This document shows, in pieces, positions 1 through 64,000 of a stretch of 64,000 bases of DNA. Made by a program: the position numbers and the translations under genes. Below the pieces are notes generated by a model. It worked only from the letters and a program-made list of their open reading frames with translations, ran no database searches and was not told where the DNA came from. Numbering within the stretch: position 1 is the first letter of the stretch; every line of letters starts with the position of its first letter. This DNA comes from Clostridiales bacterium GWF2_38_85 (GTDB taxonomy: Bacteria > Bacillota > Clostridia > Oscillospirales > CAG-382): NCBI GenBank assembly GCA_001797275.1, contig MGOY01000014.1:248001-312000 (forward strand), given 5' to 3'.

Positions 1-1
1 C

Positions 2-25
2 AACAAGTGGCATATGCCACTTGTT
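2..25. terminator. perfect 24-bp palindrome, probable terminator of the htrA-like gene
   Basis: A perfect palindrome with 10-bp arms and a 4-nt ATAT loop lies 31 bases past the stop codon of the minus-strand protease gene. Any U-tract for minus-strand transcription would lie left of base 1 and cannot be seen. The plus-strand side lacks a T run. A terminator is the likeliest role, but it is unproven. Confidence 0.5.
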
Positions 26-56
26 ACGGGAAAATTTCAGGAAGAAATGATAAGTA

Positions 57-1433
57 TTAATCTGTTCTTGCGTCGAGTTTAAAAGTTATCTCGACAGTTT
101 CTTCGTTATGGTAAACCTTGATTGTTACAGTATCACCGGCTTCGTGTTTATTCAATACGTTGAGAAGATCATCAACACTTTCGATTTTATCACCTGCAAA
201 TTCTGTGATAATATCATTTCTGCGAAGTCCTGCTGCATATGCTGAACCGGTTGGCTCAATATAGGTTATAAGTGCACCCATTGGGACATCATATAACTCT
301 GCATCACTTTCGGTAACATCACCGACCTTAACGCCAAGATATGGGGAAGCTGTAACAGAACCGTTAGGATCGGTTACTGTGCCGGTTTCAACCAGCTGAT
401 TAATTATGTCAACTGCATCTGACATAGGTATTGCAAAACCTATACCTTCATAATCGGATACAAGCTTCATCGTGTTTATACCAATAACCTGCCCCTTCAT
501 ATTAACAAGAGGACCGCCGCTGTTACCGCTGTTAAGAGTTGCATCTGTTTGCAGCATAGTCATTGTCTTTATAACTGAACTTCCACTTGTAACTTTAATT
601 TTACGATCGGTTGCTGATATAAATCCGAATGTATGTGTGCCTGCGAGATCAAGGCTGTAGGGTGTGCCGATTGCAATAACCATATCACCTATTACAAGGT
701 CATCGCTGCTACCAAGTTCAACCGGTACAAAGTTCTCACCTTCGATTTTTAGTACTGCAATATCATAAAGCGAATCGCTGCCGACAAGTGTTGCTTCATA
801 TTCAGTTTCATCATAAAATATTACCTTGATTGTCTGCGATCCATCGATTACATGATGATTGGTTACAATATAACCGTCTTCACTGATAACAAATCCGCTT
901 CCGAATGAATAAGATGATGTAGATGATGTACCCCAGCCGTTATTTTCTGTTGTGCAGTAAACAGTAACAGTACTCTGATCAAGCTTTTGGGCAATTTCCT
1001 GCAAGGTTAATGCATCACCGTTTTGACTTATCTGTACATTGAATGATTCATGAGATTTATCTGAAGCCGATGATTCTGAGGTTCCGGATTGTTCACTTTG
1101 CAGATCTGAGGTATTTCCGTTAATAAACGGAGATTGATTCATCACTAAAACAAATATTAATGATGAAATAGAAAGAACGGTTAAAACAGTCGTTATTGCA
1201 ACAAATATTTTTAGCTTGCCATTTCCATTTTTATGTTTTTTTTGATTTCTGTTTTCGTTGCCGTTCAATGGGACTCCGTTTTCCCACTTATAATGAAATT
1301 CTTCATTATTTGTTGCTTCATTTACATCCTGATTTTCGGGACTTGTTATCTGATTGATATCGGTATTATTTTCATTCTGATTCTGAGTATTGTCTTCCTG
1401 CTCGTTGTCAAAATTATTAAGATCTTCGTTCAT
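57..1433 (-). CDS. htrA: HtrA/DegP-like membrane-anchored serine protease with PDZ domain
   Basis: This is a trypsin-like surface quality-control protease of the HtrA/DegP family. The 458-residue protein has an acidic, Asn/Gln-rich cytoplasmic N-terminus, one membrane segment at about residues 75-98, a Ser-rich linker, and a protease domain. The catalytic triad is His near 194 (TNHHVI), Asp near 224 (LYDIAV) and Ser near 305 (NSGNSGGP). One PDZ domain occupies roughly the last 100 residues. I chose the ATG at 1433 because AAGGAG lies 8 nt upstream; a GTG three codons earlier overlaps that ribosome binding site. It follows the histidine kinase gene on the same strand, which matches the CssRS-HtrA layout of Bacillus. 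Regulation by that two-component pair is inferred. Confidence 0.92.
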   Translation of the reverse strand: MNEDLNNFDNEQEDNTQNQNENNTDINQITSPENQDVNEATNNEEFHYKWENGVPLNGNENRNQKKHKNGNGKLKIFVAITTVLTVLSISSLIFVLVMNQSPFINGNTSDLQSEQSGTSESSASDKSHESFNVQISQNGDALTLQEIAQKLDQSTVTVYCTTENNGWGTSSTSSYSFGSGFVISEDGYIVTNHHVIDGSQTIKVIFYDETEYEATLVGSDSLYDIAVLKIEGENFVPVELGSSDDLVIGDMVIAIGTPYSLDLAGTHTFGFISATDRKIKVTSGSSVIKTMTMLQTDATLNSGNSGGPLVNMKGQVIGINTMKLVSDYEGIGFAIPMSDAVDIINQLVETGTVTDPNGSVTASPYLGVKVGDVTESDAELYDVPMGALITYIEPTGSAYAAGLRRNDIITEFAGDKIESVDDLLNVLNKHEAGDTVTIKVYHNEETVEITFKLDARTD

Positions 1434-1561
1434 AATATTCACTCCTTAATATTATTTTTTTGTCTATGTCAACATTATACACTCGATATATTAATCCGGA
1501 GTGTTTTTAAAGTAAAAATGAGCTGAAATGCATGTGAAAAATATTTCACAATATACAGCAA

Positions 1562-3031
1562 TCAATTTATTTGCTTCGGTTCCTTTGGTTCGTTTTTAAC
1601 AGTAGGAAGCATAAAGCTGAATTCACAATATTCACCTTGAGTTGAATGTACTTTAATTTCTTCACCATGTCTGTTTACTGTACTTTTAACAATAAAAAGA
1701 CCGAGTCCTATACCGCTCTTGTCAAGACCTCTTGAACGGTCACTCTTGTAAAAACGATCGAAAACGAAAGGCAGATCGGCTTGCGGAATACCTTCGCCGG
1801 TATTGTGCACCGATATAAAGGCCTTCTTTTCACGTTTTTCGATTGTTATTGTTATAACTCCTTTTTCAGGGGTGAATTTAATCGCATTGTCACAAAGGTT
1901 GTATAATACTTGATGTATCGCATCCTTGTCAGCATTGACAAAAACATCGTTTTCATCATTGTTGAATACAATTTCAATCTGCTTGCTGTCAATTTTCTTC
2001 TCGAAGGATATGAGAATCTGTCTTGCCTGCTCACTGATATTATAGTTTTTACGATTAAGAACCTTTTCATTCGCTTCAATCTTCGATAATTCAAGCAGCG
2101 TACTTACAAGTCTTGATAACCTTCTGACTTCAGAGGATATAATACCAAGATAGTAAGAATGTTTTTCGGCAGGTATCGTTCCATCAAGAATACCGTCAAC
2201 AAATCCGGCAATTGTAGTCATCGGTGTTCTGAGATCATGTGAAATGTTGCCGAGAAGTGAACTTCTGCGTTCCTCAATATGCTCAAGTGACTCAGCCATA
2301 TTATTAAAGGTGGTTGCAAGCTCAGCAACCTCATCTCTGCCCAAAACGGGAACACGGACATCAAATTGACCGACAGAGAAGCTTTTTGCCGCATTGCTGA
2401 TTGCTTTCAAAGGAGTAACAATTTGACGGCTGACAATATAAACTGATATTATAGCAGCAAGGAAAACCCAAAGGCTGGCCGATATGATAACAGTAGTCAT
2501 TTTTGTAGTAAGCGAATTGTCACTAATAGTTGATGATGTTACGATGATAAGTCCGGCTTGAGTACCGGTTTCATATGATACAACATTGAAATTGTTTAAA
2601 TGCTTACCCGAAAATACACCGAGATCGTGAAGTGTATATTGTGTACTTCCGTTTATTATACTCTCAACAACACTTTGGGGGAAAGCTGTAAATTCGCTGT
2701 TTTCAATTTCCGCTGTACTAATCAGAATATTCCCCTTGATATCGGTAATATATATGTCGGCATCCGCTGAACTTGCATATTTCTCCATAGAGCTTGAAAT
2801 TCTGTCTGAATAACGTTTGATTGTAATATCAAAATCCTCTTCATGTAGAATATCTTTGAATACATTAATAATTTCTTCGGAATTATCCGCAGCTTTTGCC
2901 ATCAGCAGCTTTTTGGATTCGATAGAATAGTTTGTCAGCATGGAGCTGATTATCAGAGTCAAAATTAAAAAACTGAATCCGATAATTAAAGTAAAAGTTG
3001 ATATAAATCTTGTGAAAACACTCTTATACAT
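1562..3031 (-). CDS. HAMP-containing sensor histidine kinase
   Basis: This is a membrane sensor kinase of 489 residues. Its order is: first membrane segment (about 9-31), extracytoplasmic sensor region (about 35-175), second membrane segment (about 178-200), HAMP linker (about 200-252), a HisKA domain with the phospho-acceptor His265 in NISHDLRTP, then an HATPase domain with N box (Asn382 in DNAIKFTP), G1 box (NTGEGIP) and GIGLGLFIVK. The start has AAGGTGG five bases upstream. The gene lies 159 bp downstream of the response regulator and upstream of htrA, all on one strand. The architecture resembles CssS, but the signal it senses cannot be read from the sequence. Confidence 0.93.
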   Translation of the reverse strand: MYKSVFTRFISTFTLIIGFSFLILTLIISSMLTNYSIESKKLLMAKAADNSEEIINVFKDILHEEDFDITIKRYSDRISSSMEKYASSADADIYITDIKGNILISTAEIENSEFTAFPQSVVESIINGSTQYTLHDLGVFSGKHLNNFNVVSYETGTQAGLIIVTSSTISDNSLTTKMTTVIISASLWVFLAAIISVYIVSRQIVTPLKAISNAAKSFSVGQFDVRVPVLGRDEVAELATTFNNMAESLEHIEERRSSLLGNISHDLRTPMTTIAGFVDGILDGTIPAEKHSYYLGIISSEVRRLSRLVSTLLELSKIEANEKVLNRKNYNISEQARQILISFEKKIDSKQIEIVFNNDENDVFVNADKDAIHQVLYNLCDNAIKFTPEKGVITITIEKREKKAFISVHNTGEGIPQADLPFVFDRFYKSDRSRGLDKSGIGLGLFIVKSTVNRHGEEIKVHSTQGEYCEFSFMLPTVKNEPKEPKQIN

Positions 3032-3079
3032 TTAAACCACCTTCGTTTTTAAAGCCAATATAATTTCATAAACATTACT

Positions 3080-3102
3080 AAAGCGAGCATAATGCTCGCT
3101 TT
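3080..3102 (-). other. intercistronic hairpin between response regulator and kinase genes
   Basis: A 10-bp perfect inverted repeat with a 3-base loop sits in the gap between the two genes. On the minus strand no T run follows, so it is a poor terminator. It could stabilise the upstream message or attenuate kinase expression. This is inference from symmetry alone. Confidence 0.4.
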
Positions 3103-3190
3103 AATAATATCATGAAAGGGGGTACAAAGTCAACTATTTAACAATATATTTCCAACCAATTAAACAGCGTTTAATCATCAAAAATATATA

Positions 3191-3877
3191 CTATTCTCCA
3201 TATACTTCGAATTTGTATCCAACGCCCCAGACAGTTTTAAGTGTCCATTTATCGGATGCGTTGTCAAGCTTTTCACGAAGTCTCTTAATGTGTACATCAA
3301 CAGTACGGGAATCGCCAAGATAATCAAAACCCCATACCTTGTCAAGTAACTGGTCACGTGTGAATACACGGTTGTAGTTAGCTGCAAGAAAATAGATAAG
3401 TTCAAGCTCCTTGGGGGGAAGGTCTATAACCTTTCCGCGAACCTTAAGTTCGTACTTCTGAAGGCTGATTTCAATATTATCAAATTTAATAAGCTCGCCG
3501 CTGACTGTATCATGGTTAGCATATCTTCTGAGAACAGCTTTGATACGAGCGAAAACTTCCTTCATATCAAGCGGTTTTACGATAAAATCATCTGCACCGA
3601 GTTCGAGACCGAGAACTTTGTCGATTGTTTCACCCTTTGCGGTTATCATAATGATGGGTTTCGATGAATGTTCTCTGATTTCGCGGCATACCTGCCAGCC
3701 ATCTTTCTTAGGGAGCATAATATCGAGAAGAACAAGGTCAGGCTCATACATTCTGAAAGCTGTAACGCCTTCTGCACCGTCTGAAGCAGTTCTTACCTCA
3801 TATCCTTCTTTTTCAAGATACATTCTTAATAATTCGCTTATGTTGGTATCATCGTCAATTACTAATATTTTTGTCAT
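3191..3877 (-). CDS. OmpR/PhoB-family response regulator
   Basis: A 228-residue DNA-binding response regulator. The receiver domain (about 1-118) carries the acidic pocket at residues 8-10, phospho-acceptor Asp52 (LLDIMLP), Thr79 and Lys101. The C-terminal winged helix spans about 130-225, with conserved PPKELELI and a TVDVHIKRLREKL recognition helix. Length and order are typical of the OmpR family. AGGAGG lies 8 nt before the ATG. It is the first gene of the regulator-kinase-protease series and is probably the partner of the adjacent kinase. It has its own sigma-A-type promoter upstream. Confidence 0.95.
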   Translation of the reverse strand: MTKILVIDDDTNISELLRMYLEKEGYEVRTASDGAEGVTAFRMYEPDLVLLDIMLPKKDGWQVCREIREHSSKPIIMITAKGETIDKVLGLELGADDFIVKPLDMKEVFARIKAVLRRYANHDTVSGELIKFDNIEISLQKYELKVRGKVIDLPPKELELIYFLAANYNRVFTRDQLLDKVWGFDYLGDSRTVDVHIKRLREKLDNASDKWTLKTVWGVGYKFEVYGE

Positions 3878-3952
3878 GGTAGTTACCTCCTATTTATTTT
3901 TATTTACATTTAATTATGTTGTATAATTTATTATTTGCTTGTTTACAAAATC

Positions 3953-3981
3953 ATAATAACACAGAAATAACAGCTTGTCAA
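3953..3981 (-). promoter_or_regulatory. sigma-A promoter of the response regulator gene
   Basis: On the minus strand TTGACA is followed by exactly 17 bp and TATTAT. The -35 is preceded by AAAAGCTA, the same context seen at the rpmG and rplJ promoters. A leader of about 70 nt separates it from the ATG. Confidence 0.75.
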
Positions 3982-4075
3982 TAGCTTTTTAATATTTTTT
4001 TTATTATTTTGTATGAAATTTAAGTTTACAATTATAAATGATAAAATATTAACAAGAGTATATTATATTTCTATT

Positions 4076-4203
4076 GTTAAACTAACCTCCACGCCTTTGC
4101 AGGCACAAATAGTAATGTATAATCGGTTGGAGTTAACCTCCACATCTGGGTAAAATAAATTTGGAATTAAAGTAAGTGGAGGTACGCCTGCAGGCATTGT
4201 TTA
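4076..4203. repeat. modular inverted-repeat element in the regulator/ychF divergent gap
   Basis: This ~128-bp stretch is bounded by GTTAAAC and GTTTAAC. Inside it are two direct copies of ACCTCCAC (near 4084 and 4139) and one inverted GTGGAGGT (near 4176). It also holds two GC-rich palindromes of the form GCC..GCAGGC. The modules occur in a different order on the two arms. No open reading frame covers it. It could be a degraded mobile element or a structured RNA. Confidence 0.4.
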
Positions 4204-4227
4204 ACCTTTTATTTTTCAAACTAAATA

Positions 4228-4256
4228 TTGATTTTTTTATACCCGTGTATTATAAT
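4228..4256 (+). promoter_or_regulatory. sigma-A promoter of ychF
   Basis: TTGATT and TATAAT are separated by 17 bp, and the -10 ends 37 bp before the ychF ATG. Spacing and hexamers are near consensus. Confidence 0.7.
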
Positions 4257-4293
4257 ATATTGATAACAATCAAATTGAAAGAGGTTTTTATAT

Positions 4294-5388
4294 ATGAAGC
4301 TTGGTATAGTTGGTTTACCGAATGTGGGCAAAAGTACATTGTTTAATGCGCTTACGAAAGCAGGGGCGATTGCTGCGAATTTCCCGTTTTGTACAATTGA
4401 TCCCAATGTCGGTGTAGTAGCAGTCAGAGATAAAAGGCTTGATGAACTTGCAAAGCTGTACAACCCCGAAAAATATACGCCGGCAATAATAGAATTTGTT
4501 GATATAGCAGGTCTTGTAAAAGGTGCTTCAAAAGGCGAAGGACTTGGTAACAAGTTTCTATCTCATATCCGTGAGGTTGATGCAATAGTGCATGTTGTCC
4601 GCTGCTTTGAAAACGATGATATAATACATGTTGATGTCGGCATAGATCCTGAGAGGGATGTTGAAGTTATAAATATGGAGCTTATTCTCTCAGATATAGA
4701 ATTACTACAACGCAGACATGACCGGCTTACAAAACAACTCAAGGGTGATAAAACCGTTACTGACGAAGTTGAATTGATTGAATATTTAATTGAAGAACTT
4801 AATAAAGGAAGCTCAGCAAGAAATCTTCCGGTTGACGAGAAACAAAAAGAAATTGTTCGTACGCTTGATCTTCTCAGCGGCAAGCCTGTTATATATGTAG
4901 CGAATGTATCCGAGGACTCGCTTACAGGCAATCTTGAAGACAATGAGTTGTATATGAAACTGAAGAAAATAGCTGACAGGGAAGGTGCGGAGATAATTGC
5001 TGTATGCGCAGAGCTTGAAGCTCAGATTGCCCAGCTTGACGACGAAGAGCAGGTAATGTTCCTCGAAGAAATGGGATTAAAAGAATCCGGGCTTGAAAGG
5101 CTTGTAACCGCATCATACAGACTTCTCGGATTAATAAGTTATCTGACAGCAGGTCCAAAAGAGGTTCGTGCCTGGACAATAACAAAAGGAACTAAAGCAC
5201 CCCAGGCGGCAGGTAAAATACACTCTGACTTTGAGAGAGGGTTCATTCGCGCCGAAGTTGTTGCATACGATGACCTTATTGCGAAAGGTTCAACCGCAGC
5301 GGCAGCCGCTGCCGGGCTGATAAGAAGCGAAGGAAAGGAATATGTCATCAAAGACGGAGATGTTGTCCTCTTCAGGTTTAATGTGTAA
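4294..5388 (+). CDS. ychF: YchF/OLA1-family ATPase (redox-regulated ATPase)
   Basis: A universally conserved P-loop ATPase of the Obg-related YchF/OLA1 family, which associates with ribosomes. The 364-residue length is typical. The G1 loop GLPNVGKST is at residues 6-14, the G3 region VDIAGLVKGAS follows near 67, and a coiled-coil insertion spans about 130-200. The C-terminal TGS-like domain ends in DGDVVLFRFNV, the family signature. GAGG lies 9 nt before the ATG. It appears monocistronic or loosely linked to the kinase-like gene that starts 52 bp downstream. Confidence 0.96.
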   Translation: MKLGIVGLPNVGKSTLFNALTKAGAIAANFPFCTIDPNVGVVAVRDKRLDELAKLYNPEKYTPAIIEFVDIAGLVKGASKGEGLGNKFLSHIREVDAIVHVVRCFENDDIIHVDVGIDPERDVEVINMELILSDIELLQRRHDRLTKQLKGDKTVTDEVELIEYLIEELNKGSSARNLPVDEKQKEIVRTLDLLSGKPVIYVANVSEDSLTGNLEDNELYMKLKKIADREGAEIIAVCAELEAQIAQLDDEEQVMFLEEMGLKESGLERLVTASYRLLGLISYLTAGPKEVRAWTITKGTKAPQAAGKIHSDFERGFIRAEVVAYDDLIAKGSTAAAAAAGLIRSEGKEYVIKDGDVVLFRFNV

Positions 5389-5440
5389 TCAATGTATCAC
5401 TATCATTAATACTTTAAATATTAAGAGGAAGAGATTAAAA

Positions 5441-6265
5441 ATGAGCTTTGATTGTGAAATAGTAGGGAAGATAGGTTCCATGGCGCTAATCAATCGTGAA
5501 ATTAATGAGTTGGATTATAATACATTCAGCAGAATTGGCAAATATCTATCACCAGGATATGTGTGGATCAGTTCGGGAGCTGTGGAGATTGGTAAAATAG
5601 ATTATTTCAAGAGAAATAATTGTAAGATTATACCCGAAAATGATATTGCCAAATCATTATATGCTTCTCAAGGACAATGCATTTTAATTGAGAATTATAG
5701 ACGTTTTATAAGACCAGATTATTCTGTCAGGCAAATATTGCTTGAACACAATCATTTCAATGACAATAAAAAAAGAGAATATATTAAAAATTTACTATTA
5801 AAATCTGTCGAACAAAAAGCAATTCCTATTATCAACTATAATGATTCCGTGAGCAACGATGAAATAATGAAAATGGAAATTAGTCGAATTCGAGATAAAA
5901 ATGAATCGATTGTTGAATGTATTGATAATGATGAAACTGCCTCTCAAATTTCAGTTTTATTAAAATCGAAATATTTATTGATTATGACAGCTGCTGACGG
6001 GCTACTCAAGAAAGCGGATGATCCTTCTTCCTTAATTGGAAGAGTTGAGGGAAAAGATACATATGAATTGATAGAAAATATTAATAACCTCTTACAACAC
6101 TGTATTGGATCAAGTCGGGAAGGTTCAAACGGAATGCTAGCAAAGTTGCGGTATATACAAGAACCAATTAAAAACGGTACGACTGTAATAATAGGTAGTC
6201 CCAAATATATCATTCCTGATTTGATTAAAGGTAATGTTAAAAGGACTATTTTTTCAGTTCGGTAA
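5441..6265 (+). CDS. orphan glutamate-5-kinase-like amino acid kinase
   Basis: A 274-residue cytoplasmic protein of the amino acid kinase fold, closest by eye to ProB (ATP + glutamate to glutamyl-5-phosphate). Visible family signatures are VWISSGAVEIGKI near residue 50, the DNDETASQISVLLKSKYLLI stretch in place of the usual NDxLSAxVA..AxLL, TAADGLL, and GSNGMLAKL in place of GTGGMxTKL. It lacks a PUA domain, and no proA is adjacent, so a proline-pathway role is uncertain. I chose the ATG at 5441 because GAGGAAGAG lies upstream; an earlier in-frame start would overlap ychF. The gene is visibly more AT-rich than ychF, which hints at transfer or relaxed constraint. Confidence 0.7.
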   Translation: MSFDCEIVGKIGSMALINREINELDYNTFSRIGKYLSPGYVWISSGAVEIGKIDYFKRNNCKIIPENDIAKSLYASQGQCILIENYRRFIRPDYSVRQILLEHNHFNDNKKREYIKNLLLKSVEQKAIPIINYNDSVSNDEIMKMEISRIRDKNESIVECIDNDETASQISVLLKSKYLLIMTAADGLLKKADDPSSLIGRVEGKDTYELIENINNLLQHCIGSSREGSNGMLAKLRYIQEPIKNGTTVIIGSPKYIIPDLIKGNVKRTIFSVR

Positions 6266-6296
6266 ATTTCTTTGAGTCTATCTATTTTAATTTATA

Positions 6297-6326
6297 TTGA
6301 AACAAAGATATTCATAAACGTATAAA
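6297..6326 (+). promoter_or_regulatory. promoter of the 63-residue membrane protein gene
   Basis: TTGAAA and TATAAA are spaced by 18 bp and end about 50 bp before the ATG at 6378. The match to sigma-A consensus is fair. Confidence 0.5.
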
Positions 6327-6377
6327 ACCCTATTTTTTGCGAAAAATACAAATAACGAATCGCAAAGGGGTAATTTT

Positions 6378-6569
6378 ATGTTTATGAGAAAACAAAAGCC
6401 GAATTATGTGGCTTCATCAATGATCGGAGCATTGACAGTGCTTGCTGTTGGGGGAGTTCTTCTTATGTCGGCAATGTGCTGCAAGCCGTTAAGAAATAAG
6501 CTTATGTCGATGAAAAATGACGCAAAAAATGCATTTAAAACAATTGAGAACGAAATGAAGCAAGCTTAA
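6378..6569 (+). CDS. small single-pass membrane protein, function unknown
   Basis: I do not recognise a named family. The 63-residue product has a basic N-terminus, one hydrophobic segment at about 14-34 that ends in two cysteines, and a charged helical tail (NKLMSMKNDAKNAF) like those of small YtxH-type membrane proteins. The ribosome binding site AAAGGGG precedes the ATG at good spacing, and a plausible promoter lies upstream. It stands alone between the kinase-like gene and the rpmG operon. Confidence 0.6.
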   Translation: MFMRKQKPNYVASSMIGALTVLAVGGVLLMSAMCCKPLRNKLMSMKNDAKNAFKTIENEMKQA

Positions 6570-6612
6570 CGCAGGCAAAATAATAAAAATTGTATAAAAT
6601 ATAAAAAAGCTA

Positions 6613-6642
6613 TTGACAAAAGGGGTTATGGTTTGCTATAAT
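6613..6642 (+). promoter_or_regulatory. sigma-A promoter of the rpmG-secE-nusG operon
   Basis: TTGACA and TATAAT, both perfect consensus, are separated by 18 bp. Upstream lies AAAAAAGCTA, an AT-rich context shared with the rplJ and response regulator promoters. Transcription should begin near 6649. Confidence 0.8.
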
Positions 6643-6648
6643 AAAACC

Positions 6649-6672
6649 ACCTCTGCGGAGGTAGCTTTTTTG
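6649..6672 (+). terminator. short hairpin plus U-tract at the 5' end of the rpmG transcript
   Basis: A 5-bp GC-rich stem (ACCTC/GAGGT, loop TGCG) is followed by AGCTTTTTTG immediately after the predicted start of transcription. It resembles a very early intrinsic terminator or attenuator, but the stem is short. Function is unproven. Confidence 0.35.
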
Positions 6673-6785
6673 TTGCCCGAAAATATGTCGATTAATATGG
6701 CGTAACAACAAATTGGATGATGATTTCTCGTCCGGCTACCGATAAGAGGGAGGTACAAAAAGAATATGACACTGGAGGTGCCGAT

Positions 6786-6935
6786 ATGAGGGTAAAAATT
6801 ACTTTGGTTTGCAGTGAATGCAAACAAAGAAACTATGACACCGTAAAAAACAAGAAAAATGATCCTGACAGACTTACACTGAGCAAGTATTGTCGGTTCT
6901 GCCGCAAGCACACGGAACACAAAGAAAGCAAGTAA
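6786..6935 (+). CDS. rpmG: 50S ribosomal protein L33
   Basis: Large-subunit ribosomal protein bL33, 49 residues. It has two CxxC pairs (CSEC and CRFC), so it is the zinc-binding C+ form. The sequence [17 protein letters not shown] is characteristic. I chose the ATG at 6786 because GGAGG lies 8-9 nt upstream and the length then equals the family norm; an upstream in-frame ATG would add 23 unrelated residues. It leads the conserved rpmG-secE-nusG-rplK-rplA series. Confidence 0.95.
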
Positions 6936-7010
6936 ACTTGTATTCTAAAGAAAGCAATGAAATTGCATTCTTAAAAAAGCTTAATGAGCAGAAAGATTGA
7001 GGATAATTGT

Positions 7011-7253
7011 ATGGCTGAAGAAAAGAAAGAAAAGTCTGTTGTAAAAAAAGAAAAAGTTCCGTTTAGCAATAAAATTGCCAAGTTCCTGAAAGATTACAAG
7101 AGCGAACTTAAGAAAATAGTATGGCCTACAAGAGAAGAAACAATGAAGAAATCCTGGGTTGTAATCACTTCTCTTTTAATCAGTGGTGCAGTTATAGGAC
7201 TGCTTGACTTTGGATTCGGAAAACTCATCCTTTGGGTTGGAACTTTAGTTTGA
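7011..7253 (+). CDS. secE: preprotein translocase subunit SecE
   Basis: Small essential subunit of the SecYEG channel, 80 residues. A Lys/Glu-rich cytoplasmic N-terminus precedes the conserved amphipathic helix (LKDYKSELKKIVWPTREE) and a single membrane span (about 49-72). The ATG at 7011 has GAGG 8 nt upstream, whereas the ATG at 6984 has no ribosome binding site. It lies between rpmG and nusG, the universal arrangement. Confidence 0.95.
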   Translation: MAEEKKEKSVVKKEKVPFSNKIAKFLKDYKSELKKIVWPTREETMKKSWVVITSLLISGAVIGLLDFGFGKLILWVGTLV

Positions 7254-7284
7254 GCAAATCAATTATTAGAAAGGCATGAGCAAC

Positions 7285-7812
7285 ATGTCAACAGACGAAA
7301 AAGCATTGTGGTATGTTGTGCATACTTATTCGGGGTATGAAAACAAGGTTGCCACAAGCATAGAAAAAATGGTTGAAAATCGTGGTCTTGGTCATCTTAT
7401 ACAGGATGTCAAAATACCGGTTGAACTGGTAACCGAAGCATCCGATAAGGGAATAAAGGAAATCGAACGTAAGCTATTTCCCAGCTATGTGATGGTCAAA
7501 ATGGTCATGAATGATGAGAGCTGGCATGCGATAAGAAACACTCGTGGTGTTACCGGCTTCGTAGGTCCCGGATCAAAACCGGTTCCTTTGAGTGAAACCG
7601 AGGTAGAAGCATTGGGTGTTGAGGTTCATGTTATCGAAATACTTTACAACGTTGGCGACAACGTACGGATCTGTGACGGTCCGCTTAATGGATTTATCGG
7701 TATTGTCGATGAGATATCACCCGATAAAAAGAAGGTTAAGGTTACAGCTTCATTATTCGGTCGAGATACAACAGTTGAGCTTGACTCAACACAAGTCAGT
7801 CCGATAAATTGA
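7285..7812 (+). CDS. nusG: transcription termination/antitermination factor NusG
   Basis: General elongation factor that binds RNA polymerase and links it to Rho or the ribosome. The 175-residue product has the NGN domain (WYVVHTYSGYE at the N-terminus, FPSYVMVKM mid-domain, VRNTRGVTGFVG-like IRNTRGVTGFVG) and a C-terminal KOW domain (GDNVRICDGPLNGFIGIV). I prefer ATG 7285 because AGAAAGG then lies 10 nt upstream; ATG 7276 is only one base from that site. Located 31 bp after secE. Confidence 0.95.
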   Translation: MSTDEKALWYVVHTYSGYENKVATSIEKMVENRGLGHLIQDVKIPVELVTEASDKGIKEIERKLFPSYVMVKMVMNDESWHAIRNTRGVTGFVGPGSKPVPLSETEVEALGVEVHVIEILYNVGDNVRICDGPLNGFIGIVDEISPDKKKVKVTASLFGRDTTVELDSTQVSPIN

Positions 7813-7873
7813 AAAAAATCAAACTGTACGAAAATGTACAAACAACGCAAACGTAGCCATGCTTTGCGTTTAA

Positions 7874-7910
7874 GTGGGAGGGAGCAAAGTTCCCGAAAAA
7901 TAATTACCAC
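7874..7910 (+). promoter_or_regulatory. probable L1-binding operator on the rplK-rplA leader mRNA
   Basis: The leader contains GTGGGAGGG, then TTCCCG and TTACCAC shortly before the rplK ribosome binding site. GTGG can pair with CCAC, and GGGA with TCCC, forming the asymmetric hairpin known for L1 translational autoregulation of rplK-rplA in bacteria. A second hairpin (AACGCAAA/TTTGCGTT) precedes it at 7844-7870. Assignment rests on position and pattern. Confidence 0.55.
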
Positions 7911-7930
7911 ATTCGGAGGTGTTAATAATT

Positions 7931-8356
7931 ATGGCAAAGAAAATAGTCGGTTATATCAAATTACAATTACCCGCAGGTAAAGCTACACCGCAACCCCCTG
8001 TTGGTCCTGCACTTGGTCAATATGGTGTTGCTATACCCATGTTTACAAAAGAATTCAACGAGCGTACAAAGAACGATATCGGACTTATCATCCCTGTCGT
8101 TATAACAGTATACGCTGACCGTTCCTTCTCGTTTATTACAAAAACTCCACCTGCAGCAGTTCTTATTAAAAAGGTCTGCGGTATTGAGAGCGGTTCTGCC
8201 GTTCCGAACAAGACAAAGGTCTCAACTCTTACAAAAGAGCAGTTAAGAAAAATTGCAGAAACAAAAATGCCTGACCTTAACGCCGCTTCAATAGAAGCTG
8301 CCGAGAGTATGATAGCCGGTACTGCTCGCAGTATGGGCGTTGTCGTGGCTGAGTAA
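7931..8356 (+). CDS. rplK: 50S ribosomal protein L11
   Basis: uL11, the stalk-base protein that binds 23S rRNA in the GTPase-associated centre. The 141-residue length is exactly the family norm. Signatures are the N-terminal [21 protein letters not shown]-type proline-rich segment and the C-terminal rRNA-binding domain with GTARSMGV. The ATG at 7931 is preceded by CGGAGG; an upstream GTG lies inside that site and is rejected. Followed 17 bp later by rplA. Confidence 0.97.
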
Positions 8357-8373
8357 GGTAAGGAGGTATAATA

Positions 8374-9069
8374 ATGAAACGCGGAAAGAAATATCAGGAC
8401 AGCGTTAAAGCTGTTGAAAAAACAAAGCTCTATGATACAAAAGAAGCACTCGATGTACTCTGCTCACTTCCTAAAGCGAAGTTTGACGAGACTGTTGAAT
8501 GCCATATAAGACTCGGTGTTGACTCGCGTCACGCTGATCAGCAGGTCAGAGGTGCAGTAGTTCTTCCTCACGGAACCGGCAAGAAGGTTCGTACTCTTGT
8601 TTTTGCTAAGGGCGATAAAGCTAAAGCGGCAGAAGAAGCAGGAAGCGATTATGTTGGTGCTGAAGATCTCGTAGCAAAAATTCAGACTGAAAACTGGTTC
8701 GATTTCGATGTTGTTATCGCATCACCCGATATGATGGGTGTTATCGGTCGTCTCGGTAAGGTACTCGGTCCTAAAGGACTTATGCCAAACCCAAAAGCTG
8801 GTACGGTTACAACGGATGTTGCAAAAGCAGTCGTTGAAGCTAAAGCCGGTAAAATCGAATACAGACTTGATAAAACAAACATTATTCACTGCCCGGTTGG
8901 CAAGGTATCCTTTGGAAGCGAGAAGCTTTTTGAGAACCTTAGCACATTGCTTTCAGCAGTAATAAAAGCAAAACCGTCGGCAGCAAAGGGACAGTACATC
9001 AAGAGTTGCGTAATCGCATCTACGATGGGTCCCGGCGTCAAACTGAACTCAGCAAAACTTTCTGACTAA
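8374..9069 (+). CDS. rplA: 50S ribosomal protein L1
   Basis: uL1, the L1-stalk protein and, in many bacteria, translational repressor of its own operon. The 231-residue length is standard. The signature [20 protein letters not shown] is present near residues 122-141. AAGGAGG lies 7 nt before the ATG. Its stop is followed directly by a new promoter and the L10 leader, so rplJ-rplL can be expressed independently. Confidence 0.97.
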
Positions 9070-9087
9070 AAAATTATCGAAAAGCTA

Positions 9088-9116
9088 TTGACAAAAGTCA
9101 AACTTTAAGATAAAAT
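9088..9116 (+). promoter_or_regulatory. sigma-A promoter of rplJ-rplL
   Basis: TTGACA, a 17-bp spacer and TAAAAT lie just after the rplA stop. The -35 is embedded in AAAAGCTATTGACAAAAG, nearly the same 16-mer as at the rpmG promoter. Confidence 0.8.
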
Positions 9117-9167
9117 AATGAAGCACTATAAATATAAGTGCAAATCATGCAATACATGATAAAATAA

Positions 9168-9283
9168 TCCAAAGACAGTAGGTACATTAAGTATAAGGGA
9201 AACCGCCTACCGAGGATGAGCTTCAATACTGAAACAGTGTTATTATGCTCCTTCGTCGGTTTTCGCGGAGGAGCTTATTTTAT
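9168..9283 (+). ncRNA. ribosomal protein L10 leader
   Basis: The rplJ leader shows the L10-leader pattern: AAAGACAGTAGGTAC pairing with the later CCGCCTACCGAGGA strand, then a final GC-rich hairpin (9247-9274, GCTCCT/AGGAGC arms) followed by TTATTTTA, which resembles an attenuator. In this known cis-regulatory RNA, excess L10(L12)4 binds the leader and represses rplJ-rplL. Boundaries are approximate. Confidence 0.85.
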
Positions 9284-9312
9284 GTATACAATTGCACACT
9301 GGAGGTGTACAA

Positions 9313-9849
9313 ATGGCAAGCGCAACAGTATTATCACAAAAACAGCAAATAGTCGAAGAACTTGCCGGTAAACTCAAGAATTCAATTGCAGGTGTTTTAG
9401 TCGATTATCAGGGTATAACAGTTGAAGACGATACTGCTCTCAGAGCCGCGCTCCGTAAAGCAGGTGTTGATTATGCAGTTGTTAAGAACACCCTCTTATC
9501 AAAAGCTTGTGATATTGTCGGTTTACAAGACATGAAGTCTGTGTTGAACGGTATGACTGCAATGGCTTTTTCTGAAAATGACCCCGTTGCAGCAGCAAAA
9601 ATTCTTTCAGCATATGCTGAAAAACACGAGAACTACAAAGTTAAAATTGGCTTCGTTCAGGGTAATGTTATAAATTCTGCTGAAGTCGGTAAGCTCGCTA
9701 AGCTCCCAAGCAAGGAAGAACTGATTGCTAAAATTCTTGGCAGCATGAACGCGCCGATCGCCGGTCTTGTAACAGTACTGAACGGAAACATCAAAGGCCT
9801 GGTTGTTGCCTTAAATGCAATCAAAGAAAAACAAGAGGCAATTGCCTAA
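9313..9849 (+). CDS. rplJ: 50S ribosomal protein L10
   Basis: uL10, base of the L7/L12 stalk, 178 residues. It has the N-terminal rRNA-binding domain (VLVDYQGITVEDDTALRAALR, YAVVKNTLLSKA) and a C-terminal helix that binds L7/L12 dimers. I chose the ATG at 9313 because GGAGG lies 7 nt upstream; a start seven codons earlier overlaps that site. Preceded by its autoregulatory leader and followed 25 bp later by rplL. Confidence 0.96.
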   Translation: MASATVLSQKQQIVEELAGKLKNSIAGVLVDYQGITVEDDTALRAALRKAGVDYAVVKNTLLSKACDIVGLQDMKSVLNGMTAMAFSENDPVAAAKILSAYAEKHENYKVKIGFVQGNVINSAEVGKLAKLPSKEELIAKILGSMNAPIAGLVTVLNGNIKGLVVALNAIKEKQEAIA

Positions 9850-9874
9850 ACTTTATTAATGGAGGAAAATTAAA

Positions 9875-10255
9875 ATGGCTACAGAAAAAACACTTAAACT
9901 TATTGAGGATATTAAAACACTTACAGTTCTTGAGCTTTCAGAGCTTGTTAAAGAACTTGAGGAAGTATTCGGCGTATCCGCAGCAGCTCCTGTTGCAGTT
10001 GCAGCAGCTCCCACAGCCGCAGCAGCTCCTGTTGTTGAAGAGAAGACAGAATTTGATGTTATTCTTGCTTCATTCGGCGAGAAGAAGCTTGATGTTATCA
10101 AGGTTGTTCGCAGCATAACAGGCCTTGGACTTAAAGAAGCTAAAGAGCTTGTTGAAGCAGCTCCCAAAGCTATCAAAGAAGGCATCGCTAAAGACGAAGC
10201 TGAAGCAATTAAGAAGCAGCTTGTTGAAGTTGGCGCTACAGTGGAATTAAAGTAA
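9875..10255 (+). CDS. rplL: 50S ribosomal protein L7/L12
   Basis: bL12, the multicopy stalk protein that recruits translational GTPases. The 126-residue protein has an N-terminal dimerisation helix pair, an Ala/Pro/Val-rich hinge (about 35-53) and the conserved C-terminal domain ([33 protein letters not shown]). GGAGG precedes the ATG. It ends at a strong terminator; the usual downstream rpoB is absent here. Confidence 0.97.
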
Positions 10256-10272
10256 TTTAATTTACAAAAATT

Positions 10273-10304
10273 AAGATGTCGGTTAAACCGGCATCTTTTT
10301 TTAT
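10273..10304 (+). terminator. rho-independent terminator of the rplJL operon
   Basis: A stem (AAGATGTCGGTT/AACCGGCATCTT with one G-U) is followed by TTTTTTT. It lies 18 bp past the rplL stop and ahead of the convergent spoVT gene. Confidence 0.85.
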
Positions 10305-10339
10305 ATTTAAAATCGCAATTCTCTGGTTAGGATTAAAAT

Positions 10340-10885
10340 TTAGAAATCTATCTGTTTTGATAAAAATTCAGCAGCTGTGTTTATAATTCTTATATCGCTG
10401 TCATCCGGCCGATCATTATCCTGCTTAGCTAATCCAATAATAGCACCTATTGCGCTACCTTCAGATAATATCGGAGAAATACATGATACGAATTTGCCGG
10501 TATTATCAACTGCTTCAAGTCCAGACATTGAATTATCGTTACCGTAAACGAAGCTTTCCTTGTTTTCAATCATCGTAATAATTCTGCTGCTTAATGGTTT
10601 CTCAACAAAATCCTTGCGTGAAACACCGACAGCAGATATTACACTATCCTTATCGCACACAAGAGTAGGTATTCCATTCACCTTATAAATAGATTCAGCA
10701 AACTCTGTTGCAAATTTGCCAAGCTCACCGACAGGTGAGTATTTTTTAAATACGACCTCTCCACCTTTTTCAGTATAAATTTCAAGCGGATCACCCTCGC
10801 GAATCCGGAGCGTCCTTCTTATTTCCTTTGGTATAACAACTCTGCCAAGATCATCTATTCTACGCACAATACCTGTTGCTTTCAT
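10340..10885 (-). CDS. spoVT: stage V sporulation protein T (SpoVT), AbrB-family regulator with GAF-like domain
   Basis: Sporulation-specific transition-state regulator of forespore genes. The 181-residue length and two-domain order match SpoVT: an N-terminal swapped-hairpin AbrB DNA-binding domain (MKATGIVRRIDDLGRVVIPKEIRR...) and a C-terminal GAF-like domain (about 55-180). AAGGAG lies about 11 nt before the ATG. It is convergent with rplL and separated from a second AbrB-like gene by repeat elements. In known spore formers spoVT is transcribed by sigma-G; I did not identify that promoter with confidence. Confidence 0.93.
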   Translation of the reverse strand: MKATGIVRRIDDLGRVVIPKEIRRTLRIREGDPLEIYTEKGGEVVFKKYSPVGELGKFATEFAESIYKVNGIPTLVCDKDSVISAVGVSRKDFVEKPLSSRIITMIENKESFVYGNDNSMSGLEAVDNTGKFVSCISPILSEGSAIGAIIGLAKQDNDRPDDSDIRIINTAAEFLSKQIDF

Positions 10886-10962
10886 AGTATATATAACTCC
10901 TTTAAATTTACAAAAGTTTGCTTTGTTATTATTTGCGAAATATGGAGTTTTATACTCATATA

Positions 10963-10991
10963 TTGAAAAGTCAAAAATGTTATGATATAAT
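10963..10991 (+). promoter_or_regulatory. consensus promoter reading into the R1 tandem repeats
   Basis: TTGAAA, a 17-bp spacer and TATAAT with an upstream TG (extended -10) fit sigma-A very well. The -10 is the first part of repeat R1 copy 1, while the -35 lies in unique sequence. Transcription would run through both R1 copies and away from spoVT. No coding region follows, so a noncoding transcript is possible. Confidence 0.6.
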
Positions 10992-11082
10992 AAATTATTG
11001 CTGACATACAGAAAATGCGAAGCATTTTCCTAGAAGCCAACCGCAAGAACGAGAAGACCTGATAAAGCCTGTATGTTGGCTT
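10981..11082 (+). repeat. R1 repeat, copy 1 (102 bp)
   Basis: First of two tandem units that begin with TATGATATAATAAATTATTG. It contains a perfect hairpin (GAAAATGC, loop GAA, GCATTTTC at 11011-11029) and a second inverted pair GCCAAC/GTTGGC. GTTGGC can alternatively pair with the upstream GCTGAC, so two folds compete. The unit ends where the next TATGATATAATA begins. A near copy is at 12894 and a degenerate one at about 39102-39212. Confidence 0.8.
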
Positions 11083-11183
11083 TATGATATAATAAATTAT
11101 TGCTGACATACAGAAAATGCGAAGCATTTTCCTATAAGCCAACCGCGAGAACGAAAAATACCAATAAACCTGTAGGTTGGCTT
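11083..11183 (+). repeat. R1 repeat, copy 2 (101 bp)
   Basis: Second tandem unit with the same order as copy 1: extended -10 sequence, GAAAATGC/GCATTTTC hairpin, GCCAAC/GTTGGC inverted pair. It is followed by a partial boundary (TATGAT) at 11184. The two units produce a spurious minus-strand reading frame with a repeated peptide, which is not a gene. Confidence 0.8.
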
Positions 11184-11197
11184 TATGATCTTATATG

Positions 11198-11257
11198 AAA
11201 CTAATAAATGAATTTCCAAAGCCATAAATAATAAAATCATAATTCATTTGTTAGTTT
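11198..11257. repeat. R3 inverted-repeat element, short copy
   Basis: A 60-bp element with 17-bp inverted ends (AAACTAATAAATGAATT and AATTCATTTGTTAGTTT, one mismatch). The termini match those of the longer element at 45727-45818. It lies next to the R1 tandem repeats in the spoVT/AbrB gap. Confidence 0.55.
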
Positions 11258-11348
11258 AGTATAAATTAGATTATCCGTCTTATAAATTATATTGGTAACA
11301 GACGAAAACAGTATAAGAGTTATAATACATTTAAATACAAATATAAAA

Positions 11349-11372
11349 TAAGAGAAGCTTCAGCTTCTCTTA
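11349..11372 (-). terminator. terminator of the AbrB/zinc-ribbon gene
   Basis: A near-perfect palindrome (TAAGAGAAGCT, loop TC, AGCTTCTCTTA) lies 16 bases past the stop codon on the minus strand and is followed by an ATTTTATAT stretch. Confidence 0.7.
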
Positions 11373-11387
11373 TTCTTAACCGTAGAT

Positions 11388-11639
11388 TTAGTTCACTTTA
11401 TCAGCTTTAATTTCTTGAATGCAGTCATCGCAAACAAATTTGCCCTTGTATATCATTGCTTTTTGAATATTTCCGCAAAATATACAAGATGCGTTGAATT
11501 TTCTTACTACGATTTTATCACCGTCACCGAAAATCTCAACCGGGTCTTTAATGCTTATGTTTAAAACATCACGCAGTTCCTTTGGAATAACAACTCTTCC
11601 GAGTTCATCCATCTTACGAACTATACCAAGCAATTTCAT
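11388..11639 (-). CDS. AbrB-family transcriptional regulator with C-terminal zinc-ribbon
   Basis: An 83-residue regulator. Residues 1-47 form an AbrB/SpoVT swapped-hairpin DNA-binding domain (KMDELGRVVIPKELRDVL). After it, CIFCGN at about 52-57 and CDDC at about 70-73 form a four-cysteine zinc-ribbon-like module. AAGGAG lies 8 nt before the ATG. It is the second AbrB-type gene within 1 kb, on the same strand as spoVT. AbrB members with such tails occur in clostridia; the target genes are unknown. Confidence 0.85.
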   Translation of the reverse strand: MKLLGIVRKMDELGRVVIPKELRDVLNISIKDPVEIFGDGDKIVVRKFNASCIFCGNIQKAMIYKGKFVCDDCIQEIKADKVN

Positions 11640-11740
11640 TTTTTTAACTCCTTCAATTTTTTATATAAGTTACATCAATAAAATATCATATTTTTCACAA
11701 AAAGTCAAGGCTTACAAGTAGTATAAATAAAAATATTTGT

Positions 11741-12856
11741 TTAAATTGAAATTTTTGAAGCTGATATACAAGAAATTTCTTTCAACCGTTTAAATGTGTA
11801 TTCGAAGAAATCAATATAGCTTTCACAGTAAATATTTCTGGCAGGTATATTGTTTTCAAAGGGTTCGCGGTTTCTTCTGCAACCGCCTTTGCAGAGAAAA
11901 AACCACCTACAGTTCTCGCATTTTTCATTGATATGCAGAGGATCATCTACAAATTTTGTGACAGTATCGGATTTTGTCATACGGATAAATGAATCATTTT
12001 TAACATCACCAATTTTCCATTTATCGAAAGCAAAAAAATCACAGGGATAGACGCTTCCATTTCCATCAATAACAAAATAATAGCTGCATTTTCCGCTCAT
12101 GCTGCAGTTTTCGGGAGCATTACCATTCAAAATCCTCACATAGTTATCGAAATTTCGGACACTGGTATATGAATTGTTTTTTATATCGTTGTAATATTCA
12201 TCAAAGGTTATTTTGAGAAACTCACCGTAATTTTTAGATTTCAGAGAAAAATCACATTCTGTTCCGTCAAGATCATCAAGACAGGGAATAAACTGAAGAT
12301 GCCTATATCTCTTCAATGCATGGTAAACGGCTTTTCCGTTCTGTGCGACTTTGTTTGTTACGACGCAGAGTATATTGTAATCAACCTTATATTTTTCAAG
12401 CAGTTTTATAGATTCAATAACTCTATTATATGTACCGTTTCCGGCAGCATCGGTACGGAAGCTGTTATGGATTTCTTCGGTTCCATCAAGTGATAAACCG
12501 ACAAGAAAATTATTGTCATGAAAGAATTCTATCCATTCTTCAGTAAGTATTATACTGTTTGTTTGTATTGAATTTTGAATTATTAAATTATTCCTATTGT
12601 ACAGCTTTTGTAAATAAATCAGCTTTTTATAAAAATCCAGTCCTGCCAGGGTGGGTTCGCCGCCTTGAAACATAAAAAAGCAATATCTGTCACTGTAAGC
12701 AAATGCTTTTCTGACAACTGTTTCGAGAGTGCCTTCGTCCATAATGTCATATTGTGGGTTTTGTCTATTTCCGACAACATCAGCATAAAAGCAATATTTG
12801 CAGCGCAGATTGCACAAACCTGAAACAGGTTTAATTAATAAAGTTATTGAATTCAT
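11741..12856 (-). CDS. anaerobic sulfatase-maturating enzyme (radical SAM)
   Basis: Radical-SAM enzyme that converts the active-site Cys or Ser of sulfatases into formylglycine without oxygen. The 371-residue length is typical of anSME. The radical-SAM cluster cysteines are C15, C19 and C22 (CNLRCKYC). A C-terminal SPASM/twitch region has cysteines in CSMSGKCSYYF, CENCRWFFLCKGGC and a final IYCESY for two auxiliary clusters. It is divergent from the sulfatase gene at 13069, whose CxPxR motif is the expected substrate. The ATG shown lacks a strong ribosome binding site. Confidence 0.9.
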   Translation of the reverse strand: MNSITLLIKPVSGLCNLRCKYCFYADVVGNRQNPQYDIMDEGTLETVVRKAFAYSDRYCFFMFQGGEPTLAGLDFYKKLIYLQKLYNRNNLIIQNSIQTNSIILTEEWIEFFHDNNFLVGLSLDGTEEIHNSFRTDAAGNGTYNRVIESIKLLEKYKVDYNILCVVTNKVAQNGKAVYHALKRYRHLQFIPCLDDLDGTECDFSLKSKNYGEFLKITFDEYYNDIKNNSYTSVRNFDNYVRILNGNAPENCSMSGKCSYYFVIDGNGSVYPCDFFAFDKWKIGDVKNDSFIRMTKSDTVTKFVDDPLHINEKCENCRWFFLCKGGCRRNREPFENNIPARNIYCESYIDFFEYTFKRLKEISCISASKISI

Positions 12857-12893
12857 GATTTTTCTTTCAATAATATTTAATTATAACGAATAC

Positions 12894-12994
12894 TATGATA
12901 TAATAAGTTTCAGCAGACCTACAGAAAATGCGAAGCATTTTCACAAATGCCAACTGAACAGACGAAAAGACACTATCAGACCTAATGTTGGCAT
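12894..12994 (+). repeat. R1 repeat, copy 3 (101 bp)
   Basis: It starts with TATGATATAATAA and is followed directly at 12995 by another TATGATATAATA. It carries the same GAAAATGC-GAA-GCATTTTC hairpin and the TGCCAAC/GTTGGCA inverted pair as copies 1 and 2. It fills much of the divergent gap between the maturase and sulfatase genes. Its right boundary could supply the sulfatase -10. Confidence 0.8.
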
Positions 12995-13068
12995 TATGAT
13001 ATAATATTATAACATTGCCAATCTGTAAAGTCAAATTAGATTGCGGTTAATAAAGAGGGTATAATAAA

Positions 13069-14649
13069 ATGAATAAAGATAAAAAACAGATAATATTCAT
13101 TATGACTGATACAACCAGATGGGATATGCTTGGTTGTTATGGTAACAAGGATATGATAACCCCAAACCTTGATAGACTTGCAAGTGAAGGCATTCGCTTT
13201 GACAACGCCTATACAGTACAGCCTGTCTGTGGTCCGGCGAGATCGGCTATATTTACAGGTATGTACCCTCATTCAAACGGAAGTTGGGCAAATGCGTTAC
13301 CGCTTTATGCAAACATAAGAACGGTCGGTCAACGGATGCGTGACAATGGTATTGAAGCAGCATATATAGGTAAGTGGCATCTTGACGGCTCGGATTATTT
13401 CGGTAACGGAATCTGTCCTAAAGGTTGGAATGCTGACTACTGGTACGATATGCGTACATATATATATGAAATGAAAATTGACGAACGATTTCGTTCAAGA
13501 CTAGCAAAAACAATGTATGAAAACGGTGGAATAAGTGAGGAATATACCTATGGTCATCGCTGTTCAGATAAAGCCATTAATTTTATAAAAAAGTTTAATG
13601 ATGAAAGCTATTTTCTGACTGTTTCATATGATGAACCGCACGGACCTTCACTTTGCCCTGAACCATATGCTTCTATGTACAAAGACTATGAGTTCCCGAA
13701 AGCACCGAATGTTTGGGATACACTTGAAGGTAAACCTGAATATCAGAAATTCTGGGCGGGTGACCGTGTCAACCATAACCGGGATGATGTTAAACTAAAA
13801 TTTCCAGCCACATTAGGATGCAATTCGTATGCGGATTATGAGATAGGCAGAGTTCTTGATATTGCACATGAATATGCACCCAATGCTTTGATTGTATTCA
13901 CCTCGGATCACGGTGACATGTTTGAATCACATTGCCTGTACAGTAAAGCATGTGCCGCTTATGATGAAATAACAAAAATACCGTTGATAATAAAGAGTAG
14001 TGAGAATGTAAGAAACACCGTATTCAGTTCTCCTATTTCGCATATTGACCTGACTCCGACATTCCTTGATTATATGAGAATCGTTGTTCCTTCACCTCTT
14101 CAGGGAAGCAGTATTTTGCCCATAATCAAAAATCCCGAATCTGAGCATCCGGAACATCCTGTTTTCATCGAATTCGGCAGATATGAGAATATCCATGATT
14201 GCATGGGTGGTATGCAGATGATGCGCTGCGTTTTTAACGGCAGGTATAAGCTCGCACTCCATCTGACAGATATAGATGAACTATATGATCATGAAACAGA
14301 TCCTTATGAAATGAAAAATTTAATTTTTGATGAGAGCTGTAAAGAGATACGAAACAGTCTGCATGATCAGATATTGGAAATGATGAACAGGACTTGCGAT
14401 CCGTTCAGAGGATATCAATGGGGAAGACGTAGTTGGAGACCAGATTACAAACCTACAACCGGTAACTTCTGGGACATGGACGGACTGTCGAGACAGATTA
14501 ACATTGAAGGTTACGAACCCGACCAGTTGGAATACTGGACTGCGCTTGAGGTAATGGAACCACACCAGGTGCCGAACCGCTATAACATGGAACGGATAAT
14601 CAAGATGATTGCAGACCAGAAAATAAGAGAAGAAAATAGAAACAAATAA
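13069..14649 (+). CDS. type I sulfatase (Cys-type), cytoplasmic
   Basis: Sulfate-ester hydrolase of the alkaline-phosphatase superfamily (S1 type), 526 residues. The formylglycine precursor motif is C54-G-P-A-R. Metal-binding residues are visible in IMTDTTRWD (Asp14) and FTSDHGDM, and the conserved GKWHLDG is present. There is no signal peptide, so it should act in the cytoplasm on imported sulfated sugars. GAGG lies before the ATG. The divergent maturase at 11741-12856 is its expected activator. The substrate is unknown; the last ~100 residues (WGRRSW... NRYNMERI) are a family-specific tail. Confidence 0.92.
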   Translation: MNKDKKQIIFIMTDTTRWDMLGCYGNKDMITPNLDRLASEGIRFDNAYTVQPVCGPARSAIFTGMYPHSNGSWANALPLYANIRTVGQRMRDNGIEAAYIGKWHLDGSDYFGNGICPKGWNADYWYDMRTYIYEMKIDERFRSRLAKTMYENGGISEEYTYGHRCSDKAINFIKKFNDESYFLTVSYDEPHGPSLCPEPYASMYKDYEFPKAPNVWDTLEGKPEYQKFWAGDRVNHNRDDVKLKFPATLGCNSYADYEIGRVLDIAHEYAPNALIVFTSDHGDMFESHCLYSKACAAYDEITKIPLIIKSSENVRNTVFSSPISHIDLTPTFLDYMRIVVPSPLQGSSILPIIKNPESEHPEHPVFIEFGRYENIHDCMGGMQMMRCVFNGRYKLALHLTDIDELYDHETDPYEMKNLIFDESCKEIRNSLHDQILEMMNRTCDPFRGYQWGRRSWRPDYKPTTGNFWDMDGLSRQINIEGYEPDQLEYWTALEVMEPHQVPNRYNMERIIKMIADQKIREENRNK

Positions 14650-14658
14650 TAATGAAAG

Positions 14659-14684
14659 AATCCCCGAAGGAAACTTCGGGGATT
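14659..14684. terminator. bidirectional terminator between sulfatase and metB-like genes
   Basis: An 11-bp stem (AATCCCCGAAG/CTTCGGGGATT, loop GAAA) lies between two convergent genes with AT-rich flanks on both sides. Confidence 0.8.
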
Positions 14685-14701
14685 AAATTTTAAATATTTA
14701 A

Positions 14702-15865
14702 TCAATCAAGTACGCTTGCGAGGTCGTTGATTATATCGTCCGCATCCTCAACACCGACAGACAGTCTGAGTAGCTTGTCAGTGATGCCGATTTTGTCGCG
14801 GATTGCTTTCGGGATCGAAGCATGAGTCTGTGTCATTGGGTATGTAATCAGAGATTCTGTTCCGCCGAGGCTTTCGGCAAACATAATCATTTTGCAACCA
14901 CAAAGCACCTTTTCAACCTTGGTTACATCCTTGAGTGTGAATGAAATCATACCGCCGAAGCCAGTGCTTTGACGCTTTGATACCTCATATGAGGGATGCT
15001 CCGGCAGACCGACAAAGTAAATTTTCTCAACATTCTTGTTCTGCTTAAGCCAGTTTGCAACCTTGATTGCATTTTCTTCGTGGCGTTTCATACGAAGTGC
15101 AAGTGTCTTAATACCCCGCAGTACAAGCCAGCTGTCAAGCGGTGAAAGTCCGCTGCCTTCGGTTTTTATAATAAGAGTCATTTTATCTGCCAGCTTTTTG
15201 GAGTTGACAACCAAAAGACCTGCCATTGTGTCGTGATGACCTGCAAGATATTTTGTACCGCTGTGGATAACAATATCAGCACCAAGCTCAATCGGTTTCT
15301 GGAAATAAGGGGTGAGGAAGGTGTTGTCAACTGCAAGCAATGCGCCGTGTTCCTTTGCTATCTTGCTTATTGCAGCTATATCTGCAACCTTCATCATAGG
15401 ATTTGTCGGTGTTTCAATGAAAATCATCTTTGTGTTAGGCTTAATGCCTGCCTTAACGCTTTCGAGATCACCAACATCAACATAGTCGAACTCAACCTTG
15501 TAACGCTTCCAAATCAACTCGATGAGCCTGTATGTTCCACCGTAAATGTCGTCCGACATCAGAACATGATCACCTGCAGACATAAGTGAGAAGGATGCAA
15601 GCACCGCAGCAAGACCGGTTGCGAAAGCAAAGCCAGCTTCACCGCCCTCAAGCAGTGCGATTGTATTCTCAAGCTCCGAGCGTGTCGGGTTTGAACAGCG
15701 AGTGTAGGAATATTCAATATCAGAGTTAAGTCCGGGGTTGAGATATGTAGAGGTCTGGTAAATAGGGAAGCTGACCGAGCCGGTATAGGGGTCGTGTCCC
15801 TGATATCCGTGAACAACCAGCGAGTCGAGGGAAAGTTCTTTTTTTATTTTGGTGTAGTCAAGCAT
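14702..15865 (-). CDS. Cys/Met-metabolism PLP enzyme (cystathionine gamma-synthase/lyase family)
   Basis: PLP-dependent trans-sulfuration enzyme of the MetB/MetC/MGL family, 387 residues. Visible signatures are YSYTRCSNPTR (phosphate/tetramer contact), FATGLAAVLA, the PLP-contact Asp in AVDNTFLTPY, and the PLP-lysine in SGTKYLAGH. The C-terminal SLGGTESLITYP matches the gamma-synthase/lyase group. Which reaction it catalyses (gamma-synthase, beta-lyase or gamma-lyase) cannot be decided by eye. AAAGGA lies about 13 nt before the ATG, slightly far. It is monocistronic. Confidence 0.9.
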   Translation of the reverse strand: MLDYTKIKKELSLDSLVVHGYQGHDPYTGSVSFPIYQTSTYLNPGLNSDIEYSYTRCSNPTRSELENTIALLEGGEAGFAFATGLAAVLASFSLMSAGDHVLMSDDIYGGTYRLIELIWKRYKVEFDYVDVGDLESVKAGIKPNTKMIFIETPTNPMMKVADIAAISKIAKEHGALLAVDNTFLTPYFQKPIELGADIVIHSGTKYLAGHHDTMAGLLVVNSKKLADKMTLIIKTEGSGLSPLDSWLVLRGIKTLALRMKRHEENAIKVANWLKQNKNVEKIYFVGLPEHPSYEVSKRQSTGFGGMISFTLKDVTKVEKVLCGCKMIMFAESLGGTESLITYPMTQTHASIPKAIRDKIGITDKLLRLSVGVEDADDIINDLASVLD

Positions 15866-15976
15866 TTTATATAATCAATCCTTTCAAATTTAAAGGCAAG
15901 TATTCAAAACTCAACATTAATATTATATTAGAAAATCAGAATAATGTCAACATAAATCATTGCGAAATATTTACCG

Positions 15977-16675
15977 CTATTTTACAAGCAGGGGTTTGAA
16001 TTTTAAAAAATCCGATGAAATGATGGTTGTCTTTATATCGTCAACCATATAGGTTACCGAATCCTTTGGAATTCCGTGCAGATGCCCGTAATAGACTTGC
16101 CTTATACCATATTCCTTCAGTACACCAACTATAGGTATGCAAACAGCACCTTTATGTGATGGTGGATAGTGCAGGAATACAATAATTTCAGATCTGTCAT
16201 TCTTGTTGAGCTTTTTTGCAGCTTCAAGCGACAAACGCAGTCGTCCTGCTTCGCGTTCTTGAATTTTGCGGTCAAATGCTTCCTTGTCATCAATCATCCA
16301 GCCCCTCGAACCGCAGATTATTATATCCTCACATAAAAAGGCATTGTTGTGCAGGAAGGAAACTGTTTTGACACCGATTTTATCGAGAAAAGCGTTCATT
16401 TTTGTGATCGAAGTCCACCAGTAGTCATGATTGCCTTTCCCGATTATTTTCTTTCCGTTCAATTCATCAATAAATTTCAGATCTTCCCCAGCTTCTTCAA
16501 GCATCATTGCCCATGAAATGTCACCTGGAATAACAACCGTGTCATCAGGTGAAACAATACTTTGCCAGTTAGTTTTCAGTTTTTCGACATAGTTATCCCA
16601 GTTGCCCCCGAAAATATCCATAGGTTTATTTGTTGTTAGTGACAGGTGAAGATCCGAAATTGCAAAAACGGACAT
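15977..16675 (-). CDS. calcineurin-type metallophosphoesterase
   Basis: A 232-residue cytoplasmic phosphoesterase with the full motif set: DLH near residue 8 (ISDLHLS), GDISW, GNHDYWW, HYPP and GHLHG. These bind two metal ions in the calcineurin-like fold. I chose the ATG at 16675 because AAAGGA lies 8 nt upstream and the protein then begins directly with the first strand; a start 25 codons earlier adds an unrelated peptide. The substrate is unknown. It is divergent from the DUF1540 gene. Confidence 0.9.
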   Translation of the reverse strand: MSVFAISDLHLSLTTNKPMDIFGGNWDNYVEKLKTNWQSIVSPDDTVVIPGDISWAMMLEEAGEDLKFIDELNGKKIIGKGNHDYWWTSITKMNAFLDKIGVKTVSFLHNNAFLCEDIIICGSRGWMIDDKEAFDRKIQEREAGRLRLSLEAAKKLNKNDRSEIIVFLHYPPSHKGAVCIPIVGVLKEYGIRQVYYGHLHGIPKDSVTYMVDDIKTTIISSDFLKFKPLLVK

Positions 16676-16771
16676 TAAGCTTTTCCTTTCAGAAATAATA
16701 TAAACAGATGAATAATCTGATAAAAATGTGAGACAATAAAGCTGTACCATGATAACAAGGAGGAACTACAA

Positions 16772-16969
16772 ATGGAAGGTATATACCTTGAAGGCAATGA
16801 TCGTCCTGAGCATATCGAGAGAATAAGCTGCAGCGTAAAAAACTGTGTGTATCACGATGGTGAATTATACTGCACAGCAAAAAGGATAGCTGTAGGTACA
16901 ACAACCGCAACAAGCTGCGGTGAAACTATGTGTGCTTCTTTCAAACCGCGTAATGATGTAAACTCATAA
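16772..16969 (+). CDS. DUF1540 domain protein
   Basis: A 65-residue cysteine-rich protein of the DUF1540 family, common in clostridia and of unknown function. The core ISCSVKNCVYHDGELYCTA with a later CGETMCASF gives five to six conserved cysteines, suggesting metal binding. AAGGAGG lies 8 nt before the ATG. Its stop is 2 bp from the convergent thrC stop. Confidence 0.85.
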   Translation: MEGIYLEGNDRPEHIERISCSVKNCVYHDGELYCTAKRIAVGTTTATSCGETMCASFKPRNDVNS

Positions 16970-16971
16970 TC

Positions 16972-18477
16972 TTATTTAAAAGAAAATTCCAAAACTCTCT
17001 TCGCCATATCATTTGATGAGATTGTCTCCCTGAAGCGTATGTTTTCTGTTTTTAATCCGGAAATCGCTTCGGGGATTTTTATGCCGCTTTTCTTTTCAAG
17101 CATTTCAAGACATTCGAATTCATCCTTGCAGTTTTCAACACCAAGACTTTCTGCAACAGCATATGGGAACTTGTAAGGTGATGCTGTCGAAACAACAAGC
17201 ATTTTATTTGTGCTTTTGTTTTCTTTTTTATATAAATCTGCACAGTATATTGCAACTGCTGTGTGCGGATCAAGCAAATAGCTGTAATCACTGAAGTATT
17301 TTGCAATAGTTTCTTTTGTTTGATCTTCGTTACAGGATATGCCTGCAAACTTTTCGAAAATTAATGGATTTTTATTTTTATCTGTTTCAAAATAGCTGTT
17401 CTCACAGAAGAAGGACATATTATTTTTACAGAACTCAGTACCGTATGTTAAACAAAGCAGACGTTCAAGATTACTGGAGATGAGTATATCCATCGACGGG
17501 GAAACGGTAGTGTAGAAATTCCTACGCTTGTCATAGCTGCCATTGCTGAAGTAGTCGGCAAGTATTTTGTTGTTGTTTGTTGCACAGACAAGAGTGCCTG
17601 TTGGAAGTCCCATCTGACCTGCAATATATGCGGCAAGTATATTACCAAAGTTGCCTGTCGGAACAGTTACATCGATTACATCGCCCATTTTTATAGTTTT
17701 GTTGTTCACCAAATCACAGTAAGCAGAGAAGTAGTAAACTATCTGAGGAGCAAGTCGACCCCAGTTAATTGAGTTTGCACTCGAAAGGAAAATTCCTTTA
17801 TTAAGAAGCTCATCGGATATAGCTCTATCGCTGAATATCTTCTTGACACCGCTCTGCGCATCGTCAAAGTTGCCGTTAATCGCAACAACACAGATATTGT
17901 TGCCTTTTTGGGTTACCATCTGACGCTTTTGCATGTTGCTGACACCGTCATTGGGGTAGAAAACAATTATCTTTACTCTGTCAATATCGGCATATCCTTC
18001 AAGCGCAGCTTTTCCTGTATCTCCTGAGGTTGCGACAAGAATAAGTGCATCTTCTTTTATACCTGTTTTACCGAGCGAGAGGGAAAGCAGTCTTGGCAGA
18101 AGCTGAAGTGCCATGTCCTTGAATGCCTTTGTTGGCCCGTGCCACAGCTCAAGGATATTGTTGTCTCCAACTTTTTTGACAGAAGCGGGTTCAGTTCCGA
18201 ATTTTTCACTTGCATATGATTCGGTGCATGCCTTTAAAAGCTCATCATATGAAAAATCGGTCAGATAGAGCTTTAGAATTTCAGCTGCACGATGTGGATA
18301 ATCCATTTTACAAAGCGAAGTAATAAAATCATTATCAATTTTCGGTATCTCTGTAGGTACAAAAAGACCGCCATCATCAGCAATGCCTTTTATAATAACT
18401 TCAGCTGAGCTTTTGCAGTCTGCATTTTTCGGGTTTGTGTTTCTTGTACTGATGTATTTCAATTTACGTAACTCCAT
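16972..18477 (-). CDS. thrC: threonine synthase
   Basis: PLP enzyme that converts O-phosphohomoserine to threonine, the last step of threonine synthesis. The 501-residue length fits the long bacterial class. The N-terminal YISTRN and the PLP-lysine motif HGPTKAFKDMALQLL are characteristic, as are the GDTGKAALEG and SANSINWGRLAPQ phosphate-contact regions. It starts immediately after yraN (2-bp gap) and has no recognisable ribosome binding site, so translational coupling to yraN is likely. Confidence 0.95.
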   Translation of the reverse strand: MELRKLKYISTRNTNPKNADCKSSAEVIIKGIADDGGLFVPTEIPKIDNDFITSLCKMDYPHRAAEILKLYLTDFSYDELLKACTESYASEKFGTEPASVKKVGDNNILELWHGPTKAFKDMALQLLPRLLSLSLGKTGIKEDALILVATSGDTGKAALEGYADIDRVKIIVFYPNDGVSNMQKRQMVTQKGNNICVVAINGNFDDAQSGVKKIFSDRAISDELLNKGIFLSSANSINWGRLAPQIVYYFSAYCDLVNNKTIKMGDVIDVTVPTGNFGNILAAYIAGQMGLPTGTLVCATNNNKILADYFSNGSYDKRRNFYTTVSPSMDILISSNLERLLCLTYGTEFCKNNMSFFCENSYFETDKNKNPLIFEKFAGISCNEDQTKETIAKYFSDYSYLLDPHTAVAIYCADLYKKENKSTNKMLVVSTASPYKFPYAVAESLGVENCKDEFECLEMLEKKSGIKIPEAISGLKTENIRFRETISSNDMAKRVLEFSFK

Positions 18478-18479
18478 AC

Positions 18480-18947
18480 TTAGTATTTGTATCTTGATTT
18501 TTTTGTTTTTATTATTTTATTCGGGGTGTTTTTATTGAAAGCGTTTATATGCTGCTCAATTTTTTCAAGCTGTAGGTCTCTCGTCATAAACACTTCAATG
18601 ATATCATAACCGGTTTCGGTATAACGCAGCTTTTTGGTCCAGCGAAAACAAAGGAACGAGCAATCCAGCCTGATGTGACCATATCTGCAGTGCATTGTCT
18701 TGAATTCCTCTGCACTGTACAGTACCCGCTGTATCTTCTTCAGGTCAACCGCATCCATTGGTGCACCATAGCTGTCATTTGAACGGGTTTTTACCTCAAC
18801 GAAAACCAATCTTCCTTTATTATATGCAATTATATCAATTTCACCGTGAGCGGTCAGATAATTTGTTCCGAGGATCCTGTATTCTTTCTGCTTCAGGTAA
18901 TCCGCCGCCGCTTTTTCACCGGCTCGTCCGAATTCTTTTGTATTCAT
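18480..18947 (-). CDS. yraN: YraN/UPF0102 nuclease-fold protein with basic tail
   Basis: Small protein with a restriction-endonuclease-like fold (UPF0102), found beside rnhB in many Firmicutes. The 155-residue product shows the family core GRAGEKAAADYL, GEIDIIA and LVFVEVKTRS. The last ~30 residues (NKNTPNKIIKTKKSRYKY) form a Lys-rich tail that the usual ~115-130-residue family members lack. I chose the ATG at 18947 because it overlaps the rnhB stop as ATGA; an upstream start would overlap rnhB by 55 bases. Confidence 0.88.
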   Translation of the reverse strand: MNTKEFGRAGEKAAADYLKQKEYRILGTNYLTAHGEIDIIAYNKGRLVFVEVKTRSNDSYGAPMDAVDLKKIQRVLYSAEEFKTMHCRYGHIRLDCSFLCFRWTKKLRYTETGYDIIEVFMTRDLQLEKIEQHINAFNKNTPNKIIKTKKSRYKY

Positions 18948-19549
18948 GAATCTATCCTGATAATTTTTCTTAAAAATAGCTTTCTGTGTAATGGACATAC
19001 ACCGTATTTCAATATAGCGGATCTGTGCTGTTCGGTTCCGTAGCCTTTATGTACCGCAAATCCATATTCGGGATATTGTGAGTCCATCTCAAGACAATAG
19101 CTGTCCCTTGCAACCTTGGCAAGAATTGATGCGGCTGAGATTGAGGGACACAGTGCATCACCGCTGATAACCGACCTGACCGGAAGTGTAAATTCTTTTG
19201 TTACATTTCCATCAATTAAACCGAAAGCAGGCTTAACCGGTAATCTATCAATAGCTCTCCTCATAGCAAGCAGTGAGGCTTCAAGTATGTTAAGCTGTTC
19301 GATTTCTTCAACTGAAGCAGTTGCGATTGAAAATGATATCGCAGATTCTTTTATTATATCAAAAAGCAGATCCCGTTTTTTTGCGGAAAGCTTTTTTGAG
19401 TCGTTTAAACCGTCGATTATATAATTTTTCGGCAAAATAACGGCAGCGGCAAATACATCACCCGCAAGCGGACCTCTTCCGGCTTCGTCAACACCGCAGA
19501 CAATGGAATCTGTTTCGGGATAAAGTGATATTTCAAAATTCCATTCCAT
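18944..19549 (-). CDS. rnhB: ribonuclease HII
   Basis: Endonuclease that cleaves RNA in RNA-DNA hybrids, including single ribonucleotides. The 201-residue length is typical. The catalytic Asp-Glu pair is D21-E22 in GVDEAGRGPLAG, with later acidic residues in FGLIDGN and the SILAKVARD helix. GGTGGG lies about 8 nt before the ATG. It heads the rnhB-yraN-thrC run. Confidence 0.95.
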   Translation of the reverse strand: MEWNFEISLYPETDSIVCGVDEAGRGPLAGDVFAAAVILPKNYIIDGLNDSKKLSAKKRDLLFDIIKESAISFSIATASVEEIEQLNILEASLLAMRRAIDRLPVKPAFGLIDGNVTKEFTLPVRSVISGDALCPSISAASILAKVARDSYCLEMDSQYPEYGFAVHKGYGTEQHRSAILKYGVCPLHRKLFLRKIIRIDS

Positions 19550-19718
19550 ATATTAATCCCACCGTGCTTCGCAAATTTATTATTAATATTACCATACTCG
19601 TACCGCTTTTGCAAGTTCAAAATGAAAATATCAAAGCTTACATAAGAATTATATCAAATATAAATATCGAAAAACAACTCATTGAATGAAAAAATAGCGA
19701 AAATTAATAGAATTGTTA

Positions 19719-19747
19719 TTTACATGTTCGAAAAAAAGTGTTATTAT
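19719..19747 (+). promoter_or_regulatory. sigma-A promoter of nifJ
   Basis: TTTACA, a 17-bp spacer and TATTAT lie 32 bp before the ATG of the pyruvate:ferredoxin oxidoreductase gene. The remaining part of the 229-bp gap (19550-19718) is AT-rich without other obvious signals. Confidence 0.65.
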
Positions 19748-19778
19748 ATAGGTTGTAAAAGATTTAGGAGGATTAAAA

Positions 19779-22700
19779 ATGGCACGAAAGAAAATATCTA
19801 TGGATGGAAATACAGCCGCTGCTCATGTCTCATACGCCTTTACTGAGGTTGCCGGTATATACCCGATAACCCCATCAAGCGTTATGGCGGAGCTTACCGA
19901 CGCGTGGTCGGCAACAGGGCTTAAAAACATCTTCGGAGATACCGTAAAGGTAATTGAGATGCAATCAGAAGCAGGCGCTGCCGGAACAGTACACGGGAGC
20001 TTATCTGCAGGTGCATTAACAACAACATTCACCGCATCACAGGGATTACTTCTTATGATCCCTAATATGTTTAAAATAGCGGGCGAACTCTTACCGAGCG
20101 TCATTCATGTTTCAGCAAGAACAGTAGCTTCACACGCTCTTAACATTTTTGGCGATCACTCAGATGTATACGCATGCCGTCAAACCGGTTATGCTATGCT
20201 TGCAAACACAAACCCACAGGAAGTTATGGATCTCGGTGCTGTCGCACACCTTTCAACAATCAAGGGCAGAGTTCCGGTTCTCAACTTCTTTGACGGCTTC
20301 AGAACTTCACATGAAATTCAGAAGATCGAAGCATGGGATTATAAGGATCTTGATGAGCTTGTTGATAAGGATGCCATTGCTGCTTTCCGCAACAGAGCTT
20401 TAAATCCCGAACATCCTATACTTAAAGGAAGCGCTGAAAACGGTGATATATTCTTCCAGCACAGAGAAGCATGCAACAGATATTATGATGAATTTCCGGC
20501 TATAGTTGAAGATTACATGAACAAGATCAACGAGAAGATCGGCGCAGACTATAAACTCTTCAATTATTACGGAGCGCCCGGCGCAGACAGAGTTATCATT
20601 GCTATGGGTTCAATATGCGATGTAGCTGAAGAAGTTATCGATTATCTCACAGCAAAAGGCGAGAAGGTCGGACTTGTTAAAGTTCGTCTTTACAGACCAT
20701 TCGTCGCTGAGAAGCTTATCGAAGCTATCCCTGCAACCGCAAAGAAAATTGCTGTTCTTGACAGAACTAAAGAACCCGGTGCACTCGGTGAGCCTCTTTA
20801 CCTTGATGTCGTTACATCACTGGCACAGCATGGCTTCGCAGGTAAAATCGTCGGTGGTCGTTACGGACTCGGCTCAAAAGACACACCTCCTGCAAGCGTA
20901 TTTGCGGTATATAAGAATCTTGAAGCTGCACAGCCGAAAAACGGTTTTACACTCGGAATAGTTGACGATGTAACAGGTCATTCGCTTGACGAGTCCTTTG
21001 CACCCGATACAGCAGCTCCCGGAACAATCAGCTGCAAATTCTGGGGACTTGGAGGTGACGGTACTGTTGGCGCAAACAAGAATTCAATTAAAATTATCGG
21101 AGATCACACAGATAAATATATCCAGGCTTATTTCCAGTATGACTCGAAGAAAACCGGAGGTATTACAATATCGCACCTTCGCTTCGGTGATAAACCTATT
21201 AAATCACCTTATTATATAACAAAAGCAAGCTTTGTTGCATGCCATAACCCATCATATATGCTTTCGGGCTTCAGGATTGTTGAGGATGTTGCCAAGGGCG
21301 GCACATTCCTTCTCAGCTGTCAGTGGTCTGCTGCAGAGCTTGAAGACAAGCTTCCTGCATCGGTCAAGAAGTATATTGCTAAAAATGATATTAAATTCTA
21401 TATTGTCAACGCTATTGACGTAGCTCGTGGAATCGGTATGGGCAAGCGTACAAATACAATACTGCAATCCGCATTCTTTGCACTTGCAAATATTCTTCCG
21501 ATTAATGAAGCTATTGATTATATGAAATACGCTGCTAAGAAGTCTTACCTGAAAAAGGGCGAAGCAGTAGTTGAAATGAACTACAAGGCAATCGATGCCG
21601 GTGTAGATGCAATTGTTAAGATCGATGTTCCCGAAGCATGGAAGACAATCGGTGAGGAACTCGTTGATCACAAAATCACCGGAGACCGTCCCGAGATTGT
21701 CAAGTTCGTTAAATCGGTTGTTGTTCCGACAACAAGGATGCTGGGTGATACACTCCCTGTCAGTGCATTTGTTGATTATGTTGACGGTGCATTTCCACAA
21801 GGCGCAGCAGCTTACGAAAAACGCGGTGTTGCTGTTGAAGTGCCCGAATGGATTCCCGAAAACTGTATCCAGTGTACTCAATGTTCTTATGTCTGCCCGC
21901 ATGCAACTATTCGCCCATTCATGATGAATACCGACGAACAAGCGAAAGCGCCTGAGCAGACTAAGAAAGCTGCTGCAAGAGGCAAGAATCTTGAAGGTAT
22001 GGCATATTCAATAAGCATCAGCCCTCTCGACTGTATGGGCTGCGGACTTTGTGCTATTGTATGTCCTGCAAAAAATAAAGCACTTGTAATGAAACCTCAG
22101 GAAAGCCAGTGCGGCGAACAGGAAGTCTTCGATTACATGGTTGCTGATGTTTCAAAGAAGGAAACGGGATTTGCTGAAAACACAATCAAGGGCAGCCAGT
22201 TCAATCAGCCGCTCCTTGAGTTTTCCGGCTCCTGTGCAGGCTGTGCAGAGACATCATATGCTCGCCTTATCACACAGCTCTTCGGTGAGAGAATGTATAT
22301 CTCCAACGCAACAGGTTGTTCATCGATCTGGGGTGGTTCAGCTCCTGCAACTCCCTATACAGTCAACCGTGATTCACTTCGCGGTCCTGCATGGGCCAAC
22401 AGCTTGTTTGAAGATAATGCTGAGCATGGTCTTGGTATTTATCTCGGTCAGAAGACTCTTCGCGACAGACTTATCGGATATGTAACCGAGTTATCGGCTA
22501 AATACGCTGGAATGGAAGGCACTGCTGAGATGAAGGCAATCCTTGACAAGTATCTTGAAACAAAGAACAATGGCAAGGAAAACGAAAAGGCTACAAAAAT
22601 ATTGGTTGAGATGCTCGAAAAGAATGTATGTAATGATAAGTGCGATTGCTGCGATCTTGAGAAGAAGATTCTTGATAACAAAAGCTACCTTTCAAAAAAA

Positions 22701-23345
22701 TCCATATGGATATTCGGTGGTGACGGCTGGGCATATGATATCGGCTTTGGCGGTCTTGATCATGTTGTTGCTTCCGGTGAGGATGTAAATATATTTGTAT
22801 TCGATACAGAAGTATATTCAAATACAGGCGGACAGGCTTCCAAGGCATCTCAGCTTGGTCAGGTTGCTCAGTTTGCTGCTGCAGGTAAAGCAATCGGTAA
22901 AAAGGATCTCGCTCAGATAGCTATGACTTACGGTTATGTATATGTTGCTCAGGTTGCAATGGGTGCTGATATGAATCAAACACTTAAAGCAATACTTGAA
23001 GCTGAGGCATATCCGGGACCGTCAATCGTCATCGGCTATGCACCTTGCGAAATGCATGGTGTCAAGGGCGGTATGACAAACTGCCAGATTGAGATGAAGC
23101 GCGCGGTTGAAGCAGGTTATTGGGCGAACTTCAGATATAATCCGATGCTTAAAGCAGACGGTAAGAATCCGTTTATCCTCGACAGCAAGGAACCGACAGG
23201 CGACTATGTTGATTTCATTAAGAGCGAAACAAGATACAGTCGTTTGATACAAACATTCCCGGATAGAGCAGAGGTACTGTTCGAAAAGGCACAGGAAAAT
23301 GCAAAAGCTAAATACCTGAAGCTTAAGGAAATGGCAAATAAATAA
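19779..23345 (+). CDS. nifJ: pyruvate:ferredoxin (flavodoxin) oxidoreductase
   Basis: Homodimeric PFOR that decarboxylates pyruvate to acetyl-CoA and CO2 and reduces ferredoxin; a central enzyme of anaerobic fermentation. The 1188-residue single chain has all domains: N-terminal TPP/pyruvate region (YPITPSSVMAE), transketolase-C-like domain, gamma domain, two 4Fe-4S motifs (CIQCTQC near 695 and CMGCGLC near 751), and the TPP domain with a proximal cluster (SCAGC near 818) and GDGWAYDIGFGG. AGGAGG precedes the ATG. It is transcribed alone from a good promoter. Confidence 0.98.
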   Translation: MARKKISMDGNTAAAHVSYAFTEVAGIYPITPSSVMAELTDAWSATGLKNIFGDTVKVIEMQSEAGAAGTVHGSLSAGALTTTFTASQGLLLMIPNMFKIAGELLPSVIHVSARTVASHALNIFGDHSDVYACRQTGYAMLANTNPQEVMDLGAVAHLSTIKGRVPVLNFFDGFRTSHEIQKIEAWDYKDLDELVDKDAIAAFRNRALNPEHPILKGSAENGDIFFQHREACNRYYDEFPAIVEDYMNKINEKIGADYKLFNYYGAPGADRVIIAMGSICDVAEEVIDYLTAKGEKVGLVKVRLYRPFVAEKLIEAIPATAKKIAVLDRTKEPGALGEPLYLDVVTSLAQHGFAGKIVGGRYGLGSKDTPPASVFAVYKNLEAAQPKNGFTLGIVDDVTGHSLDESFAPDTAAPGTISCKFWGLGGDGTVGANKNSIKIIGDHTDKYIQAYFQYDSKKTGGITISHLRFGDKPIKSPYYITKASFVACHNPSYMLSGFRIVEDVAKGGTFLLSCQWSAAELEDKLPASVKKYIAKNDIKFYIVNAIDVARGIGMGKRTNTILQSAFFALANILPINEAIDYMKYAAKKSYLKKGEAVVEMNYKAIDAGVDAIVKIDVPEAWKTIGEELVDHKITGDRPEIVKFVKSVVVPTTRMLGDTLPVSAFVDYVDGAFPQGAAAYEKRGVAVEVPEWIPENCIQCTQCSYVCPHATIRPFMMNTDEQAKAPEQTKKAAARGKNLEGMAYSISISPLDCMGCGLCAIVCPAKNKALVMKPQESQCGEQEVFDYMVADVSKKETGFAENTIKGSQFNQPLLEFSGSCAGCAETSYARLITQLFGERMYISNATGCSSIWGGSAPATPYTVNRDSLRGPAWANSLFEDNAEHGLGIYLGQKTLRDRLIGYVTELSAKYAGMEGTAEMKAILDKYLETKNNGKENEKATKILVEMLEKNVCNDKCDCCDLEKKILDNKSYLSKKSIWIFGGDGWAYDIGFGGLDHVVASGEDVNIFVFDTEVYSNTGGQASKASQLGQVAQFAAAGKAIGKKDLAQIAMTYGYVYVAQVAMGADMNQTLKAILEAEAYPGPSIVIGYAPCEMHGVKGGMTNCQIEMKRAVEAGYWANFRYNPMLKADGKNPFILDSKEPTGDYVDFIKSETRYSRLIQTFPDRAEVLFEKAQENAKAKYLKLKEMANK

Positions 23346-23353
23346 GAATTCAT

Positions 23354-23383
23354 AGGGGCTGTCCCCCGATACAGGGCAGCCCT
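23354..23383 (+). terminator. probable terminator after nifJ
   Basis: An imperfect GC-rich hairpin (GGGGCTG...CAGCCC with inner CCC/GGG) starts 9 bp after the stop. The following TTATATGT is only a weak U-tract. Confidence 0.5.
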
Positions 23384-23406
23384 TATATGTAATTTTCAAA
23401 CAGATT

Positions 23407-23509
23407 ATACTAATCTCGATTAAAAACATAGATAAAATTCAAGGAAAAACCTTTGCCTTGTGGGTTTTTTCGCAGAATTTTATTGTAATGTTTTATGAGA
23501 GATTAGTAT
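23407..23509 (+). repeat. R2 palindromic repeat, copy A (103 bp)
   Basis: The element is bounded by ATACTAAT and ATTAGTAT and is an imperfect palindrome over its whole length, with outer arms (GATAAAATTC/GAATTTTAT) and a central AAAACC/GGTTTT hairpin. Ungapped hand alignment with the reverse complement of copy C gives 85 of 103 identical bases. It lies between nifJ and the VanY-like gene. Confidence 0.8.
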
Positions 23510-23545
23510 TATATACGACATTAATCAACTGAAAGGAAGATTGCT

Positions 23546-24568
23546 GTGGCAGTTAACAAAAGACGCAAAAAAGCAGATATGTCTATTTTAATTAAAGCCA
23601 TTGTGTTTATTGTGGTTATTATATTAGCTGCATTATTGATGCTGGCTATTTCAAAAATGGCATCTGAACCAAACAAACCGAATGTTTCGGATAATCAATC
23701 GGAAAGCTCAGGAAATACTTCGGAAAATGATAATTCGGACTCGATATCGGACACCGGAAGTTTACCATCAAATACGGAATTTGCAACTGTAACAGTCGAT
23801 AATCAAAAAGTTTTTACCGGTGACCTTATACTTGTAAACGATGAACATCCTTATATCTTTCCGAGTGATGATCAAAGTACCCTGGTAAGCTTGTATGAAA
23901 ACAAATCATCTGATTATAAAACAGGCGATATCAATGTAAAGCTGCAACCACAGGCTATCCAAGCAATGAATTCGATGATGAGTGCATTTAAGCTGATTTA
24001 TGGCAGGACCGATCTCACCATAATGAATGGTTACAGGAGCTTACAGGACCAACAGAAGGAATATGATTCAATTGTCAATGATGTTGGAGAGGCTGAAGCT
24101 TCAACCCTTGTGTCCAAAGCAGGTGCAAGCGATCATCATACAGGACTTGCGATGGATTTTATTATTGTAACATCAACTACTGTGTCTAAATTTTCACCAA
24201 CCGGTGATTATAGTTGGGTTGTGGAAAATACTTTTCGTTACGGACTTATTCAACGTTATAAGACCGGCAAAGAAATGATAACCGGCATGGAGAACAGGGA
24301 TGCTTTTTACAGATATGTTGGGCTGCCTCATTCGTATGTAATGAATACAAATAATTATTCGCTTGATGAATACATAATTGCATTGAAAACATATAGATAT
24401 GATTCAGAAATGCTGGAGGTTGAGTTTGATGGAGCAAATTATAAGGTTTATTATTACCCTGCAGATTCGGGTTCAAGCACTGTATTACCCATTCCGAATG
24501 ATTGTACATCATACAGTATATCAGGTAACAATATTGATGGATTTATTATAACTGCTATATACAAATAA
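23546..24568 (+). CDS. VanY-like (M15B) D-Ala-D-Ala carboxypeptidase-family protein, possibly inactive
   Basis: A 340-residue extracytoplasmic protein with a basic N-terminus, one membrane anchor at about 14-34, a Ser/Asn-rich linker, and an M15B-type peptidase domain. NGYRSLQDQQKEY and SDHHTGLAMDF hold the first zinc ligands. The C-terminal EPWHxRYVG motif is replaced by NRDAFYRYVG, so the catalytic Glu and third zinc-ligand His are missing at that position. It may be a cell-wall-binding pseudo-enzyme. The start is a GTG with AAAGGAAG 8 nt upstream. A further ~60 residues follow the domain. Confidence 0.75.
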   Translation: MAVNKRRKKADMSILIKAIVFIVVIILAALLMLAISKMASEPNKPNVSDNQSESSGNTSENDNSDSISDTGSLPSNTEFATVTVDNQKVFTGDLILVNDEHPYIFPSDDQSTLVSLYENKSSDYKTGDINVKLQPQAIQAMNSMMSAFKLIYGRTDLTIMNGYRSLQDQQKEYDSIVNDVGEAEASTLVSKAGASDHHTGLAMDFIIVTSTTVSKFSPTGDYSWVVENTFRYGLIQRYKTGKEMITGMENRDAFYRYVGLPHSYVMNTNNYSLDEYIIALKTYRYDSEMLEVEFDGANYKVYYYPADSGSSTVLPIPNDCTSYSISGNNIDGFIITAIYK

Positions 24569-24586
24569 CACATAAAATTTTTTAAA

Positions 24587-24626
24587 GACGGTATCTAAGA
24601 CCATTTTGCGGTCCAAAGATGCCGTC
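24587..24626. other. two-tier hairpin downstream of the VanY-like gene
   Basis: A 10-bp stem (GACGGTATCT/AGATGCCGTC, one G-U) encloses a 4-bp GACC/GGTC stem. No T run follows on the plus strand, so it is not a classic terminator. It may stabilise the 3' end. Confidence 0.4.
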
Positions 24627-25042
24627 GTTGCATTGGCGAAAAGAAAACAAATGTTTTGGATGTTTGCACATGGCGTAGAAATGCTCGGGTTGCATTTGTG
24701 CAAAATAACAATATAAATAATCTTAAAATACAATAATATGCCATTATAAGCTTGGGAAATTGATCTTAACGAATTGAAAACTATATTTACGTTAACAATT
24801 ATTTGTAAATATAAATATATAATAATTATTATTTTTATGTGATTGACTGATGATAATCTTGTTATATCAATGAGAAAAGTGAATCTTCAAAACTCATTTT
24901 TAAAATAATATAATTATTAATGATATCAACAATCCGCAATGAAATCAAAATATATATTTTCTACAATAAATATGAACAGAAAGTAAATGCTACATCGATT
25001 GGTAAAAATCGCACAAAAAAGTGGTAGCGTTTATATACATAC
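24627..25042. other. AT-rich intergenic stretch upstream of the transporter operon
   Basis: This stretch has no convincing gene. A weak hairpin (TTGCACAT/ATTTGTGCAA) lies at about 24664-24710, and the rest is AT-rich without clear repeats. Just before the promoter, GTGGTAGCGTTTATA (25021-25035) resembles a LacI-family half operator, which would suit a sugar operon. That is only a resemblance. Confidence 0.35.
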
Positions 25043-25071
25043 TTGACAAAAAAGTACTCATATGCTATGAT
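25043..25071 (+). promoter_or_regulatory. sigma-A promoter of the transporter operon
   Basis: TTGACA, a 17-bp spacer and TATGAT lie 50 bp before the first gene. The -35 is consensus. Confidence 0.75.
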
Positions 25072-25121
25072 AAATTAACAACAATATGGGTGGACATTGC
25101 TATCAATAGGAGGTACACTGA

Positions 25122-28100
25122 ATGAGACAAGTAAAAAAAGTTGCAAGCAAAGCATTTATTATGCTATTGGCTGTTGCTATGCTTGTTACAGGTAACATCA
25201 CATTTAATGTGTTTGCTGCCGAAATAGTATCGGTTCCAAAGTCAGAACTGGTTGATTCTATAGATGAAGTTAAAAAACTTCTTTCATCAGAAACTTACAG
25301 CTCTTACAGAGAATTGTATAAGGATAAGGAGCTTGCGACAAAATCAGTATTTATCGAAGCAAGCGAATATCTTGATGATGAACTTTATTCCGATGCTGAA
25401 GTACATGTAGTAGATAATTACAAAGATTCCGACGGAAAAACTCTTATTGCGGGTGACGACGGAAAGGTTTCATGGAAAGTAACAGTACCTGAAGCCGGCA
25501 AGTATTCGATTGAAATCGAATACTATACAATAGTTGAATATTCTGATAACGAAGGTAATGTAATAACAAGCAAACCTTCTTCAATTGAGAGAATTCTTCT
25601 TATTGACGACAAAGTGTTGTTTAACGAAGCAAGATCACTTGTATTTACAAAAACATACATCGACAGATATACCGTAGATGGAGTAGAAGTTGATTCGAAC
25701 TCTGAAGCATTCAGAGAGTTGATTTACGGTGACACCGCAGATGCAAGAATTTTTCAAAAAGATATCAACAACAACGAACTGAAACCCGATAAGGTTGAAT
25801 TTGGCGAATGGAAAACATCCGCTCTTCAAGATTCAGCTTCTTATTATAATACACCTTTTGAGATATACCTTGATGAAGGTGAACATATAATAACACTTGA
25901 TTCTATCAGAGAACCGATAGCAATCAAATCCATAAGACTTTATCCACCTGAAAGCACACCTACATATCAAGAATATCTTGAAGAACATAAAGATGCTGTT
26001 GATGTAACCGGTGTTGAACCTATATATATTCAGGCTGAATATCCGACAGCAACTTCAGATAATACAATTTATCAGCTTAACGACAGAACATCGGCAATAA
26101 CACAACCGACACACACATCACTCATACGCCTTAATACAATCGGCGGCGATAAGTGGATGTATTCGGGGTCATGGATAACTTGGACAGTTGATGTTCCGGA
26201 AAGTGGTTTTTATAATATAATACCACGTTCTAAACAGTCATATTATTCAGGCGTTTATGTTTCACGCGAACTGCTTATTGATGGTAAAGTCCCATTTTCA
26301 GAAGCTTCGAGCTTAAGATTCACATTCTCAGATAATTATCAAACCAATCCGCTCAATAATGGAACAAACGCAGATGGTGAGTTAAATACATTTAAGGTTT
26401 ACCTTGAAAAAGGAACCCGTGAAATTACCTTACGTGTCGTTCTTGGTGATATGGCTGAGGTTCTTGCGGACATTCAGAACTCACTCACTAAGATAAACGA
26501 ATATAGAAGAAAGCTTCTTATGGTAACCGGTCCTGATCCTGATGAATATCGTGATTACGGTTTCGAGAGAAGTATGCCTGATGTACTTAAGGGTTTATTA
26601 CAGGAATCTCAAAACCTTTATGCTCATTCTGCAAAACTTGAAGAAATAATAGGTGCAAAGGGTGACCATTCGGTTATTCTGAATAAGGTTGCTTTCGTTC
26701 TTGAACGAATGGGTACATATGCGACAAAGATTGCATCCTTGATGGACGATTTACGCGACCAGGCAGGCGCACTCGGAACATGGCTTATGACTACCCAGAA
26801 TCAACCTTTACTTCTCGACTACATTTGTATTCAACCGGTAGAAGATAAAGCTCCAACGGCAGAAGCAAACTTTTTCCAGCAGATGTGGAATGAATTCGCT
26901 TCATTCATTCAATCGTTTTATGCCGATTACGATTCAATCGGTTCAAAGAGCAATAAAGAAGTTGATCCTAATAAACAGATTGAAGTATGGGTTGCAACCG
27001 GACGCGACCAGGCCCAAATTATCAGAAACCTGATCGATGATTATTTCACCGCTGAGACAGGAGTTTCGGTAAACCTGAAGCTTGTTGTCGCCGGTACACT
27101 GCTGCCTGCAACACTTGCAGGAACAGGACCTGATGTTGCCTTGAGTAATGGTCAAGGTGATGCTATCAATTATGCAATCCGTTCAGCTGTTTTAAAACTA
27201 AATGATTATGATACATTTGATGAAGTAATAACAAGATTTAATAAGTCTGCAATAGTGCCTCTTACATTATATGGTGATACATATGGTATTCCCGAAAACA
27301 TGTCATTCCCGATGATGTTTTATCGTAAAGACATTCTTACCGAGCTTGGTATCGAAGTTCCCGAAACATGGGAAGATTTCTATGATGCAATTTATAAGCT
27401 TCAGGCAAATAAACTTGACATCGGTTTTCCGGGTGGTCTTTCTGGAACACTTATGCTTATGTATCAGGAAGGCGAGACACTTTATGATACGGCATTGATT
27501 GATGATGCCGGTAATGAAATTCCGAAAACAGAAGGCATGAAAATTAATCTTGACTCTGATACAGCTCTTGCAAAATTCAAGGAAGTATGTGAACTGTACA
27601 CTATGTATGACTTCCCGGTATCTTATGAATTTGCTAACCGTTTCCGCAGCGGTGAAATGCCTCTTGCAATTCAAGATTACTCTGCATATAACCAGCTCGT
27701 AATTTTTGCACCTGAAATTAAGGGTATGTGGGGCTTTACCACCTTGCCCGGTGTTGAAAACGAAGATGGCACAATAAATTATACGAGCGTTGGTGGTGTA
27801 AGCTGTTCACTTATGATGCGTACAGTTGAAGAAGCAAAAAAAGAATATGCATGGGACTTCATGGATTGGTGGTCGGGTTCAGAAGCACAAAGCAAATTCG
27901 GCAATGAAATGGTTGCACTTATCGGACCTTCCGCAAAACAACCCACAGCAAACCTTGACGCACTTTACAATATGCCATGGTCTGCTGAAGAATATAAAAA
28001 CCTATATGCACAATTTCAACAGGTAAACTGCACACCTGAGTTCCCTGGTGGATATATAATCTCCCGTTATGCTCAATTTGCATTTCTTAATGTATATAAT

Positions 28101-28220
28101 AAGGGTGATGAACCAATTGAAGCGATGCGTAAATATATTGATGACATAAACAAAGAGTTAACAAGAAAACGTCAGGAATTTGATTTGCCGGTTACATCGG
28201 ATTTTACAATAACTGATTAA
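25122..28220 (+). CDS. giant secreted sugar-binding protein: beta-sandwich domains fused to an ABC solute-binding domain
   Basis: A 1032-residue secreted protein. A signal peptide ends near residue 33 (NVFAA) with no lipobox. Residues ~77-272 and ~300-447 look like two carbohydrate-binding-module-like beta sandwiches (FIEASEYL..., IQAEYPT..., WTVDVPESGFYNI). Residues ~450-600 are helical. Residues ~618-1020 form a family-1 extracellular solute-binding domain (WVATGRDQAQIIRNLIDDYF, YGIPENMSFPMMFYRKDIL). Typical binding proteins have only the last ~400 residues and a lipid anchor. AGGAGG precedes the ATG. It leads the operon and presumably feeds the permeases behind it; the ligand is unknown. 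Confidence 0.85.
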   Translation: MRQVKKVASKAFIMLLAVAMLVTGNITFNVFAAEIVSVPKSELVDSIDEVKKLLSSETYSSYRELYKDKELATKSVFIEASEYLDDELYSDAEVHVVDNYKDSDGKTLIAGDDGKVSWKVTVPEAGKYSIEIEYYTIVEYSDNEGNVITSKPSSIERILLIDDKVLFNEARSLVFTKTYIDRYTVDGVEVDSNSEAFRELIYGDTADARIFQKDINNNELKPDKVEFGEWKTSALQDSASYYNTPFEIYLDEGEHIITLDSIREPIAIKSIRLYPPESTPTYQEYLEEHKDAVDVTGVEPIYIQAEYPTATSDNTIYQLNDRTSAITQPTHTSLIRLNTIGGDKWMYSGSWITWTVDVPESGFYNIIPRSKQSYYSGVYVSRELLIDGKVPFSEASSLRFTFSDNYQTNPLNNGTNADGELNTFKVYLEKGTREITLRVVLGDMAEVLADIQNSLTKINEYRRKLLMVTGPDPDEYRDYGFERSMPDVLKGLLQESQNLYAHSAKLEEIIGAKGDHSVILNKVAFVLERMGTYATKIASLMDDLRDQAGALGTWLMTTQNQPLLLDYICIQPVEDKAPTAEANFFQQMWNEFASFIQSFYADYDSIGSKSNKEVDPNKQIEVWVATGRDQAQIIRNLIDDYFTAETGVSVNLKLVVAGTLLPATLAGTGPDVALSNGQGDAINYAIRSAVLKLNDYDTFDEVITRFNKSAIVPLTLYGDTYGIPENMSFPMMFYRKDILTELGIEVPETWEDFYDAIYKLQANKLDIGFPGGLSGTLMLMYQEGETLYDTALIDDAGNEIPKTEGMKINLDSDTALAKFKEVCELYTMYDFPVSYEFANRFRSGEMPLAIQDYSAYNQLVIFAPEIKGMWGFTTLPGVENEDGTINYTSVGGVSCSLMMRTVEEAKKEYAWDFMDWWSGSEAQSKFGNEMVALIGPSAKQPTANLDALYNMPWSAEEYKNLYAQFQQVNCTPEFPGGYIISRYAQFAFLNVYNKGDEPIEAMRKYIDDINKELTRKRQEFDLPVTSDFTITD

Positions 28221-28257
28221 TCATTAACTTAAAGATATAAAATGAGGAGGATTACAT

Positions 28258-29211
28258 ATGTCAGTTAAAACAGTTGTGCAGGATTCAAAACCGGTCCTCA
28301 GAAAAGATATTTCAAAATTTGCCTGGACGCTTAAAGAAATGAGGAAAAACGGAGCTGCATATCTTATGATTGCACCATTTTTCATTCTGTTTTTTGTGTT
28401 TACGGTTGTGCCGGTTCTGCTTTCTATTGTTATCAGCTTTACAACTTTCAACATGCTTGAATTTCCCAAATGGATTTTCATGGATAATTACATAAGATTA
28501 TTGCTTGACGATGAGATATTTCTTATTGCAATTAAAAATACAATTGTATTCGCTATATTAACCGGGCCGTTATCATATCTGTTATCGTTGTTCTTCGCAT
28601 GGTTTATCAACGAACTTCGCCCAAAAATAAGAGCATTTGTAACATTGATATTCTATGCACCATCAATTGCAGGTAATGTATACCTGATTTGGATAATACT
28701 TTTCTCAGGCGACCAATACGGACTCGTAAACGGTCTTCTGATGGATTTGAATATTATCAACTCACCGATATTGTTCTTCCAGGATACAAGATTTATAATG
28801 CCTTTAATCATTGCTGTTGCATTATGGTCCTCACTTGGTACCTCATTTCTTACTTTCATCGCCGGTTTTCAGGTTGTTGACAAGTCATTATATGAAGCGG
28901 GTGCTGTTGATGGTATCAAGAACAGATGGCAGGAGCTTTGGTTTATTACGCTTCCCACAATGCGTCCTCAGATGATGCTTGGTGCGATTCTTGCAATAAC
29001 AGGTTCATTCGGCTTCGGCGGTATTATTACCGCACTCGTTGGTTTCCCCAGCCCTGATTATGTTGCACACACGATTATGCATCATCTTGAAGATTACGGC
29101 GGGATGAGATTTGAGCTTGGATATTCATCTGCTATAGCAACTATTCTGTTCTTTATGATGTTGGGCGCAAATCTGTTAGTAACTCGATTACTCAGAAAGG
29201 TGGGAACATAA
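28258..29211 (+). CDS. carbohydrate ABC transporter permease (MalF/UgpA type)
   Basis: A 317-residue inner-membrane permease with six predicted membrane segments, beginning near residue 35. The EAA loop that docks the ATPase is EAGAVDGIKNRWQELWFITLP near residues 216-236. It pairs with the next gene (1-bp gap). AGGAGG lies 8 nt before the ATG. No ATPase gene is in the operon, so a shared MsmX-type ATPase elsewhere is inferred. Confidence 0.92.
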   Translation: MSVKTVVQDSKPVLRKDISKFAWTLKEMRKNGAAYLMIAPFFILFFVFTVVPVLLSIVISFTTFNMLEFPKWIFMDNYIRLLLDDEIFLIAIKNTIVFAILTGPLSYLLSLFFAWFINELRPKIRAFVTLIFYAPSIAGNVYLIWIILFSGDQYGLVNGLLMDLNIINSPILFFQDTRFIMPLIIAVALWSSLGTSFLTFIAGFQVVDKSLYEAGAVDGIKNRWQELWFITLPTMRPQMMLGAILAITGSFGFGGIITALVGFPSPDYVAHTIMHHLEDYGGMRFELGYSSAIATILFFMMLGANLLVTRLLRKVGT

Positions 29212-29212
29212 T

Positions 29213-30091
29213 ATGAAAGAAAAGTCTGTTAAAGCAGCTAAGAGATATCGTTCATTAAACAGATCTCTTGGCGGTGATATCGGCGTTTATATTCTTCTTG
29301 CCTTAGTTGGTTCGGTTATGGTGCTTCCACTTATATATGCCATAGCACAATCGTTGAAACCACTTGATGAGTTATGGATATTCCCACCCCGTTTCTTCGT
29401 TGTCAACCCGACACTTAAAAATTTTGGCGATTTGTTCCGTTTGATGCGTACCTCATGGGTTCCGTTTTCACGTTACATATTCAATACTGTATTTTACTCA
29501 GTGGTGGGTACAGCAGGCAATGTACTTCTTTCATCAATGGCAGCATATGCGATATCAAAGATCAAGTTTCCAGGTAGAAACTTCTTATTCTCAATTATCA
29601 TATATTCTTTGATGTTCAATGCAACAGTAACAGGTATTACAAACTTTATCACAATGTCAGCTTTACATATGGTTGATTCTATATATGCGATCATCATTCC
29701 AGCATGGTGTACAACATTCGGTCTTTACCTTATGAAGCAGTTTATGGAGAGTTCGGTACCGGATGAGGTTCTTGAATCAGCAAGACTTGAGGGAGCCGGC
29801 GAACTTAAGATATTCGCAAAAATTGCAATGCCCATGGTTAAACCTGCATGGATCACACTCATAATTTTTGCGTTTAACGGACTTTGGAATGCCGGCGCAA
29901 ATATGTATGTTTACAGCGAGCAGCTTAAAACCTTCAACTATGCTATCGGTCAGATTCTTGCCGGAGGTATTGCGAGATCAGGTGCAGCGGCAGCATCGAC
30001 TGTTATTACAATGATAGTTCCAATTATAGTGTTTATTATAACACAGAGTAGCATTATACAGACAATGTCTACATCCGGTATGAAGGACTAA
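29213..30091 (+). CDS. carbohydrate ABC transporter permease (MalG/UgpE type)
   Basis: A 292-residue permease with about six membrane segments and the EAA motif ESARLEGAGELKIFAKIAMPM. It is the MalG-type partner of the preceding permease. AAAGGTGGG precedes the ATG, inside the end of the upstream gene. It is followed 11 bp later by the NHL/Yip1 gene. Confidence 0.92.
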   Translation: MKEKSVKAAKRYRSLNRSLGGDIGVYILLALVGSVMVLPLIYAIAQSLKPLDELWIFPPRFFVVNPTLKNFGDLFRLMRTSWVPFSRYIFNTVFYSVVGTAGNVLLSSMAAYAISKIKFPGRNFLFSIIIYSLMFNATVTGITNFITMSALHMVDSIYAIIIPAWCTTFGLYLMKQFMESSVPDEVLESARLEGAGELKIFAKIAMPMVKPAWITLIIFAFNGLWNAGANMYVYSEQLKTFNYAIGQILAGGIARSGAAAASTVITMIVPIIVFIITQSSIIQTMSTSGMKD

Positions 30092-30102
30092 GGGGGAAAA
30101 AT

Positions 30103-32292
30103 ATGAAAAGAAATTTATCTAAAATCTTTCTGGTCTCCTTGTGCTTATTAATGCTGATCGGTACAATACCGGTAGCAGCGAAAGTACCGTATACAACCTA
30201 TACTTATAATGTAAGCATGCAAGCGGTTGAAAGCCCGGACGCATATGTTCCGGAGACAGTAATCAGCACAAGTTCGCTGATAAAATCACTCAATGCTGAG
30301 GGCAATGAAAACACAAAAATCCGTTATCCGGATCTTGCGACAACTTTAAATTTAACTACAATTTCGGATGTTTTTGTAGATGACCTTAACTGGGTTTATA
30401 TCGTAAACAAAGGCGCGAACCAAATTCTCGTATGTGACGAGAGATATAATTTAAAATATGTCATATCAGAATTTATCAATGATCAAGGAGTGCCTGATAG
30501 TCTTGATGGACCCAGCGGTGTATTTATATCAGAAACTGAAATATATGTTGCAGATACAGAAAATGCTCGAATAGTTATCTTCGATAAAGTTGGTAGCTTT
30601 AAAGATATTATTCCTGAACCGGCAAGTGAAGTTTTCCCTGACAACAGCGTTTATAAACCGATCGCTCTCGCTATTGATAATGCCGGTCGTGTATATGTTG
30701 TTTCATCAACAACAAACTACGGTGTCATTTCACTTAACAGAGATGGTTCATTTAACGGATTCCTTGGTGCTCAGAAGGTCACACCGAATATGTGGCAGTA
30801 TTTTTGGCGTATATTTCAGACTCCGGAACAGATTGCAAAACAAATTAAATGGGTTCCGACTGAGTACAATAATATTACAATTGATGACGGTGGATTCATC
30901 TATGTTACTACCTCATCAATTGATGAAGGTTCACAGCAAGCAGCTATCTGGAGCAAATCACGCTCTGATAAATATGCTCCGGTAAAAAAGCTGAATCCCA
31001 ATGGGTCAGATGTTATGAGAAGAACAGGTTTCTGGCCACCTTCGGGAGAAGTTCTGGTAAACTGGGGAACTGAATCAAACACCGGTGCTTCAAGAATAGT
31101 CGATGTTGCATTAGGACCAAACGGAATGTGGAGTATAATCGATTCAAAGCGTCAAAAAATATACACCTACGACCAGGATGGTAAAATGCTGTTTATATTT
31201 GGCGATTACGGAATGCAGGTTGGTGATATTCAACAAATCAAAGCCATAGATTATCAGGGATCTAACATTATTGCAGTCGATACAACCGCAAATCTTTTAA
31301 TGGTTTATAAGAGAACTGAATATGGCGATTTAATTGGTGAAGCACTCCAAAATACTCTCGAAAATAAACATCAGAATGCAGTAAGCTATTATATCAATAT
31401 TCTCCAAAGAAATAATAACTTTGCTCAAGCGTATGTTGGTGTTGGTAAGAGTAAGTTGATGAGCGGCGAATATGAACAGGCAATGAAGTATTTTCAATAT
31501 GCTTCCGATAAAGAAAATTATTCATTGGCATTTGCTGAAGCTCGCAAAATATGGATTGAGAAATATGTTTTCATTGTTCCTTTAGCAATAATAATTATAG
31601 CATTTTTAATAAACAAATTCTTTAAATATGCAAATAAAATAAATAAAAAAGGGCAGGTAATGAAAGCAAAGCGTACTCTTCTTGAAGAGTATTTATACGG
31701 CTTCCACATTATCTTCCATCCATTTGACGGTTTTTGGGATTTAAAGCATGAGAAGCGAGGCTCGGTAAAGGGTGCAACCCTTATGCTGTTCCTGACAGTA
31801 CTTGCTTTCCTGTATCAGTCAATAGGAAGAGGGTACCTATTTGATTCAAACTCAACAAACGTAAACTATTTTATAGCAATAACCTCAGTTGCAATGCCGG
31901 TTATGTTGTGGGTAACAGCGAACTGGTGCCTTACAACTCTGTTTGATGGAGAAGGCAGTTATAAGGATGTGTATGTTACAACCTGTTATGCTTTAACTCC
32001 ATTACCTATGCTTATAGTTCCGATGGCATTTATTGCAAACTTTGTTACATTAACCGAAGCTGACTTAGTTAATATGGTTGTTCAGTTAGCATTTGTATGG
32101 ACAGGATTTTTGATTTTCTTCGGAATGATGGTTATTCACGATTATTCGTTGTTCAAGAACATAGTAACTTCACTTGGTTCGATTGTCGGTATGGCATTTA
32201 TAATGTTCGTAGCTGCATTGTTCTCAAGTTTGCTTATGAAGATATTCTCGTTCGGATACAACATTTACATCGAACTATCATTACGAATGTGA
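30103..32292 (+). CDS. NHL beta-propeller / TPR / Yip1-domain membrane fusion protein
   Basis: A 729-residue protein with an unusual order. After a signal peptide (cut near 26) comes an extracellular NHL-repeat beta-propeller (about 85-405: SDVFVDDLNWVYIVNKGANQILV, GPSGVFISETEIYVADTENARIVIF). Next is a short TPR-like pair (about 420-475: AVSYYINILQRNNNFAQAYVGVGKSKLMSGEYEQAMKYF is split over two helices). A membrane segment follows (about 488-506), then a cytoplasmic basic stretch and a C-terminal Yip1-type domain with about five membrane segments. It sits inside the sugar-transport operon. A sensor or organiser role at the transporter is inference. Confidence 0.8.
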   Translation: MKRNLSKIFLVSLCLLMLIGTIPVAAKVPYTTYTYNVSMQAVESPDAYVPETVISTSSLIKSLNAEGNENTKIRYPDLATTLNLTTISDVFVDDLNWVYIVNKGANQILVCDERYNLKYVISEFINDQGVPDSLDGPSGVFISETEIYVADTENARIVIFDKVGSFKDIIPEPASEVFPDNSVYKPIALAIDNAGRVYVVSSTTNYGVISLNRDGSFNGFLGAQKVTPNMWQYFWRIFQTPEQIAKQIKWVPTEYNNITIDDGGFIYVTTSSIDEGSQQAAIWSKSRSDKYAPVKKLNPNGSDVMRRTGFWPPSGEVLVNWGTESNTGASRIVDVALGPNGMWSIIDSKRQKIYTYDQDGKMLFIFGDYGMQVGDIQQIKAIDYQGSNIIAVDTTANLLMVYKRTEYGDLIGEALQNTLENKHQNAVSYYINILQRNNNFAQAYVGVGKSKLMSGEYEQAMKYFQYASDKENYSLAFAEARKIWIEKYVFIVPLAIIIIAFLINKFFKYANKINKKGQVMKAKRTLLEEYLYGFHIIFHPFDGFWDLKHEKRGSVKGATLMLFLTVLAFLYQSIGRGYLFDSNSTNVNYFIAITSVAMPVMLWVTANWCLTTLFDGEGSYKDVYVTTCYALTPLPMLIVPMAFIANFVTLTEADLVNMVVQLAFVWTGFLIFFGMMVIHDYSLFKNIVTSLGSIVGMAFIMFVAALFSSLLMKIFSFGYNIYIELSLRM

Positions 32293-32311
32293 CGGGAGAA
32301 AGGAGAAAGTT

Positions 32312-35131
32312 ATGAAATTAAAATTTAAAGCGTTGATATCTCTTTTCTTGGCACTTTTTATGCTATTATCCATGTGTTCTTTCCTTACAGTTTTTGCTGC
32401 AGAAACAAGTAGTGATGAAAGTCTTTCCGAGGAAGAACAAAAGCTTGATGAAGCTCCTTATACAAAAATAATATATGGATCTGTTCAGGCAAAAGTAAAT
32501 ACTATGACTCAAGGTATTACCGTCGGTGACATGACCATGTTCTACGATCCCGCATCGGGTGAAGTAGCAATTAAGAATGATGTGACCGGAGAATACCTAT
32601 TAACAAACCCATATAATGTTTCATCAACTACTACTTCCACCGGGACAGCATCTTCTCCTGCTACCTTGCAAACTTTGTTGTCACAGGTAATAGTTAAGTA
32701 TACCGAAAATGACAAGGAAAGCACATTTAACAGCTTTAAGGATGCTGCAATCGAAAAACAAATTGTCGTCAAGGATATAAGAGGAGGTCTGAGAGTTGAA
32801 TATACTCTTGGTAGAGAAGAAGTAAGACTTCTTGTTCCCGAATGTATAACAGTTGAGGACTTCAATTGGATATATGAACCGATTGCATCTCAGAGCAAGT
32901 ATGATGCTGATAAATTTGCAGCATATTATCTGCTCAAGGATGCAAACAACCCTAATGATCCCAAGAAAACTCAGCTTACAACTAAAATCCAATGGCCTAT
33001 AACTGAAAAGTTTCCTGTATATGTTCTTGACCCTTCTGCAAAGTATGCAGAAAGACTCAGGCTTGAAAAAATAGTCAAGAAATATACAGCATTAACTTTT
33101 GAATTGCTTGATGAAATGCATATAAAAACTGACTATACTGTTACAAATAAAGAACCTGCTTTGTTTAAGCTTGCGCTTGAGTATTATCTTGAAGAAGACG
33201 GTGTTTCTGTCAGACTTGCGGCAAACAACATCCGTTTCGACTCATCAAACTATAAGTTAGAGGATATTACATATCTTCCATATATGGGTTCAGCTGTTGT
33301 CGCTAATAGTGCTGCTGCTAATAAAGGATATGTATTTACTCCTGATGGTTCGGGAAGCTTAATAAGTTTTGAAGATGTCGTTGGCCAGCCTGTTATAATT
33401 ACGGACAGCTTATATGGACATGATTATGCTTTCCACGATATCTCATCGGGTGCAAATAAGGAAGTTATGAGACTTCCTGTATTCGGTATCATACAAGAGA
33501 TTGCAAAGTGGACCCGTGAAACAGTACCAATTGAAGAAATTAATGATAAAGGTGAAATAGTTATAACAGAAAAACCTGTTGAAACATATACACCCTATAA
33601 TGCAGGTTATCTTGCAATTATAGAAGAAGGTGCATCACTTTCACAGATATCAGTTGAAAATGGTGGTATAACACACAATCGTATCTCTGTTTTTACTAAG
33701 TTTAATCCTCGTCCAAAGGACCAATACAAGCTTGACGGTGGTTTATCTGCCGGCTCAAACGCTATGTGGACTGTTGAATCAAAGCGTAAATATACCGGCG
33801 ATTTTAGAATCAGGTATATAATGTTGAAAGACGATGATGCCACATATGCAGGTATGGCAAGAACATACCAGAACTATCTTGTAGAAAAAGGAGTTCTTAC
33901 ATCACTTGATGATACAGAAGACGATATCCCACTTTACATTGAAACTCTTGGTGCTCTTGATACAACAGCTAGAATATTAGGAGTTCCGGTTGATAAGCAA
34001 ACTGCTCTTTCATCCTTTAGTAAAACAATTGAATTCCTTGAAGCTTTGAAGAAGCAGGATATATCAAATGTAAAAGTCAAACTTACGGGATGGATAAATG
34101 GCGGACTTACCTCTACTGTTCCTTATAAATTCAATATAGAAAAAGCATTGGGCGATGATAAGGGATTCGCAAATCTTGTTGAATACGCAAAACAAAATAA
34201 CATTGAGCTATTTCCCGATTTTGATTTTGTATTTGTAAAAACAGATAAAGCATTTGATGGATTCAATTATAAAGACAGTGCGGTTCTTACGATAGACGAC
34301 CGTGCAGCACAATATAGAAAATATAACTATGTATATCAAACATATAGATCTGGCAGATGGGTTCTCTTGAGTCCAAATGTAACAGAAGCCTTTTATGATA
34401 AGATATACGAGAAGTATTCAACCTTTAATGTTGGTGGTATTGGTATTTCGACATTAGGCTCTGTTCTTACATCAGATTTTAATGAAGATGCACAGCTTAA
34501 TAGAGAAGACTCGGTTGTTTTGTATACAAGACTTCTTGCCAAAATATTGGAAGAGAACGGCAAGGTTCTTATATCCGGAGGAAACTCATTTACATTACAA
34601 TACGCAACGGATATTCTTGATGTTCCATTTGAAAATTCAAGAAGTATTTATTCTTATGCAAGTGTTCCTTTCATGGGAATGGTATTACACAGCTATGTTG
34701 ATTTCTCAGGAACAGCAATCAATCTTGCCGGCGATTATAGATATGCTCTGTTAAAAACAATCGAAAACGGTGCAAGCCCTTACTTTATAATAGCACTTGA
34801 AAATGCATCGGAATTGATTACGTCAGATTATTCAGAGTATTATTCGGTTCGTGCAAGTATTTGGCTTCAGAGTATTATTGATACCTACGATGAGCTTAAT
34901 ACAGCCCTTAAGGATGTGCAGACTCAGAAGATGGTTGATCACCAATTTGTAGGTGGTAATCAGAGAATAATCATGACAAAATATGAAAATGGAGTAGTAT
35001 TTTACTTGAATTATACTCTTGATGATTACACAGTTGAAATATTCGACGAAGACGGTGAAGTCACGGACAGCTTCATAGTTCCTTCACAAGATTTTATTAA
35101 GTTCGATAAGAACGGTAAACAGGTGAATTAA
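32312..35131 (+). CDS. secreted DUF5696-like protein, possibly glycoside-hydrolase-like
   Basis: A 939-residue exported protein with a signal peptide ending near residue 30 (TVFAA). N-terminal ~400 residues appear beta-rich. The middle (about 530-830) looks like an alternating alpha/beta barrel with acidic strand ends (LFPDFDFVFV, GIGISTLGSVLTSDFNED). The C-terminal ~100 residues are beta. This three-part layout recalls large endo-glycosidases, but I see no definite catalytic motif. I match it to DUF5696 by its operon partners and overall look. AAAGGAG precedes the ATG. Confidence 0.65.
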   Translation: MKLKFKALISLFLALFMLLSMCSFLTVFAAETSSDESLSEEEQKLDEAPYTKIIYGSVQAKVNTMTQGITVGDMTMFYDPASGEVAIKNDVTGEYLLTNPYNVSSTTTSTGTASSPATLQTLLSQVIVKYTENDKESTFNSFKDAAIEKQIVVKDIRGGLRVEYTLGREEVRLLVPECITVEDFNWIYEPIASQSKYDADKFAAYYLLKDANNPNDPKKTQLTTKIQWPITEKFPVYVLDPSAKYAERLRLEKIVKKYTALTFELLDEMHIKTDYTVTNKEPALFKLALEYYLEEDGVSVRLAANNIRFDSSNYKLEDITYLPYMGSAVVANSAAANKGYVFTPDGSGSLISFEDVVGQPVIITDSLYGHDYAFHDISSGANKEVMRLPVFGIIQEIAKWTRETVPIEEINDKGEIVITEKPVETYTPYNAGYLAIIEEGASLSQISVENGGITHNRISVFTKFNPRPKDQYKLDGGLSAGSNAMWTVESKRKYTGDFRIRYIMLKDDDATYAGMARTYQNYLVEKGVLTSLDDTEDDIPLYIETLGALDTTARILGVPVDKQTALSSFSKTIEFLEALKKQDISNVKVKLTGWINGGLTSTVPYKFNIEKALGDDKGFANLVEYAKQNNIELFPDFDFVFVKTDKAFDGFNYKDSAVLTIDDRAAQYRKYNYVYQTYRSGRWVLLSPNVTEAFYDKIYEKYSTFNVGGIGISTLGSVLTSDFNEDAQLNREDSVVLYTRLLAKILEENGKVLISGGNSFTLQYATDILDVPFENSRSIYSYASVPFMGMVLHSYVDFSGTAINLAGDYRYALLKTIENGASPYFIIALENASELITSDYSEYYSVRASIWLQSIIDTYDELNTALKDVQTQKMVDHQFVGGNQRIIMTKYENGVVFYLNYTLDDYTVEIFDEDGEVTDSFIVPSQDFIKFDKNGKQVN

Positions 35132-35146
35132 AGAGGAGGGGAAATA

Positions 35147-36148
35147 ATGAACAAAGTTGCTAAGCCACAGCAAGCTGCTGTAAAAGCAGTTCCAGCTAAG
35201 AAACGTAAAAGAACCCAATCCTTGAATAAAAAGAAAGAACGTATGGGTTGGCTGTTCGTTGCTCCTTTCGCTATTGGATTTATTCTGCTATACATACCGA
35301 TGGTTTTTGAATCGATAAAGTATAGCTTTGAAGTAACAAAAAATCTGCCCGGTGGAGGAATTGAACAAATTTTCGTTGGATTCCAGAACTACAATTATGC
35401 ATTATTAGAAGATTCATCTTTTACTCAGACGTTGATTACAAACCTGCAGCAGTTGGTACTTGATGTACCTGCGATAGTTATCTTCTCACTGTTTCTTGCG
35501 ATTTTATTAAACCAGAAAATGGTGGGCAGAGCTGCTTTCCGTGCGATATTCTTTATCCCGGTTATTACTGCAACTGGAATAATTGAAAGCATTGAGCTTC
35601 GAAACAGTCTTATGAATGTTATTGAACAGGTTGGTAACCTTCAGAGCGGTACCTCTGAAATTTCAACGACAAGCGCAAACGATATTATCTCAAGAGTTGA
35701 TGTTTCGAGGATATTCCAAGGAATGCAGGTCGGTCAGGAGCTTGTTGGTTATGTAGTCTCTATGGTAAACAATGTTTATGCAATTGTTAACCGTTCAGGT
35801 GTTCAGATGCTGATATTCCTTGCCGGATTACAATCGATATCACCCAGTATTTATGAATCGTGTTATATCGAAGGTGCATCAGCTTGGGAAACCTTCTGGA
35901 AGATAACTTTTCCGATGATAAGCCCGATGATTCTTGTTAATGCTGTATATACAATAATAGATTCGTTCACAAGACAATCAAATACGGTTATGAAATATAT
36001 TGATGAGACGATGAAGGGTACATATGGAGCTAACGGTTATCCTCATGGCACAGCAATGGCATGGATGTATTTCCTGATAGTTATTTTGATTATAGCTCTT
36101 GTTGCAGGACTTATGTCATTGTATGTATTCTATCAACGTAAAGATTGA
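35147..36148 (+). CDS. second MalF/UgpA-type sugar ABC permease
   Basis: A 333-residue permease with a Lys-rich N-terminal tail (KKRKRTQSLNKKKERMG) and about six membrane segments. It carries a longer periplasmic loop (about 145-205) than its paralogue at 28258. The EAA motif is ESCYIEGASAWETFWKITFPM. AGAGGAGG precedes the ATG. It is the first of a second permease pair in the same operon. Confidence 0.92.
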   Translation: MNKVAKPQQAAVKAVPAKKRKRTQSLNKKKERMGWLFVAPFAIGFILLYIPMVFESIKYSFEVTKNLPGGGIEQIFVGFQNYNYALLEDSSFTQTLITNLQQLVLDVPAIVIFSLFLAILLNQKMVGRAAFRAIFFIPVITATGIIESIELRNSLMNVIEQVGNLQSGTSEISTTSANDIISRVDVSRIFQGMQVGQELVGYVVSMVNNVYAIVNRSGVQMLIFLAGLQSISPSIYESCYIEGASAWETFWKITFPMISPMILVNAVYTIIDSFTRQSNTVMKYIDETMKGTYGANGYPHGTAMAWMYFLIVILIIALVAGLMSLYVFYQRKD

Positions 36149-36159
36149 GGAGGGATGAA

Positions 36160-37185
36160 ATGAACAGTTTTACAAAACCAAAACTTAAGAAATATGAAAA
36201 GGTTCAGTTTGATGACAAATTGACTTTCGGTCAACGCTTTAAGTTGAAGTATATAAACCCATATTTCCTCCGTAATTTATTAATAAAATTCTTTAGATTT
36301 GTATTTTTAGTAGGTATATCCTATATTGTACTTTTCCCGTTCATTACAAAAATCTCAGGCTCATTTATGAGCATAACCGATTTTGTTGATGTTCAGGTTA
36401 AGTTAATACCTAAGAATTTTACACTCGACACATATAAAGCTATTGTTCTTGAGAATAAATATTGGCAGGCATTATTGAATACTTCGATTCTTTCAATAGG
36501 ACTCGGTGCTATTCAGATGATAGTTTGTGCCTTAGTCGGATACGGATTTTCAAAGTTTAAATTCAAGGGTAGTTCACTATTATTCCTTGGTGTTTTACTT
36601 ACAATGATTATCCCACACCAGACTTTGCAGATGTCCTTATTCATGAAGTTCAGATTCTTCGATATTTGGGGAATCGGTGGATTGATTACAAGTGCTCTCG
36701 GTGCAAAATTGCCAAATCTTCTCGGTTCAGCTTGGCCGTTGATAATAATGTCAGCAACGGGACTTGCATTTAGAAACGGATTATTTATATTCGTTATGCG
36801 TCAGTTCTATAGAGGTATTCCGGATGAGCTTGAAGAAGCAGCATATGTTGACGGCGCAGGACCTTTAAGAACCTTTGTCCAGATAATTCTACCGCTGTCA
36901 ATTCCGATGATGGTAACAATCTTTATGTTCGCATTCTCATGGCAGTGGTCTGATACGTTCTATACAAATCTGTTCTTCTCATCCTCGAGTAATTTCATTC
37001 TGATGCCTGATATCGTAAAGATTCCTGCATCGTTGAACTCAAAAGGATTTGTTGGTCAAACAGCGTTTGAAACTGCGATTAACAATACCTGCGGTCTGTT
37101 GATTCTGTTACCGTTGGTTGTAGTTTATCTGTTCGCACAGAAGACTTTAATTCAAGGTATTGAACGTAGCGGTGTTACAGGCTAA
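36160..37185 (+). CDS. second MalG/UgpE-type carbohydrate ABC permease
   Basis: A 341-residue permease with a long cytoplasmic N-terminus (~45 residues), six membrane segments, and the EAA motif EAAYVDGAGPLRTFVQIILPL. I chose the ATG at 36160 because GGAGGG lies just upstream; an in-frame TTG five codons earlier falls before that site. It is the last gene of the operon and ends at a strong terminator. Confidence 0.92.
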   Translation: MNSFTKPKLKKYEKVQFDDKLTFGQRFKLKYINPYFLRNLLIKFFRFVFLVGISYIVLFPFITKISGSFMSITDFVDVQVKLIPKNFTLDTYKAIVLENKYWQALLNTSILSIGLGAIQMIVCALVGYGFSKFKFKGSSLLFLGVLLTMIIPHQTLQMSLFMKFRFFDIWGIGGLITSALGAKLPNLLGSAWPLIIMSATGLAFRNGLFIFVMRQFYRGIPDELEEAAYVDGAGPLRTFVQIILPLSIPMMVTIFMFAFSWQWSDTFYTNLFFSSSSNFILMPDIVKIPASLNSKGFVGQTAFETAINNTCGLLILLPLVVVYLFAQKTLIQGIERSGVTG

Positions 37186-37199
37186 TATTGGCATAAATT

Positions 37200-37229
37200 A
37201 AAAGGTCACTGATAATCAGCGGCCTTTTT
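37200..37229 (+). terminator. terminator of the transporter operon
   Basis: A long stem (AAAGGTC.CTGAT/ATCAG.GGCCTTT) is followed by TTTTTA. It lies between the operon and the convergent spoVA genes. Confidence 0.85.
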
Positions 37230-37243
37230 AGCGCTTAAATATA

Positions 37244-37606
37244 TTATTTCAACGGTTTACTCTTAAAGATGACAGACCATAATAAACCAAAGAATATCGC
37301 AGCAGCAATCCCACCTGAAGTTGCTATCAGTCCGCCGGTTAAAGCACCGATCAGTCCGTTCATCTCAATCTGTTCTTTGACACCTTCAGCAAGCAGATAA
37401 CCGAAGCCGGTAAGAGGAACTGTTGCTCCTGCTTTGGCGAATTCAACAATAGGTTTATATATTCCTAAAGCTCCGAGTATTACGCCTGCACAAACATATC
37501 CAACAAGAATTCGAGCTGGAGTCAGCTTTGTTTTATCGATAAGAAGCTGAGCGATGACACAAAATAAACCACCGACAATAAAAACCTTTATATAATCAAT
37601 AAGCAT
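37244..37606 (-). CDS. spoVAE: stage V sporulation protein AE
   Basis: Membrane protein of the SpoVA channel that moves dipicolinic acid into the forespore and out during germination. The 120-residue product has four hydrophobic segments and the family pattern VGGLFCVIAQLLIDKTKLTPARILVGYV and GVKEQIEMNGLIGALTGGL, matching SpoVAEb. AGGAG lies ~10 nt before the ATG. It is the last gene of spoVAC-AD-AE. Confidence 0.93.
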   Translation of the reverse strand: MLIDYIKVFIVGGLFCVIAQLLIDKTKLTPARILVGYVCAGVILGALGIYKPIVEFAKAGATVPLTGFGYLLAEGVKEQIEMNGLIGALTGGLIATSGGIAAAIFFGLLWSVIFKSKPLK

Positions 37607-37622
37607 TTAGTATTCACTCCTA

Positions 37623-38621
37623 TCAATTTCTTGAATTCGATATATGAATCAGATGCGCAACAGCAGGAATATTCTGCTTTTGTAAAACCGACACTGGTGA
37701 TAATAATGCTCCGGTTCCGATCAGTAATATATCTTTGCAGCCGTTTTTCAACTTGTCTATAAAATACGATGCTGCGATTGCTGCCGAACAACCGCACCCG
37801 GAAGCACCTGAGTTTACGTCCTGCTTTTTGTAGTCATACATCAGCATACCGCAATCGGTATATTTACCCCACATATCAAGTCTGTTTTTATACAACAATT
37901 CACATGCGATTTCATAGCCTTCTTTTCCAAGATCTCCGGTTGAGATTATGTCAAAATCATTTGCACTTTTTCCGCTGTCGTTGAAATATCTCATTAGTGT
38001 GTCAACAGTAGCCGGAGCCATTGCAGCCCCCATGTTGTTCTGATCCTTGATACCACTGTCAACAATCCTACCAATTACACACTCTGTGATGTATGGCGGA
38101 TAGCCTGTGCATTCAAGCAAGAAAGCCCCACAGCCTGTCACGGTGTTCTGTGAAGTGGGAGTCCGTTGCCCGCCATATTCGATAGGGAAGCGGAATTGTC
38201 TTTCGGAGGAACAGAAATGTGAGCTTGCAAGAGCCGCGCAACGATCTATTTGATGGGTACTGCATAAGTTCGAACCTATTATAACCCCTTCGGCAAAGGT
38301 TGAACAAGCGCCGTACAGACCGAGAAATGGTGCATTACAATCAAGAAGACCGAAGCTCGATGCTATACATTGATTCAATAAATCACCTGCAAGGACAAGA
38401 TCAAGATCGATATACTTCATATTTGCTTTTGCCAAAAGTGTAGATAATGTTCGACGACACATTTCGCTCTCGGCTTTTTCCCAACTGTCTTTACCAAAGT
38501 ATATATCATCTTCGTACATATCAAAATATTGACCGAGTGGACCTTCATGTTCGAGCTTACCGACAACCGATGCTGACTGTATAATAGAAACAGGCTCAGG
38601 GAATTTAATTATGTTTTTCAT
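37623..38621 (-). CDS. spoVAD: stage V sporulation protein AD
   Basis: Cytosolic, thiolase-fold component of the SpoVA complex that binds dipicolinic acid. The 332-residue product has the family segments GPLGQYFDMYEDDIYFGKDSWEKAES (two parts), LFGLYGACSTFAEG-like FLGLYGACSTFAEG, and SSHFCSSERQFRFPIEYGGQR. I prefer the ATG at 38621 with AAGGA 12 nt upstream; the ATG at 38633 abuts the same site. It lies between spoVAC and spoVAE. Confidence 0.95.
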   Translation of the reverse strand: MKNIIKFPEPVSIIQSASVVGKLEHEGPLGQYFDMYEDDIYFGKDSWEKAESEMCRRTLSTLLAKANMKYIDLDLVLAGDLLNQCIASSFGLLDCNAPFLGLYGACSTFAEGVIIGSNLCSTHQIDRCAALASSHFCSSERQFRFPIEYGGQRTPTSQNTVTGCGAFLLECTGYPPYITECVIGRIVDSGIKDQNNMGAAMAPATVDTLMRYFNDSGKSANDFDIISTGDLGKEGYEIACELLYKNRLDMWGKYTDCGMLMYDYKKQDVNSGASGCGCSAAIAASYFIDKLKNGCKDILLIGTGALLSPVSVLQKQNIPAVAHLIHISNSRN

Positions 38622-38646
38622 AAATATGACCATTCCTTAAATATAG

Positions 38647-39084
38647 TTAAATCAGTAATAAATAGAAATAGTATGCAACACCATACAAGATAGAAAAGGA
38701 AACTCCGTAAACAATAACCGAGCCTGCTATAATGAACATTTTTGCTCCGACTCCGGCAATAAAACCTTCTTTTTTATTGTCAATTGCAGCAGCAGCAATA
38801 GCATTTGCAAATCCTGTTATTGGGACAAGTGTGCCGCCGCCAAAAATTTTTGCAAGTACATCAAACCAACCGATACCGGTAAAAAGACCGGCAAGAAATA
38901 TAAGAGATGCTGATGTCAGCAACTTAGCATGTTCTTCAATTGTGAAAATTGAGTACAAATTAAATAATACTTGACCGATTACACAAATAATACCTCCGCC
39001 GATAAAAGCAAGTACACAATTCTTCAAGCTGCTTGTCCTTTTTGATCGATTCTCTGCATATTTTTTATATTCTTTTATATCCAT
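38647..39084 (-). CDS. spoVAC: stage V sporulation protein AC
   Basis: Membrane component of the SpoVA channel, 145 residues. It has a Lys/Arg-rich N-terminus and four membrane segments, with the family stretch GGGTLVPITGFANAIAAAAIDNKKEG (about 84-110, read in two parts). I chose the ATG at 39084 because GAGG lies 6 nt upstream. It is the first spoVA gene here. The promoter region overlaps a degenerate R1 repeat; a sigma-G promoter is expected from known biology but was not identified. Confidence 0.93.
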   Translation of the reverse strand: MDIKEYKKYAENRSKRTSSLKNCVLAFIGGGIICVIGQVLFNLYSIFTIEEHAKLLTSASLIFLAGLFTGIGWFDVLAKIFGGGTLVPITGFANAIAAAAIDNKKEGFIAGVGAKMFIIAGSVIVYGVSFSILYGVAYYFYLLLI

Positions 39085-39101
39085 ATAAAACCTCATATAT
39101 T

Positions 39102-39212
39102 ATAATATCATTAAGTCAATAAATAGCTTAATCAGTTTTTTGTGTTCATGTTGTTGACTTCAAGAGAACACTTTTCGTTTTCTGTATATCAGCAATAATT
39201 TATTGTTTCATT
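39102..39212 (-). repeat. R1 repeat, degenerate copy 4
   Basis: On the minus strand this reads ATGAAACAATAAATTATTGCTGATATACAGAAAA, which aligns with the first part of R1 copies 1 and 2, and ends TTGACTTAATGATATTATAATA, which aligns with their boundary. The inverted pair GCCAAC/GTTGGC of the other copies is GTCAAC/ATTGAC here, so one C-G pair changed to T-A on both arms. It lies directly upstream of spoVAC. (The quoted segments are partial.). Confidence 0.6.
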
Positions 39213-39348
39213 ATGAATAGTTTAATCAAAAATATAAAAAATATTTACTGAACAAGTAAATTTAATGACGAAAGGTAGATTTATATTAAAAATTTGACTG
39301 TTATTAATTTTTTTATTTGTAATAGTCTCTAATATTTATATCAGGCTA

Positions 39349-39376
39349 TTGACAATTATAAAAAAAACAATATAAT
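39349..39376 (+). promoter_or_regulatory. possible distal promoter of the acyl ligase gene
   Basis: TTGACA, a 16-bp spacer and TATAAT are all consensus and lie 220 bp before the ATG. The -35 context GGCTATTGACA resembles the ribosomal promoters. The surrounding sequence (39213-39596) is AT-rich and holds no gene. Confidence 0.55.
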
Positions 39377-39516
39377 TATTTTATACGAGTATTATATAGT
39401 ATATAAAATACTGACAATTTATCTATTTTATACGGCGAAGAGCTTATTTGATGGGTTATCATCTACATTTTAAGTTGTGGTTGCAGTTTGTCTGTTAAAC
39501 AGTCTGAAAAAAGTTA

Positions 39517-39525
39517 TGATATAAT
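39517..39525 (+). promoter_or_regulatory. extended -10 promoter of the acyl ligase gene
   Basis: TGATATAAT (TGnTATAAT) lies 72 bp before the ATG, in the context TTATGATATAAT also found at R1 boundaries. No good -35 is at 17 bp. Confidence 0.5.
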
Positions 39526-39596
39526 CGGGGAATTACATTCCCATAAAAATGATTTAAAGTTAAAATTATTTTATACACGAAAGGGATGATAAATTT

Positions 39597-41333
39597 ATGA
39601 GTAATACTTCTTATAAGATAAAATATCCGAAGCCGGAAAGCCTTCGTGCTATAGTTAAGGAAAGTGCTGAAAAATTCAAGGATAAAAATTGTTTTTGTTA
39701 TATAAAAGAAGATGATAGCCTTGGCAAAATTACTTTTGCTCAGCTTGATGAGACTGTAAATCACCTTGGCACAGCTTTTGCTGAGCTTGGTTTTCTCAGT
39801 AAAAGAATTGCTATTCTGTCAGAATCAAGATACGAGTGGATTGTTACCTATATAACAACAATAATCAGCGGCAGTGTAGTTATTCCGCTCGATAAAGAAT
39901 TAATTAAAGAGCAGATTGCGAACTTTATCAATCTATCTGAAGCTAATGTTATTGTATATTCAAAATCATATAAAAGTACAGTTGAAGACATAAAAGAAGA
40001 GCTTAAACACATAGATTGTTTTGTTTGCATGGACGGAGAAGAAGAGAATATAACAGCTGAGTCCATATTGAACCAGACAGAAGTTAACTTTGCGTCATTG
40101 CTTGCTTTTGGGAAAAAACAACTTGATGAAGAAAATCAGGACTTTATGAATGTTGAAGCTGACATCAACCAAATGTGTGCAATAATATTCACATCCGGAA
40201 CAACCGGAACCAGCAAAGGTGTTATGCTTTCGCAGAAAAATATACTCGCATGTATCCATTCAGCAAGTAATATGGTCAATTTCGGTCCGAAGGATGAAAT
40301 CGTTTCTGTTTTACCGCTTCATCACACATATGAAACCTGTTGTGGTATATTGACTCCGATTCTGCTTGGAGTTACTGTAAATATAAATAACAGCTTGAAG
40401 TATGTTTTACGCAACTTCAAAAATTTCAAACCGACAGGTTTAGTTCTTGTTCCGCTGTTTGTTAATACAATTTATAAAAAAATTACCGATGAAATACGTA
40501 AGAAAAATAAAGAGAAAACATTTGCAACAGGAATTAAACTGACAAAAGCAGCAAGAAAAGTCGGTATTGATTTGCGTAAAATTATATTTGCTGAAATTAA
40601 TGAAGCATTTGGTGGTCGTTTATCAAAGATAATTTGCGGTGGTGCAAGACTCGATCCGGATATGGTCGACAGATTCGATGAAATAGGCATAAATCTTGCT
40701 CAGGGCTATGGTATTACAGAATGCGCGCCTCTTGTATCTGTAAACCCATATAATGCAATCAGGAAAGAATCTGTTGGTGTTCCTGCTATTGATTGCGTGA
40801 TCAGAATAGTAAAGAAAATTGATGATGTTGACGTCGAATTGCCAATCGGAGAGATAGGCGAAATTCATGTAACCGGTCCCAATGTTATGCTCGGATATTA
40901 TAATAATCCCGAAGCTACCGCAAAAGTATTTGACTCTGAGTGCTATTTTATTACCGGTGACCTGGGTTATGTTGATGAAGACGGTTATTTATATATAACC
41001 GGAAGAGAAAAGAATGTTATTATTTTAAATAACGGTAAAAATGTATTCCCTGAAGAAATCGAAGAATATATTGTGAGAATTAATATTGTTAAGGAGTGTG
41101 TTGTAATAGGAAAAGAAGGTACAGCAGGTGATATTGTTATAACTGCGCTCGTTTATCCTGATTATACAGCACTTGAGGACAAAACACCTGATGAAATCAG
41201 CGATTTATTAAAGAGCGAAGTCTCAAAAATAAATAAAGAGCTGCCTCTTTTCAAACAGATAAGAAATATTGAAATAAAAAAGAGCGAATTCCAGAAAACA
41301 ACTACACAAAAAATTATGCGCCATAAAATTTAA
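39597..41333 (+). CDS. AMP-binding acyl-CoA/acyl-ACP synthetase
   Basis: ANL-superfamily adenylating enzyme that activates a carboxylic acid, probably a fatty acid, as an acyl-AMP. The 578-residue protein has the P-loop TSGTTGTSKG (about 199-208), YGITECAP (A5), TGDLGYVDEDGYLYITGR (A7/A8 region) and the C-terminal catalytic-lysine region QKIMRHKI. The adjacent ACP gene, 19 bp downstream, suggests the acyl group is loaded on that carrier rather than only on CoA. AAAGGG precedes the ATG. Confidence 0.9.
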   Translation: MSNTSYKIKYPKPESLRAIVKESAEKFKDKNCFCYIKEDDSLGKITFAQLDETVNHLGTAFAELGFLSKRIAILSESRYEWIVTYITTIISGSVVIPLDKELIKEQIANFINLSEANVIVYSKSYKSTVEDIKEELKHIDCFVCMDGEEENITAESILNQTEVNFASLLAFGKKQLDEENQDFMNVEADINQMCAIIFTSGTTGTSKGVMLSQKNILACIHSASNMVNFGPKDEIVSVLPLHHTYETCCGILTPILLGVTVNINNSLKYVLRNFKNFKPTGLVLVPLFVNTIYKKITDEIRKKNKEKTFATGIKLTKAARKVGIDLRKIIFAEINEAFGGRLSKIICGGARLDPDMVDRFDEIGINLAQGYGITECAPLVSVNPYNAIRKESVGVPAIDCVIRIVKKIDDVDVELPIGEIGEIHVTGPNVMLGYYNNPEATAKVFDSECYFITGDLGYVDEDGYLYITGREKNVIILNNGKNVFPEEIEEYIVRINIVKECVVIGKEGTAGDIVITALVYPDYTALEDKTPDEISDLLKSEVSKINKELPLFKQIRNIEIKKSEFQKTTTQKIMRHKI

Positions 41334-41352
41334 TTTCAGAGGAGTCTATTAA

Positions 41353-41589
41353 ATGTTTAACAGCTTAAAAACACTTTTGGTTGAGGAAATGAATATTAAC
41401 GAACACGATATTGTGCTCGATGCAGAATTGGTGAATGACCTTGGATTCAATTCACTTGAGCTTGCCGATCTTGTTGTGCTCTGTGAGGACAGATTTAATT
41501 GTACTTTTGACGATAAAGAACTGCCGAAGCTCTTAACAATCCGTGATGTTGTCAATTACCTTGAGTTAAACGCAGGTACAATCGATTAA
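41353..41589 (+). CDS. acpP: acyl carrier protein
   Basis: A 78-residue acidic four-helix carrier protein. The phosphopantetheine serine lies in LGFNSLEL at about residue 36; the usual Asp before it (DSL) is Asn here. GAGGAG precedes the ATG. It is co-transcribed with the AMP-binding ligase and stands apart from any fatty-acid synthesis cluster, so it may be a dedicated carrier. It ends at a strong terminator. Confidence 0.88.
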   Translation: MFNSLKTLLVEEMNINEHDIVLDAELVNDLGFNSLELADLVVLCEDRFNCTFDDKELPKLLTIRDVVNYLELNAGTID

Positions 41590-41610
41590 GTTATTGGAAC
41601 AATAAAAAGA

Positions 41611-41644
41611 GGAATGAAGGCATTAAGCCGTCATTCCATTTTTT
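41611..41644 (+). terminator. terminator of the ligase-ACP operon
   Basis: GGAATGA.GGC/GCC.TCATTCC with an ATTAA loop is followed by ATTTTTTA. It also separates the convergent recR gene. Confidence 0.85.
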
Positions 41645-41666
41645 ATATTGGTTTATTATATAAGAG

Positions 41667-42254
41667 TTACATTTCTCTTCGTCCCTCAATTGCACGCATC
41701 AGAGTTATTGAATCGGTGTATTCGAGAGAAGCGCCGACAGGGATACCATATGCAAGCCGGGTTATTTTTATACCAAACGGTTTTATCAGCTTAGACAAAT
41801 ACATTGCTGTTGCTTCGCCTTCAACGCTGGGATTGGTTGCAATTATAATTTCGTTGATTCCATCAAGTCTTGAAAGCAGCTCCTTGATTCTGAGCTGTTC
41901 GGGGCCGACACCATCAATAGGTGAAATAACACCGTGCAGAACATGGTATGTGCCGTGATATTCTCTGGTGCTTTCGATTGCATTTACAGCTCTTGAATCC
42001 TCGACAACGCAGATAACCTTTTCTCTTGCATCATCTGAGCAGATAGGGCATATACCGCCACAGCTTAGATTCTGACATACAGGACAGCCTCCGATGCATT
42101 TTTTTGCTTCAATGATTGCATTGGCAAAATCATTTGCTTCCTTATCTGATATATCAAGTATATGATATGCAAGACGGGTTGCACTTTTTCTGCCTATAGA
42201 CGGCAGGGATTGAAACTTATCAATCAACCGTTCAAGCGGTAACAAATTATTCAT
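41667..42254 (-). CDS. recR: recombination protein RecR
   Basis: RecFOR-pathway DNA-binding ring protein for gap repair. The 195-residue product has the N-terminal HhH region (LPSIGRKSATRLAYHIL), a zinc finger CPVCQNLSCGGICPIC (about 57-72), and a Toprim domain (VICVVEDSRAVNAIE, YHVLHGVISPIDGVGP). Its ATG overlaps the ybaB stop by one base (TAATG). Third gene of dnaX-ybaB-recR. Confidence 0.97.
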   Translation of the reverse strand: MNNLLPLERLIDKFQSLPSIGRKSATRLAYHILDISDKEANDFANAIIEAKKCIGGCPVCQNLSCGGICPICSDDAREKVICVVEDSRAVNAIESTREYHGTYHVLHGVISPIDGVGPEQLRIKELLSRLDGINEIIIATNPSVEGEATAMYLSKLIKPFGIKITRLAYGIPVGASLEYTDSITLMRAIEGRREM

Positions 42255-42601
42255 TAGAATAGTCCCGGCATAGAAATATTGCCTGTCAGTTTGGATAATT
42301 CTTGTTGGTTGGTCGATTCAACTGTTTTTATCGCTTCATTTACAGCTGCAACAAGAATATCTTGCAAATCCTCGACCTCATCCTCGCCAAGCAAAGCAGG
42401 TGAAATTTCGAATTTTGTAACTTCCTTGGTGCCGAGTATGGTTATTTTGACCATTCCACCGCCGGCTGATATATTGTATTCTCTTGTATCAAGTTCAGCT
42501 TGTAAGGTTGCCATATCATCCTGCATTTTCTGAGCTTGCTTAATCATTGAATTCATGTTTCCGGGATTACCGCCCATACCCTGAGGTAATCTGACTTTCA
42601 T
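42254..42601 (-). CDS. ybaB: YbaB/EbfC-family nucleoid-associated protein
   Basis: Small DNA-binding protein, 115 residues, of the YbaB/EbfC family. It shows the Gly/Met-rich N-terminus (QGMGGNPGNMNSMIKQAQKMQ) and core (GGGMVKITILGTKEV, ISPALL). It lies between dnaX and recR, its standard location, and is translationally coupled to recR. Confidence 0.93.
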   Translation of the reverse strand: MKVRLPQGMGGNPGNMNSMIKQAQKMQDDMATLQAELDTREYNISAGGGMVKITILGTKEVTKFEISPALLGEDEVEDLQDILVAAVNEAIKTVESTNQQELSKLTGNISMPGLF

Positions 42602-42619
42602 ATTCTAAATATCCTTTCG

Positions 42620-44236
42620 TCAATCAAATATTGTTATATCATCAATAGCTGATTTTGTTTTTGTTTCAACGGATTTGTCAGCTATTTTTATTGTGTATTT
42701 ATTGCCAAAAACTCTGTTAAGCCCATCCTGCAGTTTTATGAGCGAAGATTTTTGTTTTAAGAACATTGTTGTAAACGAATCGCAGTAAACCCGCAGCTCG
42801 TTGTTATAGAGCTTAAGCTTGCTGACCTCAAGCAGCGAATACAACTGAGGTTCCTGCTTCATCTCATTGAGGTAATCGGATATTTCCTCGAAATCTTCTT
42901 CAACCCCATCAGATGTATTTTTTTTTGGTTCTGTTTGTATAAGCGGTGTTCTAATCGGAGATTCAATTTCAGGTATAGACTCAACCGGATTTTCTATAAG
43001 TTTAGGTTGTGAAGCATGTATTTCAACGTCTTCTGTTCTTTTTGACTGGGTTGATTTCTTTTCTGATTTTATTTCAATACCTGATGAAACTTTATATTCA
43101 AGCTTCGAAAGTCTTGCAGCTATCGATTTTGTTGAATCATTAAGTGTAGGATCACACATTTTCATAATAGTCATTTCAAGCTCGAACAATTTATTCTGCG
43201 AATATCGGTTCATCCTGAAATATGTGTCTTCAAGTATGTCTGCATAATATAAAAGTTCTTCGGTTGTAAGCTTACTGCTTAGAATATTAAATTTTTTTTG
43301 TTCGTTTTTTTCGTAAAATGTACTTATATTATTTGTATTTTTTGTTTTTGAATATATCAAAAGATCACGAACCAACTTTAGAAGATCTGTCAGGAAAGAT
43401 GTCAAATCCTTGGCTGATGAATGCAGAGTTTTGAGAAGCATGAGACCTTCGATGATATTGTTGTTTACTATATGTTCAAGCATTAACAGAATGCTGCCCG
43501 CACTGCTGATACCCAACCGCTGCTGAACATACTGCAAGTCAAGCATTGCAGTTGTATCACCACCAATACAGCTGTCAAGCATACTGAGAGCATCACGCAT
43601 GCCACCATCGGCAAGTCGTGATATCAGCTCTGCTGCTTCTTCGGCAAGGTTTATATTCTCCTGCTTTGCAACATAAAGGAGTCTTTCTTTGATTATCGAA
43701 GCATCTATTCGTCTGAACTCAAAGCGCTGACATCTTGAAAGAATTGTCGGTGGTATTTTATTAAGCTCTGTTGTCGCAAGCACAAAAATAACATTCTCAG
43801 GTGGCTCCTCAAGCGTTTTCAACAGGGCATTGAATGCACTTGTTGACAGCATATGAACCTCATCAATGATATAAACCCGGTTTTTCAATGCTGCCGGTGC
43901 ATATATTACCTCATCACGCAGATCGCGGATGTTATCAACACTGTTATTGCTCGCTGCATCAATTTCACTTATATCAGTTGATGAACCGCTGTCAATCAAT
44001 ACACAGCTTTCGCAGACACCACACGGGTTGCCATCTTTCGGTGATAAGCAGTTGACCGCTTTCGCAAGTATTTTCGCAGTCGAGGTCTTACCTGTACCTC
44101 TCGAACCGCAGAATAAATATGCATGGGAGGTCTTGCCCGACTGGCATTGTTTTCTCAGTACATCAACTATATGGTTTTGTCCGAAAAGGTCATCAAAATT
44201 TTTTGATCGCCATTTACGGTATAATGCCTGATACAA
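42620..44236 (-). CDS. dnaX: DNA polymerase III subunit gamma/tau
   Basis: Clamp-loader subunit, 538 residues. Walker A GSRGTGKTS (about 43-51), zinc ligands in CLSPKDGNPCGVCESC, Walker B IIDEVHML and sensor ATTELNKIPPTILSRCQRF are all present. The C-terminal ~150 residues (tau-like region with IESP, TEPKKN and DFEEISDYL) contact polymerase in relatives. The start is a TTG with AGGAAGTG 7 nt upstream; no ATG fits. It follows the SRP RNA gene, an order conserved in many Firmicutes. Confidence 0.95.
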   Translation of the reverse strand: MYQALYRKWRSKNFDDLFGQNHIVDVLRKQCQSGKTSHAYLFCGSRGTGKTSTAKILAKAVNCLSPKDGNPCGVCESCVLIDSGSSTDISEIDAASNNSVDNIRDLRDEVIYAPAALKNRVYIIDEVHMLSTSAFNALLKTLEEPPENVIFVLATTELNKIPPTILSRCQRFEFRRIDASIIKERLLYVAKQENINLAEEAAELISRLADGGMRDALSMLDSCIGGDTTAMLDLQYVQQRLGISSAGSILLMLEHIVNNNIIEGLMLLKTLHSSAKDLTSFLTDLLKLVRDLLIYSKTKNTNNISTFYEKNEQKKFNILSSKLTTEELLYYADILEDTYFRMNRYSQNKLFELEMTIMKMCDPTLNDSTKSIAARLSKLEYKVSSGIEIKSEKKSTQSKRTEDVEIHASQPKLIENPVESIPEIESPIRTPLIQTEPKKNTSDGVEEDFEEISDYLNEMKQEPQLYSLLEVSKLKLYNNELRVYCDSFTTMFLKQKSSLIKLQDGLNRVFGNKYTIKIADKSVETKTKSAIDDITIFD

Positions 44237-44324
44237 TGCCTATCACTTCCTATACTGATTAATTATAAGTAAAATGAGATACAAAATATGACCATACAGT
44301 CAATTTCGAACATACAACTATGCA

Positions 44325-44555
44325 CGGAATCGTAAGAACTTCCTCAAAACAGGCTACCCTGCGGCACATCAAAATATTCGCTTAATGCTGCTTGGTTCCC
44401 CACCTGACATGATTCACGACTTCCGATTGCGCAAGACCCATCCATCAACGGCATTTGCATACGAGCAGCTGCACAGTTATAGCCCTTAAAAGACATATCA
44501 CCCCTGCTATAGCGGATTGCAGGTTCAAGGCACCGCTAACTCCCCGGATAGTATG
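44325..44555 (-). ncRNA. ffs: signal recognition particle RNA, large (Alu-containing) type
   Basis: On the minus strand the RNA has the Alu part (AGCGGTGCCTTGAACCTGCAATCCGCTATAGCAGGGG, here given in outline) and the universal domain IV core ATGTCAGGTGGGGAACCAAGCAGCAT near 44381-44410, with its symmetric and asymmetric loops. Size (~230-240 nt) matches Firmicutes scRNA. A strong promoter lies upstream, and dnaX follows. Ends are approximate. Confidence 0.85.
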
Positions 44556-44585
44556 GTCATATTTTATATCCCATTAAGTGCATAC

Positions 44586-44614
44586 AGTATATCATATACT
44601 AAGAATTATTTCAA
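44586..44614 (-). promoter_or_regulatory. promoter of the SRP RNA gene
   Basis: On the minus strand TTGAAA, a 17-bp spacer and TATACT with an extended TG lie ~30 bp before the start of the conserved RNA. Confidence 0.7.
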
Positions 44615-44692
44615 GAGCTTTTAAGCAAAAAACTACAATAAAGCAATATCGAATTTTGATGTTAAAATAGCCGTACAAATTCCTTTTCAGCC

Positions 44693-44721
44693 TTGACAAT
44701 GATAAACGGGTGTGATACTAT
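44693..44721 (+). promoter_or_regulatory. promoter of the nucleotidyltransferase gene
   Basis: TTGACA, a 17-bp spacer and TACTAT with an extended TG. A TATAAT three bases further gives a 20-bp spacer and is less likely. The leader is ~85 nt. Confidence 0.6.
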
Positions 44722-44811
44722 AATAATATATATTTGACAAATGTATTATAAGTATTCGACTTGTAATAATCATTTGTTTTTATATGTAAAGACAAATAAG
44801 GAGAAATTATA

Positions 44812-45720
44812 ATGACATTGGTTATTCTTGCTGCAGGATTGGGCAGTAGATTCGGTGGACTCAAACAAATAGAACCTGTTGGAGCAGAAGGTGAATTTAT
44901 AATCGATTATTCGGTTTATGATGCAATTCGTGCAGGTTTTAATACAGTTGCATTTATTATAAAGAAAGACTTTTTCGAAGCATTCAGAGATACAATAGGA
45001 AAACGTGTATCAAAGCATATAAAAGTTGAATATGTATTTCAGGACATGGATTATCTCCCGACAGAAGCCGGAAGAGGCGTTGTCAGAGAAAAACCCTGGG
45101 GAACAGCACATGCTTTATTTTGTTGTAAGGATATTGTCAAAGAAAAATTCGCTGTAACCAACGCTGACGATTTTTATGGCAAAAAATCTTTTGAGCTGAT
45201 GGCTGAAAGCCTAAAAAGCATGAAGGATTTTGATGAGATCGACCATTATTCAATGATAGGATATATGCTTCGCAATACACTGACCGAATACGGTCATGTA
45301 GCACGTGGACTTTGCAATGTAAATAATGACGGACATTTAATTAATATAGATGAACGCACAAAGATTCAGCGCAACAACGGAACAATCCAATATTTTGAGG
45401 ATGAAAAGGGCTGGTTTGATGTTGACGAGGATACAGTTGCATCTATGAACTTCTGGGGTTTTACTCCGACGATATTCCAACATATTATTAATGGTTGGGA
45501 TAATTATATCAAAGAAAGTAAGGATAATATAACAAAAGCTGAATACTACATTCCGGTGCTTGTCAAGAGTCTGCTTTCAGATAATAAATGTGAAGTTAAA
45601 GTTATAAGTACTCCGGATAGATGGCAGGGTGTAACATATGCGAGTGATAAGCCGGGTGTTGTAAACTACATTAAAGCTTTAACTGCCGAAGGTACTTATC
45701 CCGTAGGTTTATGGGGATAA
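44812..45720 (+). CDS. sugar nucleotidyltransferase (NTP-transferase family)
   Basis: A 302-residue cytoplasmic enzyme that should transfer a nucleotide to a sugar-1-phosphate. The N-terminal LAAGLGSRFGGLKQI (about 6-20) is the nucleotide-binding signature, and VTNADDFYG holds the metal-binding Asp. It lacks extra domains. It is upstream of GH109 and a NahK-like HexNAc kinase, so a HexNAc-1-phosphate substrate is a reasonable guess. AAGGAG precedes the ATG. Confidence 0.85.
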   Translation: MTLVILAAGLGSRFGGLKQIEPVGAEGEFIIDYSVYDAIRAGFNTVAFIIKKDFFEAFRDTIGKRVSKHIKVEYVFQDMDYLPTEAGRGVVREKPWGTAHALFCCKDIVKEKFAVTNADDFYGKKSFELMAESLKSMKDFDEIDHYSMIGYMLRNTLTEYGHVARGLCNVNNDGHLINIDERTKIQRNNGTIQYFEDEKGWFDVDEDTVASMNFWGFTPTIFQHIINGWDNYIKESKDNITKAEYYIPVLVKSLLSDNKCEVKVISTPDRWQGVTYASDKPGVVNYIKALTAEGTYPVGLWG

Positions 45721-45726
45721 TATATT

Positions 45727-45818
45727 AAACTAACAAAAGAATCAAGATTTTATCATTCGAAAAAAGCCGAAAAGTATTAGCTTTTCTCGAATGGTTTAAG
45801 AAATTTATTTGTTAGTTT
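45727..45818. repeat. R3 inverted-repeat element, long copy (92 bp)
   Basis: Terminal 11-bp perfect inverted repeats (AAACTAACAAA/TTTGTTAGTTT) enclose a second inverted pair ATTCGA/TCGAAT and a central hairpin GAAAAG-TATTAG-CTTTTC. The termini match the 60-bp element at 11198-11257. It sits directly after the nucleotidyltransferase stop. Confidence 0.65.
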
Positions 45819-45847
45819 CATAAAGAATTCAAATCATAATATAAACA

Positions 45848-45882
45848 GAAAGGTATTATCGTAAAACTTTACGATATAAGCT
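45848..45882 (+). promoter_or_regulatory. ribosome binding site separated from the GH109 start by a hairpin
   Basis: GAAAGG (45848-45853) lies 29 nt before the TTG at 45883. A 9-bp perfect inverted repeat with a 2-nt loop (45857-45876, TATCGTAAA/TTTACGATA) fills the gap. With this stem closed, 3 + 6 = 9 unpaired bases remain between GAAAGG and the TTG. Confidence 0.5.
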
Positions 45883-47151
45883 TTGGGTATGGGTAAGGAA
45901 AAGGTCAAGATTGCTTTCGTCGGACTCGGCGGAAGAGGATATGGTATACTTAAACTTCTGTTATCAATGGAAGATATCGAAGTGCTTGGGGTATCAGATT
46001 TATATGAAGACAGAGCTGAGGCAGGCAGGAAGCTGGTTCTTGAAACAAAAGGTAACAACCCGGTCTGCACAACAGATTACAGAAAGCTTCTCGAAATCAA
46101 AGAAGTTGAAGCAGTTATTACTCCGTCAGCATGGACTTCACACGGTGATATCTGTATTGATTCAATGCTGACAGGCAAATATGTTGCAACTGAGGTTGGA
46201 GGAGCAACATCTGTTCAACAGTGCTGGGAACTTGTACGCACATCAGAACGCACAGGTATTCCCTGTATGATGCTTGAAAACTGCTGCTACGGCAGAGAAG
46301 AAATGACTATTCTGAACATGGTTAAAAAAGGTTTGTTCGGTGAGCTTGTTCATGCTGAAGGCGGATATAGACATGATCTGCGTGATGAGGTTGCGCTCGG
46401 AAGAGAGAACCGTCATTACAGACAGAAAAATTATCTAAATCGCAACGGTGATGTTTACCCGACACATGAGTTGGGGCCTATTGCAAAATATATGGATTTA
46501 AACAGAGGAAACAGGATGCTTTCTCTGACTTCGACTGCATCAAAATCAGTCGGTATAAACGAATGGATAAGAAAAAATAAAAGTACAGATTATGATCTGT
46601 ACGGCAGCAAATTTGCTCTCGGGGATGTCGTAACAACAGTGATTAAATGCGCACACGGCGAAACTATTGTATTATTTCATGACACATCATTGCCCAGACC
46701 TTATTCGAGAGGCAACCTGCTTCAAGGCACAAACGGCATCTGGAACGAAGATAAGGCTGCTGTCAGCATTGAAGGCTTGACACCTGCAAAAAACTCCTGG
46801 GACCATCATTCGTGGCAGAGCCTTGATGAGTTTTATGCTGAATACGAACATCCGCTTTGGAAGCAATACCGCGAAGCCGGTGTAAAAGCAGGTCACGGCG
46901 GTATGGATTACCTTGTTTTACGTGCATTTATCAATGCCGTCAGAAGCCGTACCGATACACCGATTGATGTATACGATACAGCTTCATGGATGGCAATAAC
47001 AACACTCAGCGAAGATTCGGTCGCTATGGGCAGTGCACCTGTTGCAATTCCTGACTTCACAAACGGAAAATGGATAGACAGAAGACCACCTGTAAGAGGC
47101 AGATACTGTCTTGAAGAGGTCTGTGAGGACAGTATGGATAATGAGTGGTAA
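45883..47151 (+). CDS. GH109-family NAD-dependent glycosidase (alpha-N-acetylgalactosaminidase-like)
   Basis: A Gfo/Idh/MocA-fold enzyme of 422 residues. The N-terminal Rossmann motif FVGLGGRGYG binds NAD. MMLENCCYGREEM, GGYRHDLRDE, GDVYPTHELGPI and HGGMDYLVLRAF match the GH109 glycosidase family, which cleaves glycosides by an NAD redox mechanism. There is no signal peptide, unlike the secreted Bacteroidota members, so it should act on imported GalNAc glycosides. The frame opens just before the TTG at 45883; ATG 45889 is the alternative start. It is in the hexosamine gene run. Confidence 0.82.
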   Translation: MGMGKEKVKIAFVGLGGRGYGILKLLLSMEDIEVLGVSDLYEDRAEAGRKLVLETKGNNPVCTTDYRKLLEIKEVEAVITPSAWTSHGDICIDSMLTGKYVATEVGGATSVQQCWELVRTSERTGIPCMMLENCCYGREEMTILNMVKKGLFGELVHAEGGYRHDLRDEVALGRENRHYRQKNYLNRNGDVYPTHELGPIAKYMDLNRGNRMLSLTSTASKSVGINEWIRKNKSTDYDLYGSKFALGDVVTTVIKCAHGETIVLFHDTSLPRPYSRGNLLQGTNGIWNEDKAAVSIEGLTPAKNSWDHHSWQSLDEFYAEYEHPLWKQYREAGVKAGHGGMDYLVLRAFINAVRSRTDTPIDVYDTASWMAITTLSEDSVAMGSAPVAIPDFTNGKWIDRRPPVRGRYCLEEVCEDSMDNEW

Positions 47152-47154
47152 GCA

Positions 47155-47175
47155 GTTTGAAAGTAAACTTTCAGA
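47155..47175 (+). repeat. 21-nt hairpin twin, copy 1
   Basis: GTTTGAAAGTAAACTTTCAGA forms a 7-bp stem with a 2-nt loop (TGAAAGT/ACTTTCA). A near-identical 21-mer is at 52000-52020. Both copies begin within a few bases of a stop codon (47151 and 51998). The sequence quoted is the whole element. Confidence 0.55.
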
Positions 47176-47202
47176 TTGGTTGAGAAAGGGTTTTATGCAC
47201 CT

Positions 47203-48276
47203 ATGGCAGATTTACTTAGAATAGCAAACGAATTTGATATAAACGGTACAGCAATAAGTGCAGAATCTTATGGCTTCGGTCATATAAATGACACTTACAT
47301 TGTTGTTACCGATACCGGTGTAAGATACATTTTACAAAGAGTAAACAACAATGTATTTAAAAATGTCGAACAGTTGATGGGCAATATAGAATCAGTCACT
47401 TCTTTTCTGAGAAAAGGAATAAATTGCAGCTGTGAGTGCCTTACTCTTGTTTTAAGGAAAAACGGGAAAAGCTTTTTAAAAGAAGACGACAAATATTACA
47501 GAGTTTATAATTTCATCGAAGATGCCGTTACTTATCAGACTGTCAGTGAACCTGTACATTTCTACTATTCCGGAGTTGCATTTGGCAGATTTCAAAGGCA
47601 GCTTGCAGAGTTTCCTGCTGAAGCATTGTTTGAGGTTATACCCAATTTTCATAATACTAAAAGCAGATATGCGGATTTTGAAAAAGCAGTTGAACAGGAT
47701 GTTTGCAATAGAGCAGCATCGGTAAAAGCTGAAATTGAGTTTGCTAAAGCAAGAAAATCCGATGCATCGGTGCTTGTTGATATGCTTGAAAAAGGTGAGC
47801 TTCCGCTTAGAGTGACACATAACGATACTAAACTCAATAATGTTATGCTGGACATTAAGACCGGTACACCTAAATGTGTTATCGACCTTGATACAGTAAT
47901 GCCCGGCTTGTTGCTGTATGACTTCGGCGACAGCATGCGTTTCGGCACGAACCCTGCAGCCGAGGATGAAAAGGATATCAGCAAGGTATATTGCGACCTT
48001 AATCTTTTCGAGCAGTATTCAAGAGGTTTTCTTGAAGAATGCGGTGATATGCTGACTGAAAACGAGATAAAAATGCTTCCATTCTCAGCAAAAATAATGA
48101 CATATGAATGCGGAATCCGTTTTCTTACCGATCACCTGAATGGCGACACATATTTTAAAATCCACCGTGGAAACCATAATCTGGACAGATGCCGTACTCA
48201 ATTCAAGCTGGTCGCTGATATGGAACAAAAAATGGATAAGATGAATGATATTATAAAAAATATAATAAACAAATGA
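47203..48276 (+). CDS. phosphotransferase related to N-acetylhexosamine 1-kinase
   Basis: A 357-residue choline/aminoglycoside-kinase-fold enzyme. It shows the ATP region GFGHINDTYIV, Brenner's motif THNDTKLNNVMLD (catalytic Asp) and metal-binding VIDLDTVMPG. The order and size match NahK, which phosphorylates GlcNAc/GalNAc at C1. I chose ATG 47203 with AGAAAGGG ~12 nt upstream; a TTG at 47176, just after a small hairpin, is possible. With the upstream nucleotidyltransferase it could make UDP-HexNAc. Confidence 0.82.
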   Translation: MADLLRIANEFDINGTAISAESYGFGHINDTYIVVTDTGVRYILQRVNNNVFKNVEQLMGNIESVTSFLRKGINCSCECLTLVLRKNGKSFLKEDDKYYRVYNFIEDAVTYQTVSEPVHFYYSGVAFGRFQRQLAEFPAEALFEVIPNFHNTKSRYADFEKAVEQDVCNRAASVKAEIEFAKARKSDASVLVDMLEKGELPLRVTHNDTKLNNVMLDIKTGTPKCVIDLDTVMPGLLLYDFGDSMRFGTNPAAEDEKDISKVYCDLNLFEQYSRGFLEECGDMLTENEIKMLPFSAKIMTYECGIRFLTDHLNGDTYFKIHRGNHNLDRCRTQFKLVADMEQKMDKMNDIIKNIINK

Positions 48277-48328
48277 GAAACTATAATATAATTATCAGAT
48301 TTCCCATTATTTTAGGAGGCAATTAATA

Positions 48329-49117
48329 ATGGCTAGTGGTGTTAAAGCATACTCAAACGGAAAGAATAAAAATATCCGTTTATATGTATGCAAGGATTAT
48401 GAAGCGTTAAGTAAGAAAGCAGCATTAATTGTTGCAGCTCAGGTTAATACAAAACCTGAAAGTGTTCTTGGACTTGCAACAGGTTCATCACCTGTCGGTA
48501 TGTACAAGGAGCTTATCAAGCTTTGTAAAGAGGGTTCTGTTGACTTCTCAAAGGTTTGCTCATACAATCTTGATGAGTATTTTCCTATCGAACCGACAAA
48601 TGATCAAAGTTACCGTTATTTCATGAATGAAAACCTGTTTTACGGAATAAATATTCCGCTTGATTGCACTCATGTACCGAAAGGTAATGCTGCTGATATC
48701 AAAAAAGAAGCTGCTGATTATGACAGAGCAGTTGCAAATGCAGGCGGTATCGATCTTCAGGTCCTCGGAATAGGTGGGAACGGTCATATAGGATTTAATG
48801 AGCCGACCGACACTTTCATATTACCGACTCATGTAGTTGATCTTAAGGAAGACACAATCAAAGCAAATGCAAGATTCTTTGCCTCTATCGACGATGTACC
48901 GAAACGTGCAATCAGCATGGGTATCGGAACAATTTTCGCAGCACACTCAATCGTACTTATTGCATCCGGCAAGGCTAAAGCAAAAGCAATCAAGGATACA
49001 CTCGAAGCAAATGTAAATCCTCAGGTTCCGGCATCAATCCTTCAGCTTCATCAGAATGTTTACGTTGTTATTGATGAAGAAGCAGCTTCGCTGCTTAATG
49101 AATATAAACCCGAATAA
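48329..49117 (+). CDS. nagB: glucosamine-6-phosphate deaminase
   Basis: Converts glucosamine-6-phosphate to fructose-6-phosphate and ammonia. The 262-residue product has LGLATGSSPVGMY (phosphate loop), the catalytic Asp in NLDEYF and the catalytic His in GIGGNGHIGFNEP. AGGAGG precedes the ATG. It provides the entry of amino sugars into glycolysis in this region. A partial hairpin (TGCCGCA/TGCGGCA, 49129-49160) follows the stop and may be its terminator. Confidence 0.95.
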   Translation: MASGVKAYSNGKNKNIRLYVCKDYEALSKKAALIVAAQVNTKPESVLGLATGSSPVGMYKELIKLCKEGSVDFSKVCSYNLDEYFPIEPTNDQSYRYFMNENLFYGINIPLDCTHVPKGNAADIKKEAADYDRAVANAGGIDLQVLGIGGNGHIGFNEPTDTFILPTHVVDLKEDTIKANARFFASIDDVPKRAISMGIGTIFAAHSIVLIASGKAKAKAIKDTLEANVNPQVPASILQLHQNVYVVIDEEAASLLNEYKPE

Positions 49118-49189
49118 GTGAATATTTGTGCCGCAAAGTCGATTTTTTGGCGATGCGGCAATGTTCTTAAATAATAAACTTTAAGTCTT

Positions 49190-49291
49190 ATACTAATTCG
49201 ATTTAGAAACAGTGATAAAATTCGAGGGATAGTCCTTGCTTGACGGACTTTCCGAAGTATTTTATCTATTGGTTCTTATAAGAAATAGTAT
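49190..49291 (+). repeat. R2 palindromic repeat, copy B (102 bp)
   Basis: Bounded by ATACTAAT and an altered ATAGTAT end. It has the inner arms GATAAAATTCGAGG / CCGAAGTATTTTATC and the central hairpin AGTCC/GGACT. It has the same order as copies A and C but is more diverged. It lies between nagB and the epimerase gene; its right end is ~20 bp from that gene's ribosome binding site. Confidence 0.75.
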
Positions 49292-49314
49292 TATACACAG
49301 AAAGGGATTTTCTT

Positions 49315-50535
49315 ATGAAAACAGAAACCTTTGAAAGCTATAAACAATTTTACCATGATCAGCTTATTAATGACTGTATACCATTCTGGATGAACAGTGA
49401 TCTGATCGATAAAGAAAATGGCGGTTACATCACCTCGGTTGACAGAACAGGTAAAAGCTATAATAATGATAAATCGGTCTGGTTCCAGGGCAGATGCCTT
49501 TGGACCTTTTCGGCGCTTTGCAACAGATATGGTGAAAAAAAGGAATGGATGGATGGCGCGAAAGCAGGTGTTGATTTTCTTGACACAAAATGCACCGATT
49601 CCGACGGAAGAATGTTCTTCCAGGTAACAAGGGACGGTCGCCCGCTCAGAAAACGTCGTTATATGTATTCAGAGAGCTTTTATGTTATATCGATGGCGGA
49701 ATATGCTCTTGCCAGCGGTAACAGAAAATATCTGAAAAAGGCAGAGGATTGTTTTGAGCTTATGTTGAAGCTGTATAGAACACCCGAAGCTGACCCATTT
49801 AAGATAACTCCAAAATCATATGCATCAACTCGCAACGAACGAGCTTCTGCAGTTCCGATGGTTCTTGTAAGCTGTGCGCAGCTGCTAAGACGCTGTGATT
49901 TGCAGAAAGCTGAGTATTACAATTCAGTCGCTAAGGAAATGGCTGATATTATAATCAAATATCATTATAAACCCGAGTTGAAATGCGTTCTTGAAACAGT
50001 TGATGAAGATGGTAGCAGAATAGATATACCCGCAGGCAGAACCGTCAATCCCGGTCACTCAATGGAAAATTCTTGGTTCATAATGAATCAGGCAATTTAT
50101 AATAAAGATAATACTTTGTTAAAACAAGCTCTTAATATCCTTGACTGGTCGCTTGAGCTTGGTTGGGACAAGCAATATGGTGGATTTATCTACTTTACAG
50201 ATATAGACGGCAGACCCTGCGAACAGCTTGAGCATGATATGAAGCTCTGGTGGGTACATAACGAAGCACTTATCGCAACACTTATGGCATATGGGCTTAC
50301 CGGTAATAAAAAGTATTGGGATTGGTTCGAAAAGGTACACCTTTATTCATTCGGCCATTTTGCAGATAAAGAAAACGGCGAATGGTACGGATATTTACAT
50401 AATGACGGAACAGTTTCTCATACTCAGAAGGGTTCGATGTGGAAAGGTCCATTCCATTATCCGCGCTGCCTGATGAACTGTGAAGCGCTTCTTGATATGC
50501 TTGTAAAAGAAAAACCTATTGAAGGGATTTTATAA
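49315..50535 (+). CDS. N-acylglucosamine 2-epimerase (AGE) family protein
   Basis: An (alpha/alpha)6-barrel isomerase of 406 residues that interconverts GlcNAc and ManNAc or related sugars. Family features are WFQGRCLWTFSAL, the RTVNPGHSMENSWF histidine segment and KLWWVHNEALIATL. AAAGGG precedes the ATG. It lies next to nagB, fitting amino-sugar salvage. Some relatives epimerise cellobiose or mannose, so the exact substrate is open. Its 3' end contains the ribosome binding site of the next gene. Confidence 0.9.
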   Translation: MKTETFESYKQFYHDQLINDCIPFWMNSDLIDKENGGYITSVDRTGKSYNNDKSVWFQGRCLWTFSALCNRYGEKKEWMDGAKAGVDFLDTKCTDSDGRMFFQVTRDGRPLRKRRYMYSESFYVISMAEYALASGNRKYLKKAEDCFELMLKLYRTPEADPFKITPKSYASTRNERASAVPMVLVSCAQLLRRCDLQKAEYYNSVAKEMADIIIKYHYKPELKCVLETVDEDGSRIDIPAGRTVNPGHSMENSWFIMNQAIYNKDNTLLKQALNILDWSLELGWDKQYGGFIYFTDIDGRPCEQLEHDMKLWWVHNEALIATLMAYGLTGNKKYWDWFEKVHLYSFGHFADKENGEWYGYLHNDGTVSHTQKGSMWKGPFHYPRCLMNCEALLDMLVKEKPIEGIL

Positions 50536-50576
50536 ACTGAATAGTAATAGCCACTTTGGGTTTATAAAAAGTCACA
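50522..50576 (+). promoter_or_regulatory. ribosome binding site, 10-bp hairpin and MATE start
   Basis: AAGGGA (50522-50527) inside the end of the epimerase gene is followed at once by TTTTATAAAC (50528-50537). This pairs perfectly with GTTTATAAAA (50560-50569). AGTCACA then leads to the ATG at 50577. Linear spacing is 49 nt, but with the stem closed it is 7 nt. There is no other ribosome binding site near the ATG. Confidence 0.55.
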
Positions 50577-51998
50577 ATGGAATATTTACTAAAGCTCGGT
50601 AACCTGTTTAAAAAATTATATGTACCCGAGCTTATGATTAAAGAAAAGGATAAATTAGGCGAAATTCCGGATACACGTAGTGTGTATTCGGAGCTTTTCC
50701 GTATCGCATGGCCGGCAGTTATCGAATCGCTGCTGGTCGGGCTTGTAGGCTTCATTGATACTATAATGGTATCTGATGTTAGATACGGTATTGCTGCAAC
50801 AGGCTTGACCGGTCAGCCTCGAATGGTTTTTTACGCAGTATTTTTTGCGATAAATATTGCTGTAACTGCGATTGTAAGTCGCAGAAAAGGGCAGGGTGAC
50901 CGCGAAGGAGCAAGAAAAACACTTTCGCAATCAGTCAGTTTAATCCTTATTCTTGGCGTAATTATGGTTGGTACAGCACTATTAGTCGCAGAACCACTTA
51001 TGATTTTTGCCGGAGCTAACGAAGATACTATAATTGATTCGACCAACTATTTCAGAATAACAATGGTTGGATTGCTGTTTACCTCAATCGGCATGACAAT
51101 AAACGCAGCTCAAAGAGGCGTCGGTAATACCAAGATAGCAATGAGAACAAACATGGTTGCAAATCTGGTTAATGTTGTATTCAATTATATGCTGATCAGC
51201 GGTAACTTCGGATTTCCGGCTTGGGGAGTAACCGGAGCAGCTGTTGCAACTCTACTTGCTAATATAACGAGCTGTACACTGTCTGTTTTATCGTTAGTCA
51301 AACCGGATTCCTTTTTACATATTAAATTTAATGAATTATTCAAGTTTTCAAGCTTAGTTATGAAAACCATAACAAGAATCAGTGTGTCCGCAGGCGTTGA
51401 GCAGATCTTCATGAGAGTTGGTTTTTTTGCATATACAAAGATGGTTGCTGAGCTTGGTACAAACAGCTTCGAAGCACATCAGATTTGTATGACCATAATT
51501 TCGATGTCCTTTGTTTTCGGTGATGGGCTTGGCATTGCAGCTTCCTCGCTTGTTGGACAGAATCTTGGCAAAAAGCGAAAAGATTTAGCTACAATTTTCG
51601 GGAAAGCATCACAACGTGTAGGGATAGTTTTTTCTGTCGGTTTGATTACATTGTTTGTGTTCGGCGGAGAAATGTTGATGCGATTGTTTACTGACGATCC
51701 TGAAATAATCAGCATCGGTATTATAATACTATATATAATCGCAGCATCTTCGCCGGCTCAAATTTCGCAGGTTATTTACTCAGGCTGTCTCAGAGGTGCC
51801 GGAGATACAAAATATGTTGCCGCAACCTCATTGATAAGCATCGCAATTATACGACCGATAATAACATATATATTGTGTTATCCTCTCGGCATCGGAGTAA
51901 TAGGCGCATGGATAAGCTTGATTGTGGATCAATATACTCGTTTGTTATTGAGCGCAACAAGATTTTCAGGTGACAAATGGTGTCGCATAAAGGTTTAA
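50577..51998 (+). CDS. MATE-family multidrug/toxin efflux transporter
   Basis: A 473-residue inner-membrane cation-coupled exporter with 12 membrane segments. The family repeats are IAWPAVIESLLVGLVGFIDTIMV and ISVSAGVEQIFMRVGFFAYTKMV, and the pattern of two six-helix halves is clear. The first ~40 residues are an extra basic/amphipathic leader. The start lacks a normal ribosome binding site, but a hairpin upstream can bring AAGGGA into place. Its substrate is unknown; location after amino-sugar genes may be incidental. Confidence 0.9.
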   Translation: MEYLLKLGNLFKKLYVPELMIKEKDKLGEIPDTRSVYSELFRIAWPAVIESLLVGLVGFIDTIMVSDVRYGIAATGLTGQPRMVFYAVFFAINIAVTAIVSRRKGQGDREGARKTLSQSVSLILILGVIMVGTALLVAEPLMIFAGANEDTIIDSTNYFRITMVGLLFTSIGMTINAAQRGVGNTKIAMRTNMVANLVNVVFNYMLISGNFGFPAWGVTGAAVATLLANITSCTLSVLSLVKPDSFLHIKFNELFKFSSLVMKTITRISVSAGVEQIFMRVGFFAYTKMVAELGTNSFEAHQICMTIISMSFVFGDGLGIAASSLVGQNLGKKRKDLATIFGKASQRVGIVFSVGLITLFVFGGEMLMRLFTDDPEIISIGIIILYIIAASSPAQISQVIYSGCLRGAGDTKYVAATSLISIAIIRPIITYILCYPLGIGVIGAWISLIVDQYTRLLLSATRFSGDKWCRIKV

Positions 51999-51999
51999 A

Positions 52000-52020
52000 G
52001 TTTGAAAGTGAGCTTTCAGA
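52000..52020 (+). repeat. 21-nt hairpin twin, copy 2
   Basis: GTTTGAAAGTGAGCTTTCAGA differs from the element at 47155 at two positions and keeps the TGAAAG/CTTTCA stem. It starts one base after the MATE stop codon. Confidence 0.55.
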
Positions 52021-52023
52021 CAA

Positions 52024-52145
52024 AGAGTTTTGTGCTTTTTACACTTGATTATAAACTAATCGATGGACAGATATAGCGTAAATTTTGCTTCTGCAAAAAA
52101 TTAAATAAATTTTACTTTGTTAAATCGGGCACAAAATTCCGCTCT
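52024..52145 (+). promoter_or_regulatory. structured leader upstream of the transcobalamin-like pair
   Basis: Nested inverted repeats fill the region. AGAGTTTTGTGC (52024-52035) pairs with GCACAAAA and CTCT (52129-52145). GTAAA (52078) pairs with TTTAC (52111). TTTTGC/GCAAAA forms an inner hairpin at 52083-52098. No cobalamin-riboswitch core is recognisable. It may be a regulatory leader or another mobile palindrome. Confidence 0.4.
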
Positions 52146-52157
52146 CAAGCGAAAGGA

Positions 52158-53420
52158 ATGGTTATAATAATACAAAAAACAAGAAAATTAATATCGATCA
52201 TACTCTGCTTCATGTTTATGACAATATCAGTAACATCAGAAGCAAAGGAATATGATTTGACTAATGATATAAATAATGTACTCGAATATCTGGAGCAGCA
52301 TTATGATGCTGATGGAACTCATCCGCTGCTTGAGATGATGAGTAGTGATGTCTTAACCCCGGTTGCTGACTGGGCAGCGTTCTGTGCTGCTTTATCTGGC
52401 GAAGCTGAAAGCAGAGAAGTCTATCTTAATGCTTTATCAGATAAAATTTCTGAGCTATATAAAACAGATTCTCTGCTTGACCGTAACCGTGCCACTGAAT
52501 GGCACAGAACGATATTTGCAATTACTGCATTGGGTGGAGATCCGTACAGCTTCTCAAGCAATAAGAATGGAAAACCGATAAACTTAATTGCTGACGGGAT
52601 ATACAACAGAGGCAAGATCGCATCCTTAGGAAAGCAGGGACTTATCGGATGGATTTACGGTCTGCTAACAGCAGCATCTCTTGACGTTGATTTTCCTGAG
52701 GACGCATATTATAATTATAGCGATTTAGTCAATGAAATAACCAGCAAACAACTTGCCGACGGCGGCTTCAAGATGAGTGGAAACAGTGCTGATGCTGATG
52801 TAACCGCTATGGCAGTTCAGGCTCTCGCACTTTATGATAACAGACAGGGCGAAAAGACTCTGACTCAAAATATTAAAAACGCAATAAACTGTCTCTCTGA
52901 TTTGCAAAACGACGACGGTAGCTTTTCAAGCCTTGGTGAACCGACAGCTGAAAGCACTGCACAGGTTATTATCGCTCTTTGCATTTCCGAAATAAATCCG
53001 TCTGTTGATGAAAGATTCATAAAAAACGGAAATTCCGCAATTGATGCGTTGTTATCCTTCAGACAGGATGATGGTGGATTTTCTCATATACAAACAGGAA
53101 ACTCAGACGGACTTGCGACCGTTCAGTCAATGCTTGCATTGTTATCATGCCAAAAATTTATAGAAAAAAAAGCAACTATATTCGATTTATCAATAACAGA
53201 AACAAGTAATGTTGAGAGCTTAAACGAATCCTATATAACAGAATCTAAAACTGCTAATACATCGGATATAGACGAAAGCAGAATCGAAAACCAATCTATA
53301 ACAACACAGCTTGTTATTACCTTTGCTGTTATAATGATCATTGCGGCAGCGGTGATTATTATTTCAAATAGATTTAGAAGGTCTGATAAAAATCAGACAA
53401 AAAAGGAGAAAACAAGATGA
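52158..53420 (+). CDS. secreted alpha/alpha-barrel (terpene-cyclase-like repeat) protein with C-terminal anchor
   Basis: A 420-residue exported protein: signal peptide (cut near 29), then prenyltransferase/squalene-cyclase-type helical repeats. The repeats show the marks QLADGGFKMSG, LQNDDGSFSSLG and FRQDDGGFSHIQ. A Ser/Thr-rich linker and a membrane segment (about 386-406) with a basic tail close it. This alpha6/alpha6 fold is that of the alpha domain of transcobalamin/intrinsic factor. Its stop overlaps the DUF4430 gene start (ATGA), so they are coupled. AAAGGA abuts the ATG, an unusually close ribosome binding site. Confidence 0.78.
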   Translation: MVIIIQKTRKLISIILCFMFMTISVTSEAKEYDLTNDINNVLEYLEQHYDADGTHPLLEMMSSDVLTPVADWAAFCAALSGEAESREVYLNALSDKISELYKTDSLLDRNRATEWHRTIFAITALGGDPYSFSSNKNGKPINLIADGIYNRGKIASLGKQGLIGWIYGLLTAASLDVDFPEDAYYNYSDLVNEITSKQLADGGFKMSGNSADADVTAMAVQALALYDNRQGEKTLTQNIKNAINCLSDLQNDDGSFSSLGEPTAESTAQVIIALCISEINPSVDERFIKNGNSAIDALLSFRQDDGGFSHIQTGNSDGLATVQSMLALLSCQKFIEKKATIFDLSITETSNVESLNESYITESKTANTSDIDESRIENQSITTQLVITFAVIMIIAAAVIIISNRFRRSDKNQTKKEKTR

Positions 53421-54235
53421 AAAAAGCACTATCAATCGTGCTGCTCCTGCTGCTTATGGCAACATTGTTAGTAACAGCAGTATCTGCACAAACTGATGGC
53501 GGATATGTCTACATTACGGTAGAAAAATTCGCTGTCGGACAAGGGTATATTCTGGAGCCTACAAGGCTTGCCCTTGAAGATGGCGACACAGCCTGGTCTG
53601 TACTCGTCAGAGCAATGGGTGAAGACAACCTCATCGTTACTGAAAGCGAATGGGGCAACTATCTCAGCGGTGTAAAGGATAACGAAACCCGAGAAGCAAA
53701 CATTCCGCAATTTATCATCGATCAAATCAGCGGTGAAGAGGTTACCTCGAGAGCTGACAGCAGTATCCTTGCAGCATATGATTATACAACCCAGAGCGGC
53801 TGGACCTATGCTGTCAACAACACAGGAGCGGCGGTAAGTATGCAATCCTATGAGCTGCAGGACGGTGATGTAATCAGGGTTATGTACACCGTATATGGCT
53901 ATGGAACCGATCTTGGCTTCGGTTATAATACCGAAACACAGGCAAGCGATGCTTCTTATATCGATATTGCTGACAGAGATGCGGTTATCAAAGCTGTAGC
54001 AGATGCAAAAACCGAAAATATTTCATCGGCAGCAATTACTGTTGCACTTGAAGCAAGCTCGAATTTCGAGACTTCACAAGCTGATATAGATAATGCAGCT
54101 GTTGAAGTTGAAGCTTTGATGACAGACAATTCAGATACCGAAACTCCCCAAACCGGCGATACCGGTATAACTATGCTTATATTTGTAATAATAAGTGTTG
54201 CTGCCGCAATGTTTACAGTTCGCAGAGCAAGATAA
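53417..54235 (+). CDS. cell-surface DUF4430 (transcobalamin C-terminal-like) protein with PQTGD sorting signal
   Basis: A 272-residue surface protein. It has a signal peptide (cut near 24), a DUF4430 domain (about 50-155) with DGDTAWSVLVRAM and SGWTYAVNNTGA...YELQDGDVIRVMY, a helical linker, and a C-terminal TPQTGD motif followed by a membrane segment and RRAR, a sortase-type anchor. DUF4430 resembles the beta domain of transcobalamin/intrinsic factor. With the preceding alpha-barrel protein it could form a two-chain cobalamin-binding complex. That pairing is inference; heme or other ligands are possible. Confidence 0.82.
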   Translation: MKKALSIVLLLLLMATLLVTAVSAQTDGGYVYITVEKFAVGQGYILEPTRLALEDGDTAWSVLVRAMGEDNLIVTESEWGNYLSGVKDNETREANIPQFIIDQISGEEVTSRADSSILAAYDYTTQSGWTYAVNNTGAAVSMQSYELQDGDVIRVMYTVYGYGTDLGFGYNTETQASDASYIDIADRDAVIKAVADAKTENISSAAITVALEASSNFETSQADIDNAAVEVEALMTDNSDTETPQTGDTGITMLIFVIISVAAAMFTVRRAR

Positions 54236-54238
54236 CAA

Positions 54239-54272
54239 AAGGTGCGGATTATCCTCCGCACCTTCTTTTTAA
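54239..54272 (+). terminator. terminator of the transcobalamin-like operon
   Basis: A 10-bp perfect stem (AAGGTGCGGA/TCCGCACCTT) is followed by CTTTTT, four bases after the stop codon. Confidence 0.9.
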
Positions 54273-54386
54273 AAAACTCGTAAAGAAGGAATAGCGTGTA
54301 GAATATACGATTTAGAGATACATTGGCGCGTATCTCCATATGTTTTACATAACTATTTTTGCTCGAAACAGGGAATGGAGATTTTT

Positions 54387-55424
54387 ATGAGCAGTAAAGA
54401 TTATGTCGGCAAAATAAACGAAAGCGAAATTTCAGTTTTTAAACTTAAGAGCGGAAGACTTGAAGCAAAAATACTGAATTACGGAGCAATAATCCAAAGC
54501 TTGAAGCTTGACGGCAGAGATATTGTATTCGGTTTTGATACACTTGATGGTTATATTAAAACGAATGACTATTATGGTGCAATAGCGGGAAGATATGCAA
54601 ACCGAATTGCTGACGGCAGATTCATGCTCGGCGATCAGAAAATTATATTGGATAAGAATGAAAACGGCATTTCCCATCTGCATGGCGGATTCAAAGGTTT
54701 CGATAAAGCTGTATGGAATACTTTCAGCTCAGAGCATTATATTTCACTTACAAAATCCTTTAAGGATGGCAACCAGGGTTATCCAGGCAATATCGATGTT
54801 TCAATAACATACAGCCTACAGTACAACAGAATGGTTATTATTATTGATGCTGACAGTGATGCAGACACAGTTTTCAATCCAACCTCTCATTCATATTTCA
54901 ATCTTTCAGGAGCAAACGGTGAAAATGATATTCTCGCACATAAGCTCACTTTATATGCTGATAAATATAATGAAATAGATGAAAATAAAATACCTGTTGG
55001 TGAAGCCATACCAGTTGAGGATACACCTTTTGACTTCAGAAAAGCAATTAAAATCGGCGAACGAATTAATGAAGATAATATACAGCTTGAATACGGAAAC
55101 GGTTATGATCATAATTATTGGATAAATAAAGACAATAAAAACTCAATCAAAATTCAGAATAAAACTTGCTACCGTGCCGCAACCGTAGAGTATGGTAATA
55201 TAACTATGGATGTTTTCTCATCGCAGCCATGTATTCAATTTTATTCGGGCAACTTTATGAACAAACCCTATCCGTTCAATGGTGGTATTACGCAAAGACC
55301 GAGATACGGTTTTTGCCTTGAACCTCAGGTCTGCCCGAATTCACCGAATTTACCTGGATGTGGTGATGCACTTCTCAAGAAAAACGAAAAATACAGATAT
55401 GTTGAGGTTATAGAGTTCAGATAA
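54387..55424 (+). CDS. galM: aldose 1-epimerase (mutarotase)
   Basis: Galactose-mutarotase-like enzyme of 345 residues that interconverts sugar anomers. The catalytic His is in NPTSHSYFNLSG and the catalytic Glu in FCLEPQVCPNSPN; GRYANRIADGRF and HLHGGFKGFDK-type motifs are also present. I chose ATG 54387 because GGAG lies 6 nt upstream; the ATG four codons earlier abuts AGGGA. It is followed by an amidohydrolase gene after 12 bp. Confidence 0.93.
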   Translation: MSSKDYVGKINESEISVFKLKSGRLEAKILNYGAIIQSLKLDGRDIVFGFDTLDGYIKTNDYYGAIAGRYANRIADGRFMLGDQKIILDKNENGISHLHGGFKGFDKAVWNTFSSEHYISLTKSFKDGNQGYPGNIDVSITYSLQYNRMVIIIDADSDADTVFNPTSHSYFNLSGANGENDILAHKLTLYADKYNEIDENKIPVGEAIPVEDTPFDFRKAIKIGERINEDNIQLEYGNGYDHNYWINKDNKNSIKIQNKTCYRAATVEYGNITMDVFSSQPCIQFYSGNFMNKPYPFNGGITQRPRYGFCLEPQVCPNSPNLPGCGDALLKKNEKYRYVEVIEFR

Positions 55425-55436
55425 AGGGGTGCTTTT

Positions 55437-56681
55437 ATGCTGTTCGAAAACATTGGTATTATTGATGAAACATTCGCATATCAGAAGGATATATTCGTAT
55501 GCGTACAGTATGAAAAAATAACTTATATCGGTAAAACCAGACCTGTTGATTATATAGGTGAAACCTATAACGGCAAAAACAAACTGCTTATGAGTGGTTT
55601 ATACAACACACACTCTCATGCTGCGATGACTTTGATGAGAGGGTATGGTGAAGGACTCACTCTTCTTGATTGGCTGCATAAAAGAATATTTCCGTTTGAG
55701 GCAAAGCTGACAGGCGAGGATATCTACAATGGCGCTATACTTGCATTTGCTGAAATGATACGCTTCGGTACGGTCGCACTCAGCGATATGTATTTTTTTG
55801 GCGAAGATATGAAGCATGCGGTACTTGACAGCGGAATAAAGGCAAATATCAATATGTCGGTCAATGGCAGCGGTAGTTTGTATGAGCTTCCGATATATCA
55901 AGAAATGATCTCGCTCAGGGATGAAGGCAGAATGAAGGTCGGGTATTGTTTGCATGCTGAATACACCTCAACTCCTCAGATTGTCTTCGAACTTGCGTAT
56001 GAAGCGAAGAGCAGAGGGGTCATCATCAACCTTCATATGTCCGAAACAAAAGCGGAGCATGATGATTGCAAAAAGCATCATGGAGTAACTCCGGCTCGGT
56101 ATTTTGAACAACATGGGATATTTGACAACCGGGTTATTGCTGCACACTGTGTTTATATTGAGGATGAGGATATTGAAATATTAAAGAAACATAATGTTTA
56201 TGTATCCTGCAATCCTGTCAGTAATTTTAAGCTTGGCAGCGGAACACCTCCTGTAAAAAAGCTACTTGACAGCGATGTTAATGTTGTCATAGGTACCGAC
56301 AGCGCAGCCAGCAATAACAACCTTAATATGTTTGAAGAAATTAAATTATTTGCTATGCTATCTCAACGAACAACATCAGCTGTTGATGCACTCAAAGCTG
56401 CAACCGTAACCGGAGCAGAAGCGATGGGAAGAGAAAATTGCGGTAGCGTTGCTGTCGGAAATAAAGCTGACCTGATTGTACTTGATCTGAACGGCGCACA
56501 TATGACACCTGTACATGATATGCTATCCAATGTCGTTTACTCAGCGCAGGGTAGCGATGTGGTTCTGACAATGGTTGACGGAGAAGTGTTGTACTGCGAT
56601 GGCGAATACAAAAAGATAGATTTGGAAAAAATAAAATATATCGCAAACAGAAGTGTAAGCAGAATTATATTCGAATTATAA
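55437..56681 (+). CDS. amidohydrolase of the MTA/SAH deaminase (TRZ/ATZ) family
   Basis: A 414-residue metal-dependent deaminase of the COG0402 type. Metal ligands are HSH in YNTHSHAAM, His in NLHMSETKAE, His in IAAHCVY and Asp in IGTDSAASNNNLNM. The pattern matches 5'-methylthioadenosine/S-adenosylhomocysteine deaminases, though other purine or guanidine substrates are possible. AAAGGGG precedes the ATG. It lies in one run with galM but without an obvious functional link. Confidence 0.85.
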   Translation: MLFENIGIIDETFAYQKDIFVCVQYEKITYIGKTRPVDYIGETYNGKNKLLMSGLYNTHSHAAMTLMRGYGEGLTLLDWLHKRIFPFEAKLTGEDIYNGAILAFAEMIRFGTVALSDMYFFGEDMKHAVLDSGIKANINMSVNGSGSLYELPIYQEMISLRDEGRMKVGYCLHAEYTSTPQIVFELAYEAKSRGVIINLHMSETKAEHDDCKKHHGVTPARYFEQHGIFDNRVIAAHCVYIEDEDIEILKKHNVYVSCNPVSNFKLGSGTPPVKKLLDSDVNVVIGTDSAASNNNLNMFEEIKLFAMLSQRTTSAVDALKAATVTGAEAMGRENCGSVAVGNKADLIVLDLNGAHMTPVHDMLSNVVYSAQGSDVVLTMVDGEVLYCDGEYKKIDLEKIKYIANRSVSRIIFEL

Positions 56682-56794
56682 TTCATCACTCTTATTTACT
56701 GTCTGCTAAACTAAAATATATGTTGAAGCTCACTGTTGTAGGTTTCACTTTATTATGTTCATATATTGTTTACAATAAATGTTTTTATTTCCTA

Positions 56795-56823
56795 TTGACA
56801 GCATAATAAAAAGGTGGTAAAGT
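56795..56823 (+). promoter_or_regulatory. sigma-A promoter of the hrcA-grpE-dnaK operon
   Basis: TTGACA, a 17-bp spacer and TAAAGT. The CIRCE operator begins eight bases after the -10, at the expected transcription start. Confidence 0.75.
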
Positions 56824-56830
56824 ATCAACG

Positions 56831-56857
56831 TTAGCACTTGATACGCAAGAGTGCTAA
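56831..56857 (+). promoter_or_regulatory. CIRCE operator (HrcA binding site)
   Basis: TTAGCACTT-N9-GAGTGCTAA, one base from the CIRCE consensus (TTAGCACTC-N9-GAGTGCTAA). It overlaps the start of the hrcA transcript, so HrcA should repress its own operon until heat stress. Confidence 0.95.
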
Positions 56858-56874
56858 TAAAGGGAGTGAAAAGA

Positions 56875-57909
56875 TTGGAGCTTAGCGACCGCAAAAAACA
56901 AATATTAAAGTCAATAATTGATGCTTATATTTCTTTCGGCGAACCGATAGGCTCAAAATATCTTACTGAAAACTGCGATATCAATCTATCACCGGCAACG
57001 ATCAGAAACGAAATGAGTGAGCTTGAAAACATGGGTTTTCTTGAACAGCCACATACTTCCGCTGGAAGAGTTCCGACGACTCAGGGGTACCGGACATATA
57101 TAGAACTTCTTATGGAACGGTATAAATTGACTGTCGAAGAAGTTTCGCTGCTTAATGAGCTTCTGAATTTTAAACTCGGTGAGATGTCAAATATCATGGA
57201 TGAAGCGAGTAGAGTTATTTCAGAGATGACTAATTATACAACCTTCTCCGTAATAAAGAAAAAAGGTATAACAGTAAACCGCTTTGATTGTGTCAGAGTT
57301 GATGACAGAAGTTATATATTAATATTAATATGCGATGACGGTAATATCCGCAGCAGACATTTATATTCGGATGAGGTTGTTGATGAGGACTTGCAGATAG
57401 TTGCCGCATCGTTGAATGAAATACTTGTAGGCACTTCAATAGAACAGCTTACTCTACCGAAAATTCTTAAATTTGAAGAAAAACTCGGTACAAAAATTGC
57501 TTTTGGACGGGAAATATTAAAATCGGTTTATGATATGCTTGGTTTATCCGAAAAGGAACAGGTACATCTGAGCGGTATAACAAAGCTCCTGTCATATCCC
57601 GAGTTTTACAATGTATCAAAAGCACGCTGTGTACTAGAGGTTTTCGAAAGAAAGTGCGATTTGATAAATGTTCTTTTCGACTCAAAACCGGATAAAATGA
57701 ATGTTTTTATTGGTAACGAAGTAATGAATTGCATGATACCTGATTCCAGCTTTGTATTTAAACCAATTACTTTTAGCGGAAATACAATCGGAGGTATTGG
57801 TGTAATAGGGCCGAAACGAATGAATTATAATAAAGTAATAGCGAGTCTTGAATATTTTGTTAAAGGATTTATCGATGAGATAGATGACGAACAAAATAAC
57901 AATAAATAA
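56875..57909 (+). CDS. hrcA: heat-inducible transcription repressor HrcA
   Basis: Repressor of class I heat-shock genes, 344 residues. It has an N-terminal winged helix (LSDRKKQILKSIIDAYI, SPATIRNEMSELENMGFLEQPHTSAGRVPT in two parts), a GAF-like middle and the C-terminal GVIGPKRMNY segment. I chose the TTG at 56875 because AAGGGAG lies 8 nt upstream; the GTG at 56851 lies within CIRCE. First gene of hrcA-grpE-dnaK. Confidence 0.95.
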   Translation: MELSDRKKQILKSIIDAYISFGEPIGSKYLTENCDINLSPATIRNEMSELENMGFLEQPHTSAGRVPTTQGYRTYIELLMERYKLTVEEVSLLNELLNFKLGEMSNIMDEASRVISEMTNYTTFSVIKKKGITVNRFDCVRVDDRSYILILICDDGNIRSRHLYSDEVVDEDLQIVAASLNEILVGTSIEQLTLPKILKFEEKLGTKIAFGREILKSVYDMLGLSEKEQVHLSGITKLLSYPEFYNVSKARCVLEVFERKCDLINVLFDSKPDKMNVFIGNEVMNCMIPDSSFVFKPITFSGNTIGGIGVIGPKRMNYNKVIASLEYFVKGFIDEIDDEQNNNK

Positions 57910-57911
57910 GC

Positions 57912-57955
57912 AAGGAGGACGCAAAGCATATTATTAAAAAAGCTTTGCTGCAGCG
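57912..57955 (+). promoter_or_regulatory. AAGGAGG ribosome binding site and hairpin before grpE
   Basis: A consensus AAGGAGG (57912-57918) is 37 nt from the grpE ATG. Between them GCAAAGC (57921-57927) can pair with GCTTTGC (57942-57948) over a 14-nt loop. With the stem closed, AC plus TGCAGCG leaves 9 nt to the ATG, the ideal distance. No ribosome binding site lies closer. Confidence 0.6.
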
Positions 57956-58519
57956 ATGGGAAAGAAAGACAAAAACATCAATGAAAACGAGGAGATAAAA
58001 AAGGGTGAAAAGGTAGAATCAACTGATGCAACTGAAAATACTGCCGAAAACTCTGATGATATAGAAACTCCCGATAGTAACAAAGAAATTGATGAGCTGA
58101 AAAAACAGCTTGATGAGCTTAATGATAAATATTTAAGACTTATTGCTGAATACGATAATTACAGAAAACGATCGCAGAAAGAAAAAAGCGGCATTTACAC
58201 AGATGCATACGCAGAAGCATTATTGCTTATACTTCCTATCGTAGATAATGTTGAAAGAGCAGCAGAATTCGCAACAGACGACAGTGAGCTGTCAAAGGGT
58301 ATAAATATGCTTCAGAATCAATGTTTAGATTTTATTACAAAAACAGGCATTAAGGAGATTAAAGCACTCGGTGAGCAATTCAACCCTGAGCTTCATAATG
58401 CAATAGCACATTCCGAAGATGATGAAACACCGGCAAATACAATTACACAGGTGTTTGTCAAAGGGTATAAAAAAGATGACAAAGTTATAAGATATGCTTT
58501 AGTAAAGGTAACAAATTAG
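57956..58519 (+). CDS. grpE: nucleotide exchange factor GrpE
   Basis: DnaK co-chaperone, 187 residues. A charged, disordered N-terminus (~50 residues) precedes the long coiled coil (IDELKKQLDELNDKYLRLIAEYDNYRKRSQKEK in two parts) and the C-terminal beta domain (EQFNPELHNAI, TQVFVKGYKKDDKVIRYALVKV). The ATG at 57956 has its ribosome binding site behind a hairpin. It lies between hrcA and dnaK. Confidence 0.95.
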   Translation: MGKKDKNINENEEIKKGEKVESTDATENTAENSDDIETPDSNKEIDELKKQLDELNDKYLRLIAEYDNYRKRSQKEKSGIYTDAYAEALLLILPIVDNVERAAEFATDDSELSKGINMLQNQCLDFITKTGIKEIKALGEQFNPELHNAIAHSEDDETPANTITQVFVKGYKKDDKVIRYALVKVTN

Positions 58520-58539
58520 TTAAAAAATATTTTATATAA

Positions 58540-60393
<1,854 letters not shown>

Positions 60394-60415
60394 TATAATA
60401 TAAAATTATAGTCGT

Positions 60416-60444
60416 TGGGCTGCTGAAGAAATTTCCGCAGCCCA
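60416..60444 (+). terminator. hairpin after dnaK
   Basis: TGGGCTGC/GCAGCCCA with a 13-nt loop lies 22 bp past the dnaK stop. It lacks a U-tract, so it may only process or partly terminate the transcript before dnaJ. Confidence 0.45.
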
Positions 60445-60455
60445 TACGGGCGATA

Positions 60456-60558
60456 ATACTAATTTCTCATAAAACATTACGTTAAAATCCTTCGAAAAAG
60501 TCCATATAGTAAAGACTTTTCCTCGAATTTTATCTATGCTTTTAATTGGAATTAGTAT
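60456..60558 (-). repeat. R2 palindromic repeat, copy C (103 bp)
   Basis: Bounded by ATACTAAT and ATTAGTAT, in reverse orientation relative to copies A and B. The central hairpin is AGTC/GACT where copy A has AACC/GGTT, so two pairs differ by matched changes on both arms. It lies in the dnaK-dnaJ gap. Confidence 0.8.
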
Positions 60559-60634
60559 AAGCCCTGAAGAGTAAAACAGGGCAAAAAAATAAATTCCGGA
60601 TGAATTCCGGAAAGAATAAACGAGAGGCATGTCT

Positions 60635-61780
60635 ATGGCTGATAAAAAAGATTATTATGAGGTGCTTGATGTTGCTAAGGGAGCATCAGAGGATGATATT
60701 AAAAAAGCATATAAGAAGATGGCAAAAAAATTTCATCCTGATATGAACTCCGGCGACAAAACAGCCGAGGTAAAATTCAAAGAAGTTAATGAAGCGTATG
60801 CCGTGTTATCGGACGCCGATAAGCGTGCGAGATACGACCAGTATGGTCATGCCGGTGTGGATCCTAATTTCGGTGCAGGTCCTGGCGGAGGCGGTTTTGG
60901 CGGTGCCGACTTTGGAAATTTTGATTTTTCTGATATTTTCGGAGGGTTTTCAAGCTTTTTCGGAGGTATGGGCGGCGATACTGCAAGACGCCGTAATAGT
61001 CCTCAAAGAGGTGAAGATGTCGGCATCTCGGTATCAATAACCTTTGAAGAAGCTGCATTTGGCAGCAAAAAGGATGTCTCCTATGCAAGAGTCGAGGAAT
61101 GTGGTACATGTCACGGCAGCGGTACTGCACACGGTTCAGCCGCTGAAACCTGCTCAAAGTGTAAGGGGACAGGTCAAATAAAAGTAAACCAACGTATGAT
61201 GGGTATCACAATGCAGTCTGTTCAAGCATGCGATATGTGCGGTGGTTCAGGCAAGATAATAAAAGAGCCCTGTAGTGATTGTAAGGGAAAAGGTTACATC
61301 AGACGCACAAAGAAGCTCGAAGTCAACATACCCTCCGGTATCGATAACGGGCAGAGGATAGTACTTAAAGGTCAGGGAAGTGCAGGATTAAATAGTGGTC
61401 CGTACGGTGATCTGTATGTCCAGGTTTCAATAAGAGAGCATCAATTCTTCCAAAGAGACGGGCAGGATATTTATGTTGAGCTGCCAATTTCCTTTCCTGA
61501 AGCAGCACTTGGTGCGAAGGTCATTGTCCCGACTCTTGAAGGCAAGAGCGAGCTGACTATCCCTGAAGGCACACAGAACGGTTCGGTATTTAATATGAAG
61601 AACAAGGGTATTGTTAATGTCAATGGCAGTGGCAGAGGGAATTTATATGTCAAGGTTGCGGTTGACATACCGAAAAATCTGAATGAAAAGCAAAAAACAG
61701 CACTTCGCAACTTCGCCGATGCTTGCGAAGACAAGAATTATACAAAAAAACAAAGCTTCTTTGATAAATTCAAGAAATAA
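60635..61780 (+). CDS. dnaJ: chaperone DnaJ (Hsp40)
   Basis: DnaK co-chaperone, 381 residues. Its order is J domain (about 1-70) with HPD in KKFHPDMNS, a Gly/Phe-rich region (about 75-115), four CxxCxGxG-type zinc repeats ([32 protein letters not shown]), and the C-terminal beta domains. I chose ATG 60635 because GAGAGG lies 7 nt upstream; the ATG two codons earlier is one base from it. A repeat separates it from dnaK. Confidence 0.97.
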
Positions 61781-61784
61781 TAAT

Positions 61785-61810
61785 TGCCGGGCAGAAAATT
61801 TTCTGCCCGG
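61785..61810 (+). terminator. probable terminator of dnaJ
   Basis: A perfect 26-bp palindrome (GCCGGGCAGAAAA/TTTTCTGCCCGGC) starts four bases after the stop. The U-tract is weak (TTGCGTG). A second hairpin (GGCTTTC/GAAAGCC) follows at 61833-61852. Confidence 0.65.
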
Positions 61811-61886
61811 CTTGCGTGTTGAAAAATACGCGGCTTTCTTGAAAGAAAGCCTGGCAAAGAACTTTACAAAAAAGATATGGATTATA

Positions 61887-61915
61887 TTGAAAATATTTTT
61901 ATACAATGTTATAAT
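61887..61915 (+). promoter_or_regulatory. sigma-A promoter of the 50-residue membrane protein gene
   Basis: TTGAAA, a 17-bp spacer and TATAAT lie 42 bp before the ATG. Confidence 0.7.
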
Positions 61916-61957
61916 GCAAATATAAAAATAATAAAGAACACAAAGGAGCAATTTAAA

Positions 61958-62110
61958 ATGAATAAACATAATGTATTATTAGCACTCGTATTCTTGTTTG
62001 GAGGAATTATAATCGGATTCTTAATTGCACCAATCAAAAAAGGCATTAGTATTGGCAACAACAGCGGTAATAATAACGGCAATAATTATCCAATAAAAAA
62101 ATCAGAATAG
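61958..62110 (+). CDS. small membrane-anchored protein, function unknown
   Basis: I do not recognise a family. The 50-residue product has one hydrophobic segment (about 6-26: LLALVFLFGGIIIGFLIAP) and a Gly/Asn-rich tail (GNNSGNNNGNN). I chose ATG 61958 because AAAGGAG lies upstream and a good promoter precedes it; earlier in-frame codons read through the promoter. The P-loop gene follows 25 bp later. Confidence 0.6.
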   Translation: MNKHNVLLALVFLFGGIIIGFLIAPIKKGISIGNNSGNNNGNNYPIKKSE

Positions 62111-62135
62111 GTAAAACTTTAAATTCGGAGTTAAA

Positions 62136-62810
62136 ATGAAAATAGGTATTGAAAGCAATATTTTAAGGTATTATCTGAAGAATGTATACTTTATAAACGG
62201 AACAGCATATGCCGGTAAGTCAACAATGGTCAAGATGCTTGCAGAAAAACATGGGATGATTCATTGTGGTGAGAATTATCATGACGAGGTGGCTGAAAAG
62301 GTTACGACACCTGATGTACAGCCAGGTCTTTGCTATTTCAGAACGATGTCAGGATGGCAAGAATTCATTAACCGCGCACCTGATGAATATGAAGCATGGA
62401 TAAACCGCTCAGCAAAAGAAGCTGCTGAATTTGAACTGATGAAACTGCTGCAACTGTCGGCGATGAATAAGAAAATCATAGTTGACACAAATATATCACT
62501 CGAAATATTGCATGAAATCAGCGACTATAATCATGTAGCAATAATGCTGTCCCCTCAATCAATGTCGGTTGACAAATTCTTTGAACGCAGTGATCCCGAT
62601 AAACAGTTTGTTCTTGAACAAATCAATAAAGCAGAAAATCCGGAAAAGACAATGGCTAACTTCAGAGAATGTATCGCTCGAATCAATAGCCAGAAATACT
62701 GCGATGAGTTTGCAAACAGCGGTTTCTTTACATTAATCAGAGAAAATACTGAAGCAGATACAAAGGAAGAAACTCTTAATAAACTTGAAAAGCATTTTAA
62801 TTTGATATAA
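62136..62810 (+). CDS. P-loop kinase-like protein
   Basis: A 224-residue cytoplasmic nucleotide-binding protein. Walker A is GTAYAGKST (22-30), in the AAA/shikimate-kinase-like small-kinase style, with acidic IIVDTNI near 110. The conserved FINGTAYAGKSTMVKML start and HCGENYHDE suggest a small-molecule kinase, but the substrate cannot be told. GGAG precedes the ATG. It is probably co-transcribed with the 50-residue membrane protein. Confidence 0.7.
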   Translation: MKIGIESNILRYYLKNVYFINGTAYAGKSTMVKMLAEKHGMIHCGENYHDEVAEKVTTPDVQPGLCYFRTMSGWQEFINRAPDEYEAWINRSAKEAAEFELMKLLQLSAMNKKIIVDTNISLEILHEISDYNHVAIMLSPQSMSVDKFFERSDPDKQFVLEQINKAENPEKTMANFRECIARINSQKYCDEFANSGFFTLIRENTEADTKEETLNKLEKHFNLI

Positions 62811-62814
62811 AACA

Positions 62815-62843
62815 ACAACCACGGTACATATGCACCGTGGTTG
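62815..62843. terminator. bidirectional terminator between the P-loop gene and folD
   Basis: A 10-bp stem (CAACCACGGT/ACCGTGGTTG) lies between two convergent genes, with AT-rich sequence on each side. Confidence 0.8.
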
Positions 62844-62859
62844 CTTAAATTTTATGATG

Positions 62860-63711
62860 TTATTTAATTCGTCTTTTCCAACTCGTGATAGTATTTTTCA
62901 TCAACATTGCTCTTGTCATAACGCCAACACCGCCGGGTACGGGGGTTATGTATGATGCTTTTTCCTTTACATTATCAAAATCAACATCACCACAGAGCTT
63001 ATTATTGCTGTCTCTGTTCATGCCGACATCAATTACGACAGCGCCGTCTTTGACCATATCCGCCGTGATAAGCTTAGCTTTACCGACTGCGGCAACAAGT
63101 ATATCTGCGCGCTTTGTGACCTCTGCAAGCGACTTTGTTCTGCTGTGGCAAATTGTAACTGTGCCGTTCTTTGCAAGCAACAGCATTGCCATGGGTTTTC
63201 CGACTATATTACTTCTGCCGACAACAACACATTCCTTGCCTTCGACATCAATATTGTATTCGGCAAGCATCTCCATAACTCCGGCAGGTGTGCAGGGAAG
63301 GAATATCTGTGTGCCAAGCATGATCTGACCGACGTTTGAGGATACAAATGCATCGACATCCTTGTCGGGAGAAATCGCAGCAATTACCTGCTTCTCATCA
63401 AGTGTTTTTGGCAATGGAAGTTGTACAAGAATACCGTCAACTGTATCATCCTTATTCAAGCTTTCGATTAAAGCGATTAGTTCTTCAATCTTTGTATCGT
63501 TGCCAAGCAGAAACTCGAGCGATCTGATTCCGATTTCCTCGCAGTCCTTTTTCTTGTTACGGACATAAATCTGTGAAGCTGAATCATCACCGACAAGAAT
63601 AACCGCAAGAGCCGGCACTCTTTTTCCGGAATCTACCGCAGTCTTTACCTCAGCCGATATACCGGCTTTTATTTTTTGCGCAAGCAGTTTCCCGTCAATT
63701 ATTATTGCCAT
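62860..63711 (-). CDS. folD: methylenetetrahydrofolate dehydrogenase/cyclohydrolase
   Basis: Bifunctional one-carbon enzyme, 283 residues. The catalytic Tyr49 and Lys53 are in QIYVRNKKK; the folate/NADP regions are DGILVQLPLP, GRSNIVGKPMAMLL and the terminal PVPGGVGVMTRAMLM. AAGGA precedes the ATG. The first 17 bases overlap the end of the upstream lgt gene. Confidence 0.97.
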   Translation of the reverse strand: MAIIIDGKLLAQKIKAGISAEVKTAVDSGKRVPALAVILVGDDSASQIYVRNKKKDCEEIGIRSLEFLLGNDTKIEELIALIESLNKDDTVDGILVQLPLPKTLDEKQVIAAISPDKDVDAFVSSNVGQIMLGTQIFLPCTPAGVMEMLAEYNIDVEGKECVVVGRSNIVGKPMAMLLLAKNGTVTICHSRTKSLAEVTKRADILVAAVGKAKLITADMVKDGAVVIDVGMNRDSNNKLCGDVDFDNVKEKASYITPVPGGVGVMTRAMLMKNTITSWKRRIK

Positions 63712-64000
63712 CAGTATTTTCCTTATTTGTTTCTTTAGTCTCTTCTATCTCTTCTGTTGTTTCTATTATTTCGTCCTGAACTGCATTAGCTGTTTCGCTT
63801 GTCTCGATACCTTCAGCGGTAGCTTTTTTCCTGCTGAGGTATTCGGTAAGCTCGGCATCCTCTTGTCTGCCCTTGCCGCGCCTCAGTATGATTATAGCGA
63901 CGCCAAGAATTATTGAGATAATACCGAATATGGACATCAGCTTTATGCTTGCCATAAGGCTGTCTGTGCGGAGTAGTTCAATCAATCCTCTGCCGAAGCC
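63695..64000 (-). CDS. lgt: prolipoprotein diacylglyceryl transferase, C-terminal part (cut by the window edge)
   Basis: The frame is open to the end of the window, so only the C-terminus is seen. GFGRGLIELLRTDSL is the conserved Lgt segment near the last membrane helix; the final helix (IKLMSIFGIISIILGVAIIIL) follows. Lgt attaches diacylglycerol to lipoprotein cysteines at the membrane. After the helix comes an unusual acidic Glu/Thr/Asn-rich tail of ~65 residues that ordinary Lgt lacks. The stop overlaps folD by 17 bases. A TTG at 63985 is not the start. Confidence 0.8.
   Translation of the reverse strand, partial: GFGRGLIELLRTDSLMASIKLMSIFGIISIILGVAIIILRRGKGRQEDAELTEYLSRKKATAEGIETSETANAVQDEIIETTEEIEETKETNKENTDGNNN

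Follow-up and report, generated by a model that had tools for sequence, protein, structure and literature searches.

Hairpin-bridged Shine-Dalgarno (SD) sequences are, to our knowledge, known from a few phage genes, and no report of such sites as a chromosomal class was recognised in the literature searched, in which coverage of subscription papers was partial; a review of the T4 cases and a standby-site paper that treats thrS were the two sources recognised there as relevant to bridged sites. Structure at the starts of heat-shock genes is familiar from RNA thermometers (ROSE, fourU), and the accommodated hairpin of Escherichia coli thrS sits upstream of the region between the SD and the AUG. 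In the accessible part of the thrS report, the ribosome is described as accommodating this folded hairpin within the binding region (PMC3936740). The closest described systems are T4 genes 25 and 38, in which the SD is too distant and an intervening structure restores the spacing, as proven experimentally; the spacing is shortened from 22 to 5 nt in gene 38 and from 27 to 11 nt in gene 25, and the gene 25 arrangement is given, in the portion of that source available, as confined to close relatives with a conserved stem (PMC3014915).

In a 64,000-nt stretch of the genome of Clostridiales bacterium GWF2_38_85 (the window), the heat-shock gene grpE is preceded by a strong distant SD with no near SD, by a predicted fold that leaves 9 nt and by a layout found again in a close relative. 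As far as the available T4 text permits the comparison, grpE and the class of sites around it resemble genes 25 and 38 in the over-long gap between SD and AUG, the bridging structure and the restriction to close relatives. They differ in that the T4 cases are phage genes with proof by experiment, whereas here many chromosomal genes of one genus are concerned and the bridging is predicted; moreover, the stem sequence is not conserved and the spacers are longer (about 28-55 nt). Unlike that of thrS, the grpE hairpin lies between SD and AUG, although on the thrS text available both would be hairpins accommodated by the ribosome. The locus is like an RNA thermometer in having structure at a heat-shock gene start, with a weak helix predicted over the grpE AUG, and unlike one in that the SD is predicted to be free (unpaired 0.85 when a 119-nt segment is folded at 37 °C) and the bridging stem to be stable well above heat-shock temperature. 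We consider it probable, at roughly 0.67, that grpE has a hairpin-bridged (accommodated, or split) ribosome-binding site and that this is one of a class in the genus.

The grpE start region

The gap between hrcA and grpE reads TAA-GC-AAGGAGG-AC-GCAAAGC-14 nt-GCTTTGC-TGCAGCG-ATG (Table 1). The initial annotation had described an AAGGAGG and a stem ahead of grpE, with 37 nt to the ATG reduced to 9 nt by folding, and a second reading of the coordinates in the sequence bore this out: the spacer is 37 nt and 2 + 7 = 9 nt remain with the stem closed. SD energies were calculated with a 16S 3' tail that we assume for this organism; the 16S rRNA was not found in either draft assembly of the genus, and the anti-SD was not readable from them. 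On this scale the best SD-like 8-mer near the grpE ATG has -0.7 kcal/mol versus -10.7 for the distant one.

The proposed N-terminus also stands. The grpE frame is closed upstream by an in-frame TAA (57935-57937), the ATG at 57956 is the single start codon between this stop and the matched part of GrpE, and the alignments of the two best NCBIfam GrpE models begin at residues 6 and 3 of the protein started there. An upstream start close to the SD was ruled out since none is in frame and the stop intervenes.

Table 1 Features of the grpE start region and of further members of the class (G000, source genome; G001, congener)
Feature	Position	Strand	Basis or description
hrcA, upstream operon gene, start TTG 56875 by eye, ends TAA 57907-57909	56875..57909	+	Pfam HrcA, E 1.4e-44
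Distant SD of grpE, AAGGAGG	57912..57918	+	-10.7 kcal/mol with the assumed 16S 3' tail
5' arm of grpE bridging hairpin, GCAAAGC	57921..57927	+	sequence and RNA folding
Hairpin loop upstream of grpE, 14 nt	57928..57941	+	sequence and RNA folding
3' arm of grpE bridging hairpin, GCTTTGC	57942..57948	+	sequence and RNA folding
Linker from hairpin to grpE start codon, 7 nt, TGCAGCG	57949..57955	+	sequence
grpE, 187 aa, sole possible start ATG 57956-57958	57956..58519	+	Pfam and NCBIfam
Distant SD of MATE gene, GAAGGGA	50521..50527	+	sequence scan
MATE bridging hairpin, arms 50529-50538 / 50559-50568, 10-bp outer stem	50529..50568	+	fold, p 0.024
MATE transporter gene, bridged start ATG 50577	50577..51998	+	Pfam
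cheR, G000			GAAAGGA, 12-bp stem
Gene at C3 28568, G000			13-bp stem
DUF4855 gene, G000			11-bp stem
SpoIVB peptidase gene, G000			AAGGAGG-AA, 9-bp stem, 6 nt, ATG
CGGC protein gene, G000			8-bp stem
Ser/Thr-kinase-like gene (by eye), G001	L168:9550-11409		GAAAGGAG and 10-bp stem before ATG

Folding of 101 nt returned the grpE hairpin with a z score of -2.29, and 1 of 200 shuffled sequences was equally stable. When the 47 nt from SD to ATG were folded, z was -1.15 and 26/200 shuffles did as well, and the spacer alone gave p 0.15 for energy, or 0.085 with the residual-length condition added. Because these shorter folds are unremarkable (26/200; p 0.085-0.15), a hairpin beyond chance is only suggestive for the grpE site on its own.

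Recurrence before grpE and tsf in the congener

The genus was represented by two genomes, the source genome GWF2_38_85 (G000) and one congener (G001). The grpE gene of G001 is preceded by AAGGAGG-CAA-GGGG-A-UUU-8 nt-AAA-G-CCCC-GATTACAGA-ATG, a spacer of 36 nt that gave p 0.018, while for the whole stretch from SD to ATG 60/200 shuffles were equally stable. The grpE spacers of the two species look too different to align. The same layout is thus retained before grpE and, as described below, before tsf in the sole congener, with other sequences.

The initial annotation took relatives with an ordinary grpE binding site and no stem to speak against the arrangement. Outside the genus such sites are indeed the rule: of 128 grpE loci (80 retained loci and those of 48 out of 53 further family genomes that gave a match), 127 offer at least one candidate start whose near SD reaches -6 kcal/mol or lower; the scan accepted any in-frame start 5' of the conserved part, and hence a few of the counted starts may be false. 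Within the genus, by contrast, the congener has the same layout with a different stem. The single exception among the 128 (L097, grpE of family genome G006) carries an in-frame TAA between the N-terminus and the conserved domain, and AAAGGATGATGATCATG was noted there by eye. In this sample the grpE layout appears restricted to the genus, and its sequence appears to have turned over within it.

The gene for EF-Ts, tsf, is the strongest case because its start is fixed by TIGR00116 in both species, residue 1 of EF-Ts falling at position 2 of the model in each. In G000 the SD GAAAGGA precedes a stem of 12 bp when the spacer is folded, or of 10 bp when more sequence is included, and 10 nt then lead to the ATG; p is 0.003, and the near-start SD energy is -2.3. 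The G001 gene has GAAAGGA-CT-GUCUGUUCACC-18 nt-GGUGAAUCGAC-CGAAAAATAT-ATG (-13.9 kcal/mol), in which 10 of 11 bp of the stem form with a sequence unlike that of G000, again with p 0.003; an SD-like GGTGAATC (-7.4) lies inside the 3' arm of this stem, at the distal limit of the scan. The tsf sample comprised 45 loci. Beside the two of the genus, it took in the best-scoring loci of the family (28 of the 44 further genomes that gave a match) and of the order (15), and in all 43 of these the near SD reached -6 or lower.

Counts and members of the class

Gene calls came from a basic hexamer model and covered roughly one third of either genome; both are draft assemblies, and they represent different species. 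A distant strong SD was scored as bridged if one hairpin with an energy no higher than -4.5 kcal/mol left 4-16 nt, and 200 dinucleotide shuffles served as the control. The G000 sample (1,053,184 bp) yielded 908 genes, of which 745 had a near SD, 143 had neither kind and 20 had only a distant strong SD. Fifteen of these 20 were bridged versus 3.98 +- 1.59 expected (maximum 9 in the 200 shuffles), which places about 15 of the 908 sampled genes in the class where about four would be expected by chance, and the excess over shuffles held in 7/7 threshold sets. The G001 sample (861,392 bp) gave 646 genes and nine distant SDs; five of the nine were bridged versus 1.61 +- 1.02 in shuffles (maximum 4), and none at a hairpin energy of -8 or below. 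These stricter counts supersede an earlier survey in which loose SD cuts had returned 47 and 28 starts, many of them internal and weak.

Outside the genus, a small set in which the same gene neighbourhoods are repeated (the grpE and tsf loci plus stretches of three family genomes) contained 649 genes with eight distant SDs, one of them bridged versus 2.37 expected. When G000 was compared with this set, Fisher p was 0.002-0.02 in six threshold sets and rose to 0.25 when the SD cut was set at -10; with G000 and G001 taken together, p was 0.013-0.035 in four sets, 0.052 in one, and 0.2 and 0.3 in the other two. The restriction to perfect helices of at least 7 bp, applied to a smaller sample, gave 7/18 bridged in G000 versus 0.81 expected (maximum 3 in 100 shuffles), one in G001 versus 0.32, one in the family genome G040 (0.44 expected) and none in G036 and G054.

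A second control used non-coding 40-nt windows upstream of near SDs. Such windows are generally hairpin-rich (19-20% at p <= 0.05), and the comparison was 13/20 far sites versus 23/185 windows in G000 (Fisher 6e-7) and 5/9 versus 36/127 in G001 (Fisher 0.13). When every ATG, GTG or TTG with a weak near SD was scanned for a perfect helix, 19 of 1633 candidate starts scored in G000 versus 91 of 64066 other codons; the same type of scan of G001 found 2/1066 versus 59/41494, hardly any excess. The class is weaker in the congener than in G000.

Individual members were gathered in a list of 16 sites, hand-picked from several scans (the unbiased counts are those of the threshold surveys), in which the stem begins 0-2 nt past the SD 8-mer and 7-14 nt are left once it is closed. 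Stems reach 12-13 bp in G000 and, by eye, their sequences differ from one member to another. For 16 members, orthologs were sought within the sequence already sampled: 14 had no match, the match to the DUF4855 gene had no usable start and that to C18 2719 had, by eye, a normal SD. Of the bridged G000 genes, four had a start that was readable in G001, where grpE and tsf are bridged and the SpoIVB gene and C18 2719 (by eye) have a normal SD. No match to cheR was found in G001, and the matches there to the MATE gene are distant ones (24-25%). The initial annotation had regarded the convergence of grpE and this MATE gene on optimal effective spacing as an argument against chance. The parallel itself holds and extends to a class and to the sister species. 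Taken singly, the MATE hairpin has p 0.024 and the grpE spacer 0.085-0.15. The grpE case becomes convincing through the layout in the congener, the class of sites and tsf.

Proposed mechanism and rival readings

Bridging is the natural reading of the mechanism, as shown for the hairpin-shortened spacing of T4 genes 25 and 38. In this scheme the 30S subunit would bind the AAGGAGG of grpE, the hairpin between SD and AUG would remain folded on the 30S platform, looped out, and the AUG would be reached after about 9 unpaired nt rather than 37. The hairpin would shorten the spacer and make the distant SD functional, with a path of about 7-14 nt across sites. The computation shows the parts of the site, the missing near SD, the enrichment over shuffles and the recurrence with other sequence before grpE and tsf of the congener; formation of the stem on the mRNA, use of the distant SD by the ribosome and a gain in translation from the stem are our inferences. 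When eight sites were folded with more flanking sequence, the bridging hairpin was kept in the best structure, often with partial pairing of SD and AUG elsewhere: the unpaired fraction was 0.06 for the grpE AUG, 0.06 for the MATE AUG and 0.39 for the cheR SD, while the G001 tsf site was open (SD 0.80, AUG 0.90). The medians for 158 ordinary near-SD genes were 0.44 (SD) and 0.41 (AUG), so that the grpE and MATE AUGs, at 0.06, are predicted to be less open than that of an ordinary gene.

It might be argued that a 37-nt gap in an AT-rich genome will often fold and that the SD belongs elsewhere or is a relic. The p values of the grpE spacer alone and the abundance of hairpins in upstream non-coding windows speak for such an accident, but the layout recurs before grpE of G001 and before tsf in each species, and the excess in G000 stands against both shuffles (15/20 versus 3.98) and control windows (13/20 versus 23/185); we regard chance as quite unlikely. 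The SD might instead serve a short leader ORF, the main gene being started by translational coupling. Four of the 16 hand-listed sites do have an ATG or TTG shortly past the SD, all out of frame; at the G000 gene C3 28568-29821 (L233) an ATG right after the SD opens a short out-of-frame ORF that passes through the hairpin and overlaps the main start as ATGA, so that coupling could replace bridging there, and at cheR 7 nt separate the end of a TTG frame from the start. However, 12/16 sites, including grpE of both species, G001 tsf and the MATE gene, have no ATG, GTG or TTG there, which makes this explanation highly improbable for the class.

A regulated switch, responding to temperature, a protein or a small RNA or acting as a nuclease site, with spacing secondary, is likewise unlikely, although grpE does sit behind hrcA and a CIRCE-like palindrome, and the B. 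subtilis dnaK operon is described, in the part of the source available, as having post-transcriptional control and segmental mRNA stability (PMC5727486). The initial annotation had raised the idea of a structure here that changes translation with temperature, and for the bridging stem itself this was abandoned on grounds of geometry and predicted stability. The predicted pairing of the G000 stem falls only from 0.99 at 37 °C to 0.98 at 50 °C and is >0.9 up to 65 °C, and melting would separate SD and AUG, lengthening the spacer and lowering GrpE, which would make the stem a poor thermosensor; the stem of G001 holds less firmly (0.86 at 37 °C, 0.74 at 50 °C). Heat control might act by another route, a weak helix predicted at 57952-57990 in the 119-nt segment, separate from the bridging stem, in which GAUG pairs with CAUC of the coding region. 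It is predicted to open slowly with heat (the AUG goes from 0.06 unpaired at 37 °C through 0.15 at 45 °C to 0.26 at 50 °C; in the 47-nt fold the AUG is unpaired) and could add some heat response to grpE. In G001, however, the AUG is far less covered before grpE, at 0.48 unpaired at 37 °C, and almost uncovered before tsf (0.90). Nor do the members share a stem sequence by eye, the segment 56650-58700 gave no Rfam covariance-model match at E <= 1, and the remaining six Pfam-named members are unrelated in function.

The palindrome TTAGCACTTGATACGCAAGAGTGCTAA, seen by eye at 56831-56857 before hrcA, is CIRCE-like. Transcriptional heat control would be expected to act there.

Returning to bridging as the preferred reading, we give an even chance to the broader proposal that hairpin-bridged SDs are a standing second initiation mode used by possibly 30-40 genes in each genome, among them core ones such as tsf (an estimate scaled up from 15/908 less the chance share), in which the geometry is selected, the stem sequences turn over freely and the sites are missed by analyses that look about 20 nt upstream. 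In the available part of a Staphylococcus aureus study, for example, spacing was measured within 20 nt before the start, a window in which bridged sites would go unseen (PMC13009471). If the proposal is true, a chromosomal class in which a core translation factor is bridged by unrelated stems in both species would offer natural replicates. One could then ask what lets the 30S subunit accept folded RNA between SD and AUG, by what route normal sites become bridged within a family, and what number of seemingly SD-less genes carry a distant SD.

A possible bridged site was also seen outside the genus, in the family genome G040 (L181:10220-11803), where an 8-bp hairpin comes after GAAGGAGG and a start lies some way beyond it.
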